The notes under the pieces: model-generated
What the model was told of the DNA's origin: nothing
What the model saw: the letters and a program-made list of their open reading frames with translations, nothing else
Databases searched by the model: none
Program-made: the position numbers and the translations under genes
Origin: Tupaia tana
Taxonomy: Eukaryota; Chordata; Mammalia; Scandentia; Tupaiidae
DNA length: 64,000 bases
Direction of reading: 5' to 3'
Assembly: GCA_026018925.1 (NCBI GenBank)
Contig: JAKSZU010000005.1
Coordinates: forward strand, 20,570,779 to 20,634,778
Shown here: piece by piece, positions 1 to 64,000 of the stretch
Layout: the number at the start of each line of letters is the position of its first letter
Numbering within the stretch: the stretch's first letter is position 1

Positions 1-360
1 ACTCCACCGCAAGTTTATACCACATGTTGTTTATCCACTTATCTGTTGACACTAGGATGTTTCCATCTTTTGGTGATTGTAAATAACGGTATAATGAACA
101 TTAGTGTGCAGACATTCGTTTGAGTCTCTGTTTTCAATTCCTTTGGGAATATAACTAGGAATGGAAGTGTTGGATGACATGGCATTCTATATTTAACTTT
201 TTGAGGAACAACCACATTGCTTTCCATAGCAGCTTCATCATTTTACATCTCCACTCTTCCCAACACTTTCTATTTTCTTTTTTCTCAGTTGTAGTCAACC
301 TAGTGTCAAGTGGTATATATCTCTATTATTATCTGATTCCCAGACTGTTAAAATAATCTC
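1..360 (-). mobile_element. L1 ORF2 3'-part fragment, antisense
   Basis: Read on the minus strand, this matches the well-conserved end of mammalian L1 ORF2: the stretch describing a small hybrid of cap-like phrases 'catatg..gcattctat' and the 'aactttttgaggaac' block is typical of old L1 copies. Many substitutions and no open frame mark it as ancient. It continues beyond the left edge of the window. Confidence 0.75.
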
Positions 361-377
361 CTAATTTTTTTTTTACA

Positions 378-417
<40 letters not shown>

Positions 418-665
418 GGTTTTTGCTATAGGGCGTGTGTGCTTGCCAGGCAGACAGAGAGAGACAGAAAATGAGAAATCACCCCCCGCCCCCCACAGCG
501 GGGACGGCCACGCTGCAATCCCTTCTACTCCATTCTCCTCTCGGGATCTTGGGCATGCACGCACACATGCCTGGTGTGAGTTTTAAGCCACCGGGTCCGG
601 GACGTGAACCGCTGTCAACTACGTGGGAGTCCAGCGACATAGCCATTATGCTAACTGCTGGTCCC
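378..665 (-). mobile_element. SINE-L copy (long tRNA-head SINE)
   Basis: A 30-base T run (the A tail on the minus strand) is followed by the SINE 3' end (gctatagggcg), CT/GA-rich part, body and tRNA head ending in ctaactgctggtccc. The head is fairly well preserved. The target duplication is obscured by the T runs. Confidence 0.9.
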
Positions 666-869
666 ATAATTTTTCTTCTCTAATACCTACTTCTTAATAT
701 ATCTAGCATAATAATGCTTTATTCCCTTACTTAAAGAAAACACTGCTAATCGATAGATGTCGATGGTTCTTTATTGCCTCTTGAAAATAAGTCTGAACTG
801 TATAAATCTACACATTTACCATTTTCTTGGTTTTAATCTACTTTAGAGAGAATAATATTAAATGCATTT

Positions 870-958
870 CAGGATATTGGGAAAGAATAAATAAGATAAT
901 ACAGGCTTAGCAGTTTCCTAACACATATTGTGTGCTCAGTAAGTGGTTATTCTTATGA
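870..958 (+). repeat. possible MIR 3' end
   Basis: The order 'aataagataatacaggcttagcag..tcctaacacatattgtgtgctcagtaagtgg' resembles the MIR core tail (one-per-element 'agcactcaataaatg' block). Only about 90 bases are recognisable, so the call is tentative. Confidence 0.45.
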
Positions 959-1179
959 AGTAATAGCCTATTGCATATGAGGAAAATGACATTCTTAAAA
1001 AATAAATTGTCTAGCCAAGACTAATTGCTTGTCTGAGCCAAAGTCAGATTTTTGAACCAGCCAGAGTAAGGTCTGACTGAACTAGCCACCCTTAATTGTT
1101 CTACTATTCCATGTAGAACTATGAAACATGAATGATTCATATACCAGCGAGACTCTGATAGCCAGATTAAGAAGTGAGT

Positions 1180-2035
1180 ATAACTCCAGTCAGAATGACT
1201 AAGATTAAAAAAACAAAAAAACATAAATGTTGGTGGAAGTGTGGTGAAAGCGGAACTCTTTTACACTGTTGGCTGGAATGTAAATTGGTCTAACCACTGT
1301 GGAGGACAATTTGGAGATTCCTCAAAAATCTACAAATAGAACTACCATATGATCCAGCAATCCCACTCTTTGGTATCAACCCAAAGGACAGAAGAATACT
1401 TAATTGGAAAAGTACTTGTACATCGGTGTTTATTGCGGCACTATTCACAATTGCTAAGTCATGGAAACAACCCAAATGCCCACGAACAGATGAATGGATA
1501 GAAAAACTGTGGCACATATACTCAATGGGATACTATTAAGTCATAAAAAACAACAAAACCCTGGCTTTTGACAGGAAGTGGATGAATATGGAAGACTTAC
1601 TGCTGAATGAATCAAGCCGGGTTATAAAGGAGAGGCACTGTATGTCCCTACTTAATATATACTGAGTGTTCACACTCTGTGACTGATACTAATTGACTAA
1701 AGGATATAGAAACACAGTATATAAATGTAAATACCAGATATAGTGTGTGTGAAAGAGGAGGGTCTGAGGAAGGACATTTGGGGAGCGATAGGGAGGCAAA
1801 GCATTAATGTGGTATTACCTGTTGAAGATATTTTGTAGTTTTAGTAACTGTACTAGGGAGAAATGTTCATCTGTTGAAATATTCACTTTGTAAAACAAAT
1901 AATAATGTGATTGAATGTATAAAAGAAAATGTAATAAAAAATAATAAAAATAAAAACCGTACAGTATACTGTAAAGATGTACAATGACTAATGTACATAA
2001 GAAATTGTTCAATAAAAGTTTTAAAAAAGAAAGAC
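1180..2035 (+). mobile_element. L1 ORF2 C-terminus plus 3' UTR, sense
   Basis: The sense strand carries the familiar end of L1 ORF2 (ggctggaatgtaaattgg, then accatatgatccagcaatcc and caacccaaatgcc), followed by a 3' UTR and an A-rich end near 2030. The reading frame is broken throughout. It is better preserved than most L1 pieces here, with clear similarity over about 500 bases, so it is probably of intermediate age. Confidence 0.85.
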
Positions 2036-2039
2036 AAAA

Positions 2040-3950
2040 AAAAAAGTGATTATATCATGGTCCATCCATCCCTGGGTATCAGACCCAATTTTCCTTTAGT
2101 TCAGCATTGTCAGCCCCTTTGGAATAACCCCTGCCTTACCAAAATAACCCAGATCTCATGCTACCTTTTGGAACATCGGGAAGACTGTGCTTTAATTCAG
2201 TGGCTATGCACTACTCACATTGATAAAAACATTCTTCTGTGTATATGTGACTTTGTACTGAGGATGACCTCCTCTTTACCTGCATCATTTTCCTTTACTT
2301 CTCACCCAGCAGTTATAACAGTGCTCAGTTGTGACTGGTGTAGCCTCAGTGGCTTTTTACCTGCTTTATGTCTTATTTTCTGTGATTGTTTCTCCCTTTT
2401 TCTCTGAAGTTACTCTTATAATTTACCAGACTAGCCTTCCTTCCTCTGTCCAATTGTTTAATGAGATTAGCCTCCTTCAACAAAGTAGCCCAGCTATGAT
2501 GGCTTACCTCCCAAACTGAAGGCAACTGCTCAAGAGGAATAATAGAAAACATGAAGGAAAAATGCAATCAAAACAGGCAATAATCTTTGATTTACAATAT
2601 TCCTCTCTTCTCCCTTGATGTTTTTAAAAGCCTTTGCCTCATTAAGTGATAAGTCCAAGGGGTGGAAGCAGCTTTAAGTTCAGAGCAGTTCCAAGTATGC
2701 TGTCAGCATTTAATTATTAACGCATGATAACAATAAAAACAATACCAGCAACAACAGGCAGATACGCCATCTGCTACTGCTCCAGGACTGAAAGGGGTAT
2801 ATTTTTCAAGGACAGCTGTTTTGGAGATACTTTACTTTTTCTTGCACCGTTTGCTTTCCATTTGACAGCTCAGAAGCCTGAGAACATTTTTAGAATTTGT
2901 TCCCCTACCAATATGCTATTAATTTCCATATTATCATCTTATAGCTCTAATATTCTAAGCTTTATGTCATTTAAAAAAATTCTGCCTGAATATATTTCAG
3001 CTTTTCCCATATCCTTTTTACCCAGTAGGGATTAGAACTGCCAAAAATGTTCCAGATGCCTGCACACCAGACTGTGCGAAGCACCATCACTGCTTCTGCA
3101 GTCTCACATGTGAGAGGCCCTCATCAGAAACCCGATCCCTGCCTGACCCTGCCTCTCCTGGAAGCAGGCCTCTGCCAGCACATGGGACAGGGGAGTGAAG
3201 AACAGGCCAGATGCTAACTAAGTAACATCTGTACATCTCCTCACAGTTGTTGGTGCAGAGCAAAGATGGCTTCTCTTCTGATACTTTTGTTAAAGATCAA
3301 GTCAGCTTTACTTTTCCTCTACCTTATCTCGCTGTTCAGTAGATGGGCTCCTGGGATTCAAGCTTATAACGAGAACTGGAAGCCAGTTGGTGAGAAATTT
3401 TCTACTTTCAACTGTTTTAAGAAGGATTAATTGATTAATACTTGGAATAGTCTTCCAATAAATTTTTTTTCCAAAAATGTTACAGCAAAATACGATTTAA
3501 TATGAATTAAACTATGACCCTGATAACGTTTTTAAAACTTTCAGAAGTATTACTTTCCTGTACATGAAAATCTACAGTGCAAATTGTTACCACCTATCAA
3601 TATAAGCCTTGTCTGCCATATAAATTTCAGAATCTTTTCATTAAGGAGTGAAAAAACCCTTTAAAATGCATGAATGGGTATAAGTCTTAGAAGCTATCTA
3701 TATTTGGGGAACATTATTTCACTGGTGATAAAATTACAAGCAATGAAACAGTAAACTATGTTGTTACACGTCTTCACTCAGAACTGCTGGTAAATCTGAA
3801 TGGCCCTCAAGGCTCTTCTAAGCTTACCCTATGCCCCTACAGTTCTGAAACTTAACATCAGCATTTTCACCAAAACACTTCCCCCAAATTATTTTGCCTT
3901 CAACCCACCAACCTACAACAAGTAAATACTGTCCATTCTCATCTTTCCAT
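2040..3950. other. no gene recognised; sparse unique sequence
   Basis: About 1.9 kb without a repeat I can name. Open frames up to 138 codons lack known motifs and have no supporting splice or start context. Part of it (about 2600-2790) has an even base composition and could be a conserved non-coding element, but this cannot be judged from one genome. Confidence 0.5.
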
Positions 3951-3959
3951 ACTACATTT

Positions 3960-4335
3960 TATGCATCTGTAAAAAATTTATGGATTGGAATTCAAAAATA
4001 TTTTTTGTACCAAAATAAAATTTTACTTTTCTTTTTTTTTTTTTTTTTTTTTTACCAGTGGGCACATGAGCTCTCCAGAAAGAAACAAAGAGAGTGAGAG
4101 AGATGGAAAAATAGTATCTCCCATGGGGCATGGTCAGGCTTCAATCCCTCTCTTCCATTTCTCCCTCTTTTCAGTATTTTTGACATGCACATGTCATTTA
4201 AGCTGTTGAATTTGGACTCTAACCATGTGGTTAACCATATGGGATCTAGCTGCCTTAACTCCCAGGCTATGGTCTGGTCCAAATTTGTACTTTAATTCTA
4301 CTTTTCCATGAACTTTTCAAGTTTCCTTACATCTC
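3960..4335. mobile_element. mariner-type MITE (family B) interrupted by a SINE
   Basis: The left part (to about 4028) has 'tttttgtaccaaaataaaa' and the right part (from about 4287) 'attctacttttccatgaac'. Together they reproduce the internal motif and terminal repeat of the palindromic element seen at 20447 and 23352. The SINE at 4029-4286 sits between them, so the MITE is the older of the two. Confidence 0.55.
4029..4286 (-). mobile_element. SINE-L copy, diverged
   Basis: T run 4029-4053, then 'gggcacatgagctctccagaa', a GA-rich segment, 'cttcaatccctctcttcca' and a decayed tRNA head ending at the 'ggtctggtcc' near 4276. Flanks 'aaattttacttt' and 'aaatttgtacttt' are a likely target duplication. 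CpGs are mostly lost, so it is an older copy. Confidence 0.8.
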
Positions 4336-4348
4336 TACTTACACTTTC

Positions 4349-4420
4349 TAGAAAGAAGCTGTAGTGGTATTTTTTTTTTTCCCATTGGAAATTCCTCCGC
4401 TGTGATTTTGTTAGTGAAAA
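4349..4420 (+). repeat. left copy of ~72-bp direct repeat flanking an ERV fragment
   Basis: This stretch (gaagctgtagtggtatt...gttagtgaaaa) recurs at 5137-5209 with about 85% identity. The two copies bracket the LTR-PBS-leader segment between them. A retroviral integrase makes 4-6 bp duplications, so a repeat this long needs another explanation. Confidence 0.85.
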
Positions 4421-4421
4421 C

Positions 4422-4875
4422 GTGTGGAAAGTGGCGAATCTGAGCAAACATGGTGACCTTAGACACATGCAGTTTTGTGAGCTGTCATTTGTATGGTGAT
4501 GAAAGCAATTTGTATGTGAATATGTTAGTTGCCTGAAACTTCAGAGCAATATTTGTTCAAAGGAAGATACTTGTGTTTATAAGAATTCGCCTCAAAAGAT
4601 CAGAGAAACTACATAGCGCCAGTTATCTTCACATCTTTAGCTGATTAACATCCAAAAACACTGGCTTTACATTCCATTTTGTCTTCCCCCATTTTCTGCC
4701 TTTTAAAAGAATAAACCTGGGACTGGTTTGAGGTCATGGCTATCTCCATCAGAGAAGCTGAACTCATTCAATCCTCACTTTTCTATACTTGTATGTCTTT
4801 GTGTGTTTATTTTTATGTTTATTTCTAATCTGCAGCACCCTCCCCCAAATGTGTTCTATCTAGTGAGTCTTGGCA
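4422..4875 (+). mobile_element. endogenous retrovirus LTR (class II, betaretrovirus-like)
   Basis: The segment begins TGTGGAAAG and ends TTGGCA, three bases before a primer-binding site. It contains 'aagaataaacc' near 4707 as a possible polyadenylation region. LTR boundaries follow the TG...CA rule and the position of the binding site. The left boundary is inferred, since no second LTR is present to align. Length of about 450 bp is usual for the class. Confidence 0.6.
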
Positions 4876-4878
4876 AAG

Positions 4879-4897
4879 TGGCACCCAACGTGGGGCC
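4879..4897 (+). promoter_or_regulatory. retroviral primer-binding site, lysine-tRNA type
   Basis: The sequence tggcacccaacgtggggcc matches the complement of the lysine tRNA 3' end used by betaretrovirus-like elements, with one change (a for g at position 5). It is the strongest sign that the preceding segment is an LTR. Confidence 0.85.
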
Positions 4898-5136
4898 TGA
4901 GTATGGGAAAACTACAAAGAGGTGAGTAGACACCCCTTGAGGCCAGCCAGAGATAATTGAGTAAGTTAAGGAACCAAAGAGTAAAATAAAGGATAAATAG
5001 AATAAAAGAGAGAGATAACAGAGTAAAAACAAGAGATAACAGAGTAAAAACAAAGTGATAATAGAGTAGAAGAAGGAGATAACAGAGTAAAATAAATAAA
5101 TAATAAAATAAAAAATAAATTCAATTAATATCAAAT
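4898..5136 (+). mobile_element. ERV untranslated leader remnant with short tandem repeats
   Basis: Downstream of the primer-binding site is a purine-rich leader with repeats of about 20 bases built on 'gagataacagagtaaaaac' (about 5010-5090), decaying into an AT-rich tail. No gag, pol or env sequence follows. The element stops here and the right direct repeat begins. Confidence 0.65.
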
Positions 5137-5209
5137 TAGAATGAAGCCATAGTGGTATTTATTTTTCCTCTCATTGGAAATCCCTCCACTGTGACTTTGT
5201 TAGTGAAAA
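5137..5209 (+). repeat. right copy of ~72-bp direct repeat
   Basis: Second copy of the repeat at 4349-4420. It differs from the left copy by several substitutions plus a slightly different T run, so the duplication is not recent. Confidence 0.85.
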
Positions 5210-5214
5210 AGACT

Positions 5215-5345
5215 GAACATGGAGTTATCCTGGCTTCTGTTTGAATCCTGAAGTTACGGTTTACTAGTTATCTCCTGTTGGACTCTCTTTGAGTCTCTGT
5301 TTCTCCATCTGTGATAGGGATAGGAATGAAATATCATTAGTTAAT
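5215..5345 (+). repeat. MIR fragment
   Basis: The series 'ggcttctgtttgaatcctg', 'tactagttatctcctg' and 'gtctctgtttctccatctgtga' follows the MIR consensus order (B-box region, then the core domain). It is ancient and diverged. Confidence 0.7.
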
Positions 5346-6110
5346 AGTGAAAACTAAAAATGATAATTATTTTTTGCCCATATCTTTTGGGGGACTTCTG
5401 TTAAGAATTTCTTATTTCTTGGATATACATCTTTTTTGTCTCTTCATTAAATTCTTTATCAGAGAACAACCATATTTATATTTCCTGTTTGTAAAAAGTG
5501 AATACAAATTTTAAATGTGCTTTTGTTTATGTTTCTCCTTTAAGCCATCCTTCTGTTGTTCCCTCACTAGCTACTGTGTTTCTTGAATTAGTGTATTCAG
5601 TGTGCTGTTATACATGCTCATTTATCCTTTAACCATGTCCCTGACTTCTTTATCAGAGATCGCCAGTGGCCTTCTCTAAGTTCTCATACTATCAAATACT
5701 AACATATAATAAAAATATTACCATATTACAAAGCCTTTCTCAAAAATTAATATCATGTTTTCTTAAACTTCTAGCTTCCTTCTATACTTCTAACTTCTAA
5801 GTATTCCTCCAGAGATCTGCTTCTTCTGATCCCCTATCAAATTATGATGTTCCCCAAATTCTCTCCCGGGATGATGATTTTTACATTTGTTTTCAACAAT
5901 TTTATTTATCTTCATGCCTTTGAATTTATAGAACCTACTCATTCTAGATTGTTATCCCTAAATATACAAATATGGTAGGTAAATACTTCTGTCAAAAATA
6001 ATGTTAGATTACACCTTCAAAAAAATAGGAAAGTGACTATCTTTCTAATACCATATTTTTTCAACTATTTTGATTCATTACAAGTTTTAGTAGTTGTTTT
6101 TTTCTAATTT
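5346..6110. other. no feature recognised
   Basis: AT-rich sequence with no gene, RNA or repeat that I can name. One part (about 5400-5470) has low-complexity T-rich character. Confidence 0.4.
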
Positions 6111-6117
6111 TTAAATT

Positions 6118-6361
6118 TTTTTTAGAGGTTTTTGCTATAGGGTGCATGTGCTCACCAGAGAGACAGAGAGACAGAAAGCGAAAAATCACCCCCCAGGGGG
6201 GATGGCCACGCCACAATCCCTTCTCTTCCATTCTCCTCTTGGGATCTTGGGCATGCACACACATGCACCCAGCGTGAGTTTAAGACATCGGGTCTGGGAC
6301 TCGAACTATGATCGACCACATGGGAGTTCAACAACATAGCCATTATGCTAACTGCTGGTCC
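6118..6361 (-). mobile_element. SINE-L copy
   Basis: Nearly complete copy with a short A tail (t run at 6118), a 'caccccccaggggggatgg' hairpin segment at about 6187 and a tRNA head ending in ctaactgctggtccc. Some CpGs remain, so it is moderately young. Confidence 0.9.
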
Positions 6362-6905
6362 CTAGTAGATTGTTGTAAAACTAATTGCTTCTCCTTTTTT
6401 AAAAATCAAATTCCCAAAATAACATTATTTTTAGCATGTTGGCCAGAGAGTATCATAAATCTTGAGCAGTATAACAACATTCCATCATAAGACATTACCT
6501 CTATTGACCTCAGGTATAGAATAACTGAGTGATTAAATGCAATCTCTGAAAACCTATTGTGAGAATCTTCTCAAGTCATACTGAGAGCCCAGATTTTAGT
6601 ATTTTTTAACTAATGCATTTTTAAAATACTGACTAACATGAACTTGGTTCATTATGTGGTTTACTGTACAAGCCAAAATGGTTATAAGAAACATCCAACA
6701 ATAGTGATTAATATTTAATTGATTGAAAAGCCCTTTGGATATTGTGAAACTTGTATCACCTAAAAGAAATATCTGAATTATGTTCAAAATTATCTAGTTT
6801 TAATTCAAGGTTTAATATGTTATATGCAGTGCTACAATACTGGCTATCCATTGAAGCATCATAGAAAAAATAAAAGCTAGATATGGTTAAGAATACATAT
6901 ATGCA

Positions 6906-6950
<45 letters not shown>

Positions 6951-6955
6951 TCCTA

Positions 6956-6989
<34 letters not shown>

Positions 6990-7010
6990 TGCATATATGC
7001 ATAGGAATTT
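6906..7010. repeat. AT-rich palindrome with (AT)n core
   Basis: An 18-bp perfect inverted repeat (aaattcctatgcatatat at 6947-6964 and its complement at 6993-7010) encloses a (TA)n core. A second (AT)n tract lies at 6909-6946. It can fold into a hairpin or cruciform. Confidence 0.9.
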
Positions 7011-7460
7011 GTTACATAACAACATTCTGACATCATTTGAAGAATTTTCTTATATACACAAGACTTGGAAATATATTAATTCTAAGGACTGATACAATTG
7101 TTTCATCTATGATTTTTTTTCAATTACTAGGAAACTGAGATATCTATGTATTTCTAGTTTGGAATTGGGTTTCCTTTTTAAAGAGCTGGGGGAAAAATAT
7201 TGTTAAAAATGCACAGAACTTGAGTTTAAGGTTATAGATAGAAAACATATCCCAGAGCATTGCAATAATTACTCTCTAGGAGAATGTATCTTTGATTGAA
7301 TTAACATTTATTATTGATTAAGTCCAGGCTCTGTGAAGTTACATGTTACTTTGTACATTTTTTTCAATAAAGATGTAAATAATTTCTGTCTAGTAAAAAA
7401 AAAAGATGAAGTTAAATGGCAAAATTTTATCATTCTATCAGACACTTACCAGTTTCATAT
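7011..7460. other. no feature recognised
   Basis: AT-rich stretch with no gene or identifiable repeat. Confidence 0.4.
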
Positions 7461-7462
7461 CT

Positions 7463-7545
7463 ATTAGGTTGTCAGAAATGTCATAATGTATTTTTTGTTT
7501 TTCTATGCAAAAATGCATCATGACTTTTCTGACAACCCACTAACT
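7463..7545. mobile_element. palindromic mariner-type MITE (family A)
   Basis: About 80 bp that is almost one inverted repeat: left arm 'ggttgtcagaaatgtcat', right arm 'atgacttttctgacaaccc', joined by a short centre and flanked by TA-containing bases. Size and design match 80-bp mariner MITEs such as human MADE1, although the sequence is different. A second copy is at 30403. Confidence 0.75.
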
Positions 7546-7715
7546 TTGTGATCTTATTTTTATTTTTTCAGTGAAGATACAGATAGAAAGAATCTCTCTG
7601 GTTCTCCATTGAACCAGCATTAGCACACTAATAGTTCCCTCACTAATGTGCTATAAATATTTTTTTACATATACTTTATGTCCATAAAAGAGTGTATTTT
7701 TGTTCTTTTAGGTCT

Positions 7716-7947
7716 TGGAGGTTTTTTTGGCCATAGGGTGTGTGCATTCACCAGAGAGAAACAGAGACAGAGAGATGAAAAGTGAGAAACCACCCCCTAA
7801 GGAGGGATGGCCATACTGAAATCACTTCTCCTCTATTCTCCTCCTGGGATTTTAGGCACACATGCACAAGTCCTGGTTCCAGGACTTGGACTATAAATGG
7901 CCATGTGCAAGTCCAGTACCTTTACCACTACACCATCTGCTGGCCCC
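7716..7947 (-). mobile_element. SINE-L copy, older subtype
   Basis: Starts with the 3' end (ggccatagggtgtgtgc), has the GA-rich and body segments, and ends with the variant head 'accactacaccatctgctggcccc'. This head variant is shared by several diverged copies (19317, 55894) and looks older than the 'gctaactgctggtccc' form. Confidence 0.88.
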
Positions 7948-8274
7948 TATTATGCATTTTGAGTTAATTTTTGGGTATGGTATGAGGTAGGGATCCAATC
8001 TCATTTGTTTTGCATGTGAATATCCAGTTGTCCCAGAAGCATGTGTTGAAAAGAACATTCTTTGCCTCTTAAATTGTTTTTGGCATCTTTGACAAAAATT
8101 AATTGACCATAAACTGGAGAGTTTATTTTTTGATCCTTTGAGCATTGTGTCCATTGTTATGCTAGCACAGGCTGTACTGATTACCAAAGCTTTACAAGTT
8201 TTGCATTGGGAAGTTTGAGTCCTCCAAATTTGCTTTCCTTATTCAAAATTCTTCTTACTGTTCTGGGTCCCTTG

Positions 8275-8984
8275 CGGTAGTGAATTTCTATAATTTTTTT
8301 TTTGAGAGGTTTTTGCTATAGGGCGCGTGCGCTCGTCAGAAAGACAGAGAGTGACAGAGAGACAGAAAGCGAGAAATCACCCCTCAGCGGGGATGGCCAC
8401 GCCGCAATCCCTTCTCCTCCAATCTCCTCTCGGGATCTTGGGCACGCACGCACATGCGCCCGGCATGAGTTTTAAGCCACCGGGTCCGGGACTCGAACCG
8501 CAGTCGACTGGGTGGGAGTCCAGCGACACAGCCATTACGCTAACTGCTGGCCCCTGAATTTCTATAATTTTATGCTCTCTCAGCATTCATTTTGAATGTA
8601 AATGATCATTTCTCATACCAGAGTCAGGGTTTAGTCTCACTTGACAGACATTTAAACCTAGCTTTTTTCCTGGTCAAACTCTCCTACGGAGTGGCTGTCT
8701 TGATAGGAATGAACTGGATATAGGTCATACAAGGAACTCCAAGCATGTCTGCCAATATAAACAAGATTTCTGTGAGAGGGACACCTGGTTAAGGATTGGA
8801 CCTTAGGCATTAGCTTGCCTGCCAGGATAAAGAAACACCCTGTGAAAGGATAACTGCGAACACCCATGACCAAATTCCCCGAAGCCCTGTCAGGGCAAGG
8901 GTAGAGTTTATAGCCACTCTCCTGAGAGAGATCTCAAGACCAAATTAGAAAGAATAAGATAAAAATAAAAACAAAAATACATTT
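8275..8984. mobile_element. unclassified insertion in L1 (carrying a SINE)
   Basis: The L1 sequence stops after 'gggtcccttgc' and resumes at 'ttttccatatgag'. Removing the SINE at 8298-8554 and one TSD copy leaves about 436 bp of non-L1 DNA. It is fairly GC-rich in its middle (about 8720-8930) and ends in an A-rich tract. A solo LTR or an unlisted retroposon are both possible. I do not recognise it. Confidence 0.5.
8298..8554 (-). mobile_element. SINE-L copy, young
   Basis: Complete copy with many CpGs and a 17-bp perfect target duplication (tgaatttctataatttt at 8281-8297 and 8555-8571). Reading the minus strand, the tRNA head carries both pol III boxes, though the B box has a mutated surround. 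Confidence 0.95.
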
Positions 8985-9426
8985 ACTTTTCCATATGAGT
9001 TTTAGGTTCAGCTTGTAAAATCTATAAAAATATCCAAAGGGACTTTTATAAGGATTATATTGAAACAGAAGGTCAATTTTGTGAGTATCATCATCTTGGC
9101 AATATTAAGTCTTCTGATTAATATTTTTGTTTAATATTTTATTAATTTTAATGAATATATTTTTATTTTTTAGTCCATCTTTAATTTCTTTCTAGAGTAT
9201 TTTGCACTTTAAGTTTAAAAATGTTACATTTTGTTAAATGTATTCCTAAAGATTTTATTCTTTTGAATGCTATTTGAAATATACTTGCATTCTTAATTTC
9301 ATTTTTGGATTACTCATTAGTAGTGCATTGCAATACAATCGATACTTATATATTGTTCCTATACCCTGCAACTTTGCTGGACTTACTCATTTGAACACAC
9401 TTTTACTGGCTTCCTCTTGGTTTTCT

Positions 9427-9648
9427 TTTTTTTTAAATTTAAATTTATTTATTTGCATTCATTCACTGTACATCATTACAGCATACAAAATGAGATTTTT
9501 CTGTCCAGAGTACACTGTATATTGTCTCAATCAAGCACATCAAATATTATTGTCAGCAAATAATTTTCCATTTCTCGTTTTCTGTATGTTTTGCTTTTTT
9601 CCCCCATCCTTGATTCCCTATCTCTTGTCCTCTGCCATCTCTCACTCT
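9427..9648 (-). mobile_element. 5'-truncated HAL1 3' end
   Basis: This matches the 3' terminal unit of the HAL1 at 16019-18376 (acagcatacaaaatgagat, 'attgtctcaatcaagcaca', 'cccccatccttgattccct'). A 14-bp perfect target duplication (cctcttggttttct) at 9413-9426 and 9649-9662 defines its limits. It is an independent, short HAL1 insertion into the old L1. Confidence 0.9.
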
Positions 9649-9877
9649 CCTCTTGGTTTTCTGTATACATCATCATATCAGAGGCAAAAAGAAATACTTG
9701 AACTTCTTTTTTAACCAATTTGGAAAATTCTTTTCTTGCTTGCTCAATTGCTCTCACCAAAACTTCCTGTTCAACTATAAGTAGATGCATTAAGAGAGAA
9801 ATCCTTGTCATATTCTGAATTTAAGAGGAAAGTAGACTTTCACTGATAAGGTAGCTTAATGAAGTTAACTGTAGGTT

Positions 9878-10147
9878 TTTTATTTTTATTTTTTGAGAGG
9901 TTTTCGCTATAGGGCGCGTGCACTCGCCAGACAGACAGAGAGAGACAGAGAAACAGAAAGCGAGAAATCACCCCCCAGGGGGGATGGTCACGCTGCAACC
10001 CCTTCTCCTCCATTCTCCTCTTGGGATCCTGGGCACACACACACATGCGCCCGGCGTGAGTTTTAAGCCACCGGGTCTGGGACGTGAACCGTGGTCGACT
10101 ACGTGGGAGTCCAGCGACATAGCCATTACGCTAACTGCTGGTTCCCC
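9878..10147 (-). mobile_element. SINE-L copy
   Basis: Near-complete copy with a 13-bp perfect target duplication (ttaactgtaggtt at 9865-9877 and 10148-10160). The head ends 'ctaactgctggttcccc'. Several CpGs are retained. Confidence 0.95.
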
Positions 10148-10340
10148 TTAACTGTAGGTTGTTAATGCATATGTGAAAGAATTGAACTTCAATTAAAATC
10201 TCCCCTACCAAATATTAAGTAATAATTTTTATACATACATAACATATACCGAAGAAATAGTATAATTTTTAATTTAAAATTTTAATTTATTTTTTAGAAA
10301 GTCACAAGAGAGTGTGAGAGTGCATATGCGTGCACATGAA

Positions 10341-10377
<37 letters not shown>
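10341..10377 (+). repeat. (GT)n(GA)n microsatellite
   Basis: Eleven GT units pass directly into about eight GA units. The surroundings (about 10290-10520) are reminiscent of a heavily decayed SINE on the minus strand, but I cannot support that call. Confidence 0.85.
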
Positions 10378-11439
10378 ACAAGGCACCTGCAAGAGGATCT
10401 CTGTCATGCCACCATCCCCCTCCCCCAGATCTCCAGCTAGTCAGGATCTTAGGTGCTTACTTATTGTTACAATGTTTGACAAGCCTGGAAAGGGAGGTAA
10501 GCTCCTTAAATCAACTAAGTGCATCTACAAAATAGCCTAATATTTACATCATATTTAATGCTGAAAAACTAAATGCCTAAGATTGAGGGAAAGGCAAAAA
10601 CATTCATTCTCACCATTTCTATGTAACAGACCCTTGCAACAGGCAAGAAAAATTAATTAATGGTATAATAATTTGAAAGGAAGTACAAATGTCTTTGTTT
10701 GCCAATTACATGATTTTGTGCACAGACAATGCTGAAGGTTCTCCAGAAAAACTACTAGAACTATTAAATGAGTTTAACAATTTCTTAAAATACCTAAGTC
10801 TATGTTAGTTCTATGTTTTAGCATGAAAATGTCTGATAATAAAAGTAGGGATACAATTCACAATAGCTTCAAATATTTAAGAATACATTAATGACTTAAA
10901 TAGTGAAAAAGCTATACACTGAAAATTTTCAAGCATTACTGAGAGAAATTAAAAATCTAGGTAAGTGAAAGATACGAGTTCATGTTTTGCAAGATTTAAT
11001 ACTGTTGAAATCACACTTCTCCCCTATTCTATCCATAGATTCTACAGAAAATCTTATGAGGAATTTTTCAGAAATTCACAAGCTGATCCTCAAATTTATA
11101 TGTTAAGTGCAAAGGACCTAGAAGAGTCAAAATAATTCTGAAAAAGAACAAAAGATAACTTACACTATATGATTTATCTGCTTATTATGGCAGTAATAAA
11201 GACAATGTGGCATTGCCTGTAAATATATACATATATATTGTAGAACTAAGTATATATACATGTGTAGCACATAGAAAGTATAGACATAAACTCTTAAATT
11301 TAAAGTAAGGATGGCCTTAAAAGGTGTCAAAGCTAACTAAATGGAGAAAAGATTTAACAAATGCTCCAGAAAAAATTGAATATCCATATGCATAATTTAG
11401 ATGCTGCAAAACTTAACAAAAATTTGTTAAAATGTATCA

Positions 11440-11690
11440 CTGGGAGCCATGGTGGTTAAGGCTGGACTTGCACATGTTCAACAACCATCCAAGTCCCAGA
11501 CCTGGTGGCTTGCAGATCATGCTTATTTCATGTACATGCCCAAGATACCAACAGGAGAATGGAGAAGGGATTGTGGCATGGCTATTTCTCCTGGAGACTG
11601 ATTTCTCACTTTCCCTCTCATTGTCTCTGTCTGGCAAGTGCATGTGCCCTATGGCAAAAATCTAAAAGCAAAACAAAACAAAACAAAGTA
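11440..11690 (+). mobile_element. SINE-L copy, diverged
   Basis: Head 'ggagccatggtggttaaggctgg', body 'gcccaagataccaacagg', CT-rich part and 3' end 'gcatgtgccctatggcaaaa', then an (AAAAC)n tail. The B box region is partly deleted. Confidence 0.85.
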
Positions 11691-11893
11691 TTATTGTTTT
11701 ATATTTAATTGCTAAAGATCTAAATCTTCTAGAAATAACATCGGAGAACATCCTTGTAACCATATATTAGGCAGAGATAAATTTTATAGAATATTAAAAG
11801 CCTAACCCATTAAAGACAATAAACTAAATTCCATAAATATGTAAACATTTTTTCTTTAAAGTACACCATCAGCAAAATGAAAAGATAAGTCAC

Positions 11894-12135
11894 CAGAGTG
11901 GCACCATACTCTACTGGTTATGAGAACTGGATCCCAGATGACCATGGTTCAAAGCCCAGCTTTGGTGTCTTGAAACACATACTGTATACATGCGCATGTA
12001 CCCCAAATCTCAACAGAATGGAGAAATGGAGGAGCAGGGATTAAGCATGACCATGCCCCATTGTGGGGTGCTTTCTCTCTCTCTCTGTTTGTCTCTTTTT
12101 GGGGAACACACACACTTTATAGGATATTAAAAATC
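11894..12135 (+). mobile_element. SINE copy, diverged, related to SINE-L
   Basis: Head with 'ctggttatgagaactggatccc' and 'ccatggttcaaagccc', body 'ggagaaatggaggagcagg', then a CT-rich tract. The 3' end is less like SINE-L, so it may be an older subfamily. Confidence 0.75.
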
Positions 12136-12248
12136 AAAAAAGATAAGTCATCAACAAAAAAATTGTTGTAAATATTGTATCTCAAATAGGACTTGTACCC
12201 AGACATATAAAAAAAGCTCCTTCAACTCATTAATAAGAAGACAAAATC

Positions 12249-12462
12249 TGAACTGGCTCTATGGCTTCATGTTTTAAGCAGATGGATCTCACATGGTTGA
12301 CCACACAGTTCAAGTCTTGGACTCCATGGGTCGAGAAACATGCTGCGTGCATGTGCATGTATACATGTGCCCAAATCCTGAAAAGAGGGAGAGATGGAAG
12401 CAAAAGGACTGAGGCCTAACCATTTCCCATAGCCGATGTTTTTTCCTCTAGAAAAAAAGAAA
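12249..12462 (+). mobile_element. SINE copy, diverged
   Basis: Bounded by an 11-bp perfect target duplication (aagacaaaatc at 12238-12248 and 12463-12473). The head is altered but the 'cacatggttgaccacacagt' and 'atgtgcccaaatcctgaaaag' segments follow SINE order. The CT-rich part is lost. Confidence 0.85.
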
Positions 12463-12649
12463 AAGACAAAATCCAATTGTAATATCAGCTAGACAGTCAC
12501 CAAAGAAGATATATAGTTAATAAGAATTATGCATGAATAACTAATACAAATACAAAAAGATGCTTAACATCATTATTTATTAGTGTAATGCAAATTAAAA
12601 GCAAAATTCCATACTATTACATACTAACTAGCCCATTGAAAATTAAGAC

Positions 12650-12681
12650 AACAACAACAACAATAACAACAACAACAAAAA
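12650..12681 (+). repeat. (AAC)n microsatellite
   Basis: Imperfect AAC/AAT repeats inside the old L1. Confidence 0.85.
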
Positions 12682-13260
12682 CAGACAGGCATTGAAAATG
12701 TAAGATGGTTTAGTAACGTTGGAAGTCAGTTTGGAAGTTTTTTGAATAGTTAAACATTATTTATTATATGACCTAGAAATTTAATTCCAGAGAAATATAT
12801 AGTGATGTGTATACAAACATGCATAATCATACTTTCTTTTTTATAAGATCCAAAGACAAGAAGCAATCTAAATATTCTTCAGTTTGTTCATGGAAACAAA
12901 TTGTGGTATTCCTGAATAATAGAATACTACACAAACAATAAAGCTAAATTAACTACTGACACATACTACAATACAGATAATTCTCAAAAATACTATGCTA
13001 AGTAAAAGAAGCCAGAGAAAAAAAATCAACATTGCATGATTAGGTTCATAAGAAATTTGAGAAAAGACAAATCTATAATATATAAAGAGAACAGATCTGA
13101 CATTTCTTGGGACTGTTGGTAAAAACGGAACTTGACTACAAACAGGCCAAAGGCAGCATGCTGTGATTATGGGAAAATCAGATTGTTGTGATAATGAAAC
13201 AATTGTGCAAATTTAATAAAAATAATTAAACTGTACACTTATAGTGAGTGAATTTGTTGT

Positions 13261-13920
13261 TACTTAAAGTCATCAAAATTGTTTTATCCTTTCATTGCAC
13301 ATATTTAGCTATTGGAAATAAAATTCTCAGTATTCCTAGGAACAGTAAAAGCAATAAAATGTTACATATTAAATTTAGAAAATTGGAAGGGAGGAACTTT
13401 ATACATTTCAATAGTATTTAACAAAGAGACTGATTGTCGAAAAAGGTGTACATTAACCATGAGCTTCAGATGATGTAACTAATTGAAATCCAATAGTACC
13501 ATTAAGTTCTCTTTATTGAGATTCATTCTGCTGGCCCCATCACACCCTCTTTTTATCTTATGGAAAACTGGAAAAGTAATTTATAATACAATGAACTCAT
13601 GAGTCCTAATTTTTCCCACCATTTAGAGTCTCAATTTTTGCAATAAATGTTACTATTCTTAGACACAAGCTTCTGGGTATTTACTAAGTAATAATGTGAT
13701 ATTTATTTCAATATATAAAAAAATTAAAAGGACATTATCTGAGTATTACAGATGTAATTTATTTTAAAGTAATTATGTCTCTGAGTGTAAAATAATTTAT
13801 TCACATCCCCATTACTCAGTGACGGATTCAGATCTAGATAGTTTAGACAGGATTTTCTGCTACATATATTCAGTTTTTGGCTTTGATTGGGCCACATTTC
13901 AGAGATGCTCTAGTCCAGTG
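13261..13920. other. no feature recognised
   Basis: AT-rich sequence with no gene or clear repeat. Part (about 13490-13640) is of ordinary unique composition. Confidence 0.4.
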
Positions 13921-13921
13921 T

Positions 13922-14206
13922 CTTTTTTTTTGTTTTATTTTGTTTGGTTTAGAGAGATTTTTGTTATAGAGAGTGTGCACTCACCAGAGAGACAGAGAGA
14001 GACAAAGAGACAGAAAGTAAAAGATAAGTACCCGGGAGGATGGTCATACGGTAATCCCTTCTCCATTCTCCTCTCAAAACTTTGAGCACACACACACATG
14101 TGCCTGGCATAAGTTTTAAGCCACCAGGTCTGGGACTCATCTGGGACTTGAACTGCAGTCAGCTATGTGGGAGTCCAGCAATGCAACCATTATGTCATGC
14201 TGGTCC
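13922..14206 (-). mobile_element. SINE-L copy with a short internal duplication
   Basis: Target duplication ctctagtccagtgt (13908-13921) and ctctagtccaatgt (14207-14220). The head contains 'gggactcatctgggacttg', a small tandem duplication next to the B box. It is a middle-aged copy. Confidence 0.92.
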
Positions 14207-14299
14207 CTCTAGTCCAATGTTTTATAAAACTGAAAACTAGGACTGTGGCCCATTTATAGGTTGTGAAGTCAGTTTGGTGTTGTGAATATCATTTTTTTT

Positions 14300-14608
14300 T
14301 CTTTTCTTTTTTTGGAGAGGTGTTTTTTTTTTTTTTTTTTCTTTTTCTTTTTTTTTTTTTCTTTGTGTGTGTGTGTGCTATAGGGCATGTGCGCTCGCCA
14401 GAAAGACAGAGATAGAGACAGAAAGCGAGAAATCACCCCCCAGGGGGGATGGCCACACCACAATCCCTTCTCCTCCATTCTCCTCTTGGGATCTTGGGCA
14501 CGCACGCACACACGCCCAGCGTGAGTTTAAGCCACCAGGTCCAGGACTTGAATCACGGTCGACTACGTGGGAGTCCAGCGACATAGCCATTACTCTAACT
14601 GCTGGTCC
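14300..14608 (-). mobile_element. SINE-L copy with long T/GT-rich tail
   Basis: Target duplication tgaatatcatttttttt at 14283-14299 and 14609-14625. The A-tail side is unusually long (about 80 bases of T with interruptions and a (GT)7 tract at 14365-14378), and the rest is a well-preserved copy with CpGs. Confidence 0.93.
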
Positions 14609-14629
14609 TGAATATCATTTTTTTTAAAT

Positions 14630-15290
14630 GAAAGAAAATGCTGGAATAAAGAAAGATATGAATCACAGGTAGTAAATCATGTAGAGTATCGTTTTTTCAG
14701 AATTCTTCCTTCCTGCTCTTGCAGTGATTTGGTCTTTGAATCTAATTTTGGACAAACTATTTTCTGCAATTCAAGAGCATCCATCACATGTCACCACACA
14801 TACTCTGGACACCTGTGCATTTCCACAAGAGCAGACTTTGGTCTAATAAAGAGAACACAGAGACAGACCTGATTCCAGCTCTTAACCTGGATTCTGACAG
14901 CAGATCTTACCACTCTCAGCAGAGTCACAATCGACATACACAACCGTGCTTGAAAATCAGTGTTCTTGTAAGCCATTAAAATTTATGGTTGCTTATTATG
15001 CAGCTTTATTAAACCCAAACTGACTAATGGTTAATATTGTATCGTAAAACTTTCTTTCACTTTAAAAAACGTTGATATATGTTTCACAAACTAGGCCGTT
15101 CCTACAGCTGTGATGTAAAATCTATTTTATTATGAACTTTTGGTCAAATATTTGAATATCCTTAGTGTTCTGAAACATGAAACTCCTTTTAGGAAGAGGA
15201 AGATATGAATTTCTTTTCTTTTTCTTCTTTTCTAAATAAAGCAACTTTACTTCCTCCCACCCCGCTTTATTGAGGAATAACTGACAAATA
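14630..15290. other. no feature recognised
   Basis: Mostly unique-looking sequence. The antisense and sense frames near 14790-14980 are both open but have no recognisable motif. Confidence 0.4.
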
Positions 15291-16002
15291 AAATTTTATA
15301 TACAGTAGTCCCCATTTAGTCACAATTTCATTTACTCATAGTCAGTAAATATTTTAGGACTCACAGTCCTAAAATAGGTGAGCACAATACAATAAGATAT
15401 TTTGAGAGAAAGAGAGACTACAATTACATAAGGTGTATTGTTATAATTGTTCTATTTTATTATTATTATTGTTGTTAATTCCTAACATTGTCTAATTTGT
15501 AAAGTAAACTTTATCATAGTCGTATGTGCATTACTGTTTGGTATTGTCTGTGATTTCAAGCATCTACTGGAGTGTCTTGAAAAATATCCCTTGCAGATAA
15601 GAGAATATTTTGCACACTCTAAAGTACAGTGCATACTCTAATTTGATTTATGTATATACTTTGTGGAGTGATCACAGCCATCAAGGTAGTTAGGATTCAT
15701 CACTTTATGTGTAGATACTGTTATTTTTTGTCTATGTGGTAAGAACACTTAAAATCTTAGTAAATGTCAAGTATGTAGTGCGGTATTGTTAACAACAGTC
15801 ACCACGCTGTGTTAGATCTCCAGAACACACTCATCCTATACCTGAAGTTTGATTCTGTGGACCAGCATCTCCCTGCTTACCCACCGACATGGATTTGCAT
15901 CCTCTTGTACCTGGTCGTCAAACTTTTTAATTTTGTTTTCCTTCTAAAACATCTGGGCTAGAAGTCCCGGTAGGAAGCAGTAAAGAACATCTGCTGAAGT
16001 TG
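15240..16002 (-). mobile_element. L1 3' UTR fragment, antisense, split by a DNA transposon
   Basis: The 15640-15930 part ('ggagtgatcacagccatca', 'aacagtcaccacgctgtg', 'gaccagcatctccctgct') is a typical old L1 3' UTR read on the opposite strand. The piece at 15260-15300 ('ttgaggaataactgacaaa') belongs to the same element, so the Tigger-like segment between them is a later insertion. Confidence 0.65.
15303..15606 (+). mobile_element. Tigger-like (pogo/TcMar) internally deleted DNA transposon
   Basis: Left end 'acagtagtccccatttagtc' and right end 'gatttcaagcatctactgg...cttgcagataag' resemble the inverted ends of Tigger/MER2-type elements. It is about 300 bp, far too short to encode transposase, so it is a non-autonomous remnant. 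Confidence 0.6.
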
Positions 16003-16018
16003 GACCCATTCTATCTTT
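16003..16018 (+). repeat. left target-site duplication of the chimeric HAL1
   Basis: gacccattctatcttt, identical to 18377-18392. The pair fixes both ends of the insertion as one event. Confidence 0.97.
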
Positions 16019-16039
16019 TTTTTTTTTTTTTTCCTTTTT

Positions 16040-16440
16040 TTTTCCCTTTTTTTTTTTATTTCAATTTATTTGTTTGCATTCATTCACTGAACATCATTAC
16101 AGCATACAAAATGAGATTTTCCATCCAGAGTACACTATATATTGTCTCAATCAAGCACATCAACAAACATGTTATTGTCAGCAAATGATCTTCCATTTCT
16201 TGTCTTCTGTATGTTTTGTTTTTTTTTTCCCCCATCCTTGATTCCCTATCTCTTACCCTCTGCCATCTCCCACTCTCCTCCCACACTGTCTCTGGTATCT
16301 ATGTTTGCTTTCTATACTGTTTTCTCCTCACATTTTATTGTATCACCAAAAACCATAATCAATCCAAATACCCTCATAGCAAACACAGGTGATACACACA
16401 TTTCCATGAACACAAGTCTTACTTTACGCATCCTATAAAG
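16040..16440 (-). repeat. HAL1 3' UTR, terminal unit A
   Basis: Contains 'acagcatacaaaatgagat' and 'attgtctcaatcaagcacat' read on the plus strand. The same block occurs in the HAL1 at 42.7-45.2 kb and in the fragment at 9427, where only one unit is present. Confidence 0.85.
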
Positions 16441-16499
16441 TAGCACCTAGCTGTGGCTACATATCCTACTGCAGTCATTGAATAGATATATATTTTATT

Positions 16500-16800
16500 T
16501 TCCTGAAACTTTTTTTTTTTGTAACTCAATTTACATTCCTTCCCTAAGCTTCATCACAGCATACAAAATGCAATCTCCCATCCAGTACACACTGTATAGT
16601 GACTCAATCATGCACATTACAAAAAATTTTCTATTACTAGTTCCTAGAATTACTTTTACCCCTCTTTCTGACCCTCTGTCCCTTCCCACCCTCCTCTCAC
16701 ACCACCTCCGGTGTCTACAATTGTCCTTCATTCCCTTCCCAACCACATTGCATTGATCACACAATTTCCTACATAATCTAACTACTTTCAATGGTGAGTT
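16500..16800 (-). repeat. HAL1 3' UTR, duplicated unit B
   Basis: Repeats the order of unit A ('acagcatacaaaatgcaat', 'gtgactcaatcatgcacat', 'ccctctgtcccttcccacc') at roughly 70% identity, and has its own T run of about 11 bases (16511-16521). The HAL1 at 42.7 kb lacks this unit at the corresponding place. Confidence 0.8.
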
Positions 16801-17059
16801 CACTCATTACTACTAAGAAAACCAGTTTTAACTTAACTCAAAGAAGTGCCAAGGAACTTTGCTTAAAGCCAGGAAACAAGTTAGGATTCTGTTCAAATGG
16901 TAGGTGCATGAACCTATCAGTCTCATGTTCTTTTATCTTCTGTTGTGGTTCAATTTTCCTGATTAAATTCTGGGATATAATATTCAACTCCAGACTTGTC
17001 CCTATGATTAAGTTGGCCACTTTCATAGTTTTTGGACTCTTTTTTCCATGCGTCTGTGT

Positions 17060-18061
17060 TTAATTTTCTTGATACAGCACACCCTTGAGAACTTCTTGGA
17101 GATCTGGTCTGGTGCTGGTAAATTCTTTCAGGTTTTGTTTATCTGAGAATGTTCTTGTCTTTTCTTCCCACCTGAAAGATAATCTTGCCGGGTACAGTAT
17201 TCTTGGCTGAAATTGCTTCTCTCGTAACACTTTGAATATATTTTCCCATTCTCTCCTCGCTCGCATTGTTTCCGATGAGAGATCTGCTGTTAGCCTGATG
17301 GGATATCCTTTGTAGGTAACTTGATGTTTTTCTCTTGCCAATCTTAGTATCTTGTCTTTGTCTGCGGTTTTGGTCAACCTGGCTATAATGTGTCTTGGAG
17401 AAGATCTTCTTGGGTTGATTCTATTTGGGGTCCTTTGTATTTCCTGGGACTGGATCTTCGAATGCCTCTCTAGGTTTGGAAAGTTTTCTTGCAGGATTGC
17501 ATGGAATAGATTATCAATGCCCTTATGGGTCTCTTCACCTTCTGGAATGCCAATTATACGGATATTTGGACGTTTGATGGTATCCAGTACTTCTCGAATA
17601 TCATTCTCAAATTTTTGGGCTATTTTCTCAGTCTTCGTGGTGGATTTTTCTAAGCCAGCCATTTTCTCTTCTACATCTGAGATTCTATTTTCTGAATGAT
17701 CTAGTCTGCTTTTAATACTTTCAAGGGAGATTTTGACTTCTTGTATTATAGACTTCATCTCTAGCAGTTCCGTTTGAGTCTTTCATAAAGTGTGTAATTC
17801 CTCTTTTAGATCTTGCAAGAATTTCCTCATCTCCTGGAACTCGTCAACTTCTTTCTCCTTTCTCTTTAGCAGTTCATTATCTCTCTTTTCTTCCATCTCT
17901 GTTAGCTTCGACATTATGAATGCTCTAAATTCCTTATCAGACATTTCCATGACTTTCACCGAACTGCTTGTGGGTGAAGGAGAGTTACTCTTTTCCCTTG
18001 GAGGAGAGGTATTTTCTTGTTTTCCCATATTTCTCGTGATCCGGCGGTGATTTCTTGTCAT
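17060..18061 (-). pseudogene. HAL1 ORF1 (L1 ORF1p-type RNA-binding protein), one in-frame stop
   Basis: A 333-codon frame, interrupted only by a TGA at codon 93 (position about 17785). The family product is a trimeric nucleic-acid chaperone that coats its own RNA in the cytoplasm. Seen here: a polar N-terminus, a charged coiled-coil stretch (about residues 40-140, rich in E, K and L heptads), an RRM-like block with 'RPNIRIIGIPEGE' near residue 185, and a C-terminal domain with 'HIIARLTKTADKDKILRL', 'IRLTADLS' and 'RREWENIF'. It ends '...EVLKGVLYQEN'. Two possible starts exist: the frame start at 18061, or the methionine 11 codons later (MGKQE), which matches the usual L1 ORF1 start better. 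At the stop position the 43-kb copy reads AAA, so the stop arose by mutation in this copy. No ORF2 follows. Confidence 0.92.
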
Positions 18062-18166
18062 CTGATGGATGGTGTGTTTCTTTCAAATTCTTGAAGTTAA
18101 ACCTCAATGTTCAGGAGCAAGCAGACAGAGGTGTTCTAGAATCTGTTTGCCGTTCTGTTGTGATCG

Positions 18167-18328
18167 CCGCTCCTGACCAGCAGTGTCCCAGATGAGGAAC
18201 TTGTGAAGTTCATTTCTGCAAGGCACAGTTTTGGTCATAAAAGATGCCCCAATGGTAGGGCTGATGTTGTGGTCAAAGTGATCCTGGGCAAATCGGCACA
18301 CAATGCTTGATTTCCCAACCCCGGTGTC
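18167..18328 (-). pseudogene. RAB31: RAB31 coding fragment captured in HAL1
   Basis: Sense translation gives the Rab P-loop end (DTGVGKSSIV), switch I region (PTIGASF) and the G3 motif with WDTAGQER. The residues between (CRFAQDHFDHNIS and FMTKTVPCRNELHKFL) identify RAB31 rather than RAB22A. The family is small GTPases of endosomal and Golgi traffic. About 54 codons are present, open and contiguous, with no intron. Two differences from the RAB31 protein I know are A for V after CRF and R for G before NELHK. It stops abruptly after ...QER, where HAL1 sequence begins. It is a captured mRNA piece, not a gene: no promoter, no start and no rest of the GTPase. Confidence 0.88.
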
Positions 18329-18376
18329 AATTATTCAACCGTGTTCATCATCTTCTATAGAGGCTCAAGTTAAAAT

Positions 18377-18392
18377 GACCCATTCTATCTTT
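18377..18392 (+). repeat. right target-site duplication of the chimeric HAL1
   Basis: gacccattctatcttt, the partner of 16003-16018. On the minus strand the nick lies at ct/aaag, a loose match to the L1 endonuclease preference tt/aaaa. Confidence 0.97.
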
Positions 18393-18674
18393 AGCAGGCT
18401 AGTGCCTACAGGAGAAGAAAGTACGCAAGGAAGTCAACAACCCTTTCTTCCTTCCTGACCAAGAAGGCGGCTGAGAAAGCTTTTGTGGTTTCTTTGAAGT
18501 GCAGACAATAAAAGTGTATAAAAATGGTACCCGCCGATGAAGAGTGGTTATGTTAGACCTCTGAGTTAGATATTCTCCAAAACTCTGAAAGACAATCAGT
18601 GTGGCAATGACTCAGATTGAATCTTCAAGTTGGAGGATGTGGCTAGAAGGATTTCTAATTTTTTAAAGCTCTAT
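18393..18674. other. unique-looking sequence, no feature
   Basis: Continues the pre-insertion locus to the right of the chimera. No gene or repeat recognised. Confidence 0.4.
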
Positions 18675-18692
18675 GGAAAAATAATATTCTTT

Positions 18693-18810
18693 GGGCACAA
18701 ACGCATACATGCCTGGTGTGTTTTTCTGGTCACTGGGTCTTGGAACTGAACTGAGTATTCAGTTATATGGGATCCAGCTACCTTAACTTCCATGCCACCT
18801 GCTAGCTCCA
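18693..18810 (-). mobile_element. SINE-L head fragment (3' part missing)
   Basis: Only the tRNA head and the start of the body remain ('gcatacatgcctggtgtg' to 'catgccacctgctagctcc'). Flanks ggaaaaataatattcttt and ggaaaatagtattcttt are a target duplication, so the missing 3' half was lost or never present at insertion. Confidence 0.8.
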
Positions 18811-18827
18811 GGAAAATAGTATTCTTT

Positions 18828-19272
18828 AAGTTTTCTTGTGGGAGAAATAATATTATTTTAAAAACTATGTAAATAGTTCTTTAGGTTAAGGCTATACTAA
18901 AGACCTGGTCTTCCCTTTCTCCAAGAAATCTTTGGGTAACAATATCTCTACTCAAAGATAGAAGTTGTTGGGAAAACTAAAGTGATAACTTCTATCCTAA
19001 TAGTACAGATTTTAAAGAAGTCAATTAAGTTTTTATTTTTATTTTTATTTTTAATTTTAGAGTAGATCAGAGGAAAACAGGATTTACCTAAAGTATCTTA
19101 TCTTATGGTCTGATTCCAGCAATCTTAGATATCAAATATCTAAGGTGAATTAGATAGAGTATATATAATAAAGTGTGGAATCTGATTAAGCATGATCACA
19201 TGGCCAATTTTGGCAAAAATAAAATAAAATAAAATGTACTCTATGTACCTTAGTATAAAATTAAATAGAGAA
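18828..19272. other. no feature recognised
   Basis: AT-rich sequence without gene or named repeat. Confidence 0.4.
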
Positions 19273-19317
19273 CTTATTATTATTATTATTATTATTATTG
19301 TTATTATTATTATTATT
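19273..19317 (+). repeat. (TTA)n microsatellite
   Basis: About 15 TTA units, adjoining the SINE at 19318. It probably grew from that SINE's A-rich tail. Confidence 0.92.
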
Positions 19318-19558
19318 TTGGAGCGGCTTTTGCCTTAGCGTGTGGGCACTCGCCAAAGAGAGAGAAAAAGAGACAGTGAGAGGAAAAGTGAGAAATCAAT
19401 CCCCCAGGGGGATGGCCATGCCAAAATTTCTTCTCCATTCTTCTCCCACACATGCACATGTTCCCGGTGTGAGTTTCAAGCCACCAGGCCCAGAACACGA
19501 ACAGTGGTCAACCATGTGGGAGTACAACAATGTAACCACTACACCATCTGCTGGCCCC
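19318..19558 (-). mobile_element. SINE-L copy, older subtype
   Basis: 3' end 'gccttagcgtgtgggcactc', GA-rich part, shortened body, and the head variant 'accactacaccatctgctggcccc'. Bases are missing from the body ('cttctcccacacatgcaca'). Confidence 0.9.
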
Positions 19559-19809
19559 TTAAACAGAGGAAGAACTTGACTTTGATTCTTAGAACATGTC
19601 AATTTGCCTTAGGAAGAGGAGAAATGATTGTTCAAGTTCCTTTTTCACATCAATGCTTCATGAGCTTAGCCACATAAAATAGGCAATTCCACTGTGCAGG
19701 CTTCCCCAGACTCAATAATCAAGAGTCTCTACACATGAGCCCATCAAACCAAGGTTGAGAATTACTGTTTTAAATTATTTCAAATATTTTTGTAAAAAAT
19801 TGTATCATT

Positions 19810-20061
19810 GGGACCAGCAGTTAGCGTAATGGCTATGTCACTGGACTCCCACGTAGTCGACTGTGGTTCGTGACCCGGACCCGGTGGCTTAAACTCACGC
19901 CGGGCGCATGTGCGTGCGTGCCCAAGATCCCGAGAGAAGAATGGAGGAGAAGGGATTGCCGCATGACCATCCCCCCTGGGGGGTGATTTCTCACTTTCTG
20001 TCTCTCTGTCTCTCTCTGTCTGTCTGGCGAGCACACGTACCCTATAGCAAAAACCTCTCAA
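19810..20061 (+). mobile_element. SINE-L copy, young
   Basis: Complete copy starting gggaccagcagttagcg, with A box tagcgtaatgg, body, hairpin 'ccccccctggggggtgat' and 3' end 'cctatagcaaaaacctctc'. Target duplication aaaaaattgtatcatt at 19794-19809 and 20062-20077 is perfect. Confidence 0.96.
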
Positions 20062-20077
20062 AAAAAATTGTATCATT

Positions 20078-20440
20078 TATTTGGAAAGTAAAAAATGATT
20101 AAATATATAAGAATTTGATAATTTTACTTTTTCTCAGTGGTAAGATTATTTGAGCCATAGCCTCCAGGCAAACCTTTGTTAAAGGTAGATAATTTGCCTC
20201 ATATTTGTCTGCTGACTATGTTACTAAATTGCATGGGGCCCTGGAATTTCCTGAACTTTCCCAGGATCTTCTATATTTTACCATTTCAGCTCAGACTGGG
20301 AACGTATGCAATCTTATCAGTGGTCAGAATTCTTTCATACGAAGGATAATAAATTGTAAATAAAGTTAAAATAACAGTAAGCCCTAAATTTTATGGAAAT
20401 GTCAGAGTCATTTTGGCAACACATTCTCTGAGGCTAAAGA
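20078..20440. other. no feature recognised
   Basis: Ordinary sequence between a SINE and a MITE. Confidence 0.4.
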
Positions 20441-20446
20441 GGACAT

Positions 20447-20571
20447 GGGGTCTTCAAAAAGTTAGTGGAAAACGAGTATATGAAAGAGCTATGTATAAAT
20501 TTCAAAGTCTTTTTGCACCAGAATAAACTAGTACATTAAATCCATTCTTCCACAAGTTTTTGAAGTCTTCT
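20447..20571 (-). mobile_element. palindromic mariner-type MITE (family B)
   Basis: Ends 'gggtcttcaaaaagttagtgg' and 'ccacaagtttttgaagtct' are inverted repeats. The centre 'tttttgcaccagaataaac' is shared with the other copies. About 125 bp, no coding capacity. Confidence 0.7.
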
Positions 20572-20753
20572 TGTGCATGTTGTGGAGTTGTTTTATAGCA
20601 GCTATTAGAGAAATTATTTTGAATATATTTCTATTGAGATGCAATTGGCAATACACATTATACTTTTGAAATATTTATCATAACATTTATCTTTATAGAA
20701 CCATGAAGATTTCTGGATGTTAACATTTTAATTGTACATTTTAAAATAAATGT

Positions 20754-21013
20754 GGGATCAGCAGTTGGCATAATGGCTATGTCGCTGGACTCCCAGGTAG
20801 TCGACTGCGGTTTGAGTCCTGGACTCAGTGGCTTAAACTCACACCCGGTGCGTGTGCGTGCATGCCCAAGATCCTGAGAGGAGAATGGAGAAGAAGGTAT
20901 TGCTGCGTGGCCATCCCCCCTGGGGGGCTGATTTCTCGCTTTCTATCTCTCTGTCTCTCTCTGTTTTTCTGGCGAGCGCACATGCCCTATAGCTAAAAAC
21001 CTCTCCAAAAAAA
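20754..21013 (+). mobile_element. SINE-L copy, young
   Basis: Complete: gggatcagcagttggc head, B box 'ggtttgagtcc', body, 'ccccccctggggggctgat' segment and 'gccctatagctaaaaacctct' end. The target duplication is short (aaatgtg) and ambiguous. Confidence 0.93.
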
Positions 21014-21404
21014 ATGTGATGTTGGCTTTTACAGCAATCCAGCATTTGTCATTATGTAACATCATGATACTTGTGTGTTCATGTATGTATGTATGTGCTC
21101 ATTGTTATCTATTTCTCCCCTAAAGAATATATACTCAGTGAGTAGAGAGAGCTCCGACTCTACTTAACCCAATAATTGGCCTCTATGAAATAACCTGTTG
21201 AATAACAAAGAAATAAATCTATGTTAGTCTTATACTGAATGGAATAAAATGTAATCCTAAATTATTTTTACAAATAACATCTTAAGGAAGCACATTCTCT
21301 CTTACTCTGTCTCCTTTAGTTTCTCTTAGTTTCACCAATATAAATAGCAAGTTGAATTGGCAAGGCCAATCTATGTCTCAAACTCTTCTTTTAAAATGTA
21401 TGTG

Positions 21405-21668
21405 GGGGGCCTTTGTGTGGCATGATGGACAAGGTGCTGGATCCCACATGGCTGACTCTGCAGTTTGAATCCAGGACCTGGCAGATTGACGACATACTGA
21501 AGGTGTGTGCATGCATGCCCAAAATCACAGAGGAGAATGGGGGAGAAGGAATTGAGGTGTGACCACCCCCTTGGGGGGTGATTTCTCACTTTCCCTCTCT
21601 CTCTGTCTCTCTCTGGCAAGTTCACGTGCCATATAGCAAAAAAAAAAAAAAAAAAAAGAAAAAAAATA
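21405..21668 (+). mobile_element. SINE-L copy, diverged
   Basis: Head 'gcatgatggacaaggtgctg', B box 'agtttgaatcc', body and CT-rich part, then a 19-base A run. Confidence 0.88.
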
Positions 21669-21904
21669 TTCAGTAGAAGAACTTCTCCTTCAATTCCTAG
21701 TCCATGAATTTTCTGTTCTTTCAAAGTAGTGTTATTTATAATATTTATAAATAATGTAATATAATATTTATATTATTCATAATATTGTTACATTGTCACA
21801 ATCTCTATTAGTTATCATATATGTAATTATTTATCATGTATGTAGTTATTTATCATATAAAAGATCTACAAAATGTAGATGGCATATTATGCATTTTTAA
21901 ATTA

Positions 21905-21949
21905 TTTTTTATTTTTAGGTTTTTGCCATAGGGACTGTGCATTGGCTGA

Positions 21950-21980
<31 letters not shown>

Positions 21981-22156
21981 CTGAGATATCACCTTCTAAG
22001 GGGAATAGCCATGCCACATTCCCTTCTCCTCTTACGATTTTGGGCACGTACACACATTTTCCTGGTGTGATTCTCAGGCCACTGGTTCCAGGACTCTAAC
22101 CGTGGTTTATCATGTGAGAATCCAGTGCCTTAACCAACATGACACCTGCTGGCCCC
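21905..22156 (-). mobile_element. SINE-L copy with expanded (GA)n
   Basis: 3' end 'ttttgccatagggactgtgc', then (GA)15 at about 21948-21978, a shortened body, and the head ending 'acacctgctggcccc'. The GA tract has expanded from the CT-rich segment of the SINE. Confidence 0.88.
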
Positions 22157-22159
22157 ACA

Positions 22160-22857
22160 CATAATATATTTTATATGATAGTGAAAGCTTACAACTCTAC
22201 TTAAAGGTAAGCATTTGCCTCCCTTGTGCTTCGGGAGGAACCTGCCTCAGTGAATAGGGTATTGGCTGGTCCTGGCTCTCCTTCCTTCTCATCTGCTCCC
22301 TTACTGACTACTTGTCGTTTGTGACTCTGGGAGGGAGTAGGGCATTTTTTCCTCACCTAGGCACTGTCAAATTTCCTGGCAGGATTTGTGCCCCCATTGG
22401 GCATGGCAAAGCTTAAAAGGTCTACCTCTGTTGGACATTTGTGCACTCTTTGAGGACATCTGACCTCTGTGGCTCTTACTTGCCATCTTCAGACACCTGG
22501 AGATGGGGAGATGCATACCTTCTGGCTGAGCTTGTCCACCTGCAGACCCTGGATATCATGAACTCCACCTCCTGCTTCTGTGGAGATAACATCTCTATTT
22601 CAGGAGTTCTATCTGGGAGGACCTAAGATGGTCCATGACCTGAGCTAGTGCAGTCCCAGTTCTGCTGTGCTGCCCACATCTGGGTTCACCCCATTCTTTG
22701 TTCATAGAGTCTCCACACAGGACCAGGTAGGGGTTTGCCCTTTCTCTTAGCCATGGGAAGGGGGTTTCATAGAGTCTCCCTGGGAAACCCTGCTGAAGGT
22801 TTTCTATCTTGATTTGAGTTGCGGGGAGGAAATACTTCTTCCCAAAGAAATTTTCTC
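22160..22857. other. GC-richer segment of unknown nature
   Basis: About 700 bases clearly richer in G+C than the neighbourhood. It contains a repeated phrase 'tcatagagtctcc' at about 22702 and 22768. No gene, splice structure or named repeat is recognised. It may be an unlisted LTR or 5' UTR of a retroelement. Confidence 0.5.
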
Positions 22858-22874
22858 AAAAGCTTTCTTCTTTG

Positions 22875-23143
22875 GGGACAAGCAGTTAGCGTAATGGCTA
22901 TGTTGCTGGACTCCCATGTAGTCGACCGTGGTTTGAGTCCCGGACCCGGTGGCTTAAAACTCATGCCGGGCGCGCGTGTGTGCATGCCCAAGATCCCAAG
23001 AGGAGAATGGAGGAGAAGGGATTGTGGCATGGCCATCCCCCCTGGGGGGTGATTTCTCACTTTCTGTCTCTCTGTCTCTCTCTCTGTCTGGCGAGCGCAC
23101 ACGCCCTATAGCAAAAAAACTCTCAAAAAAAAGAAGAAAAAAA
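22875..23143 (+). mobile_element. SINE-L copy, young
   Basis: Complete, with target duplication aaaagctttcttctttg (22858-22874) and aaaagctttcctctttg (23144-23160), one mismatch. Head B box reads 'ggtttgagtcc'. Confidence 0.95.
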
Positions 23144-23351
23144 AAAAGCTTTCCTCTTTGATTTCTAAGACTTGCTGTCCAGTATTTTCACAGAAAGTTT
23201 GTAAATTGGTCTGAAATTTTATTTTTGTACTGTATTCTTGTTTCTCAGGAGCTTCTAGTTAATATTTTATTGCATATTATATGTCTTTGTGTGTAGGTGT
23301 GTGAAATCAAACGTGTAGTGTCTCAATAAAATGATCTTTTCATGTGATATA

Positions 23352-23480
23352 AGAGGTATTTCAAAGGTTTATGGAAAAAATGGAATTAAAATACAAGTTT
23401 ATTTTGATGTAAAAACACTTTGAAATTCATGCATAGCTTTTTCACAGTGCACATTTTCCACAAAGTTTTTGAAGACCCTG
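23352..23480 (+). mobile_element. palindromic mariner-type MITE (family B)
   Basis: Ends 'ggtatttcaaaggtttatgg' and 'ccacaaagtttttgaagacc' are inverted repeats. It is the reverse orientation of the copy at 20447 and aligns with it over its whole length. Confidence 0.7.
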
Positions 23481-25375
23481 CATTTACGTTAAAGCAGACA
23501 ATTGCCAATGCAGAACAAACTCTGTTGATAAAAGAATAGAGTTTCTTATCTAGTTACTGTCTGATGTATACATAAAGGCCGCATCCCTCTTCTAATTAGC
23601 AAGAAGAAGACTCTCAGTTGAGGTCTTGCAATAAAAACAGTATGAGACAAGCCAATGTTAAGATCTCAGCTCACCTCAAATATCACAGCCTAAGCCAAAA
23701 GAAGAATGAGCTCTTGTTAATGTCAGCCCAGTTTTATCTGCAAAGTATTATATTCCACGTTAATTCGCATGCTCATTCACAACAATGTCAAGAAAGCATC
23801 TAGAAAGTGAAAGTGCACCCTGCATTCCACCAAGACTAATGTCTATCAGCTCATGTGAAAATGTGCTGCTTCTATTGTACATGCAGATTTCTTCACAAAT
23901 CCTGTCTTATTTCAAATACAGCTTTTCATGTCAGAGTTAGGTTAATTCAATTTTTTGAGTAGCAGGAATTGTTCTAAAATCAGATGAAATCTAAATTTCT
24001 TTTATAAAAAAGAATGAGGAAAAGAGTTGAAAAAAAAAAAGAACAAGAAAAAGAAAGTAGAATCAGCACATCAAATAGAGACCATGAATAGTGCTGAAAG
24101 ATAAAAGGAATGTCTAAAAATATGCAACTAATAACTCTTTCACTGAGAATGTAAATGTAAATATTATTAGTACAGGGACACTCAAAGAGAGAGAAACAAT
24201 GTCCCAATCTTCATATTTATATTAATTAAAATAAATCCATGAACTGATTTCCAAAGTTCTGCTGTGTTGTGTTCAAGTCTGTTGAGTCTTCAAGGAAGCT
24301 GGAGTCCAGAGCTTGGTGTTTATATTTGTCTTTGTTTTGTTTTGCTTTACTTTGTTTCTTTTTTATTTATTTTGAGGTGGTGAAAGCGACATGTCAGGCT
24401 GGAGTGATTTTCAAGAACTCTAGGTGGAAATCATGCTAATATTGTGAAAACAGTACTTACCCCATGCGAAATCATCCTGCAAGTGCCAAATAAAATAAAA
24501 CAGTAGTGTTCCCTGTAATTTACTCTCCACCCCAATTCTTTCCCCTGAATGAAGAAACAAGTTCTAGGTCACAAAATACCTCCTACCAACTGTGTCCAAG
24601 AAAGCTTTTTGGGGATGGAAGGTTGTGTTCTGCCTGGTTGGAGGTTAGAACAGGCCTGTGTATCTGAAGTGAATTTCCTACCAGGAGGAGAGACATCTGT
24701 TAAGTTCAAATAGCATTGCTCTGAAAATCAGGGAATTTTTTTTTTTTTTGACACTCTCTGCACAAAGACTCCAGAGCAGGTATTTGTTTCATCAGAACAG
24801 ACTGGCATTGCTAATTTTAGCTGGCTGGATGCTCCCTTGCTTGACAAAGCTTTTTAACACCTCAAGGCTTTAAATCCAGATGCGTTTCTTTCAAGAACAC
24901 CTGTACTATAAATGAGAACATTTTTTTTTCTATGAATATTTAATAGTCAGTGACTGCCAACACACAACCTAAGATAGATATTCTATTAAGACCTCTTCCA
25001 GGCATGCTTTCACATAATTGATTTGTTTGTGATCTCTGAACTTTTTTTGTTTTTAAATCAGGGTTTACCAGGTCCAAGAGAGTTTTCATACCAAGAAACA
25101 ATATTTTTGTCTTTTTCTTCAGATATATGGCTTGAAAACAGATTTTAGGGTATGATTATGTAGTTTTAATTATTTAAGATGGGCGACCCAAGTAGATGCT
25201 ACATGAAGTACTTTGCACACAAAAGATTCTAATACCTCTTGGTAATGGCAGTAATGATAAGTGAGGAATTCAAGAGCAACATTTTGGTGTTCACATTTTA
25301 AAAATAATAATTATGAAAGCCACAATTGATTGAACAGGACTGTTTCTTGCATTGATAAGATAGTGAAGAGTTTCA
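23481..25375. other. longest sparse stretch; no gene recognised
   Basis: About 1.9 kb with almost no interspersed repeats. The part at about 24720-24960 is free of low-complexity sequence and could be a conserved non-coding element, judged only by its even composition. Open frames are short and without motifs. Confidence 0.45.
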
Positions 25376-25376
25376 G

Positions 25377-25650
25377 GAGCCAGGAGATGGCATAATGGAT
25401 ACATTGCTGAACTCCCACGTGGCTGACTGCAGTTCAAGTCTGGACCCAGTAACTTGAAACTCACATTGGGTATATGTGCATGTATGTCCAAGATCCTGGG
25501 AGGAGAATGGAGGAGAAGAGATTGTGGCATGGCCACCCCCTCTGGGTGGTGATTTCTCACTTTCCCTTTCACTGTCTGTGTCTCTCTGTTTTTCTTTCTG
25601 GCAGGTACATGTGCCCTAAGGCAAAAATCTCTTTAAAAACAATCAAATAA
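25377..25650 (+). mobile_element. SINE-L copy, diverged
   Basis: Head 'ggcataatggatacattgctg', B box 'agttcaagtctgg', body, 'ctctgggtggtgattt' and tail. The A box and B box are still discernible. Confidence 0.88.
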
Positions 25651-25997
25651 ATGGTTAGTGAAGATTTATATTTCCCACAGTCCTTTAAGTTACCCTACAC
25701 TTGACCACTTTCTAAGATGTGGTTCTAGAATAATTCTCATGAAATGGTCCTGGCTTCATGCAGCTGACTGCATCTCATCTCTGAACACACATTAATTACC
25801 ACGTAGAGTGATCACTTACTGAGTAGTTTTATAGTCATTCTCTTGTCAAATTATTTTTGCATTTGAAGCACGGCATTGGGAGTTAACTCCTCCCCCCACA
25901 CCACATGTTTAGACCTCTTCATTCAAATCAGAAATGAACTCTTCGAGGAAAAAGGCTATGACTTAGTAATCCTAAGTACTTGGCAGTATGACTTTGA
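25651..25997. other. no feature recognised
   Basis: Unique-looking sequence. Confidence 0.4.
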
Positions 25998-26010
25998 ACA
26001 GAGAAAAAAA

Positions 26011-26277
26011 TTTTTTTTTTTTTTTGAGAAGTTTTCACTATAGGGCGCGTGCGCTCGCCAGACAGACAGAGAGAGACATAGAGACAGAAAGCGAGAAATC
26101 ACCCCCCAGGGGGGATGGTCACGCCACAATCCCTTCTCCTCCATTCTCCTCTTGGGATCTTGGGCACGCATGCACACGCGCCCGGCGTGAGTTTTAAGCC
26201 ACCGGGTCCGGGATGCGAACCGCGGTCGACTACGTGGGAGTCCAGTGACATAGCCATTACGCTAACTGCTGGTTCCC
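26011..26277 (-). mobile_element. SINE-L copy, young
   Basis: T run, then a CpG-rich complete copy. Flanks acagagaaaaaaattt and acagagaagaatttta suggest a target duplication. The head ends 'ctaactgctggttccc'. Confidence 0.94.
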
Positions 26278-26824
26278 ACAGAGAAGAATTTTATTAAGCA
26301 TTTTTAAAAATCACTGATTTTTTAAAATGAAATGAAAATGAATGACTGTATGTGGGCATACTGAAATGAGTTGCTCTGTCAGCCCTTGAGAACATGCTGA
26401 TTGTCATTTCCACAATGTGAGATGGATGTTGTGTGGAACCTGGAATCACACAAATTGGTGAAGTTCCTTAAGTTAAGAGAATAATCATTTTAAAGAAAGT
26501 GTTCAGCAAATACAACTTGTGAATGATAGGAGGGAGCCAAAGCTACCATTCTATTTATAATATAGTGTATGACAGAACCCCACTAAAGACATAAGAAATG
26601 ATCTCACCACTCTGCCTTTATTGACTTATCATTACTTTTTTTTTTTTAATTTTGCAGTTAACTTTGAACTTCTGCAGGTCTTATTTTCAGTTTTAATTAC
26701 TAATTATATACATTCAATTTAATTTCTTATTGCATTATAAAATTTGAACAAAAGCCACTTGATTTTTACCTCTTAGTTTAACATGAATACTCCAAAGTTT
26801 AGGGAAATCTAGTATTTTGTCATT
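26278..26824. other. no feature recognised
   Basis: AT-rich, no gene or repeat named. Confidence 0.4.
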
Positions 26825-26840
26825 AAAAATACTTCCAAGA

Positions 26841-27020
26841 GTGACAAGCAAGTGGCATGGTGATTAAGGCACTGGACTCCCACATGGTCAATCAAGGTTC
26901 AAGTTCCAGATAGAGGCTTGCTTTCTTACTTTCCTTCTCTCTCTCTCTCTCCCTCCATCTCTCTCTGGTCAAATTAAAAAATAATAATATTAAAATTAAA
27001 TAACTGATAAGTAAATTTTA
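26841..27020 (+). mobile_element. SINE-S copy (short form)
   Basis: 16-bp perfect target duplication aaaaatacttccaaga (26825-26840 and 27021-27036). It has the tRNA head (ggcatggtgattaaggc, B box 'ggttcaagttcc'), then goes straight to 'gaggcttgctttct', a CT-rich tract and 'ctggtcaaattaaa'. The body of SINE-L is absent and the 3' end is different. Confidence 0.93.
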
Positions 27021-27036
27021 AAAAATACTTCCAAGA

Positions 27037-27310
27037 AATTGTGATCTATTCCATTTCCAAATAATCTCCTTTCCATCACTAAGAGAAAGATGCCAAATAT
27101 ATCTTTAAATAGAATACAATTTTTGCATCTTGTGAGTCTATGGTAATTATTCTATCCCAATTACATATAGTTATTTTTGATAACTATAATTTTGTAATTC
27201 TATAATTTTGTAATTCTCTTAGTAAAATATCAGAAAATGCTTGATCTATTTCTGATATAACAAAAATAATTTCTAAGAATGACCAACTAAATAATGTTTT
27301 ACTATTGCTG
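27037..27310. other. no feature recognised
   Basis: AT-rich, with tandem 'ataattttgtaattct' repeats at about 27187-27218. Confidence 0.45.
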
Positions 27311-27312
27311 CT

Positions 27313-27313
<1 letters not shown>

Positions 27314-27352
<39 letters not shown>

Positions 27353-27598
27353 AGAGGTTTTTGTTATAGGGCGCATGTGCGTGCCAGAAAGACAGAGAGA
27401 GACAGAGACAGAAAGCGAGAAATCACCCCCCCGGGGGGAGGCCACGCTGCAATCCCTTCTCCTCCATTCTCCTCTCAGGATATTGGGCACGCACGCACAC
27501 GCTCCTGGCCTGAATTTAAGCCACTGGGTCCGGGACTTGAACCACGGTCGACTACATGGGAGTCCAGCGACATAGCCATTATGCTAACTGCTGGTCCC
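27314..27598 (-). mobile_element. SINE-L copy with long A tail
   Basis: T run of about 38 bases, followed by a complete CpG-rich copy. Flanks 'ctgctgtttt' are a probable target duplication. Confidence 0.94.
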
Positions 27599-27729
27599 AC
27601 TGCTGTTTTGTTTTTATGGCTTTGGCAGTTCTCAGATATGATTTGATAAAAATTAATGATACAGAAAAGAACAGTTACATTTTCATTTGTCATTGCTTAA
27701 GTTCTACCATTTAAGAGTTCCCAAAATTT

Positions 27730-28003
27730 GGGACCAGCAGTTAGCGTAATGGCTAAGTCACTGGACTCCCACGTAGTCGCCCGCGGTTTGAGTCCTGGAC
27801 CTGGTGGCTTAAACTCACGCCTGGTGCTTATGCGTGCGTGCCCAAGATCCCGAGAGGAGAATGGAGGAGAAGGGATTGTGGCGTGACCATCCCCCCTGGG
27901 GGGTGATTTCTCACTTTCTGTCTCTCTGTCTCTCTCTGTCTGTCTGGTGAGCGCACGTGCCCTACCGCAAAAACCTCTCTCTAATAAAAAAAAAAAAAAA
28001 AAG
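27730..28003 (+). mobile_element. SINE-L copy, young
   Basis: Complete: gggaccagcagttagcg head, hairpin segment and 'gtgccctaccgcaaaaacc' end, then an A run. Target duplication not evident. Confidence 0.94.
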
Positions 28004-28091
28004 ATATTTAAAGGTAATCCTTTAAGAAATTTCTTTCATCTGACATTTACATATACACAGATGTGTTCACCTCAAAGGCAGTTATCAAGAA

Positions 28092-28103
28092 TAGGGTGCC
28101 TTT
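28092..28103 (+). repeat. first copy of triplicated SINE target
   Basis: tagggtgccttt, which is repeated at 28313-28324 and 28588-28599. It is the left target duplication of the SINE-S at 28104. Confidence 0.95.
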
Positions 28104-28312
28104 CATTTTTTAAAAAAATTATTTGTTTATTTAATTCCATTTGTCATCATTATTTTTTAACTTGTTAAGTTCAAATAGCATTGTCAAATGCCAGAGCACA
28201 ACAGAGAGAGAGAAAGGGAAAGCAAGAACACAAGCCACTATGTCTGGGACTCAAACCAGAGTCAGCCATGTGAGAGTCCAGTGCCCCAACCACCATGCCA
28301 TCTGCCAGACTC
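28104..28312 (-). mobile_element. SINE-S copy
   Basis: A-rich tail side at left (about 28104-28190), GA-rich part, 'gggactcaaaccagagtcag' (B box on the minus strand) and the head ending 'caccatgccatctgccagac'. Flanked by two copies of tagggtgccttt. Confidence 0.92.
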
Positions 28313-28324
28313 TAGGGTGCCTTT
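28313..28324 (+). repeat. second copy of triplicated SINE target
   Basis: tagggtgccttt, right duplication of the SINE-S and left duplication of the next SINE-L. Confidence 0.95.
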
Positions 28325-28587
28325 ATTTATTTTTTTTTTGAGAGGTTTTTGCTATAGGGCGCGCGTGCGCTCGCCAGACAGAGAGAGACAGAGAGATAGG
28401 AAGCGAGAAATCACCCCCCGGGGGGATGGCCACGCCGCAATCCCTTCTCCTCCATTCTCCTCTCGGGATCTTGGGCACGCACTTACACATGCCCAGCGTG
28501 AGTTTAAGTCACCGGGTCCGGGACTCAAACCTCCGGCGACTACGTGGGAGTCCAGCGACATAGCCATTAGGCTAATTACTGGTCCCG
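28325..28587 (-). mobile_element. SINE-L copy, young, inserted into the same target
   Basis: Complete copy with many CpGs. Its own duplications are 28313-28324 and 28588-28599, so it hit the target copy made by the earlier SINE-S. Confidence 0.95.
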
Positions 28588-28599
28588 TAGGGTGCCTTT
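28588..28599 (+). repeat. third copy of triplicated SINE target
   Basis: tagggtgccttt, right duplication of the SINE-L. Confidence 0.95.
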
Positions 28600-29220
28600 C
28601 TTAATCCATATTTGTACAAGTACAATGACTAAGATAATATTTAATCAGAGTTGATAATTTAATATAAAAATGTTTAATCTTTGGATTTGGAAATTATCTA
28701 ATTATATTTTATACTGCTTTTTATTATTTATATTAAACAAAAAAGTAAGTGAACATATTTAAAGGTAGAAAAAAATTTGAACCAACACTAAGAGTCCAGA
28801 AAGGAGTTACAAATTTAGCCCTACAGGAAAGAGTTCCAGTATTAGGAACACATTGAAACATGATCAGAGAGTGATCCTCATACAAATGATTTTTCAAATC
28901 AAACATTTATTTATTATTATTACTAAAAGATGATATCCTATGAATCACCTTTATATTCCAAGGAAGATTCTCTTCAGTTTTCAAGCTCAGGTATACCAAC
29001 GATGAACTAACTCTTTATTTTCTTCTCTTAAGCATAGTTAAGTTTTAGTGGGAAAAAAATCAAGTAGTTGAATAGTTTGAATAGAGCACCTATTTAGAAA
29101 AGCAGCAGTGAAAATATTTTTATTCGTAATTGAATGGTATTAAATTACTACAGTCAAAATGTATACTTTGTGTTCACCAAATCATTTCTTTTGTTCCTGG
29201 GCACATAATCTAACTATATT
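28600..29220. other. no feature recognised
   Basis: AT-rich, no gene or repeat named. Confidence 0.4.
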
Positions 29221-29224
29221 GTCA

Positions 29225-29580
29225 GCCTCCTTATGGTGAAGTGAGACCATGTGATTGAATTCTGGTCAGTGAGAAGTGGGCCATTGGGAAGACCTTTTTA
29301 TAACCTCTCATATTTATTTTCTCTGCTAATTGAATGACCAAGAGCTAGTGGAAATCTCCAGAATCCTGCAGAATTCCCAGGTCCCAGAGCATGGCAGACC
29401 CACAGATAGAAGGAGCCTGAACACCTGAGTCATTTCATAGCAGAGGGTACCTAAGAAAGCCCCTCAGTCTAGAACACCTACAATGGACGTTGTGTGAATA
29501 AATAATAAACCACTACCATGTTAAGCCATTGCGATATTGAGTTGTTTTTATAGAGGTTAGCCAATAATAAACTAGCAATT
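29225..29580 (+). repeat. ancient interspersed repeat, family not named
   Basis: The order 'gaagtgagaccatgtgattg', 'ttctggtcagtgagaagtg', 'agatagaaggagcctgaac' and 'aataataaaccactaccat' followed by 'gttaagccattgcga' is a familiar layout of an old mammalian repeat. I cannot give its family name with certainty. Confidence 0.5.
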
Positions 29581-30238
29581 TCTTTTCAATGTCTTAAAAC
29601 ATTTGCAAGGATGGGTCAACTTTGTAAAGAAACTATGGATGTGTATCTGAAATGGATTGAATAAAATGGGAAGACATGTGCACATATGTGTATTTTTATT
29701 TAACACAAGCCTCCCAGTATTATAGCTTTTCTTCTTTTGAGGTTGCTCACCAACTTTTAAAAGGTTTAGCTTATAAAATAAGACACAGATTTTGCTTGAC
29801 ACTTTTAAACTGCAGTTATGTCTACACACTTTTAAATCAAAGTGGCATAAGGTGCAAAACTAAGAGCCCCAGTTGGATTATCTAATCAATTATTTTCAAA
29901 GAAGCAGTCTGTGCACTGGCACAAGATTATACCCAAGAGCCAAACTTACTACACAAAGAGATCGCTTCCCTTTTCCCTCACGTGCTATGTCTGGCCACAA
30001 TCTTAGACTTCCCAGAAAGTGACATGGTGACTATTTCATTTAATTAAAGAAAACATTCTAATAAAGTTCTCAAACATTCCAACATCTGCCACCCATACTT
30101 GTAACAATAGTGGCAGAACCCAGAAGATAATAAGCTATCAAATGATATCATGTCTCACAGCAAGTGAGATTTGATGTATTTTTAATTTTTAACTGCTTAA
30201 TTCCTAAAATATTTTGTGGTGGTTTAGTATGCCTAGGG
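29581..30238. other. no feature recognised
   Basis: Unique-looking sequence. Confidence 0.4.
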
Positions 30239-30317
30239 AACCATTCTCAAATTTGATGCTAGCAATTGGCTTACAAGTCTGAGGCTGTCTGTGTGGGGAG
30301 TATAGTTCATCTCAGAA

Positions 30318-30378
30318 AGTACGTGTCCTATGGCAAAAACTGAAAAAGAAAAGAAAACAAAAACAAAAACAAAAACAA
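30318..30378 (+). mobile_element. SINE 3' end remnant
   Basis: 'gtacgtgtcctatggcaaaa' followed by an (AAAAC)n-type tail matches the end of SINE-L. The rest is not identifiable. Confidence 0.55.
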
Positions 30379-30402
30379 CTATTATATGTGAAATTAATAT
30401 AT

Positions 30403-30467
30403 TGGGTCATTGGGAAAGTCATGATGCATTTTTGCAAAGAAAAATGCGTCATTTTCCAATGACCTTA
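30403..30467. mobile_element. palindromic mariner-type MITE (family A)
   Basis: Left arm 'gggtcattgggaaagtcatg' and right arm 'gcgtcattttccaatgacc' pair around a short centre 'tttttgcaaagaaaaa'. It shares 'aaagtcatgatgcatttttgc' with the right arm of the copy at 7463. Confidence 0.72.
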
Positions 30468-31090
30468 TAAATTTAAAAGAGACTAAATATTTTTGGCCAG
30501 GGTTTAAAAAGAATAGGGCTAGCTATTTGGCAGCTTGACAACAAATTCTCTAAATTTGATTTCCTTCATTCTTCTGCCTAAGAGAGCTGTCTACGTTTGA
30601 AATAAAATGTTTGCTTGCTTTTGGTCAGTTAGTAGAGGCAGTGGAATCTAAGGATTATATCTGAACCTAAGAATTTTATCTAGAATGAGAGAATGACTTT
30701 GAGAAAGAGTTGTGTAATTTCTGAAATGTATTTCCAATGTGAGATATACATTAAATACATTATGGAATTTCTTTTTATGTAAGTATTATGTTTCTAAGAG
30801 GAGTAATGAGAAATGTATTAATCCTTAGCATGTTCAGTTTGAATGAGACTTACATTTTAAAACAGTTATTTTTTCTAAATGAGATCAGAGAAAACATTCC
30901 ATAACCATCCATTTAAAACTCCTCCATTAAATGTCTTGTCCTTTTCCACTAGTTTTCCACTAGTTTTCTTATGGCTACACATTCTTTTGCTGTTCTATAT
31001 TATTGAAACATTATCCTCTAAAATCAGAATTTTCTAAATAAGAGTATTAGTTGCCATAGTATTTTTAGAAAGTGTTAATAAAAAAATTAG
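30468..31090. other. no feature recognised
   Basis: AT-rich; includes a 10-base tandem 'ccactagttt' repeat at about 30945-30965. Confidence 0.4.
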
Positions 31091-31131
31091 AAGTCAGTTT
31101 GCTCTATCAAAAAAAAAAAAAAAAGTTGCTT

Positions 31132-31312
31132 GGGATGAGGCAAGTGGCGTGGTGGTTAAAGGTGCTGGAATCCCACATGGCCGACTGTGGTTCAAGTCCT
31201 GGACCTGGAGGCTTGCTTTCTCACTTTTCCTCTCTGTCTCTGTCTCTCTTTCACTCCATTCCTCTCTGATCAAATTTAAAGAAAGAAAGAATGTGAAATA
31301 AAATATTTTTTT
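31132..31312 (+). mobile_element. SINE-S copy
   Basis: Head 'ggcaagtggcgtggtggttaa', B box 'ggttcaagtcc', 'ggcttgctttctcactttt', CT-rich tract and 'ctctgatcaaatttaaag' tail. Flanks 'aaagttgctt' and 'aaaattgctt' are a probable target duplication. Confidence 0.9.
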
Positions 31313-31574
31313 AAAAATTGCTTTAAGCCTACTTGGAACTTTAAGTAGCTCAAGAACTTCCACTTGACTCAACCATTCATGTCTTTACCTAGTCTTCTCT
31401 GAGCGAATCAGAGCACATACCATGCTTCTTTGCAATTCCTCCTTGTAGGGTGACAGCATTCAGATCTGGTAAATCTTTCACAAATACAAGCAACAAAAGT
31501 ATGATCGATGGATCTTTTAAAGATAAACATGAATCTGAGGGTCTTAGTAGATTGGCCCCTTAAAAACTTTCTTT
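31313..31574. other. no feature recognised
   Basis: Short unique-looking interval. Confidence 0.4.
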
Positions 31575-31589
31575 TAATAAGTGAAGGAA

Positions 31590-31833
31590 GGAGCAGCATA
31601 TGACATAATGGTTACATCAATGGACTCCCACGTAGCTGACCGCGGTTTAGGTCCTGGGCCTGGAGGCTTAAAACTCAGGCCGGGTGCGTGTGTGTATGTG
31701 CCCACGATCCTGAGAAGAGAATGGAGGAGAAGGGATTGCACTGTGGGCATTGCCCCCGGGGAGGTGATTTCTCACTTTCTGTCTCTAAATATCTCAAATA
31801 TATATACAAAATCTCTATAAAAATAAATACATA
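31590..31833 (+). mobile_element. SINE-L copy lacking its 3' end
   Basis: Flanks taataagtgaaggaa (31575-31589) and aaataaatgaaggaa (about 31834-31848) delimit it. Head and body are clear, but after 'ctcactttctgtctct' it passes into AT-rich sequence without the usual 'gccctatagc' end. Confidence 0.88.
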
Positions 31834-32337
31834 AAATAAATGAAGGAAATAATTTTTATATATGTATTGAAGCATTCTGATGAGTCTTTAGTATTTTCCT
31901 TACCATAATGTCATCAGATTACATTCTAGTAAATGAAGGCACATATTTAAAACTAGCATTTTTCTCAGAGAAGTGTATAGGATGATTTCAGAAGAAACAA
32001 TGTATTCTCTCCTATCTTGAAATAGCTCCTTGCCTAACTGTTTTTTTGAGGTAGGTTCCTAATTCATTAATATCCAACTTTTTGTGACTTCTACTTCAAG
32101 GAAGACAGCAGAGTATAGCAAGCTCCTATTCCCACTGCAGCAAATAGAAAAACGTAAATTATCAAAAACATATTTTGAGTTGTAATGAAGAGATGTAGAA
32201 ACAAAGAATACTAAGTAAAATTTTAGAGAAGTTAGAGTTCTTCTTATGTTAGCTAACATCGGCTACTATTTTTCCTCTAAGGACATTTGCTGACTTTGTG
32301 CCTAAGCTATAGATACAGGTGGAAATTAAGACTCTCA

Positions 32338-32628
32338 GGGCCAGCAGGTGGCATAATGGTTAAGGCAGTGGACTCTCACGTGGCCAGCCACAGTTTGAGT
32401 TCCAGATCCAGCAGCTTGAAAATCACGTCAGGTGCATGTGTGTGCATGACCAAAATTTCAGAGAATGGAGAGAGAAGGGATTGCAGCATGGCCATCCCCC
32501 CTGGGGAATTTCTCACTTTCCCTTTCACTGTCTCTCTCTGGCAAGTGCATGCATCCTATGGCAAAAATGTTAAAAACAAGTGCATGCCTCCTACAGCAAC
32601 AACCTTTAAAAAACAAACAAACGAAAAG
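32338..32628 (+). mobile_element. SINE-L copy with duplicated 3' end
   Basis: Head, B box 'agtttgagttcc', body and CT-rich part are normal. The end 'aagtgcatgcatcctatggc' is then repeated as 'aagtgcatgcctcctacagc' about 38 bases later. Confidence 0.88.
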
Positions 32629-32657
32629 ACTATTAGGGTACAGAAATAAACAGACCA

Positions 32658-32752
32658 TGGAACCAGCAGATGGTATAATGGTTACATCGCTGGACTTCTA
32701 TGTAGTCAACCACAGTTTGAGTCCTGGACCCAGCAGCTTAAACTCATGCCAG

Positions 32753-32792
<40 letters not shown>

Positions 32793-32945
32793 CCAAGATT
32801 CTGAGAGAATGGAGGAGAAGTGATTGCAGCATGGCCATCCCTCCTAGGGGGCAGAGGAGGTGACTTCTTGCTTTCAGTCTCTCTGCAAGTGCATGTGCTC
32901 TATAGCAAAAATCTCTCTTAAAAACAAAAACAAGACAAAACAAAA
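32658..32945 (+). mobile_element. SINE-L copy with (GT)19 in its body
   Basis: Head 'ggaaccagcagatggtata', B box 'gtttgagtcc'. The body's GT-rich segment has become a (GT)19 microsatellite at 32754-32791, followed by the normal 'gcccaagattctgagag'. Confidence 0.93.
32754..32791 (+). repeat. (GT)19 microsatellite inside a SINE
   Basis: Sits exactly where intact SINE-L copies have 'gcgtgtgcgtgcgtgccc'. Confidence 0.95.
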
Positions 32946-33926
32946 CAGCAGATGAGACTTTGGCAGCCACAAATGCTAACACTGACAGATCGAAATCTAG
33001 AGACTCTCCAAACACATAACCAGAATTTTAAATAGGCATTTGCTGAGTTTTCATATAGAGTACGAGTACAGCAACTGAGGCAGAAAGCTTCAGAGTAAAA
33101 TGTCCTAAAGTCTGTCAGTGCTTAGAAGACAAGAAGAAGGGTCTGTAACAAGTGAATAGTAAGCTTTGTCTGTAAGATAGTTACCATAGCTCAAGTCTGT
33201 GTGGGGCAGAACCCTGAAAAATCTGAAAATCCAAAGAGCAGAAATTTTATGGCAAAATAGAAAAGTAAAATAATCAGAATCCTAAATAAAAGCACAGAAA
33301 AGACAGTTTCAGATGGAAAAGGCAAAATATCTTAGACTCAAGATATGGAGAAAAGTGGTAGAAAGTTTGTAACTAACATTAAAACCTAACCCCAACCCCA
33401 TTTAAATTCTAGTTGAATTCTTATCAAAGCTTCACATTATATTCTAAATAGAGAAAAGAGTAAATACTCTCTAGGGTAAAATAACACTATTTTTAGTCTC
33501 TACAATTATTTTGCTTACAGTGTCTAAGATACAACAACATTTGACACATACAAAGAGACAAGAATGTGAAGTATAGAGAAAGAAAGATGAAATGTACAGG
33601 GTAAAAAAAACTTAGAGGCCACTTTTATCAAGTGTAATGTAATTTAATCAAAGTATTAAGAAGAGGAAGAAAAAATAAAAATAGAAAATTTTTAAATCAA
33701 TAATGGCTGAAATTTTCTTATATATGGTTAAATGCACCAACCCCTTGATTTAAGAAACTCAAAAGAATAAATGCAAAAGAATACAGGCTTAGACATGTCA
33801 CAATGAACTTACACAGAACAAGTTAAAACAAAAAAGTCGTATAAATAGTCAGCATAAAAGAAAAAAATATGATATTTAGGGGAAGAAAATTTAACTTGAG
33901 AACTGGCTAGCTGATTTTTGAGTGTG

Positions 33927-33929
<3 letters not shown>

Positions 33930-33971
<42 letters not shown>

Positions 33972-34020
33972 TATCTAAAATAAATAATATATAATATAAA
34001 TTATATATACTATATATATA

Positions 34021-34068
<48 letters not shown>
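33930..34068. repeat. (AT)n tract with (GT)n
   Basis: Long TA repeats at about 33930-33965 and 34034-34067 separated by AT-rich sequence and a short (TG) run. The right part adjoins the tail side of the SINE at 34069. Confidence 0.9.
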
Positions 34069-34069
<1 letters not shown>

Positions 34070-34275
34070 CAGAGACAGTGAGAGGAAAAGTAAGAAATCA
34101 CCTCCCAGTAGGGAGGGCCATGCTGCAATCCCTTCTCCATTGTCCTCCTAGGATTTTGGTCATACACTCACATATACCCAGTGTGACTTTCAAGCCACCA
34201 GGTCTAGGAGACTTGAATTGTGGTTGTACATGTGTGAGTCCAATGACATAACTGCTGCACCATCTGCTGGATCCA
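34069..34275 (-). mobile_element. SINE-L copy without its 3' tail
   Basis: Begins in the GA-rich part ('gacagagacagtgagaggaaa'), contains the body, and ends with the head variant 'gctgcaccatctgctggatcc'. The 3' end has been replaced by the (AT)n tract. Confidence 0.88.
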
Positions 34276-34330
34276 TGTATATATTTTTTATAACATGCAT
34301 TTTCCATAAACTTTTTGAAGGTCTCTTGTA
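34276..34330. mobile_element. half of a family B MITE
   Basis: 'gcattttccataaactttttg' plus 'aaggtctcttgta' matches one terminal arm of the family B palindrome. Confidence 0.5.
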
Positions 34331-35303
34331 TAGAACAAATGAAATAATTGAACAATAATAAAGCAACAAAACCATTTTCAAAAAGTAAGAGAGTTTGCCA
34401 CCACCAGAGCAGCAGAGCCATACTAAAGGATTTTCTTCAAGCAGAAAAAAGGTAATTCTTAATGAAAGATCATATGCCAAAAATAATGGAGATCAATAAA
34501 CATAGTAAATATTTGCACAAGTTCAAAGGAACATTGACTATTTAAATATTTAACTCAAATGTGCAACAAAATAGGATTTCAGTTGACTTGATGAATAAGC
34601 TATTTAAAATATTCCAAAGTCCTCACATTATTTTGGAGAATGTTAAAAGTAATCATTAACACTTGATTTTGGTAAGTCAAGAATACATGCTGTAATATCT
34701 AAGATAATTGTGAAAAGAATAAGGCAAATATGTAAAATAAATTATTGGGAGAAAATGGAGTGCCAGAATGCTTCTTAAATTTGAAACTTGAACAAAGGAT
34801 AGAAAAAGGATTCAAAAACTGGTGATACAAAAAGAAAATATGTAGTAGCATGGAGAATTTAAACTCAAACAGATAAGTAATTATATAAGATATAGATGGA
34901 TAATACACTCCTTGTAAAAGATAAATACTATCACAATGGATAAGTTTTAAAAAGCTTAACTTTAAAATGGATGGCAATGTTATCTAAAATATAATTAAAG
35001 AAAGACTGAAAGTCAGAAAAGATGTACCATGCAAATATTACGAAACGAGCATGTTTTTCATGCAAAAAGTACTACTGGAAACAAAATATTACTACATATT
35101 GATAAGAGAGTGTGGATTTCTGTGTCCTTAAGAATATGGCTTTATAATATGTAAAACAAAACACCACAGGACCAATATCTAGGTTTACAATTAGTTTAGC
35201 TGATCTCTCTCAAGTAAATTAAAAAAAAAATGTAAGAAATTTGCAGGTTTAAACATTATAATTAACAAACTTAACTTATTGGTGATATATAAGCCCTTGA
35301 ACC

Positions 35304-35343
35304 AAAATGTGCAATACACAATTTTTTCAATACACAATTTTTT

Positions 35344-35385
<42 letters not shown>

Positions 35386-35410
35386 ATATATATATATAGA
35401 AAAATATATA

Positions 35411-35453
<43 letters not shown>

Positions 35454-35477
35454 AAAAAATTGTGTATTGCACATTTT
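35304..35477. repeat. AT-rich palindrome with 29-bp unique arms
   Basis: The arm at 35304-35332 (aaaatgtgcaatacac...) has an exact 29-bp inverted copy at 35449-35477, with (AT)n in between. The left arm is followed by a 16-base tandem repeat (acacaattttttcaat twice, about 35317-35348). Confidence 0.95.
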
Positions 35478-35547
35478 AATATGGAGAAAGAGGTATAGAG
35501 AGAGAAGAGAGAGAGAGCTGTTATTGTTCTGTTTTGTTTTAAATGGC

Positions 35548-35742
35548 CTTGGGGGCTGCATGGTGGCACAGTGAAACACGATGCTCTGTGAAGCTGCCCA
35601 CATGGAACGATTCCGGGTTTGCATCTGCAATCCTCCCTGAGTACACTGGGCACACCTATAATCCAGAGGTGGCTGAAGCTGGAGTGGATTAGGACCCAGC
35701 TGTGGGTATTGTCTCTTCTCTTTCATTTATGGGAATAATAAA
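35548..35742 (+). mobile_element. SINE-2 copy (second tRNA-like family)
   Basis: About 195 bp: head 'ggggctgcatggtggcacag', a B-box-like 'gattccgggtttgcatc', body with 'ccctgagtacactgggcac' and 'ggtggctgaagctgg', ending in '..gggaataataaacc'. It differs throughout from SINE-L. A related copy is at 54369. Confidence 0.75.
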
Positions 35743-36104
35743 CCTAAAAAAAGTTGTATTGTGCCTTAAATTAAATTTTATAAAATTGAAAGTATATGGT
35801 TAATATTCTCTTGTGACAATTAATGTATACTAGAAATTAATAACAAAAAGTAACTAGAAAATATTCGTATGGTTGTAAATAGAGAAATCTATCACTAAAT
35901 AATCCACATGTCAGTAGAGAAAGGCAGTATGAGTATTGTCATTGGTTTGTTGTCCAGCAAAATTCGTAAAAACAATTAAAAAAAGCATTAAGCCTTCTAG
36001 AAATTATTCAAAGGAACAAATAACAAATGAAGGAATATCTATCAAGGACATTTATTTCTATAAGAAAAGTAAGAGTCAGTGGTATTTAAATCAAGACTGC
36101 TCCA
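35743..36104. other. no feature recognised
   Basis: AT-rich sequence. Possibly decayed L1. Confidence 0.35.
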
Positions 36105-36109
36105 TCTCT

Positions 36110-36157
<48 letters not shown>
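36105..36157 (+). repeat. (CT)n microsatellite
   Basis: About 25 CT units with few interruptions, not visibly within a SINE. Confidence 0.95.
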
Positions 36158-36158
<1 letters not shown>

Positions 36159-36299
36159 ACTTCGTGAAATGGGAACTCCAATTAACATTGCTTCAGCCAA
36201 GAACACAGAGTCCCCCCACTGCTCAGCTCCCAGTTGGATGGTTTTTCTCTTAGAAAGAGTAGGATGTCAGTATTTACTGATCCTGCTCACAGCTACCTG

Positions 36300-38110
36300 T
36301 TGCTGAGGTTAAGTCTTAGTTAAATGTAGTTGAAAGGCAGAGGCTCCACTCTTCTACCAACACAATCCCACTAATGACTCTACCTTTGTTGTAGTAAGTG
36401 GAGAAAAATGGCATCCTTATTACTATTTCCCAGAGTCTTGAGTTAGTGGTTCTATGCCAAGAGAATCAAATGGAGAGTATCTTGTCTACTGTTGTTTTTT
36501 CTCCCTCTTCACTGTCGCCATTCTGAACTTCAGGATCTAGTTCAGAGGTTTTGCCTGAGGGTAGAAACAGGCCACAAAATAACTCCTAATCTTTTCCCAA
36601 ACGGGCCAATTTAAATTATGTTAGAGAGTAAAGTAGTTCAAGGCTAAAGACACTCAATAACAGTATTGTTTTTTGGCAAAAAAAAGGAGATTAAGATTAT
36701 AGATTAAGATTTAATTTATAAATTAAAGTTTGTTAGTTTTAGTAGAGAAATAGAGAATGAAACAGTAAGGAGTAACTGTCCTGGAACAAGAAACAGAACC
36801 AAGCATGATATCAGAAACTATCTCTTCAAAGGAACCAGGATTTGGCTGAATTAGTTTGTGGGGAAATTTGTGTTTTGTTGAGAATGGTAGAGCAATTGGT
36901 TGGCAATTATGAAAGTTTAATAGTTTGATGTGACCAGGAAAATTAAGGAAGAGAGCCTTACCAAAACTACTGCAAGTAGGCTGTGTGTATGTACAAAACT
37001 GTGTCAATAAATAGCAATAATAAGTCTCAGTGTGAAAGGTGGGAACACCAGTATCTAAAATGATGAAATCTAACTAAACAAAGTCTAACAAAATATAGAG
37101 TGTTCAGCTTACCACAAAAAAATTGCAAAGCATGTGAATCCCAAGAAAGCATGACCTATACTTCAGAAAAAAACAGGCAATGATGACTGGCTGTGAGAGA
37201 AACCAAATTTTGGTTTTGTAAGAAAATGACTTAAATTTCCCATTTATAAACATGTTCCCAGAATGGAATAAAACCATGAATTAAGCAATAAAGAATAGTA
37301 TGATGAAAATGTCACATCATATCAAATAGAGGGTATCAATCAGGAGATAGAAAGTATAAAAAAATGGAAATTCTAGAGGTGACAGGTAAAGAGCTAGAAT
37401 AACAAAGTACATTAGAAGAGCTCAACAACAGTTTTAAACTGGCTAAAGAAAAATCAAGTGAACTTGAAGATAGATCCATAGAGATTATGCAAACCAAAGA
37501 ACAGAGAAAAAGAATTAAGAAAAATGAACTGAATCTTAGAAAAACTGTGGAAAACCTCAAAGCACACCAACATTCATGGAAGTAACATAAGGAAAGATGA
37601 AAAAGAAAGGTGCAGAAAAAATATTTAAATGAGTGTTTCAAAACTTCCAAAATTTATTGAAAAACAATAGCCAACAGAAAGAACTTCAAGTAGGAATAAC
37701 AGAGAATAGTATCAGTACTGAAAGTAAGACAAGAAGAAAGTCTTGAAAGAGCAAGAGAAAAATGAATAGCTCCTTACAAGCAACTCCAATAAGATTAACA
37801 GCTGACTTCTCAGTAGAAAAAATACAGGCCGTACTGCAGTAGGATAGTATGTTTAAAGCACTCAAAGTAAAACAACTGGCAACTCTGAATCTAATATCCA
37901 GCTAAATTATCTTTCAAAAGTTAAGGGGAGAAATAAAGACTTTCCAAGATAAGCAAATATTGAGGTTATTTGTTGCTGTCAGACCCATCTTATAGACAAC
38001 ACTACAAGTGCTTCCAGAATGAAAGCAGGTGATCACAGACACCAATTCAAATTCATATGAAAACAACAACAAAACAAGAGCACCTGCAAAGGTAATCAAG
38101 TAATTATAAA
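36300..38110 (+). mobile_element. ancient L1/HAL1 5' UTR and ORF1 remnant
   Basis: 5' UTR-like sequence (about 36300-36700) is followed by ORF1-like sequence. 'ggaaattctagaggtgacag', 'acaagcaactccaataagat', 'taacagctgacttctcag', 'tgaatctaatatccagcta' and 'agactttccaagataagc' appear in the order of the ORF1 C-terminal domain. Stops and frameshifts are frequent. It is older than the two HAL1 copies described separately. Confidence 0.6.
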
Positions 38111-38122
38111 AGACAACAGAAG

Positions 38123-38380
38123 GGGTGACCGCATAGTACAGTGGTTTAATGCTACACAGAAGAAGCTAGGTCCCACCTGACTAACCAGGGTTGAGTCCTG
38201 GCCCCAGCAGCTTGAAAAACATGCTGGGCATGCATACATGTGCTCAGGATCCTTATGGGTTCAAGAATTGGAGGAAAAAGTATTGTGGCATGACCAGGCC
38301 CTTTTTGGGAGTGGGGGGAGGTTGTTCTCTATCTTTCTTTTATGCTCATGCATGCATCCTTTAGCATTAAAAAAAAAAGA
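38123..38380 (+). mobile_element. SINE copy, diverged
   Basis: Head 'ggtgaccgcatagtacagtgg', B box 'gggttgagtcctgg', body 'gctgggcatgcatacatgtg' and a tail. Flanks 'taaaagacaacagaag' and 'aaaagacattagaaag' are a probable target duplication. Confidence 0.8.
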
Positions 38381-38460
38381 CATTAGAAAGTAACTTTTTT
38401 CCTTCTGTATTCTCTTAACCTAAAAAAAGCAAATGCAAGTGTGTAGTTTAAATATATTTG

Positions 38461-38510
38461 TGTATATATGTGTGTGTGTGCGCGTGTGTGTATGTATGTA
38501 TGTATTATAT
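38461..38510 (+). repeat. (GT)n / (GTAT)n microsatellite
   Basis: 'gtgtgtgtgtgcgcgtgtgtg' changes into tatg repeats. Confidence 0.85.
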
Positions 38511-38689
38511 GATATACAAAATGTGTTATTATCCTATACTACAGAGAAATGTAATATATGTCAAATATTTTTAAGCACAGAAGAAAGAAGGTATGTGAGA
38601 GCACAATATATTGGGCTAAGAAAATGACTGTGAAGGATTTATAATCTTAATAGATAGACTATGTATAGCGCTATCGTTCAGCAAGCTCT

Positions 38690-38900
38690 TTAGATTATAG
38701 CATGGTGGGGGAGGGTAGAGCAGCCTTTACAGTGGAGGATGGGCAGTGGAGCAGAAGCAACAGCAATGGCAGCAGTAGGAAGGAGGCAGCAGCCGTGAAG
38801 GCCAGAGAGGTCCCAGCCCACTGTGGAGAGAGAAGTGGGACCTGCAACTATGTAGTGAGAATCAACCACTACTGAATATATTTCCTGTTTTTGGAGTTGC
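38690..38900. other. purine-rich, CAG-containing segment of unknown nature
   Basis: A G+A-rich, GC-higher island with 'gcagaagcaacagcaatgg' and 'ggaaggaggcagcagccg'. It has no open frame of note and does not match a repeat I know. Confidence 0.45.
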
Positions 38901-39836
38901 CTTCTAATAGTAAACTTTTATCAAAGCCTCTGTAAAGTTATTTGCCTTTTTATTTGAGTCCATAAAACACAGTTGGACCAACATAGACATTTATGAGGAA
39001 GTGTACCCTTACTATACACAGAATCTGCTTGGATTTCCCAGTCGCCAGAACTTGTAAGAAGTGAATTTCTATTGTTTATAAGCCAGTTCCCTCTCCCACC
39101 TCCCTGCAAAATTAGAAAATATTCACAAAGATAAGTTGAGAAGGATGTTTATTGCAGAATTATTTCAATAGTGGAATTATTTCCCACTGCATGAGAAGTA
39201 CAATACAGAGAAGAGTTGCCCAGGAGTTCTGATCTCCGTGGTTCTATTACCAGGAAGAGGGAGAAAAGAAATCCATGGAGGAAAGACCCAAAATTCAAAT
39301 GTGCCTACTGCACAGCTTTGCTGGCCCTGGAAAATTGCATAATCTTCATCCAAAAGTGGCTAGAATGGCCATATGGAGAGACGAAATCCCCATGCATGCC
39401 TGCTTTCAAGAGTTCCTAGAAATGCATCTGCCTTATCATTAATCAACCTTTTTCTCTCAAGAGCAGTCATTGCCTAGCCTTCGGGGGTAGTACTTATTGA
39501 TACTTATCAAAACTCCAACAGTGATTTCTTAAGAGACTTTTTCCCCCAACTTATACATGTACACATACCTCAGCAACCATTATTTACTGTAATTCTAGTT
39601 TCTTTCTGTAGATACACCACTGCATAAAGTTTGACAGAGTTGCTGATGGTGTTAAGTCAGAGTAGTGAAATATTGTCTTCACCCTGGAAGCATAGCATCT
39701 TCTTTACATTTCTTTACATCTTTATGATGTATGTGCGTCTGTAGATGATACTCATGTCCTGACATAAAGAAGCAAGATGAAATTGTTTTGCTAGTACAGG
39801 TCATAAGTGCATATTAATTTGTCTCATTTCCCAGTT
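38901..39836. other. no feature recognised
   Basis: Unique-looking sequence; open frames of 62-67 codons lack motifs. Confidence 0.4.
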
Positions 39837-39837
39837 C

Positions 39838-40010
39838 TGGGAGCAGCAGATGGTGTGTGTGTGTGCGCCCAAGATCCCAAGAGAAGAATGGAGAAGAGGG
39901 ATTGTGGCGTGGCCACCCCCCTGGAGGGTGATATCTCGTTTTCTGTCTCTCTGTCAAGTGCACACTCCCTATCATAAAACTCTCTCTCTCTCTAAAAGAA
40001 AGAAAGAAAA
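39838..40010 (+). mobile_element. SINE-L copy with head deleted
   Basis: Starts 'gggagcagcagatgg', jumps over the rest of the tRNA head to 'tgtgtgtgtgtgcgcccaag', then has a normal body and 3' end. The A and B boxes are missing. Confidence 0.88.
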
Positions 40011-40182
40011 GAAAAAAACCCAATCATAGATACATCAACACGAGTGTACTGCATCAGTGCTTGTGTGTCCATGCAGCAAGGATCTGACGTATCTAGATGT
40101 GGTTCATGTATAGACTTGGCCCTCATCAGTTCCACCTTCTGACAATTGTTTCTTGAGCCAGCCATCAAGAAATAACCATTTG

Positions 40183-40454
40183 GGGACCAGCAGTTAGCAT
40201 AATGGCTATGTCGCTGGACTCCCACGTAGTCGACCGCGGTTCGAGTCCCGGACCCGGCGGCTTAAACTCACGCCGGGCGCATGTGCGTGCGTGCCCAAGA
40301 TCCCGAGAGGAGAATGGAGGAGAAGGGATTGTGGCGTGGCCATCCCCCCTGGGGGGTGATTTCCTGCTTTCTATCTCTCTGTCTCTCTCTGTCTGTCTGG
40401 CGAGCGCACGCGCCCTATAGCAAAAACCTCTCCAAAAAAAAAAAAAAAAAAAAA
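40183..40454 (+). mobile_element. SINE-L copy, young, reference example
   Basis: Best example of the family. A 16-bp perfect target duplication aagaaataaccatttg lies at 40167-40182 and 40455-40470. Pol III A box tagcataatgg is at 40195-40205, and B box ggttcgagtcc, a perfect match, at 40239-40249. These mark a tRNA-derived head of about 75 bases. The next parts are a CpG-rich body (gccgggcgcatgtgcgtgcg...), a G/C hairpin (ccccccctgggggg) near 40345, a CT-rich segment, 'gccctatagcaaaaacctc' and an A run of about 25. With so many CpGs intact and no mismatch in the duplication, it is recent. Confidence 0.97.
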
Positions 40455-40470
40455 AAGAAATAACCATTTG

Positions 40471-41843
40471 AAAACATTCTAGAAGCTCTCCATTGAGATA
40501 ATATACTTTCCCTAAGAAGCAATGGATACCCTTTAGCCCAAATAGATAACATTTGAGCTGTCAAATTTCATATAAACTTTCACAGAAGGAAAATGTACTT
40601 GGAGTCTTAAAAGAACACTATTCTAGGACCCATATCAAGGGACCACAATACAGGTGAAACTGGGTTACAGTAGTCTTTGCTGAATCGAGTAATTTGAGGA
40701 GAACCTCTAAACGTGTCTGTTATGCCAAGTTCTGCTTTATAATGTAGGAAAACAGGGTGATTTTAACAAACCAGTTGTCAACTTAGGAACCTTCTTTATC
40801 ATATAATATTCTTGTCAGACTCTTTATGAATGTGAGAGAGTTTTAAAGACAGGTAGCAAGCACAACAAAATGTATGGGGAAGGGGTATTTTCCAGGTGAA
40901 ACCCTACCCTGCAGGGGTGAAGTCTATAATGCTGTGAAGGTTCCATGGGATTTTCTAATGATGAAGATGCTTTTCATTCTCAGAAATTTAGTTACCACAC
41001 AAGAATTTACCCATTAATTACAGTGTAAATGGATGCTACTTCCTGATTGTGCCTTAGATAGCACCCTTGGCATACTAATACACTAGATTTCTGTCAGATA
41101 CTTACTCAATAACAAATGAATCGTAATGACAGAAAGATTACATTATTCTACTTTTTGGTGAACTATATAGAGAGCTGAGAATGTCAGGTAACGTAGTAAT
41201 TATGTTTAAAGTAACTCAATAATTAAAAATATGACTAGGTAATCTGCTGAAACATGCAGTTATTACATGGCTACATGTCCCATTCCATTATGTTGACACA
41301 AAATTATGGGTTAGAGTTCCTATATCTACCTTTTTTCCCTCTGCACAAAAGATGCCAGCCTTAAAACACTGATGAAGAGGGTGAGAAGTTCTTTCCTTGC
41401 TACAGAAGAATGAAAGTTTTGAGTACAACGTAACATGTAATTTCTTTCAAGCTTCTTCTTAAGCCAACATGGAAGCAGAGCAGGAAGGCTCTCTGAAGAC
41501 TTTTTATCTTTTCTTTTTCTTTTTTCTTTTTTCACATAACTGGCATAATGTTCTGTTGATGGAATGAAAAAAAAGGGAAAAAAAAAGAGAAAATTTCATT
41601 CGAAGCACTTTGTGTAATAGCCATATGGGACTTCATCTGAATGTTTACAAAAAAAGAAAAGCCCTCTGGCCATCCTGAAGGGTCCCAGTTAAACTGGGGT
41701 TTCTAGTCACCATGAGCACTTGCAGAGATGGTAAATCTTAAAAAAGATGGAGACTGCGATCATTGTAAAGTGTAATCACACACATGGAGAGGGTCAATTT
41801 GAATTGCATTGGGGCAGGGACATCAAAGCAATAAATATATGCA
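40471..41843. other. no gene recognised
   Basis: About 1.4 kb, AT-rich, without a named repeat. A pyrimidine/purine-rich stretch lies at about 41500-41600. Confidence 0.4.
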
Positions 41844-41844
41844 G

Positions 41845-42116
41845 GATAGGCAGATGGCACAGTGGTTACATTGCTGGACTCCCACATAGTTGACCCTGTT
41901 CCAGCTATGGACTCAGCAGCTTAAAGCTCATGCCAGGTGCACATGCGTGTGTGCTCCAAATCTCGAGAGGATAATGGAGGAGAAGGGGATCGTGAAGTGG
42001 TTATCTCCCTTGGTGGAGGATGGGGGAGATGATTTCTTGCTTTCTGTCTCTCTGTCTGTCTGGTGAGCACACACAACCTATAGCAAAAATCTCTCTCTTA
42101 AAAAAAAAAAGAAAGA
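41845..42116 (+). mobile_element. SINE-L copy, diverged
   Basis: Head 'ggcagatggcacagtggttac', body 'gcgtgtgtgctccaaatctc', hairpin region and 'caacctatagcaaaaatctc'. Flanks around aaatatatgca at about 41833 and 42117 are a probable target duplication. Confidence 0.9.
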
Positions 42117-42145
42117 AATATATGCATTCAATAATTCCAAGACTG

Positions 42146-42640
42146 GGCCAGTCCCATTGCTCAGCAATTAAGTGAACTAGATCCCACATGGCCAACTGCA
42201 GTTTGAATCCCAGCCCAGAAGCTTCAAAAACATGTCATGTAGGGACCAGCAGTTAGTGTAATGGCTATGTCGCTGGACTCCCACGTAGTCGACCGCGGTT
42301 CGAGTCCCGGACCCGGCGGCTTAAACTCACGCCGGGCGCGTGTGCGTGCGTGCCCAAGATCCCGAGAGGAGAATGGAGGAGAAGGGATTGCGGCGTGGCC
42401 ATCCCCCCTGGGGGGTGATTTCCTGCTTTCTATCTCTCTGTCTCTCTCTGTCTGTCTTCTGTCTGGCGAGCGCACGCGCCCTATAGCAAAAAACCTCTCC
42501 AAAAAAAAAGAAAAAAAAAAAAAAAAAACATGTCATGTATGTGTGTGTACATGCATTCCCCAAATCCTGATGGAGTGGTGAAGTGGAGGAAAGTATTGTG
42601 GAGAGATTGTGGTGCTTTCTCTCTCTCTCTCTCTCCCACA
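42146..42640 (+). mobile_element. older SINE split by a young SINE
   Basis: Head part 42146-42241 ('gggccagtcccattgctcagc', B box 'gtttgaatcccag') and body part 42540-42640 ('gtacatgcattccccaaat', CT-rich end) join into one diverged SINE once the young insert at 42242-42523 and one duplication are removed. Confidence 0.88.
42242..42523 (+). mobile_element. SINE-L copy, young, nested in another SINE
   Basis: 16-bp perfect duplication aaaaacatgtcatgta at 42226-42241 and 42524-42539. Complete copy with intact B box ggttcgagtcc, many CpGs and a long A tail with one G. Its CT-rich part has an 8-base repeat (gtctgtcttctgtctgg). Confidence 0.97.
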
Positions 42641-42672
42641 TGACTTCTGGTAATTAAGAACTCATAATACCA

Positions 42673-43003
42673 CAGGAAAGAAGACTGAGTCTGCCAAGAG
42701 AGCTGAGATCTAGTGCTTACAGGGATAAAAGAAGTGAAGATGTTCTGCTGAGAAGTCAGTCACCCTGGTAGAACCCTCTTTGTTCTTTTCTCTCTGTCTC
42801 TGTCTCTTCTGTCTCTGTTTTCTTTTTAACTTTTCTTTTTAAAAATTTTTTTAAGGTAAAATATGTTCTTGGCTCTGAAATCCTCCTTTATCTGGGTAAT
42901 AATCCCTTCCTTTTTTCTCCCTCCCATTTAGGAGAGGCAAAAAGGGCAGGCCTTCAAGAAAGAAGACTGAGTCTGCCATGAGAGCTGAGATGTAGTGCTT
43001 GCA
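42673..43003 (+). promoter_or_regulatory. HAL1 5' UTR with two repeated 49-bp blocks
   Basis: The block at 42673-42721 recurs at 42955-43003 with 45 of 49 matches ('agaagactgagtctgcc', 'gagagctgagat', 'tagtgctt'), a period of 282 bases. Each is followed by a pyrimidine-rich stretch. This resembles the monomer arrangement of L1 promoters in some mammals, in which the 5' UTR is made of tandem units. Confidence 0.7.
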
Positions 43004-43318
43004 TGCTGTGTGGTTTTCATTTATTTTTTAGAAGAAATAATTTTTTTTTTGTTTTTCCTATTTCTCCTTTTTTTCTCTCTTTCTCTGTATTCTTATCCTT
43101 TTTATTTTACCTCATCACTTTGCTGCTCAGCCTCCATGCGCTGAGTGTCTAGACAGGTTTAAGTGAAATGTTTGTGGCCAAGCATCTGAATACTATTAGG
43201 GTAACATATTCCTCAATTACCACTGAATGTGTGACACAAAGGGAGAAAAATGAAACAGTAAAGAGTTTGCAGGCCACCTCCTGCTGCATGCCTCAGAACA
43301 CTCAGATTGAACTTCTAG

Positions 43319-44326
43319 AAATTAGGAAGAAACAAATAACCCATCAGATAACTAGAAATCACCACAGAGGTACAAGAAATATGAGAAACCAAGAAAATAT
43401 CTCTCCCCTAAAGGGAAAGAATAACTCCTCTTCATCCACAGACAGTACAATGGAAATGTCTGATAAAGAATTTAGAATATTCATAGTGACACAGCCAACA
43501 GAGATAGAAGAGAAGAGAGACAATAAACTCCAAAAGAAAAGAGCTGACAAGTTCCAGGAGGTGAGGAAGTTCTTACAAGAGCTGAAAGAGGAAATATACA
43601 CCATAAAAAATAATCAAATGGAAGTGTTGGAGATGACTATAACACAGGAAGTCAAAACCTCCCTTGAAAGTATTAAAAGCAGACTAGATCATATAAAAAC
43701 TTGAAACTCAGATGTAGAAGACAGAATTGCTGGACTAGTAAAATCCATCACGAAGACTAAGAAAATAGTCCCCCCAAATGAGAATAACATATGAGAAATA
43801 CTAGATACCACTAAACATCCAAACATCCGGATAATCGGTATCCCAGAAAGTGAAGAGACTAATATGGGCATTGATAATCTATTCCATGAAATCCCGGAGG
43901 AAATCTTTCCAAAGCTAGAGAGGCATTCAAAGTTTCAGACCCAAGAAATACATAGGACCCCAAATAAGATCAACCTAAGAAGATCTTCTCCAAGACACAT
44001 TATAGCCAGATTGACCAAAACCACAGACAAAGACAAGATACTATGATTAACAAGAGAGAAATATCCAGTTACCTACAAAGGATATCCCATCAGGCTAACA
44101 GCGGACCTCTCATAGGAAACAATGCAAGCAAGGAAAGAATGGGAAAATATACTCAGTGTTGAGTGAAAAGCAATTTCAACTAAGAATACTATATCTGGCA
44201 AGATTATCCTTCATATGGGAAGAGAAGACAAGAACATTCTCATAAAAACAAAACTTGAAAGAATTTACTGACACCAGACCTGTTCTCCATGAAATTCTGA
44301 AGGGAGTGCTATATCAGGAAAACTAA
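43319..44326 (+). pseudogene. HAL1 ORF1 remnant (copy 2)
   Basis: Same protein family as the frame at 17060-18061 and alignable end to end. The first methionine position (atg in copy 1) reads ata here. An upstream atg at 43168 happens to be in frame. In-frame stops occur at 43702 and again within about 43791, 44043 and 44113, mostly at sites that read CGA or other sense codons in copy 1. Domain order is unchanged: polar N-terminus, coiled coil, RRM block (HPNIRIIGIP-type), then the C-terminal domain. It ends in taa at 44324-44326. Confidence 0.88.
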
Positions 44327-44998
44327 AGTCAGACACAGAAATAAGAGTTCAAAAACAGTTAAGAAAATGGCCAGCTTAATGATAGGGACAAATCTAGAGT
44401 TGAACGTTATTTTCCAGAATTCACATGGAAAGATTGGACCACAACAGAAGATAAAGTAAATGAGTCTGAACTGGTGAAATAGAATTTTATGACTTGTGAC
44501 TAAAACATTACTTCTTCTATGGTTTGCTTTCTAGAGTTAAAGATTTTTGTCTTTCTTGAGTTGTAGAAAAGTCCACGTACTTACTATTCTAACAGAATCC
44601 TGACCCGTTTTCTGACTTTAAGTCTTAAGCAAAATTCTCTTAACATTTTTTGGTTTTGATTTATTTAAACTAAAACTGACTTTCTTGAAATTAAAAAATA
44701 TATTTAAAAAATACCTATTTAATGACCACAGTAAGCTATATAGCCTCAGCTTGGTGCTACTTTATAGTAAATTCATTCTACCCACAGAGTTTCATGCCTA
44801 AAGTCAATATGTGTTAACAAATATGTAAATATCACCTGAACTCGCTATTGAAAGGATTTAGATTAAGATATTTTGTGAATCAATGAAATAGGGCGAAAAT
44901 AAAAAAGGAATGGAAAGCAACTGCCTATATCAGAGACAGTGTAGGAAGAGGGTGGGAAATGGCAGAGAGTGAGAAAAAGGGAAAAAAATATATAAAAT

Positions 44999-45027
44999 AT
45001 ATATATATATATATGTATATATATTTC

Positions 45028-45078
<51 letters not shown>

Positions 45079-45084
45079 AATAAG
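44999..45084. repeat. (TA)n tract with inverted flanks
   Basis: Lies inside the HAL1 3' UTR. 'tatttctttttatatat' at about 45022 and 'atatataaaagaaata' at about 45067 are imperfect inverted repeats (one base of difference) around the TA core. Confidence 0.85.
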
Positions 45085-45235
45085 ACATGGAAAATTATTT
45101 GTTAATGATAGCAAGTATCATTAAGCCACTTTACAGTGTATTCTGGATGGAAAATCGCATTTTGTATACTGTGATGATATTCAGTGAAAGAATGTAAAAT
45201 AAATTAATTAAAAAAAAGAAAAGAGAAAAAAAACA

Positions 45236-45609
45236 AAAACAATGAACTAATGATATCAAGGTTGATTGCTGGGAAATCATGTAGCAAGAGGCAGGTCAAG
45301 TCACTAGTGAGACATTATATTTTATTATGGTGTGGCAAATAAGATACACAAGCACTATGTATGATACTTGATTGGTATCTCGTTTCTCGACTTTCTAGAC
45401 TATAAAAGTGCTGTATGTACTGGGTGATTTGTTTAGAATAAAACTTCTGATTAGAATAGAACTTCTGCTTAGAATGGAATGTGACATTAAGCTTAGCCGT
45501 AACACCTGCTGTTTTTCATTTGTTATTGTGCACAGTTTACCTCAAATTTATTATTATGAATTAAGAACTCAAAATGATTCATTGTTGCAAAAAGGATATT
45601 TTTTAAACA
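45236..45609. other. no feature recognised
   Basis: Unique-looking sequence with a small tandem at about 45436-45480 ('agaatagaacttctgctt'). Confidence 0.4.
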
Positions 45610-46215
45610 AACACTTTTTGAGTGTCTATTTCATGCCAGCATGTCTTTATGCCCTAGAGACAAGGCAGTGAGTGAAACAAATGACATCCCAGTTCCATGG
45701 TGACAGAGACAGTAAATTATAAAGAAAATATGAAAAAATCAGCTGGTAGTACATGTCTTGAGGAAATTAAATAAAAGACTATGGGGCCAGCCTGAAATGT
45801 GGTGGTGGCCAGTTGATTAAGGTAGCGGTATCCAATGTGATCAAGTCCCATATTGGGACTTACATCTGACAGCTTGAGAACATGTGGAGGTTCAGCTGTG
45901 ATCATGCCCAAAATCTCAAAAGGAAGGAAAAATGGAGAAAATAGGGATTGTGGCATGCCCATTACCTATGGGGGTCAGTGCTTTCTCACTTTCCCTCTTT
46001 CTTTCCCTCTCTGGCAAATGCAGGCACCATCTGGCAAATTAAAATAATAGTAATTATCATAATGAGTTCATGTGCTTAGGACAGTGGGGCTACCTTAGAG
46101 TGAAAGTTCAAGGAGAGAACTGTGTCTAGATATCAGGGAGGAACAAGTCATGCCATGGCCAGAATGGCATACTCAGCAGAGGGAATGGCAAGAGTAAGCT
46201 CTTAGATGTGGGGTC
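45610..46215 (-). mobile_element. L2 fragment, interrupted by a SINE
   Basis: On the minus strand the order is '..cattccctctgctgagtatg' (46190) and '..gcataaagacatgctggc' (45650), which follows the L2 3' end. The SINE at 45783-46048 interrupts it. Ancient and diverged. Confidence 0.55.
45783..46048 (+). mobile_element. SINE copy, diverged
   Basis: Head 'ggggccagcctgaaatgtgg', with 'gttgattaaggtagcgg', body 'atgcccaaaatctcaaaagg', CT-rich part and 'ctggcaaattaaaataa' tail. The tail resembles the SINE-S type. Confidence 0.8.
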
Positions 46216-46435
46216 CAGAAAACACCACCAGGTGGAATAATGCTACAAATAGAAATAAAGCAGAGGACTCTGGTAGAAATGAAGGATGTGACTCTTCATT
46301 TATCTATATCTGTTCATGAGAAGCTGTGCAAAAGTAATTTAAAAATGAAAAGAATAAATAACAAGGCTTGTTTGCTTTTATCAGGCTTACTAGACTTCGG
46401 CGTGTTTCTATTATGAATGGTAACATAAATTTTAA

Positions 46436-46620
46436 AAAATAATTATTTATTTACTATCATTTTTATTTTATTATTATTATTATTTTAATTTGACCAGAAA
46501 GAGACAGAGAGGGACCGAGAAATGGAAAGCAAAAAAGAGAGTTTCCAGGTCCGGGATTCGAACTGCAGTCGGTCATGTGGGAATCCAGTGTCTTTAACCA
46601 CCATGCCACCTGCCAGCCCC
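46436..46620 (-). mobile_element. SINE-S copy
   Basis: 'taatttgaccagaaagagac' (tail and GA-rich part), 'tccgggattcgaactgc' (B box on the minus strand, well preserved) and head ending 'catgccacctgccagcccc'. The A-rich side is AT-rich from about 46436. Confidence 0.92.
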
Positions 46621-46869
46621 AGAAACAAACTTTTATTATTCAAACTAGTATGGTTTTGAGAGTGAAAAATTATACTGTAATTATTTATTGCTATATCACT
46701 CTGTATAATTCTCTTGTCCATGCATATATAAAAAATATGGCAATATATAAATATACCCATGTATGATATGTATGTATATGATTTATATTACGTATAATTA
46801 AATAATTTATTAATTCACTGATAAAACGGGTTTATCACATTAATCTTTAAAATATTTCTGTTAAAACTA
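46621..46869. other. no feature recognised
   Basis: AT-rich sequence between two SINEs. Confidence 0.4.
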
Positions 46870-47126
46870 CTTTTTTTTTTCTTTTTTTGGAGAGGTTTTC
46901 ACTATAGGGCGCGTGTGCTCACCAGAAAGACAGAGAGAGACAGAGAGATAGAAAGCAAGAAATCACCCCCCAGGGGGGATGGCCATGCCACAATCCTTTC
47001 TCCTCCATTCTCCTCTTGGGATCTTGGGCACGCACACACGCGCACCCAGTGTGAGTTTTAAGCCACCGGGTCTGGGACACAAATGGGAGTCCAGCGACAT
47101 AGCCATTACACTAACTGCTGGCCTCC
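46870..47126 (-). mobile_element. SINE-L copy lacking its B box
   Basis: Otherwise young-looking. The head reads 'gggtctgggacacaaatggg': about 20 bases that include the B box and following 'tcgactacg' have been lost. Confidence 0.92.
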
Positions 47127-47249
47127 CTAAATTTTATTAATAAATTGTGTATAGTTATGTCTTAGATTTTTAATGTTGCAAATCATCTGAAGTTTCATTG
47201 CTTTGTAAATATGGAACACAAATTTATCTAATTAAAAATATGACCTCAG

Positions 47250-47480
47250 GGGCTGGCCACACAGTAGTACAGTGGTAAAATGCTGTGTTCTATAAGGTAA
47301 TTCCACACAAGAAGTTTCTAAGTTCAGTTCTGGTGACCTTTATGAGTATGCCTGGCATGTGTGTGCACATGGTCCATTGTTGACTGATGGCCAAGTGTGG
47401 GTCACAATGTTGAGAGTTTGTGGGGTACACTTTCTCTTTCTCTCTCTCTCTCTCTCGTTCATGGAAGAAATTAATACACT
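47250..47480 (+). mobile_element. diverged SINE, possibly SINE-2 related
   Basis: Head 'ggggctggccacacagtagt' and 'acagtggtaaaatgctgtg', a weak B box, 'gcctggcatgtgtgtgcaca', then a CT-rich end. It shares 'agtaaaatg' head features with the copy at 54369, but the body is mixed. Confidence 0.6.
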
Positions 47481-48047
47481 TAAAAAAATGACATCTACTA
47501 AAAATTTCTTTCAACAACTCAAAATATTCCAAGCAGAATTTTAGAATTTCAAATATGAATTGAATATATTTTTTAAGCTCTTACCATTTAATTTAGTTTG
47601 TTTCTCCTTCGTTTTTTTAGGAATGTAGGTCAATATCTCTTGTTTACTCGCTTTTTTCTTGATAATTAAAGCATGTAAGAGCTTCACATGTGTAAATTTT
47701 AGACACTTCATTGAGAACTTTGATAAAGTATTTCCAAATAATTTTCATAAAAATATAATGAAAATTTTAAGACATCCTTTAAAATTTAATACACTGGTAA
47801 CTGGTTGCTTTAAAAGTAGTGTTCAAAGGATTTCTAAAATCCAGTCAATGAAAGGAAACCAAAAAATCTTTAAAAAAACGGAAATAAAAAACAGTAGCAC
47901 ATGATATATTTTTCAGTATGTAGCTGAGTGTTTGTAATGGAGGTGAATTATGTAACTAGGAGTTCTCTGAATTAACTTCCATAGAAAATACCTTGCTATA
48001 TAAAATATAAAAGCATGCTACTCTGAAGTATACATATATACTATATA
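47481..48047. other. no feature recognised
   Basis: AT-rich. An 81-codon open frame at 47659-47904 has no recognisable motif. Confidence 0.4.
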
Positions 48048-48289
48048 AATTTTTAAGAGAGATTTTTGCTATAGGGCACATGTACTTGTCAGAGAGACAC
48101 AGAGATAGAAGGCAAGAAAAATTTTGGGAATAGCTATGCCACAGTCCCTTCTCCATTTTCCTCTTAGGATTTTGGGCCTGCATGCACACGTGCCCAATGT
48201 GAGTTTCAAGCCACTGAGTCCCGAATTCAAACCATGGTCAGCCATGTGGGAGTCCAGCACCTTGACCACTACACGACCTGCTGTTCCCC
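48048..48289 (-). mobile_element. SINE-L copy, diverged
   Basis: 'ttttgctatagggcacatg', GA-rich part, a body with a deletion after 'ggcaagaaaaattttggg', and head 'accactacacgacctgctg'. Confidence 0.88.
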
Positions 48290-48569
48290 ACTATTAAAGC
48301 TTAAAAGTAACTATAATCTTTGTCCAGAATTTAGGCAATTATTTTGGAGGGAAGGAATATTTTGTCATTGACATTATTTAGAATTACTGATTCATAGTGA
48401 TAACAAAAAACAAAACTGAGTTTTAAGTGATTTCATTATCTGTTTCAATTTAGTACAGAAAACACACCCTTTTATTGCTGGAACCCAGGGCAGTTGCATC
48501 CACTGCCCAATCTACAATCCACCCTGTTGCAATTAATTCCAAGTATATTTCTGATCCATAGTTTTCTTT

Positions 48570-48694
48570 TTCTTTTTTTTTTTTTAATTGCCAGAGAGCT
48601 TTATAAAATTTCTAGAGAGAGAAAGAGTGGGAAGAAGGGATGGAGGGGGAGAGAGGGAGAGGGAGAGGGAGAGGGAGAGGGAGAGGGAGAGGGA

Positions 48695-48754
<60 letters not shown>

Positions 48755-48929
48755 CCCTCCAATGGGATGTGATCATGAGCAATCATTTCTCCATTCCTCC
48801 ATCCTGTCAGGATTTGGGAATGCACACACATAAGCCTGGCATGTTTTCTAAGCTACTGGGGCCAGGATTCAAATCCTGGTTGGTCATGTGGTATCTGGTT
48901 CCTTTAACCACTAGCTACTGGGCTAGGCC
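48570..48929 (-). mobile_element. old SINE carrying a (GGGAGA)n(GA)n array
   Basis: Tail 'ttttttttaattgccagaga', then GGGAGA repeats (about 48652-48701), GA repeats (to 48744), 'ccattcctccatcctgtcag', B box region 'ggattcaaatcctgg' and a decayed head. The array has replaced the GA/CT segment of the SINE. Confidence 0.75.
48652..48744 (+). repeat. (GGGAGA)n(GA)n microsatellite
   Basis: About eight GGGAGA units then about 21 GA units. The polar open frames over it (runs of E/R, or S/L on the other strand) are products of the repeat. Confidence 0.95.
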
Positions 48930-48946
48930 ATAAGATTCATAGTTTT

Positions 48947-49209
48947 TTTTTTTTTTTTTTGAGAGGTTTTTGCTATAGGGCGCGTGCGCTCGCCAGACAG
49001 ACAGAGAGAGACAGAGAGACAGAAAGCAGGAAATCACCCCCCGGGGGGATGGCCACACCACACTCCCTTCTCCTCCATTCTCCTCTCAGGATTTTAGGCA
49101 CGCACGCACACGCGCCCGGCGTGAGTTTAAGCCACCGGGTCCGGGACTAGAACAGCGGTTGACTACGTGGGAATCCAGCGGCATAGCCACTACGCTAACT
49201 GCTGGTCCC
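48947..49209 (-). mobile_element. SINE-L copy, young
   Basis: Duplications aagattcatagtttt (48932-48946) and aagactcatagtttt (49210-49224), one mismatch. Complete, CpG-rich. It landed almost at the end of the older SINE at 48570-48929. Confidence 0.95.
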
Positions 49210-49224
49210 AAGACTCATAGTTTT

Positions 49225-49706
49225 CTTAAATGAACAAGGACATTGGTTTAACTATGATATAATATTCCACCAAAATTTGCACCTTTTCTATTACTTTCCT
49301 CCTCATAATTCACATTTATCTTTAAGATTGAACTTTTTCATTGAATTTACAAAAAAACTCAGAATTTTCACCTTTGGTAGAATAAATACCCAAAAGCTTT
49401 ACTCCAATTCCATGGATTGGAAGAGAAAGTAGGATTATTGCTGAAATGTACTTAACTGATTTTCTATTTAAATCACCAGATAATAGTGATATAACACTTT
49501 CATCACAGAACTATTATGTTATTCTTCCACTGATAGAGAAGAGCAGGAGAAATACATGAACTATCAGTTCATTTTTTACATGTTCACAAACAATTACAAA
49601 TGAAACTTATTTAAAGAGAGCAATTATTTGACAAATGTTATTTATAAAATAATATGAAAATATAGTTGCATGTGATAAGTGGCCATTTTTGAGAAAAATC
49701 TTTGTA
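49225..49706. other. no feature recognised
   Basis: AT-rich unique-looking sequence. Confidence 0.4.
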
Positions 49707-49707
49707 A

Positions 49708-49945
49708 AAGGCCTAGCCAAGGTGGTGCAGATTGTAGGGCACTATCATAAAATGCTGGAGCCACATGGGAGGCCCAGGTTCAGTTCCCAGACTGAGTTGA
49801 ACATTCCTGGTGTAGCAGTATACCTATGATTGTGGTTGGCTTAAAGGTTGGGGCGAGAGGATGGCAGTGTGGAAGCACTCTGTCACACTCTCAACCCCCA
49901 TGTGTCTCTCTCTCTCTCATAAAATAATTTAAAAATATTTTTTAA
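49708..49945 (+). mobile_element. SINE copy, family uncertain
   Basis: Head 'ggcctagccaaggtggtgcag', B box-like 'aggttcagttcccag', body 'cctggtgtagcagtatac' and 'ggatggcagtgtggaagc', then a short CT tract and an A-rich tail. It is tRNA-like in layout but differs from SINE-L and SINE-S. Confidence 0.65.
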
Positions 49946-50108
49946 AAAGTAAGTATGAATTTTGAGATAGATGTTGGTGCGTTTGTGGTATCTGCGATTG
50001 GTGTGGTCATTGTTGCTGCTGCTGGTACCAGCAGTAAATGTCAATGAATACTTGATGTAATTTCTGTGTCTATTATCATCTTTCTGAGAAATCAAAGCCC
50101 AGTACTTT

Positions 50109-50288
50109 ATTTTTAATCAGAATTAGTTAAAGTTATTAATTCATTTTAATTTGATCAGAGAGAGAAAAAGACAAAGACAGAGAGAGAGAAAGTAAGAAAG
50201 CAAGCCACTCTCAGGTCCAGGACTTGAACTGTGGTTGACCATGTAGGAATGTCCAGTGTCTCAACCACCATGCCACCTGCTGTCCCCC
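50109..50288 (-). mobile_element. SINE-S copy
   Basis: Duplications aagcccagtacttt (50095-50108) and aaacccagtacttt (50289-50302). 'taatttgatcagagagag', GA-rich part and B box 'ggacttgaactg' precede the head end 'catgccacctgctgtcccc'. Confidence 0.92.
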
Positions 50289-50419
50289 AAACCCAGTACT
50301 TTTAAAATAGCTGTATGGCATTTATTCTCTTTGCTGTGTCTTATTGCTGCCAAATGAGTTTATGGAAAGATATGAAAGTGATGCTTCAGAATAAAATAAA
50401 TAAATTTATGCCTAGGGGT

Positions 50420-50910
50420 TCTTACGTCCGTGGGTAGTTCCCTGCCACAGGGAATCTGGACTATTCTGTGATTTACTTTAACAACAGTATGTGGTGAAAG
50501 GGATACTATGCTGTGTCATTTTCAGGCCCACTTCTTAAACAGGCCTGTAGCATCCTCTCTGATCTTCTTCGAGTTCTGAACAAACACATATCAAGTTTAG
50601 ACGACCCTGCTAGAGAAAGAGGCCACGTGGAGAGATCGTGGAGAACGAGACAGCACATGAGAGAGAGGTGCCACATGGAGGAACACTGAGACCACAGATA
50701 CGTAGGTGAACTACCTGTCTTTGTTATTCTTACCTCCATTAATTTAAATGTAATCATGTGAGACATCCTAAGAGAGACCAGCAGAGGAACCCACCAGCTA
50801 GTCCCCAATCAATGCATACCGTCATGAAAGTGAATAATATAGTGGTTGTTTTGAGCCATTAAGTTTTGGGGTTATTTGTTATGCAGCATTAATAATAGAA
50901 ACAGAAATTG
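50420..50910 (+). mobile_element. MLT1-type LTR (MaLR)
   Basis: 'ggccacgtggagagatcgtgg', 'gccacatggaggaacactg' and the end 'gagccattaagttttggggt' / 'gttatgcagcattaataat' are typical of the MLT1 LTR in this order. Diverged, as expected for a family shared by all placental mammals. No protein remains. Confidence 0.78.
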
Positions 50911-51180
50911 TTACCTAAAATTGGGGTACTGCCATAATAAAAATCTAACACATATGCTATTGGTTTAGAGACCAGATGGCAGGTGGGAGCTGAAAGGACT
51001 TCCAGGAAATGGTTCACAGAAGCTGGAAGGACAGCGACAAAAGATAGTTGCGAAACAGTAGTTGTTTATGCAGTGGTGGAAAGTTTAGAAATGGTGTCAT
51101 GTGTAGTAATACAGGAAGAAGAAATGAACCTAATGGAATTGTGGATCCAGCTCAAAACTTTGCCTATCTTACTCATCTGA
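50911..51180 (+). mobile_element. MLT1 internal fragment
   Basis: Follows the LTR directly with 'aattggggtactgccataat' and 'ggttcacagaagctgg', typical of the MLT1 internal region start. The 65-codon open frame here has no function that I recognise. Confidence 0.6.
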
Positions 51181-51526
51181 AGCTTTAGAGACATTGCTGT
51201 ACTTTTCGTATTTTTTAAAACAGTCTCCATATAGAGCTGCAATTGTTTAAACCATACCCAAAGCACACATGAATTGGGAGGGATCCTTTATGGTGACCCC
51301 GTTTATTATCTAATCTATGTTAATCTATGATCTCAATGAATACATATGAAGAATATCTATTGCTTATTTAGTTTATATAAGCTGAGAGAGAGAGCTATTT
51401 CCATAGATGATTGACTCAATATACAGAGTAGAATGCTGGATTGAAAATAATCATAAGCAGAACTAAAGTGCTAAATGTAGCTCTCAAACCTTGTATTTAT
51501 TTATGGAATAGAAGAGTAGTAGCCCA

Positions 51527-51528
<2 letters not shown>

Positions 51529-51566
<38 letters not shown>
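51529..51566 (+). repeat. (GT)19 microsatellite
   Basis: Uninterrupted GT repeats. No SINE is recognisable around it. Confidence 0.95.
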
Positions 51567-51568
<2 letters not shown>

Positions 51569-51839
51569 ATGTGTTAGAGGAGGTGGCAAGCATCATCCTG
51601 GAGTTTCTGTTGCTCATGAACTTACAAACAGCTAATATGGTGCCATCTTTATAAACTAAACTTAAGAGTCTCACTGTGCTAATAGACTGTGAGCTCCAGA
51701 TCAAGGAAGGGCTCCCTGCACTATTTTCAGTCCTGGTCAGATCTGGGACAGAGTGTTCATTTCTTGGCAGCGCCCTTTCAAAGAGCTGTTTATAAATGTG
51801 TGAAAGATCTGGAAGTTACCAACCCCATGTGGAGAACGC

Positions 51840-52130
51840 TTAATAGAGCTGGTGCTATTTAGCCTGGATGAAAGAAGGCTTGTGGTGGATATTACTGCTG
51901 CCTCTTAAGTACCTGGAGTTCTTCATATAAAAGATGTAACGGACTTATTTTGCATTGCTTTTGGAAGGGAAAACTGTGAACAATTGTCAAAAATGACCCC
52001 AAAAAAAGTGAACTGGCTTAATGTGAAAGAGACATTTACAAATGTTAGTGTTTCTCAATAATACAGACCTGAGTGGCTATCTCTCTAGACGAAGTAGTGG
52101 ATAAGCTATTCATCTCCACATAGGAGGTTA
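51840..52130 (+). repeat. possible CR1/L3-type ancient LINE remnant
   Basis: The order 'tagcctggatgaaagaagg', 'tcttaagtacctggagttct' and 'aaagtgaactggcttaatg' parallels the conserved 3' part of CR1/L3 elements. Weak similarity, no frame. Confidence 0.4.
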
Positions 52131-53800
52131 GAATTAAGGAATTTTCTTCCTACTCATAATCAGTGGTTTGAAATTGTCTCTGCTTACTAGCACAATAAGT
52201 AAAATTTTGCAGAGAATTTGTTAGTAAATAATTAATGATTATAGTTACAAATTAAAAATAATTACTCCTCACTTCTTCACATGGGTTCAAATCATCTTGG
52301 TTAATTATAATAAAACATATTTACACATGTGTTGGTATGGGTACGTGCCCTTAAGTTTTCTAATGTATCCTTCTTAAAGTGACTACCTAAAAACTTAACA
52401 AAATAAACTTGTGTGGGGCAATATTTTATTAAACTCCATGATTCTGAATAAACTTGTTGACTTTTTTTTTTATACTGACAAAGTACAAAAAGTTTATCCA
52501 CGAGCTTATGAAAATGGTTACCACAAGTTTATTTTCACACATAAGTAGTAATCAAGGTGATTGAAAATAGAATTATTCCCACTTTTTGTCATATTACTGA
52601 ATATTTAAAGAAATGTTCTGCAATGAATTGGAAAGTTTAAAAAGTCTTTCCGATAAAGCATATAAGGAATATTCAATATGACAGTAAGGCATGAGGCATT
52701 ATGTGGTTTCTGTTTCTAGTCCACCCTGTGGGTATGCATCAGAGCTGGAAAACTTCCTGTAGAAGGAGAAATACCCCTGGAGTCACAGAGGCAGTTGGCC
52801 TGGAGGACATAACCAAAGTCTATTCCTGAATAGATTCTGCTAAACATGAAAACTGATACTACTGCAATTGAAGAAAAGAAAGAAATATGTATGTGAGAAC
52901 GATGGCACAAAATAAGAGGAAGATGATGGATTGGGCAAGGTACTCTTTGATCTGAGAATTCAATGAAGTGAGAATGGAGGTTGGGGGAGGGACAGTGAAG
53001 GGCTTAGAGAGCAGTGACCTGTGCAAGCCAGACCTGGAGGGGTGTTATTTAAAGAAACTCAGGCCAAAGTGAAATTCCAGTCTTTACTTGTATTGTCTTC
53101 AAACACTTTATGTGTCCAACAGTTCTTGAACACTCAAAACTCATTACTATCTTTTTCTTGACCTTACTATTCTTCACTGTTCAAATTCATCCTGCTAAGT
53201 CAGGGAAGGAAAAAAAAAATAATGTTCTTGTCAATACAGTCTTTTTTCTTTCATTCCATTTTGCTACTGCTCTCTCCTGTCCTTCCAAGATCAATCTCTT
53301 CCATATGCTATGTCACACTCCACTGTAGTTTGCACGATGCTTGTATGCTATGACCTTCAGATGCTGGACTCTTGGGTTACATTCTTCGTCCATCCCAGTT
53401 GCCTTTGCATTTTTTTCTCATAAGAATTAGTTAATGTAGAGTCCTTCTTTCCTTTACTACTGATTGGGAAGGACAGGAAGAGCCTAAGCTCCTAAATGCA
53501 TATGATGAGGGGGAAGGTCATAGATGCTCACACTGAACAATTTTTATTTTGTCAAAGGAGAAATGGAGCAGCTTATGTGTTACACTGTTTTATGACAGCT
53601 TTTGAAAATGTCACCTAGCTGGGTCACATGTCAAGTTGTAGCTCACAGGACATAGTTTCAATGTTCCAGATTCTCCATTAGCTAGTAGTTGTCCAGATCT
53701 CCTAACCATTCATGCACCAGCTTTCCTCTTTTTCTGTAGATTTTTAATAATAATGAAGTTCTGAAATAATAATGAAAGTTGAACTGGATATCAAAAGAAA
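52131..53800. other. no gene recognised
   Basis: About 1.7 kb without a named repeat. Open frames of 62-72 codons have no motif. Confidence 0.4.
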
Positions 53801-53804
53801 AACA

Positions 53805-54073
53805 AGAACCAGCAGGTGGTATGGTAGTTAAGGTGCTGGACTCCCACATGGCCAACCACAGTTTGAGTCTCAGACTCATCAGTTTGAGAAATCATACCAG
53901 GCACCCGTATGTGTATGTGTGTGTGTCCAAAAATCCCAGGAGAAGAATGGAGGAGAGGGGATTGCAGTGTGACCATCTTCCCAGGGTTGATTTCTTAATT
54001 ATTTTCTAATCTCTGTTTCTCTTTCTGGTGAGTACACACCCTCTATGACAAAACTATAAAAAAAAAAAGAGAA
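53805..54073 (+). mobile_element. SINE-L copy, diverged
   Basis: Head 'gaaccagcaggtggtatggt', B box 'gtttgagtctcag', body with 'gtgtgtgtccaaaaatccc', and end 'cctctatgacaaaactat'. A-rich tail at about 54057-54073. Confidence 0.88.
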
Positions 54074-54368
54074 AAATATACGTTGCACACTAATAAATAC
54101 AAATGGTAGGGTTTTTTTGTTTGTTTGTTTTTATAATTGCCTAGTCTCAAATCATTGGTCGTTTCATTTTCCCCTTCTAATAACTATAGAACTTGTATGG
54201 ACTCTCTCTATTTTTTCCTTAATTATATAAACAAAGCTGAAAATAATGAAATTCCAAAGTAAAAGGATAAGCAATAAAAATGTAAGATTTTGGTTGAAGA
54301 TATCCAAAATAGCAAAAAAATTTGAGACTGATACAGTGTATTGACAACTTGATCATACATAGCAAAAG

Positions 54369-54625
54369 TGGGGCTGAATGGTGGCCTAGCAGTAAAATGT
54401 GATGTTCTGGGAGGCTGTTGATGAACCTTCCACTGGGAAAAGTTCCAGGTCTGTGTCCAGAGACCTCCCTGAATACATACTTGGGCATACTGGGCACATA
54501 TGAGCCCATGATCTGGGACTGATTAGGTTGAGATAGATCATGGTATTGAGACCTTGTTGGGAGTGCTGTCACTTGTCTCTTTTTCCTTTATTGTCACTCT
54601 TCATTGTTCATAGAAGAAATAACAT
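54369..54625 (+). mobile_element. SINE-2 copy (second tRNA-like family)
   Basis: Head 'ggggctgaatggtggcctagc', 'agttccaggtctgtgtcc', 'cctccctgaatacatac', 'gggcatactgggcacata' and 'ggactgattaggttgag' parallel the copy at 35548. The two share no body sequence with SINE-L. Confidence 0.72.
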
Positions 54626-55224
54626 TTTAGAACGGTAAGTGGATAGCATCTATCTATTTATTTATTGTATAGCTGACACACTAAGTACCAACTAAATGCA
54701 TGCACTTTTGTGAAGAGACAATCTCTTTTCCATTCTCTTTGTGTTTCTAAGAGGAGGAACTCCCATTTGAGTAATTTATGACTTCTCTCTCCCTCTTTAA
54801 GTAATTTATCAGATTGTCAGTCTTAACTTTTTCCTCTTCTTTACTGCGTTCTGTTTGTCCTACTGGGAAAGACTCTGATGATTACTCAGGGATGTGGATA
54901 GGTGGGCAAATTCAATTTGGCGGAACAATATCAACTGGCTCTCTTAGTTGGTAGATCTAAAGCCATGTTCTTTAACTCAGACTGTAACAACAGTGAAGGT
55001 AATATTTTTATTCTCCATTCATCTGACTCACTTGGTCCTCCCAGTGTGGGTAGAAGGAAGGAGTGACAGTTTATTATTGGGTACCATTTGTACTGTATTG
55101 GGTATTATTTTAGATGAACATGAAAAAATTTTACTCTAAAACATTTTCTAATAGGTAGGATGCAAGAATGAACACAAAGGTAATTTAAGATAGATGATAT
55201 GGAAGCTTTGGTTTACTAACTATG
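54626..55224. other. no feature recognised
   Basis: Unique-looking sequence. Confidence 0.4.
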
Positions 55225-55395
55225 TGCTTAGGGGGAAATTTTAATCTCTTTGAGATTTAATTTTCTCCTCTGTAGAAAGAAAGTGAAACTCTTATCTCAT
55301 CTGTGCGGTATCAGGATCAATTATCATACTGATCTGAAAATTTATAAGAAACTGTAGTGCTAAATAAATTGTGTGTTATTATTACTTAAAGGGAC
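55225..55395 (+). repeat. MIR fragment
   Basis: 'ctatgtgcttaggggg', 'tctttgagatttaattttct', 'cctctgtagaaagaaag' and 'gtgctaaataaattgtg' match MIR order from the middle to the 3' end. Confidence 0.65.
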
Positions 55396-55877
55396 TGGGT
55401 TTCTAGCTTGTCTTTTTATAGCAACCCTTTGCATACCCACCTGCTCAAACTAGCCACATCTCCATTCTGATTATTTACCTGCATACCATAATGTTTTCCT
55501 TGTCTCCTAACATGGATCAGGCCCATTGCCATGAACTACAACCACAAACTGAGGCCAGTTCTACCTTTCACCTATCAATCACTTGTACAGTCTGTTGCCA
55601 TCCTCAGAATATCGACCAGGTTCTATCCAGAGAATTTCTGTTATTAACCATCTTTGGCCTAGCTTTCTGTCTGTACCTGATTGTCATATTTTCCTAGCAT
55701 TGTGCTTTTCAGATCTTCCTAAACATATGGCTATTTTCTGATTGAGAACCTTCTTGGTCATCTGCTTTGCACTGATACATGTGTTTAGGAGCACTTTGCA
55801 TGCCACAGAACTCTTGCCTGTCTTGCACCTCATTGAACTCTTGGGTTTTCCTGACTTACAAAACCCAATGGTGAATA
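55396..55877. other. no feature recognised
   Basis: Unique-looking, slightly pyrimidine-rich. Possibly an L2-age remnant, but not identifiable. Confidence 0.4.
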
Positions 55878-55893
55878 AGGGCATCCAAGTTTT

Positions 55894-56171
55894 TGTTGTT
55901 GTTGTTGTTTTGTTTTAAGAAGGTGGTTTTTGCTATAGAGTGTGTGCACTCACCAAAGAGACAAAGAGACAGAAAGTGAGAAATCAATCACCCCCAGGGG
56001 AGCGGGGCAAACACATCATGATCCGTCTCCTCCATTCTCTTCTCAGGATTTTGGGCATATACTTACATGTCCCTGGAATGAGTTTTAAGTTGCTGGGTCT
56101 GGGACTTGAACCATGGTCAACTACATGGGAGTCCAGCAACATAACCATTACTTACACCATCTGCTGGCCCC
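55894..56171 (-). mobile_element. SINE-L copy, older subtype, inserted beside a MIR
   Basis: 16-bp perfect duplication agggcatccaagtttt at 55878-55893 and 56172-56187. 3' end 'gctatagagtgtgtgcactc', body, B box 'gggacttgaacc', and the head variant 'acaccatctgctggcccc'. Confidence 0.95.
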
Positions 56172-56225
56172 AGGGCATCCAAGTTTTCATTACTTCTGTT
56201 CTCCATCATGAAAGATGGCTTTCAT

Positions 56226-56440
56226 AGCAGTTAAGGACTTAGGCTCTGCAGTCAGACAACTCCTCTACTATGAAATGGACACTCTTGATTACATAACTTC
56301 AGCTTTTTCCACCTCAGTTTACCCATTACAAAATACAGTAATGATAATTAGAACCTATGAGACTTGTCACTAAATAAAAACAAATGGGCTAATGATTCGT
56401 ACAATGCTTAGCATATATTAAACACTCAATAACATATCTT
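56226..56440 (+). repeat. MIR, nearly full length
   Basis: 'agcagttaaggacttaggctc' (A box region), 'gcagtcagacaactcctc', 'cctcagtttacccattac' and 'caatgcttagcatatatta' then 'aacactcaataacat' follow the MIR consensus from head to tail. Confidence 0.85.
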
Positions 56441-56538
56441 GTCACTGTTGTTATAATGAGCTAAAACAGAATGAATAACTCTTATTGAAAACGTCTGTGT
56501 TTTTTTCCAAGTTAATTGTTAGGTTAAAAAGAAATGTT

Positions 56539-56745
56539 CTGGCCCAGCCTCTGTGGCATAAGGGGTAACCTGACACATGCAGAGCACATGCATGCCCAGG
56601 ATCCTGGGCTGGAGGACTAGAGGGAGGGAATTGCCATGTGACTGTCCCTGTGGAGGTGCATCTCTCTCTCTCTCTCTCTCTCACTCTCTTTTCTCTCTTT
56701 TTCTGGTGCATATGTATGTGCCCTACCATGAAAAACCAAAATTTA
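56539..56745 (+). mobile_element. SINE-L copy with B box deleted
   Basis: Head 'ctggcccagcctctgtggc' leads straight into the body 'gcacatgcatgcccaggatc'. The rest is present, including a (CT) tract and 'gtgccctaccatgaaaaacc'. Confidence 0.85.
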
Positions 56746-56928
56746 AAATCCTTTTAACCTGCTCTAACTTAAACCCTACTCAATTGAAATGGATATAAAT
56801 ATATAGGATTTAGCAGGCTACGTGCAATATACATGTGTATATGCATATATACACATATACAGATACATATATACACAATACACCCTACATATCTGTAAAT
56901 TTACATCATCTATATCTATATTTACTCC

Positions 56929-56934
<6 letters not shown>

Positions 56935-56961
<27 letters not shown>
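56935..56961 (+). repeat. (CA)n microsatellite
   Basis: About 13 CA units within an AT/AC-rich stretch (56820-56970). Confidence 0.92.
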
Positions 56962-56962
<1 letters not shown>

Positions 56963-56969
56963 TTCTATA

Positions 56970-58137
56970 TATGAAAAGAAGGAAGGAAAAAGGAAGAAGA
57001 CTTAACATTTTACCTTCTGAACATTAAGATATAACATTTGGAAGGTAGACTATTGAACTTTCTTCCTTTCTTTCTAAATGGATTATATGTGGTGGTTGAA
57101 TTATATGAGTTGTAGTATGAGTTAGTTCCAAATAAAAATTTATGACCTTAAAACCTTATAATCCAAGTCACTCTTGGTAAAAGCAGCTGAAAGTTACATT
57201 TATAGAACTTATTTAGAGATTTTCCAGATAATACTAATTGAAGAGAAACACCAAAGACTGCCCCAGAATAGCAAGTAGGGCATTTCCTTTGACAGCTGCA
57301 GCAGATCCAGTGGAACTTTAAATTAACCTCAAAGTCGAATTGAGTCTCTGAAACGCGACTAGCCTGCTAACAATAGTGTACGGTGCTGAGCAATTGCCAA
57401 GAGAAAAAGCACATAAAAGAGAAAAATAGCCTAGCATGTTATTTGTATTATTTGGTGGCATCTATGAATCATTGGAGGGGAAATTCACCAGAAAACACAT
57501 AACGTTGTCCATGTTAACACTCAACCAGTTGAAATAACAGTCATGGTTCTATTGTTACTGAAAGTGGATGTTATGCTAGATCTATTTAAAGAATGAAACT
57601 TGTGTTTCTCTTTGTAAACTCTTTCAAATAAAGATACTCATGCCCCAGCTATCTGAGATCAGTTATTCCACCTTTACTGTACAATTTGGCTCTGACATCT
57701 CTTGTATGTTGTTAGGCAGAGTTAGGGAGACTCTTACTGATGACAAAATGATTAACAATCTCTGGATCTAATGCGAAAAGAGATTCCATCCTTGACCTTG
57801 GGAATGTGTGCCAGCATTTATGAATCCTCACTGCCAGTTTTTCTGGCCAAATCCTTTCATCTATCCTTAGGTGAGATGGAGGCTGGTTATGCACCACCTG
57901 GGAGAGGAGACCTGTAATGCCCATGCAGATTCTGAAAGGTATACATGGACTCCACAAAGTGGGAGAGCAACTGGAAGCATCTCCACCTTCTGATATTTTA
58001 GCAGTGTCCGTTTGGGCATATTGAGGTTGTATGCAAAGGTGTTAAGACGGAATCCAGAAATGATTTCTGGATTTCTGGGTTTTCTGGGTCTTTGCTTTAG
58101 GAATAAGATGGAACTAGCCTTACTTGATTTTCAAAAT
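56970..58137. other. no gene recognised
   Basis: About 1.2 kb. The part 57290-57420 contains CpGs and no low-complexity sequence, so it might be a conserved element. An 81-codon antisense open frame at 57712-57957 has no motif. Confidence 0.4.
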
Positions 58138-58148
58138 ATGACAGAAGA

Positions 58149-58239
58149 GCCCAGAACCAGCAGGTGGTGTACTGGTTAAGGTATTGGACTTAAACATGGT
58201 TTGAGTCCCAGTCCTGGCAACTTGAAACTCACACTAGGT

Positions 58240-58271
<32 letters not shown>

Positions 58272-58411
58272 CCTAAATCCAGAAAGGAGAATAGAGAAGG
58301 GGTTGCGGCATGGTCGTCCCTCTGGGTGGGTGATTTCTTGCTTTCTGTCTCTCTGTTTCTCTGGTGAATGCACGTGCCCTATAGCAAAAATCTCTCTCTC
58401 AAGAAAAAAAA
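58149..58411 (+). mobile_element. SINE-L copy with (GT)n in its body
   Basis: Perfect 11-bp duplication atgacagaaga at 58138-58148 and 58412-58422. Head with a deletion before the B box ('ggacttaaacatggtttgag'), (GT)n at 58242-58270, 'gccctaaatccagaaagg', CT-rich part and 'gtgccctatagcaaaaatct'. Confidence 0.93.
58242..58270 (+). repeat. (GT)n microsatellite inside a SINE
   Basis: Same position in the SINE body as the array at 32754. Confidence 0.93.
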
Positions 58412-58761
58412 ATGACAGAAGAATATACAGGACAATATGTTCATGTTCTGGCTATGGGTAACCTTCTAAAGAAAGACTTAACATTTGGAAGACTTCAAGG
58501 AAAAGACAGATTTATCTACCTCAAAAAAACTTTGGTTGGGGAAAATACCATAAATAATGTTAAAACTAAAGAGACATTCTGGGAAAAAAAAAAACTGTTT
58601 GCAACACCTTATAGACATATGATTCATATCCCTAATATACAACTAGCTACTATAAATTGACAAGAAAAATAAACAACTCAATATAAGGAAAAGGGATAAT
58701 GAATGGATAAGTGATTCATAAAAAAATACAAAATGTAATAGTTACAGAGATGCCACTTATA

Positions 58762-59037
58762 GGGGCCAACAGATGGTGTGGCAGTTACATTGCTGGACTC
58801 CCACATAGCTGACCATGGTTGGAGTCCCACAGAGGATGGTTTGAAACTCATGTCGGACACGTGTACATGTGTGCCCAAGATCCTGGGAGGAAAATGGAGG
58901 AGAAGGGATTATGACATGGCCATATCCCCTAGGGGGTGATTTGTCGCTTTCCCTCCTGTTGTTTCCATCTTTCTCTTTCTCCTCCGGCAAGCACATGTTC
59001 CTTAAGGCAAAAACCTTTTAAAAAAATAAAAATAAAA
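58762..59037 (+). mobile_element. SINE-L copy
   Basis: Perfect 12-bp duplication atgccacttata at 58750-58761 and 59038-59049. Head 'ggggccaacagatggtgtggc', B box 'ggttggagtcc', body, and 'ccttaaggcaaaaacctttt'. Confidence 0.94.
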
Positions 59038-59232
59038 ATGCCACTTATAATTAGACAGAGGCAAACTAAAGCAATGGGGTACTGTTTCATTCAGCACATA
59101 TCCAAAATAAACAAACATGGGTATGGAAGAACAGAGTATAAGACATTGTTTCTCTGTGACACCATATTTTGGCATGACATCATTAGAGGGTCATTTGGAT
59201 ATATTAATAAAATTTTAAAAAGTGCAAATCCG

Positions 59233-59506
59233 GGGAACCAGCAGTTAGCGTAATGGCTATGTCGCTGGACTCCCACGTAGTCGACCGCGGTTCGCGTCTC
59301 GGACCCGGTGGCTTACAACTCACGCCGGGCGCGTGTGCGTGTGTGCCCAAGATCCCGAGAGGAGAATGGAGGAGAAGGGATTGCGGCGTGACCATCCCCC
59401 CTGGGGGGTGATTTCTCGCTTTCTGTCTCTATGTCTCTCTCTGTCTGTCTGGCAAGCACACGCGCCCTATAGCAAAAAACCTCTCCAAAAAAAAAAAAAA
59501 AAAAAA
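59233..59506 (+). mobile_element. SINE-L copy, young
   Basis: Perfect 16-bp duplication aaaaagtgcaaatccg (59217-59232 and 59507-59522, counting the A run). Intact A box tagcgtaatgg and a near-perfect B box, dense CpGs, long A tail. Among the youngest copies in the window. Confidence 0.97.
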
Positions 59507-59522
59507 AAAAAGTGCAAATCCG

Positions 59523-61060
59523 ATTATTTAGCAATTTCAGTTCTTAATAGCCATCATTCCAAAACACCTACTCATATATATTATGACACATACGCTACCA
59601 AACACTATCATTCGTAAGGAAAGTCAAAATGACTTAAATAATAATCAATAGAATAAGTTCTAAATCAAACAGTAAATTCATATGATGTATTACTAGCAGC
59701 CATTAAAAAGGACCATGGAACAAGGCAAAGTTTTTCATGATATGCTTTTAAAGGCAAAAAGCAAGTTACATGCACTATGATAATGCAGTTATGAAATGTG
59801 AGTACGTGTATGTGTATAAGCATATTTTAAAATGTCAGAAATGATATCCACCGAACTTCCTGATGTGGAATGGAATTGGATGAATTGCATGTTATATGTA
59901 TCTTTCTGTCCTTGTTAAATATATTCAAAGCATGAAGTGTTTTGCTCTTTTGATGTTTCTCATTTATACAATAAATCCACTTCAAATGTGTAAAATACAA
60001 ATAGTTATAAGGTGTCTATGAGGTCTTTGAAATTGTTTTTTATAATTACAATAGAAAAACATTAATGATATTTATAAATCAATAGTTTCAAATGACCTTT
60101 GGCATAATAGATAATCTTCTGTAAATGTATTAAATATTAAGTCAACAACCATCAAACAAGAATTTTCTATTGTCATTATATTAGGCAGCACTTGTGTAGA
60201 GCTTATGAATCATAAAATAACAAAAGTAGTGTTTTATGAGACAAAATATTCTGGAAACAGAAAAATCAAATGGAAACATTTTTTTTTTTAAATTTCTTAG
60301 AGAGTAAAATTTTCCACTTTGACAACAATAGTGTTTATAACATAACTTTAATAAGCTTTAAAAATATTTTTAATGTTCTTTTGTCTCTCTTCCATTATAA
60401 ACAAGAATAGAAATAAAACATCCTAGGTTACAAAGATTGGAAGAACCTGTTTATGTCTCTGCTTCATTCCACAGAGATGGAGCATATAGACCTGGAGGAA
60501 TTCTCAACGAAGTCACACTTCATTTTGTTAGCAAGAAAGCAGAGATATGGAGAGAAATAATCACTGAAGTTGAGGATGCTTTAATTTTTATACCTTTATA
60601 CTTTAGTTTAATGCTTGGTTAAGCTAGTCTTCTCATCTTCTTTTCCAGAATTTTCTTGGATGTTGTTTCCTACAGTGAAGGTCTTTCCTAAGCCTGTGGA
60701 GTGTCTAAAAATGCTGCCCTTTTGTGTCTTCCCCTTAATATCCATGTTGCTGTGGACCTTCGTGTTAAAATACTCTTTCTCCACTACTAGAAATGCAGTA
60801 CCGTGGGAGGAAGAATCTTCTATGTTCTGGTTAAAAGGGTCACATAAAGATGCAAGATGGCAAGAGAATCTAAAGTCTTCACGGCAGCCTGGGGGTCCAT
60901 AGCTTTTAAGAGCTTATTGGCTGGACTGGTCCTGGACATTCAGTGGCCATCTGACTTGCAGAGAGGTTATATTTCTTCACTCACGCAAGAACTCCTGGTA
61001 AGCAAGAAAAATGCAGGCTGAAGCCCAACTAGTCACTGCTACATGCTTTAAGAGTGTTTT
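59523..61060. other. no gene recognised
   Basis: About 1.5 kb, AT-rich. The 61- and 95-codon frames at 60437-60902 lie in the same region but carry no domain I recognise and no splice or promoter context. Confidence 0.4.
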
Positions 61061-61063
61061 CAG

Positions 61064-61325
61064 GGACAGTTACTATCAAGGTGGTTAAGGTGACTGGATC
61101 CCGTATGGCTAACCACATAGTTTGAGTCTAGACCAGCAGTTTGAAAAATATTCTGAGAATGTGTGAATGCATGTCCAAAATCCTGAAAGGAGAGAGAAAT
61201 GAAAGTGAAAGAATTACAGTGTGATGATCTCCCATAGGATGTACTTTCTTACTTTCCTTCTCTCTGTCTCTCTCCAGCAAGCACACAGATCCTCTGGCAA
61301 ATTAAAAATAATAATAATAATAATA
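61064..61325 (+). mobile_element. SINE copy, diverged
   Basis: Head 'caaggtggttaaggtgactgg', B box 'agtttgagtctag', body 'gcatgtccaaaatcctg', CT-rich part and a (AAT)n tail. Confidence 0.82.
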
Positions 61326-61865
61326 GTCTCTCTCCAGTGCAACAGAAAACTGTAATTTGGAAGCTACTAATTTATATTAATATTCATAATTTATATAAGA
61401 AGTCATTCATTCACAACAACAGGTTTTGGGATGAACATATTAACATAAGAATATGGTTATACGGTATTTAAACTTTCTGGATCATTCTGCTGATGGACAA
61501 TTTGAAAAATGAATACTTCTCTACACTATGTACACAAATATTCTTTTGGTGTAATGTGATTTGTGGGTCTTACTTTTAGTGAAGAAAGAAATTTATTCCC
61601 ATCTCCTGGTGTGCTAAGTTGAATAGGTCTACAATTTGTCCTACTTTTATCATTACATTGTATCTTTCAAAGTTATGTAGTTCAGTTCTGAATGCATGTT
61701 TGCCTTTTTTCTTCTTATATTAAGGTCATTTTATTCAGCTGAACTAATAGCTGTTGAGAAATACCTTACTATCATGAAAAATTTATTTATATTCAACTTA
61801 ACTTGATTGAACTTCTAGTAAGTGTGATTATATGAGACACTTTTGGATTTTTTATTATCATCAAA
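61326..61865. other. no feature recognised
   Basis: AT-rich. Confidence 0.4.
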
Positions 61866-61869
61866 CCTG

Positions 61870-61975
61870 AAAAATTGTGTGAGATAGAAATTGCTAGTTT
61901 CAAGAGGTAAGTTTGAGTCTCACAGAGAGTAAGTACAGATCTGAAATTCCAATAGCTAGTAAATATTGGAGAAAG
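61870..61975 (-). repeat. possible MIR, antisense
   Basis: 'gtttcaagaggtaagtttgag' and 'cagagagtaagtacagatctg' resemble the complement of the MIR central region. Short and diverged. Confidence 0.45.
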
Positions 61976-62044
61976 ATGTTTTCAGAAGCTCTGAACTTTC
62001 TTCCTAAAGCTCTGCATGAGTGCTTACCTATCCCTCTAATCTCT

Positions 62045-62490
62045 TCACGTGCTGCTTTCTTCCATCCCCATCAAGCTCTGGGCATGACGGCTTTATTTCT
62101 GTTTCTCAAATAGGCCAACCTCATTTTGCTCTTGAGGACTTTGCACTAACCCTCCCCAGATATGGTCTTTGTGACAACCCACATCTGGAAGATCTTTCAT
62201 TGTCATTCTTGTGTCATTATAAATATCCTCCAAGAATTCTTTCCAGTGTAGGGTGTCCACTCACACAATCACCCTCTCCTATCACCCTGCTTTAAACTCA
62301 GTATAGGCCTAAGACATATCCACTACATTACCTGTCTTTTTTTTTTTTTTTTTTATCAGTCTCCTCTCATGAAAATATAAGCTTTTCAAGAGCACAGACA
62401 CTATTTCTCCACTGTGTCCCCAGAACCTATGATATTCCCTAGAAGGTGCCCAGTAGGGGTCTGATGAATGAATGAATGGATGACTATCTG
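62045..62490 (+). mobile_element. L2 3' end
   Basis: 'tttgcactaaccctccccag' and, towards the end, 'ctttgcactaac..', 'agcttttcaagagcacagac', 'gtgtccccagaacctatgat' and 'gatgaatgaatgaatgg' follow L2 to its tail. A T run at 62337-62354 interrupts it. Ancient. Confidence 0.75.
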
Positions 62491-62603
62491 TAACTTTCTG
62501 ACATTGAGGTAAATGTAAGAGAAGGATTAGAGCACTAGAAAATATGTTTAAAGCCTGGCCCTTGCCCTCAAGACTTGTAACCAAGCCCATGTTATGCCTT
62601 TAT

Positions 62604-62623
62604 GCAAAAAAAAAAAAAAAAAA
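62604..62623 (+). repeat. A run
   Basis: About 20 A bases with no obvious element in front. It may be the tail of an unrecognised retroposon. Confidence 0.6.
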
Positions 62624-62808
62624 AGTCAGGCATATGGAGCTACTATTAGGTTAAGACTATGGGCTATATTTAATAGCTACTAAAAATAAGTGTTAACCTA
62701 TAAATTGGATGTTAGAAAATCCATTCCATATCTTTAAACTAATGTTAAGTATACATACATTAATGTATATCTGTCTTTAAAAAATATCAAATATTAAGAA
62801 CTTAAATG

Positions 62809-62976
62809 TAACCTGATCCCACATGGCTGACTGAGTGGTTTGAGTCCTAGATCCTGTGGCTTGAAACACACCAGGGGCATGGACATGCATGCCTAGAATT
62901 CCTACAGAATGCAGAAATGGAGGCGAAGGAATTGTAGCATGACCACACCCCTTTGAGGAGGTGCTTTCTCTCTCTC

Positions 62977-63012
<36 letters not shown>

Positions 63013-63075
63013 AAGTATACACACCTTCTAGCAAAATTTTAATAATTATTAAATAAAATAAAATAAAAATTTTAA
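62809..63075 (+). mobile_element. SINE-L copy, 5' truncated
   Basis: Starts inside the head ('aacctgatcccacatggctg'), has B box 'gtttgagtcctag', body, CT array (about 62966-63010) and an A-rich tail. Confidence 0.85.
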
Positions 63076-63084
63076 AAAGAATTA

Positions 63085-63145
63085 TTAATTTAATTTTATT
63101 TGTTCATTGATTTACTTTCATTTGACCAGAAAGAAACACAGAGAG

Positions 63146-63188
<43 letters not shown>

Positions 63189-63287
63189 GAGAAAGTGAGA
63201 GAGCAAGCCACCAGGTCTGGGACTCAAACTGTTATCGGCCATGTGGAAGTGTCCAGTGCCTTAACCACCACACCACCCACTGGCCTC
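63085..63287 (-). mobile_element. SINE-S copy with (GA)n
   Basis: 'catttgaccagaaagaaaca', (GA)n at about 63146-63182, 'gggactcaaactgttatcgg' (B box region) and head ending 'caccacccactggcctc'. Confidence 0.9.
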
Positions 63288-63294
63288 AAAATAA

Positions 63295-64000
63295 AACAAA
63301 CTTTAATAAAACCAGCTGGCTGTATGTTTGTAGAATTATTTCTGAGTTCCCCATTTCTAGCTAATGGCTTGTTAATTTTGTATATCCTCTCAAAAAGCCA
63401 GCTATTTTTTGTTGATCTTGTGTATTTTTTCTTTTTGGTCACTATTTCATTTTAATGTAATGTCTGATTTATATATAATCATTTTACATCTTTGTGAGGG
63501 GGCAGTATGATTTTTTAAGACATGTATATGGAGCCCAATAATAAAATTTAAAATATGAACATATTCACCATCTCTAATATTCAACACCACACTATGTTGT
63601 GGACACCCAAAAATTCGTCTACTGCTTTTTTTTTAGTATATGTTACATTGACACCAGTGTTCATTACTCTACACAATTGTGGTACACAATTCCAAAACCT
63701 ATTCTTCTTGTACACATGCACTTTTGGATCTTTTAATCAATTTCTCCTCTTCCTCCTATCCTACCATTTTGCATCTAATAACTATCATAAATCTCTATAT
63801 TTCATTTATTTCTGCTCTGATATTTATTGTTTCTTTCTATGTACTACAATGTTTGTGCTTAATTTGCACATACTTTTCTAGTTTCTTAAAATGCATGCAG
63901 TTTATTTGCCATCTTTCTATTTTTATATGGGTACCTATTACTATTTTTTTTAGTACTACTTTTGTTATATCCCATAAATTCTTCTATCTAGTGTTTCCAT
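63295..64000 (-). mobile_element. L1 ORF2 fragment, antisense, with a nested insertion
   Basis: 63340-63455 ('ctcaaaaagccagctatttt', 'ttgatcttgtgtatttttt') and 63797-64000 ('catttatttctgctctgat', 'ttttgttatatcccataaat') are consecutive parts of L1 ORF2 on the minus strand. The 63457-63796 part does not belong to them. The element runs off the right edge. Confidence 0.78.
63457..63796 (-). mobile_element. L1 3'-end-like insertion inside the L1
   Basis: Splits the L1 ORF2 text. 'ctatttcatttt' on the left and 'tatatttcattta' on the right look like a target duplication. Content ('gaacatattcaccatctc', 'acaattgtggtacacaattc') resembles an old L1 3' UTR read antisense. Confidence 0.5.

Follow-up and report, generated by a model that had tools for sequence, protein, structure and literature searches.

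A HAL1 retrotransposon in Tupaia tana fused to what look like RAB31 exons 2 and 3, probably by way of a spliced chimeric RNA

The element described here lies in a 64,000-nucleotide stretch of Tupaia tana DNA (the window), where it occupies positions 18376-16019 as a single minus-strand insertion flanked by perfect 16-bp target site duplications. The duplicated sequence, GACCCATTCTATCTTT, is found at 16003-16018 and at 18377-18392, with no other match on the plus strand and none on the minus strand of the whole window. With respect to the minus-strand element, the copy at 18377-18392 is the 5′ duplication (AAAGATAGAATGGGTC in the sense direction) and the copy at 16003-16018 is the 3′ duplication. 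This 16-bp match is also the longest run shared at its spacing in the window, the runner-up reaching 11. Read along the minus strand, the insertion consists of a 48-nt leader (18329-18376), 162 nt of RAB31 sequence, a 12-nt segment at the joint (18155-18166), a HAL1 5′ part with ORF1 (17060-18154), a 3′ UTR of about 1 kb (16059-17059) and an A-rich tail with short G interruptions (16019-16058). The nicked strand at the insertion site reads CTTT/AG, which is close to the L1 endonuclease consensus of TTTT/AA, and this endonuclease-like site, together with the perfect duplication and the A-rich tail, identifies the event as LINE-1-mediated. Specifically, because all parts share one orientation, one perfect duplication and one A tail, the leader, the RAB31 piece and HAL1 arrived together through target-primed reverse transcription. 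The proposal that RAB31 came to lie next to HAL1 through two independent insertions, or through a misassembly, has nothing positive in its favour and deserves almost no credence, given that a single perfect duplication surrounds both and that no second duplication or A tail lies between them. The first-pass annotation had likewise described one insertion, bounded by perfect 16-bp duplications and with RAB31 and HAL1 co-oriented inside one retrotransposition event, and all of its coordinates proved correct; the leader and the 12-nt joint segment were absent from it.

The HAL1 portion has an ORF1 whose first Met lies at 18061 or 18028 and whose stop lies at 17062-17060, the frame being interrupted by one TGA (17785-17783). 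Two domains of its product scored above their cut-offs, one L1 RBD-like (PF02994, 7.7e-33) and one dsRBD-like (PF17490, 6.9e-23). No ORF2 is present between ORF1 and the 3′ end, and the 3′ UTR follows ORF1 directly; the initial identification of this part as a HAL1 with ORF1 and a 3′ UTR therefore holds. A 296-residue ORF1 protein (P0121) shows 12 differences from that of the chimera, the stop included, which places the HAL1 of the chimera in a fairly young lineage. Its database entry assigns it to Streptomyces narbonensis (contig of 2304 bp), and we infer that it represents mammalian DNA contaminating a bacterial assembly; a search with it against public viral contigs gave no match.

A second, older copy without ORF2, here termed HAL1_B, is located on the plus strand at approximately 43254-45230. 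It is 81% identical to the HAL1 of the chimera over 1246 columns, with homology beginning at 43254 in HAL1_B and 18154 in the chimera, and a similar 3′ end follows its ORF1, such that the absence of ORF2 is common to the two copies, the only two compared. A clear target site duplication was not found around HAL1_B, the candidates being an 8-bp exact match and a 15-column gapped one. The open ORF1 frame of HAL1_B (183 codons, 43153-43704, plus strand) reaches about 100 nt upstream of the point where the copy becomes homologous to the chimera, an observation that could be fortuitous or could point to an older 5′ extension of the element. In the 3′ UTR of the chimera the 3′-end module occurs twice, once internally, the copies at 16073-16173 and 16530-16630 (minus strand) being 74-77% identical and the inner one carrying its own A11 run. 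This inner stretch is absent in HAL1_B, and no clear target site duplication was seen by eye around the inner module, which looks either like a feature of the subfamily or like an older 5′-truncated L1/HAL1 insertion that the element has carried along.

Other repeats are also present in the window. A short 5′-truncated insertion of the HAL1 3′ end (9413-9662; 88% identity over 251 columns) is bounded by a perfect 14-bp target site duplication, CCTCTTGGTTTTCT, at 9413-9426 and 9649-9662. A SINE of about 280 bp that starts with GGACCAGCAGTTAGCGTAATGGCTATGTCGCTGGACTCCCACGTAGTCGACCG occurs in tens of copies, with BLAST depth up to 38 (for example 59232-59511, 22871-23148 and 28322-28586); its promoter region appears tRNA-like by eye, and ARAGORN called no tRNA. 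Presumed SINE patterns of several mammals matched nothing in the window apart from short B1-pattern hits within the local repeat. A search of the window against Rfam returned nothing at the gathering threshold.

With respect to the RAB31 piece, the 54 residues encoded at 18328-18167 (minus strand) match human Rab-31 (PDB 2FG5, E 2e-32) at 52 positions, the two differences being V to A and G to R, and Rab-22A is the second-best match, behind Rab-31. The 162 bases are thus RAB31 coding sequence, as originally proposed. Searches of the piece against public viral contigs returned one locus at 55% identity, and those against public genome contigs returned 43 loci, the best rows of which (52-54%) are MAG records and not relevant RAB31 relatives. 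The RAB31 frame is the same as that of ORF1; however, two stops lie between them (18106-18104 and 18085-18083), and a RAB31-ORF1 fusion protein was rejected as a candidate. With these two stops and the one within ORF1, this copy of the chimera looks inert.

Judged from the ORFs of other vertebrates, the piece looks like exactly exon 2 plus exon 3 of RAB31. Exon 2 (80 nt, 18249-18328, minus strand) would start with the codon for the D of DTGVGKSS and stop after the second base of the PTIG Gly codon, and exon 3 (82 nt, 18167-18248, minus strand) would end after DTAGQER. The border evidence comes from unannotated ORFs that cross exon/intron borders in other vertebrates, and was gathered by examining the best 120 of 145 matches in a protein search. 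At least 44 proteins among the 120 matches listed contain exon 2 or exon 3 with four or fewer substitutions. In 16 unnamed contig ORFs among these 44, several of which look closely related and which therefore represent fewer than 16 independent cases, the sequence before ASFMTKTV is not that of RAB31 (P0037, P0040, P0045, P0048, P0051, P0052, P0053, P0055, P0062, P0071, P0078, P0080, P0087, P0090, P0106 and P0118). Directly after DTAGQER, 14 of these 16 ORFs read V-S and two read V-R, which implies a GT donor, while the residue before ASF is R in 13 and S in three, which implies an AG/N acceptor. A shorter ORF, P0117, likewise reads QERVS, whereas the named carp protein P0099 has R before ASF but E-S after DTAGQER. 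The 3′ edge of the RAB31 piece thus falls on an exon donor as seen in the ORFs of other vertebrates, and exon 2 probably ends in phase 2, to judge from the R or S before ASF and the W, F or L after PTIG.

At the 5′ edge, the unnamed contig ORF P0076 reads YVRVQ/DTGVG at the start of exon 2 and PTIG/WDHS at its end. Three named proteins (P0004, P0007 and P0107) have the D of exon 2 as their first residue, and in four further matches (P0002, P0003, P0008 and P0009) that D is preceded by upstream sequence that is shortened or different. An exon start at this position is thus indicated by one contig ORF and by named partial proteins, and the acceptor of intron 1 by that one contig ORF. Two cases are contrary: P0039, from an unnamed 2945-bp contig, in which no intron separates exons 1 and 2, and the named tilapia protein P0012, whose divergence begins a few residues into exon 2 and not at the D.

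Both edges of the RAB31 piece are sharp in the chimera itself: the GAC is preceded by ATT, where RAB31 has a Gly codon, and DTAGQER is followed by CGA, where it has a Phe codon. The abrupt end after DTAGQER that had been noted at the outset is therefore real (the Phe is seen in P0010). Intron 2 is absent, its borders again being judged from other vertebrates, and the earlier view that the RAB31 part is intron-free and derives from spliced RNA is upheld. An intron-free sequence could also come from a RAB31 retrocopy that lay upstream of a HAL1 elsewhere, was transcribed together with it and was moved as an ordinary 5′ transduction. Such a retrocopy is a very improbable source, as the chimera has two exons only, with both edges exactly on exon borders, and it has no RAB31 3′ end and no separate A tract between RAB31 and HAL1. 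In the same way, the chimera shares intron-free RAB31 sequence with a RAB31 processed pseudogene and differs from it in having two exons only, in lacking the RAB31 3′ end and in its fusion to HAL1.

We propose that the insertion is the DNA copy of a single chimeric, spliced and polyadenylated RNA made up of the leader, RAB31 exons 2 and 3, and HAL1, and we put the probability of this origin at roughly 0.8. Such an RNA would begin at an alternative first exon, the end of which would be represented by the leader (48 nt or more). RAB31 intron 2 would then be removed to join exons 2 and 3, and the exon 3 donor would be joined to an acceptor located either right at the HAL1 5′ end or a few bases before it. 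The most likely arrangement would be cis-splicing to a HAL1 that lay in sense within intron 3 of RAB31, and trans-splicing would be possible. As HAL1 has no ORF2, the chimeric RNA would have been copied by L1 ORF2p acting in trans.

The first-pass annotation had instead proposed that reverse transcription switched templates, from HAL1 RNA to RAB31 mRNA, a proposal that is probably wrong, as both RAB31 edges lie on exon borders when these are judged from other vertebrates. In the full form of that model, the L1 enzyme jumped from HAL1 RNA to a mature RAB31 mRNA and then to a third RNA, the source of the leader. Template switching is documented for chimeras of the U6-L1 type (PMC13174262), and it could account for the leader and the 12 joint bases as a further jump or as untemplated bases. 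It nonetheless leaves both exon-border edges to chance; by rough arithmetic (three borders within the first 201 coding bases), a pair of randomly placed edges would coincide with borders in about one case in 5,000. A foreign-RNA edge unrelated to exon borders is seen at neither end of the RAB31 piece, and splicing, which predicts edges on exon borders, is preferred for that reason; we regard template switching as unlikely. A circular RNA of exons 2 and 3 was also considered as a template and, by reasoning, is not favoured, since the reverse transcriptase would need to begin and finish precisely at the back-splice.

The last bases of the leader, AATAATT, make a poor splice-donor context relative to the donor consensus, and the joint between the leader and exon 2 is accordingly less well explained by splicing. 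The leader has stops in all three frames and does not encode the known N-terminus of RAB31, on which grounds we rejected it as RAB31 exon 1. Comparison of the leader with the rest of the window gave no match above controls (scores of 22 and 20, against 21-31 in 20 shuffles). The 12 nt at the HAL1 joint are candidates for a diverged HAL1 5′ end or for intron or target-site flank of the source HAL1, and 5 of the 12 are identical to HAL1_B. An AG at 43240-43241 of HAL1_B lies level with the joint by ungapped extrapolation over these 12 nt, in a region where AG makes up 7-8% of dinucleotides, and the pyrimidine tract beside it is weak. In the human RAP1GDS1-L1PA2 insertions, which involve an intronic L1, the donor was joined to a cryptic acceptor located 15 bp 5′ of that element (PMC13174262), and by analogy such an arrangement would fit the 12 nt seen here.

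Within the splicing model, a trans-splicing version would join the exon 3 donor of a RAB31 pre-mRNA to an acceptor in an independent HAL1 transcript, and the RAB31 gene itself would contain no HAL1. Law and Burns favour trans-splicing in most of their cases, 15 of the 17 genes being without an intronic L1 (PMC13174262). For the chimera we consider this version possible but tentative, as it requires an acceptor within HAL1, and the matching place in HAL1_B offers just the weak AG.

A further reading is that a HAL1 subfamily uses the leader and RAB31 exons 2-3 as its functional 5′ end and copies itself with them, having borrowed an alternative RAB31 promoter. We consider this doubtful. It would entail several genomic copies that share this joint but sit within different target duplications, and the copy number of the chimera in the window is one. 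Should copies of the chimera exist, they would represent a non-autonomous element taking a host promoter.

In terms of precedent, a gene/element chimera made by splicing is a known kind of event, and the HAL1 partner is what makes this one unusual. The initial remark that no described case is known does not stand for the kind of event, as 17 mRNA/lncRNA-LINE-1 chimeras have been reported in hg38 (PMC13174262). As for the partner, no HAL1 fused to gene exons appeared among the papers listed in searches of the open-licence PMC literature. The chimera would extend splicing-made gene/retroelement fusions, known for L1 and SVA of great apes, to the ORF1-only HAL1 of another mammal, and from the known first exon to internal coding exons. 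Exon-exact edges also provide a readable test of splicing against template switching, even without the gene of the species itself.

HAL1 (half-L1) encodes ORF1p only (PMC5753468), and the two copies here likewise lack ORF2; the chimera differs from HAL1 in its leader and the RAB31 exons at its 5′ end. With U6-L1 template-switch chimeras it shares a foreign RNA 5′ of an L1-type element inside one target site duplication, although the edges in U6-L1 chimeras are not splice-exact (PMC13174262), unlike those of the RAB31 piece. A likeness of kind is also seen with the 17 hg38 chimeras of Law and Burns (2026), whose genes include MAP3K13, FHIT, PALLD, CREM and RAP1GDS1; six of the 17 have exons that end precisely at splice donors (PMC13174262). 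For MAP3K13, those authors disfavour template switching owing to the splice junction (PMC13174262). These human cases share with ours sense gene exons 5′ of an L1-type element, the whole being bounded by a target site duplication, with an endonuclease motif and an A tail (PMC13174262). Their partner, however, is a near full-length L1 (PMC13174262) in place of an ORF1-only HAL1, and the present chimera lacks the known first exon, having what look like exons 2 and 3 plus a 48-nt leader that has no match in the window.

Among elements that gained a gene exon, Damert (2018) describes SVA_F1, with MAST2 exon 1, and the chimpanzee pt_SVA_D6, with STK40 exon 1 (PMC6139936), which are represented by 84 and 94 copies, respectively (PMC6139936). 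Like HAL1, these are non-autonomous, L1-dependent elements, and they acquired a 5′ gene exon via splicing (PMC6139936). The four unexplained bases (CATG) at the pt_SVA_D6 joint may be compared with the 12 nt of the chimera (PMC6139936). The exons captured by SVA_F1 and pt_SVA_D6 are single GC-rich first exons (PMC6139936), whereas the chimera has what look like two internal coding exons.
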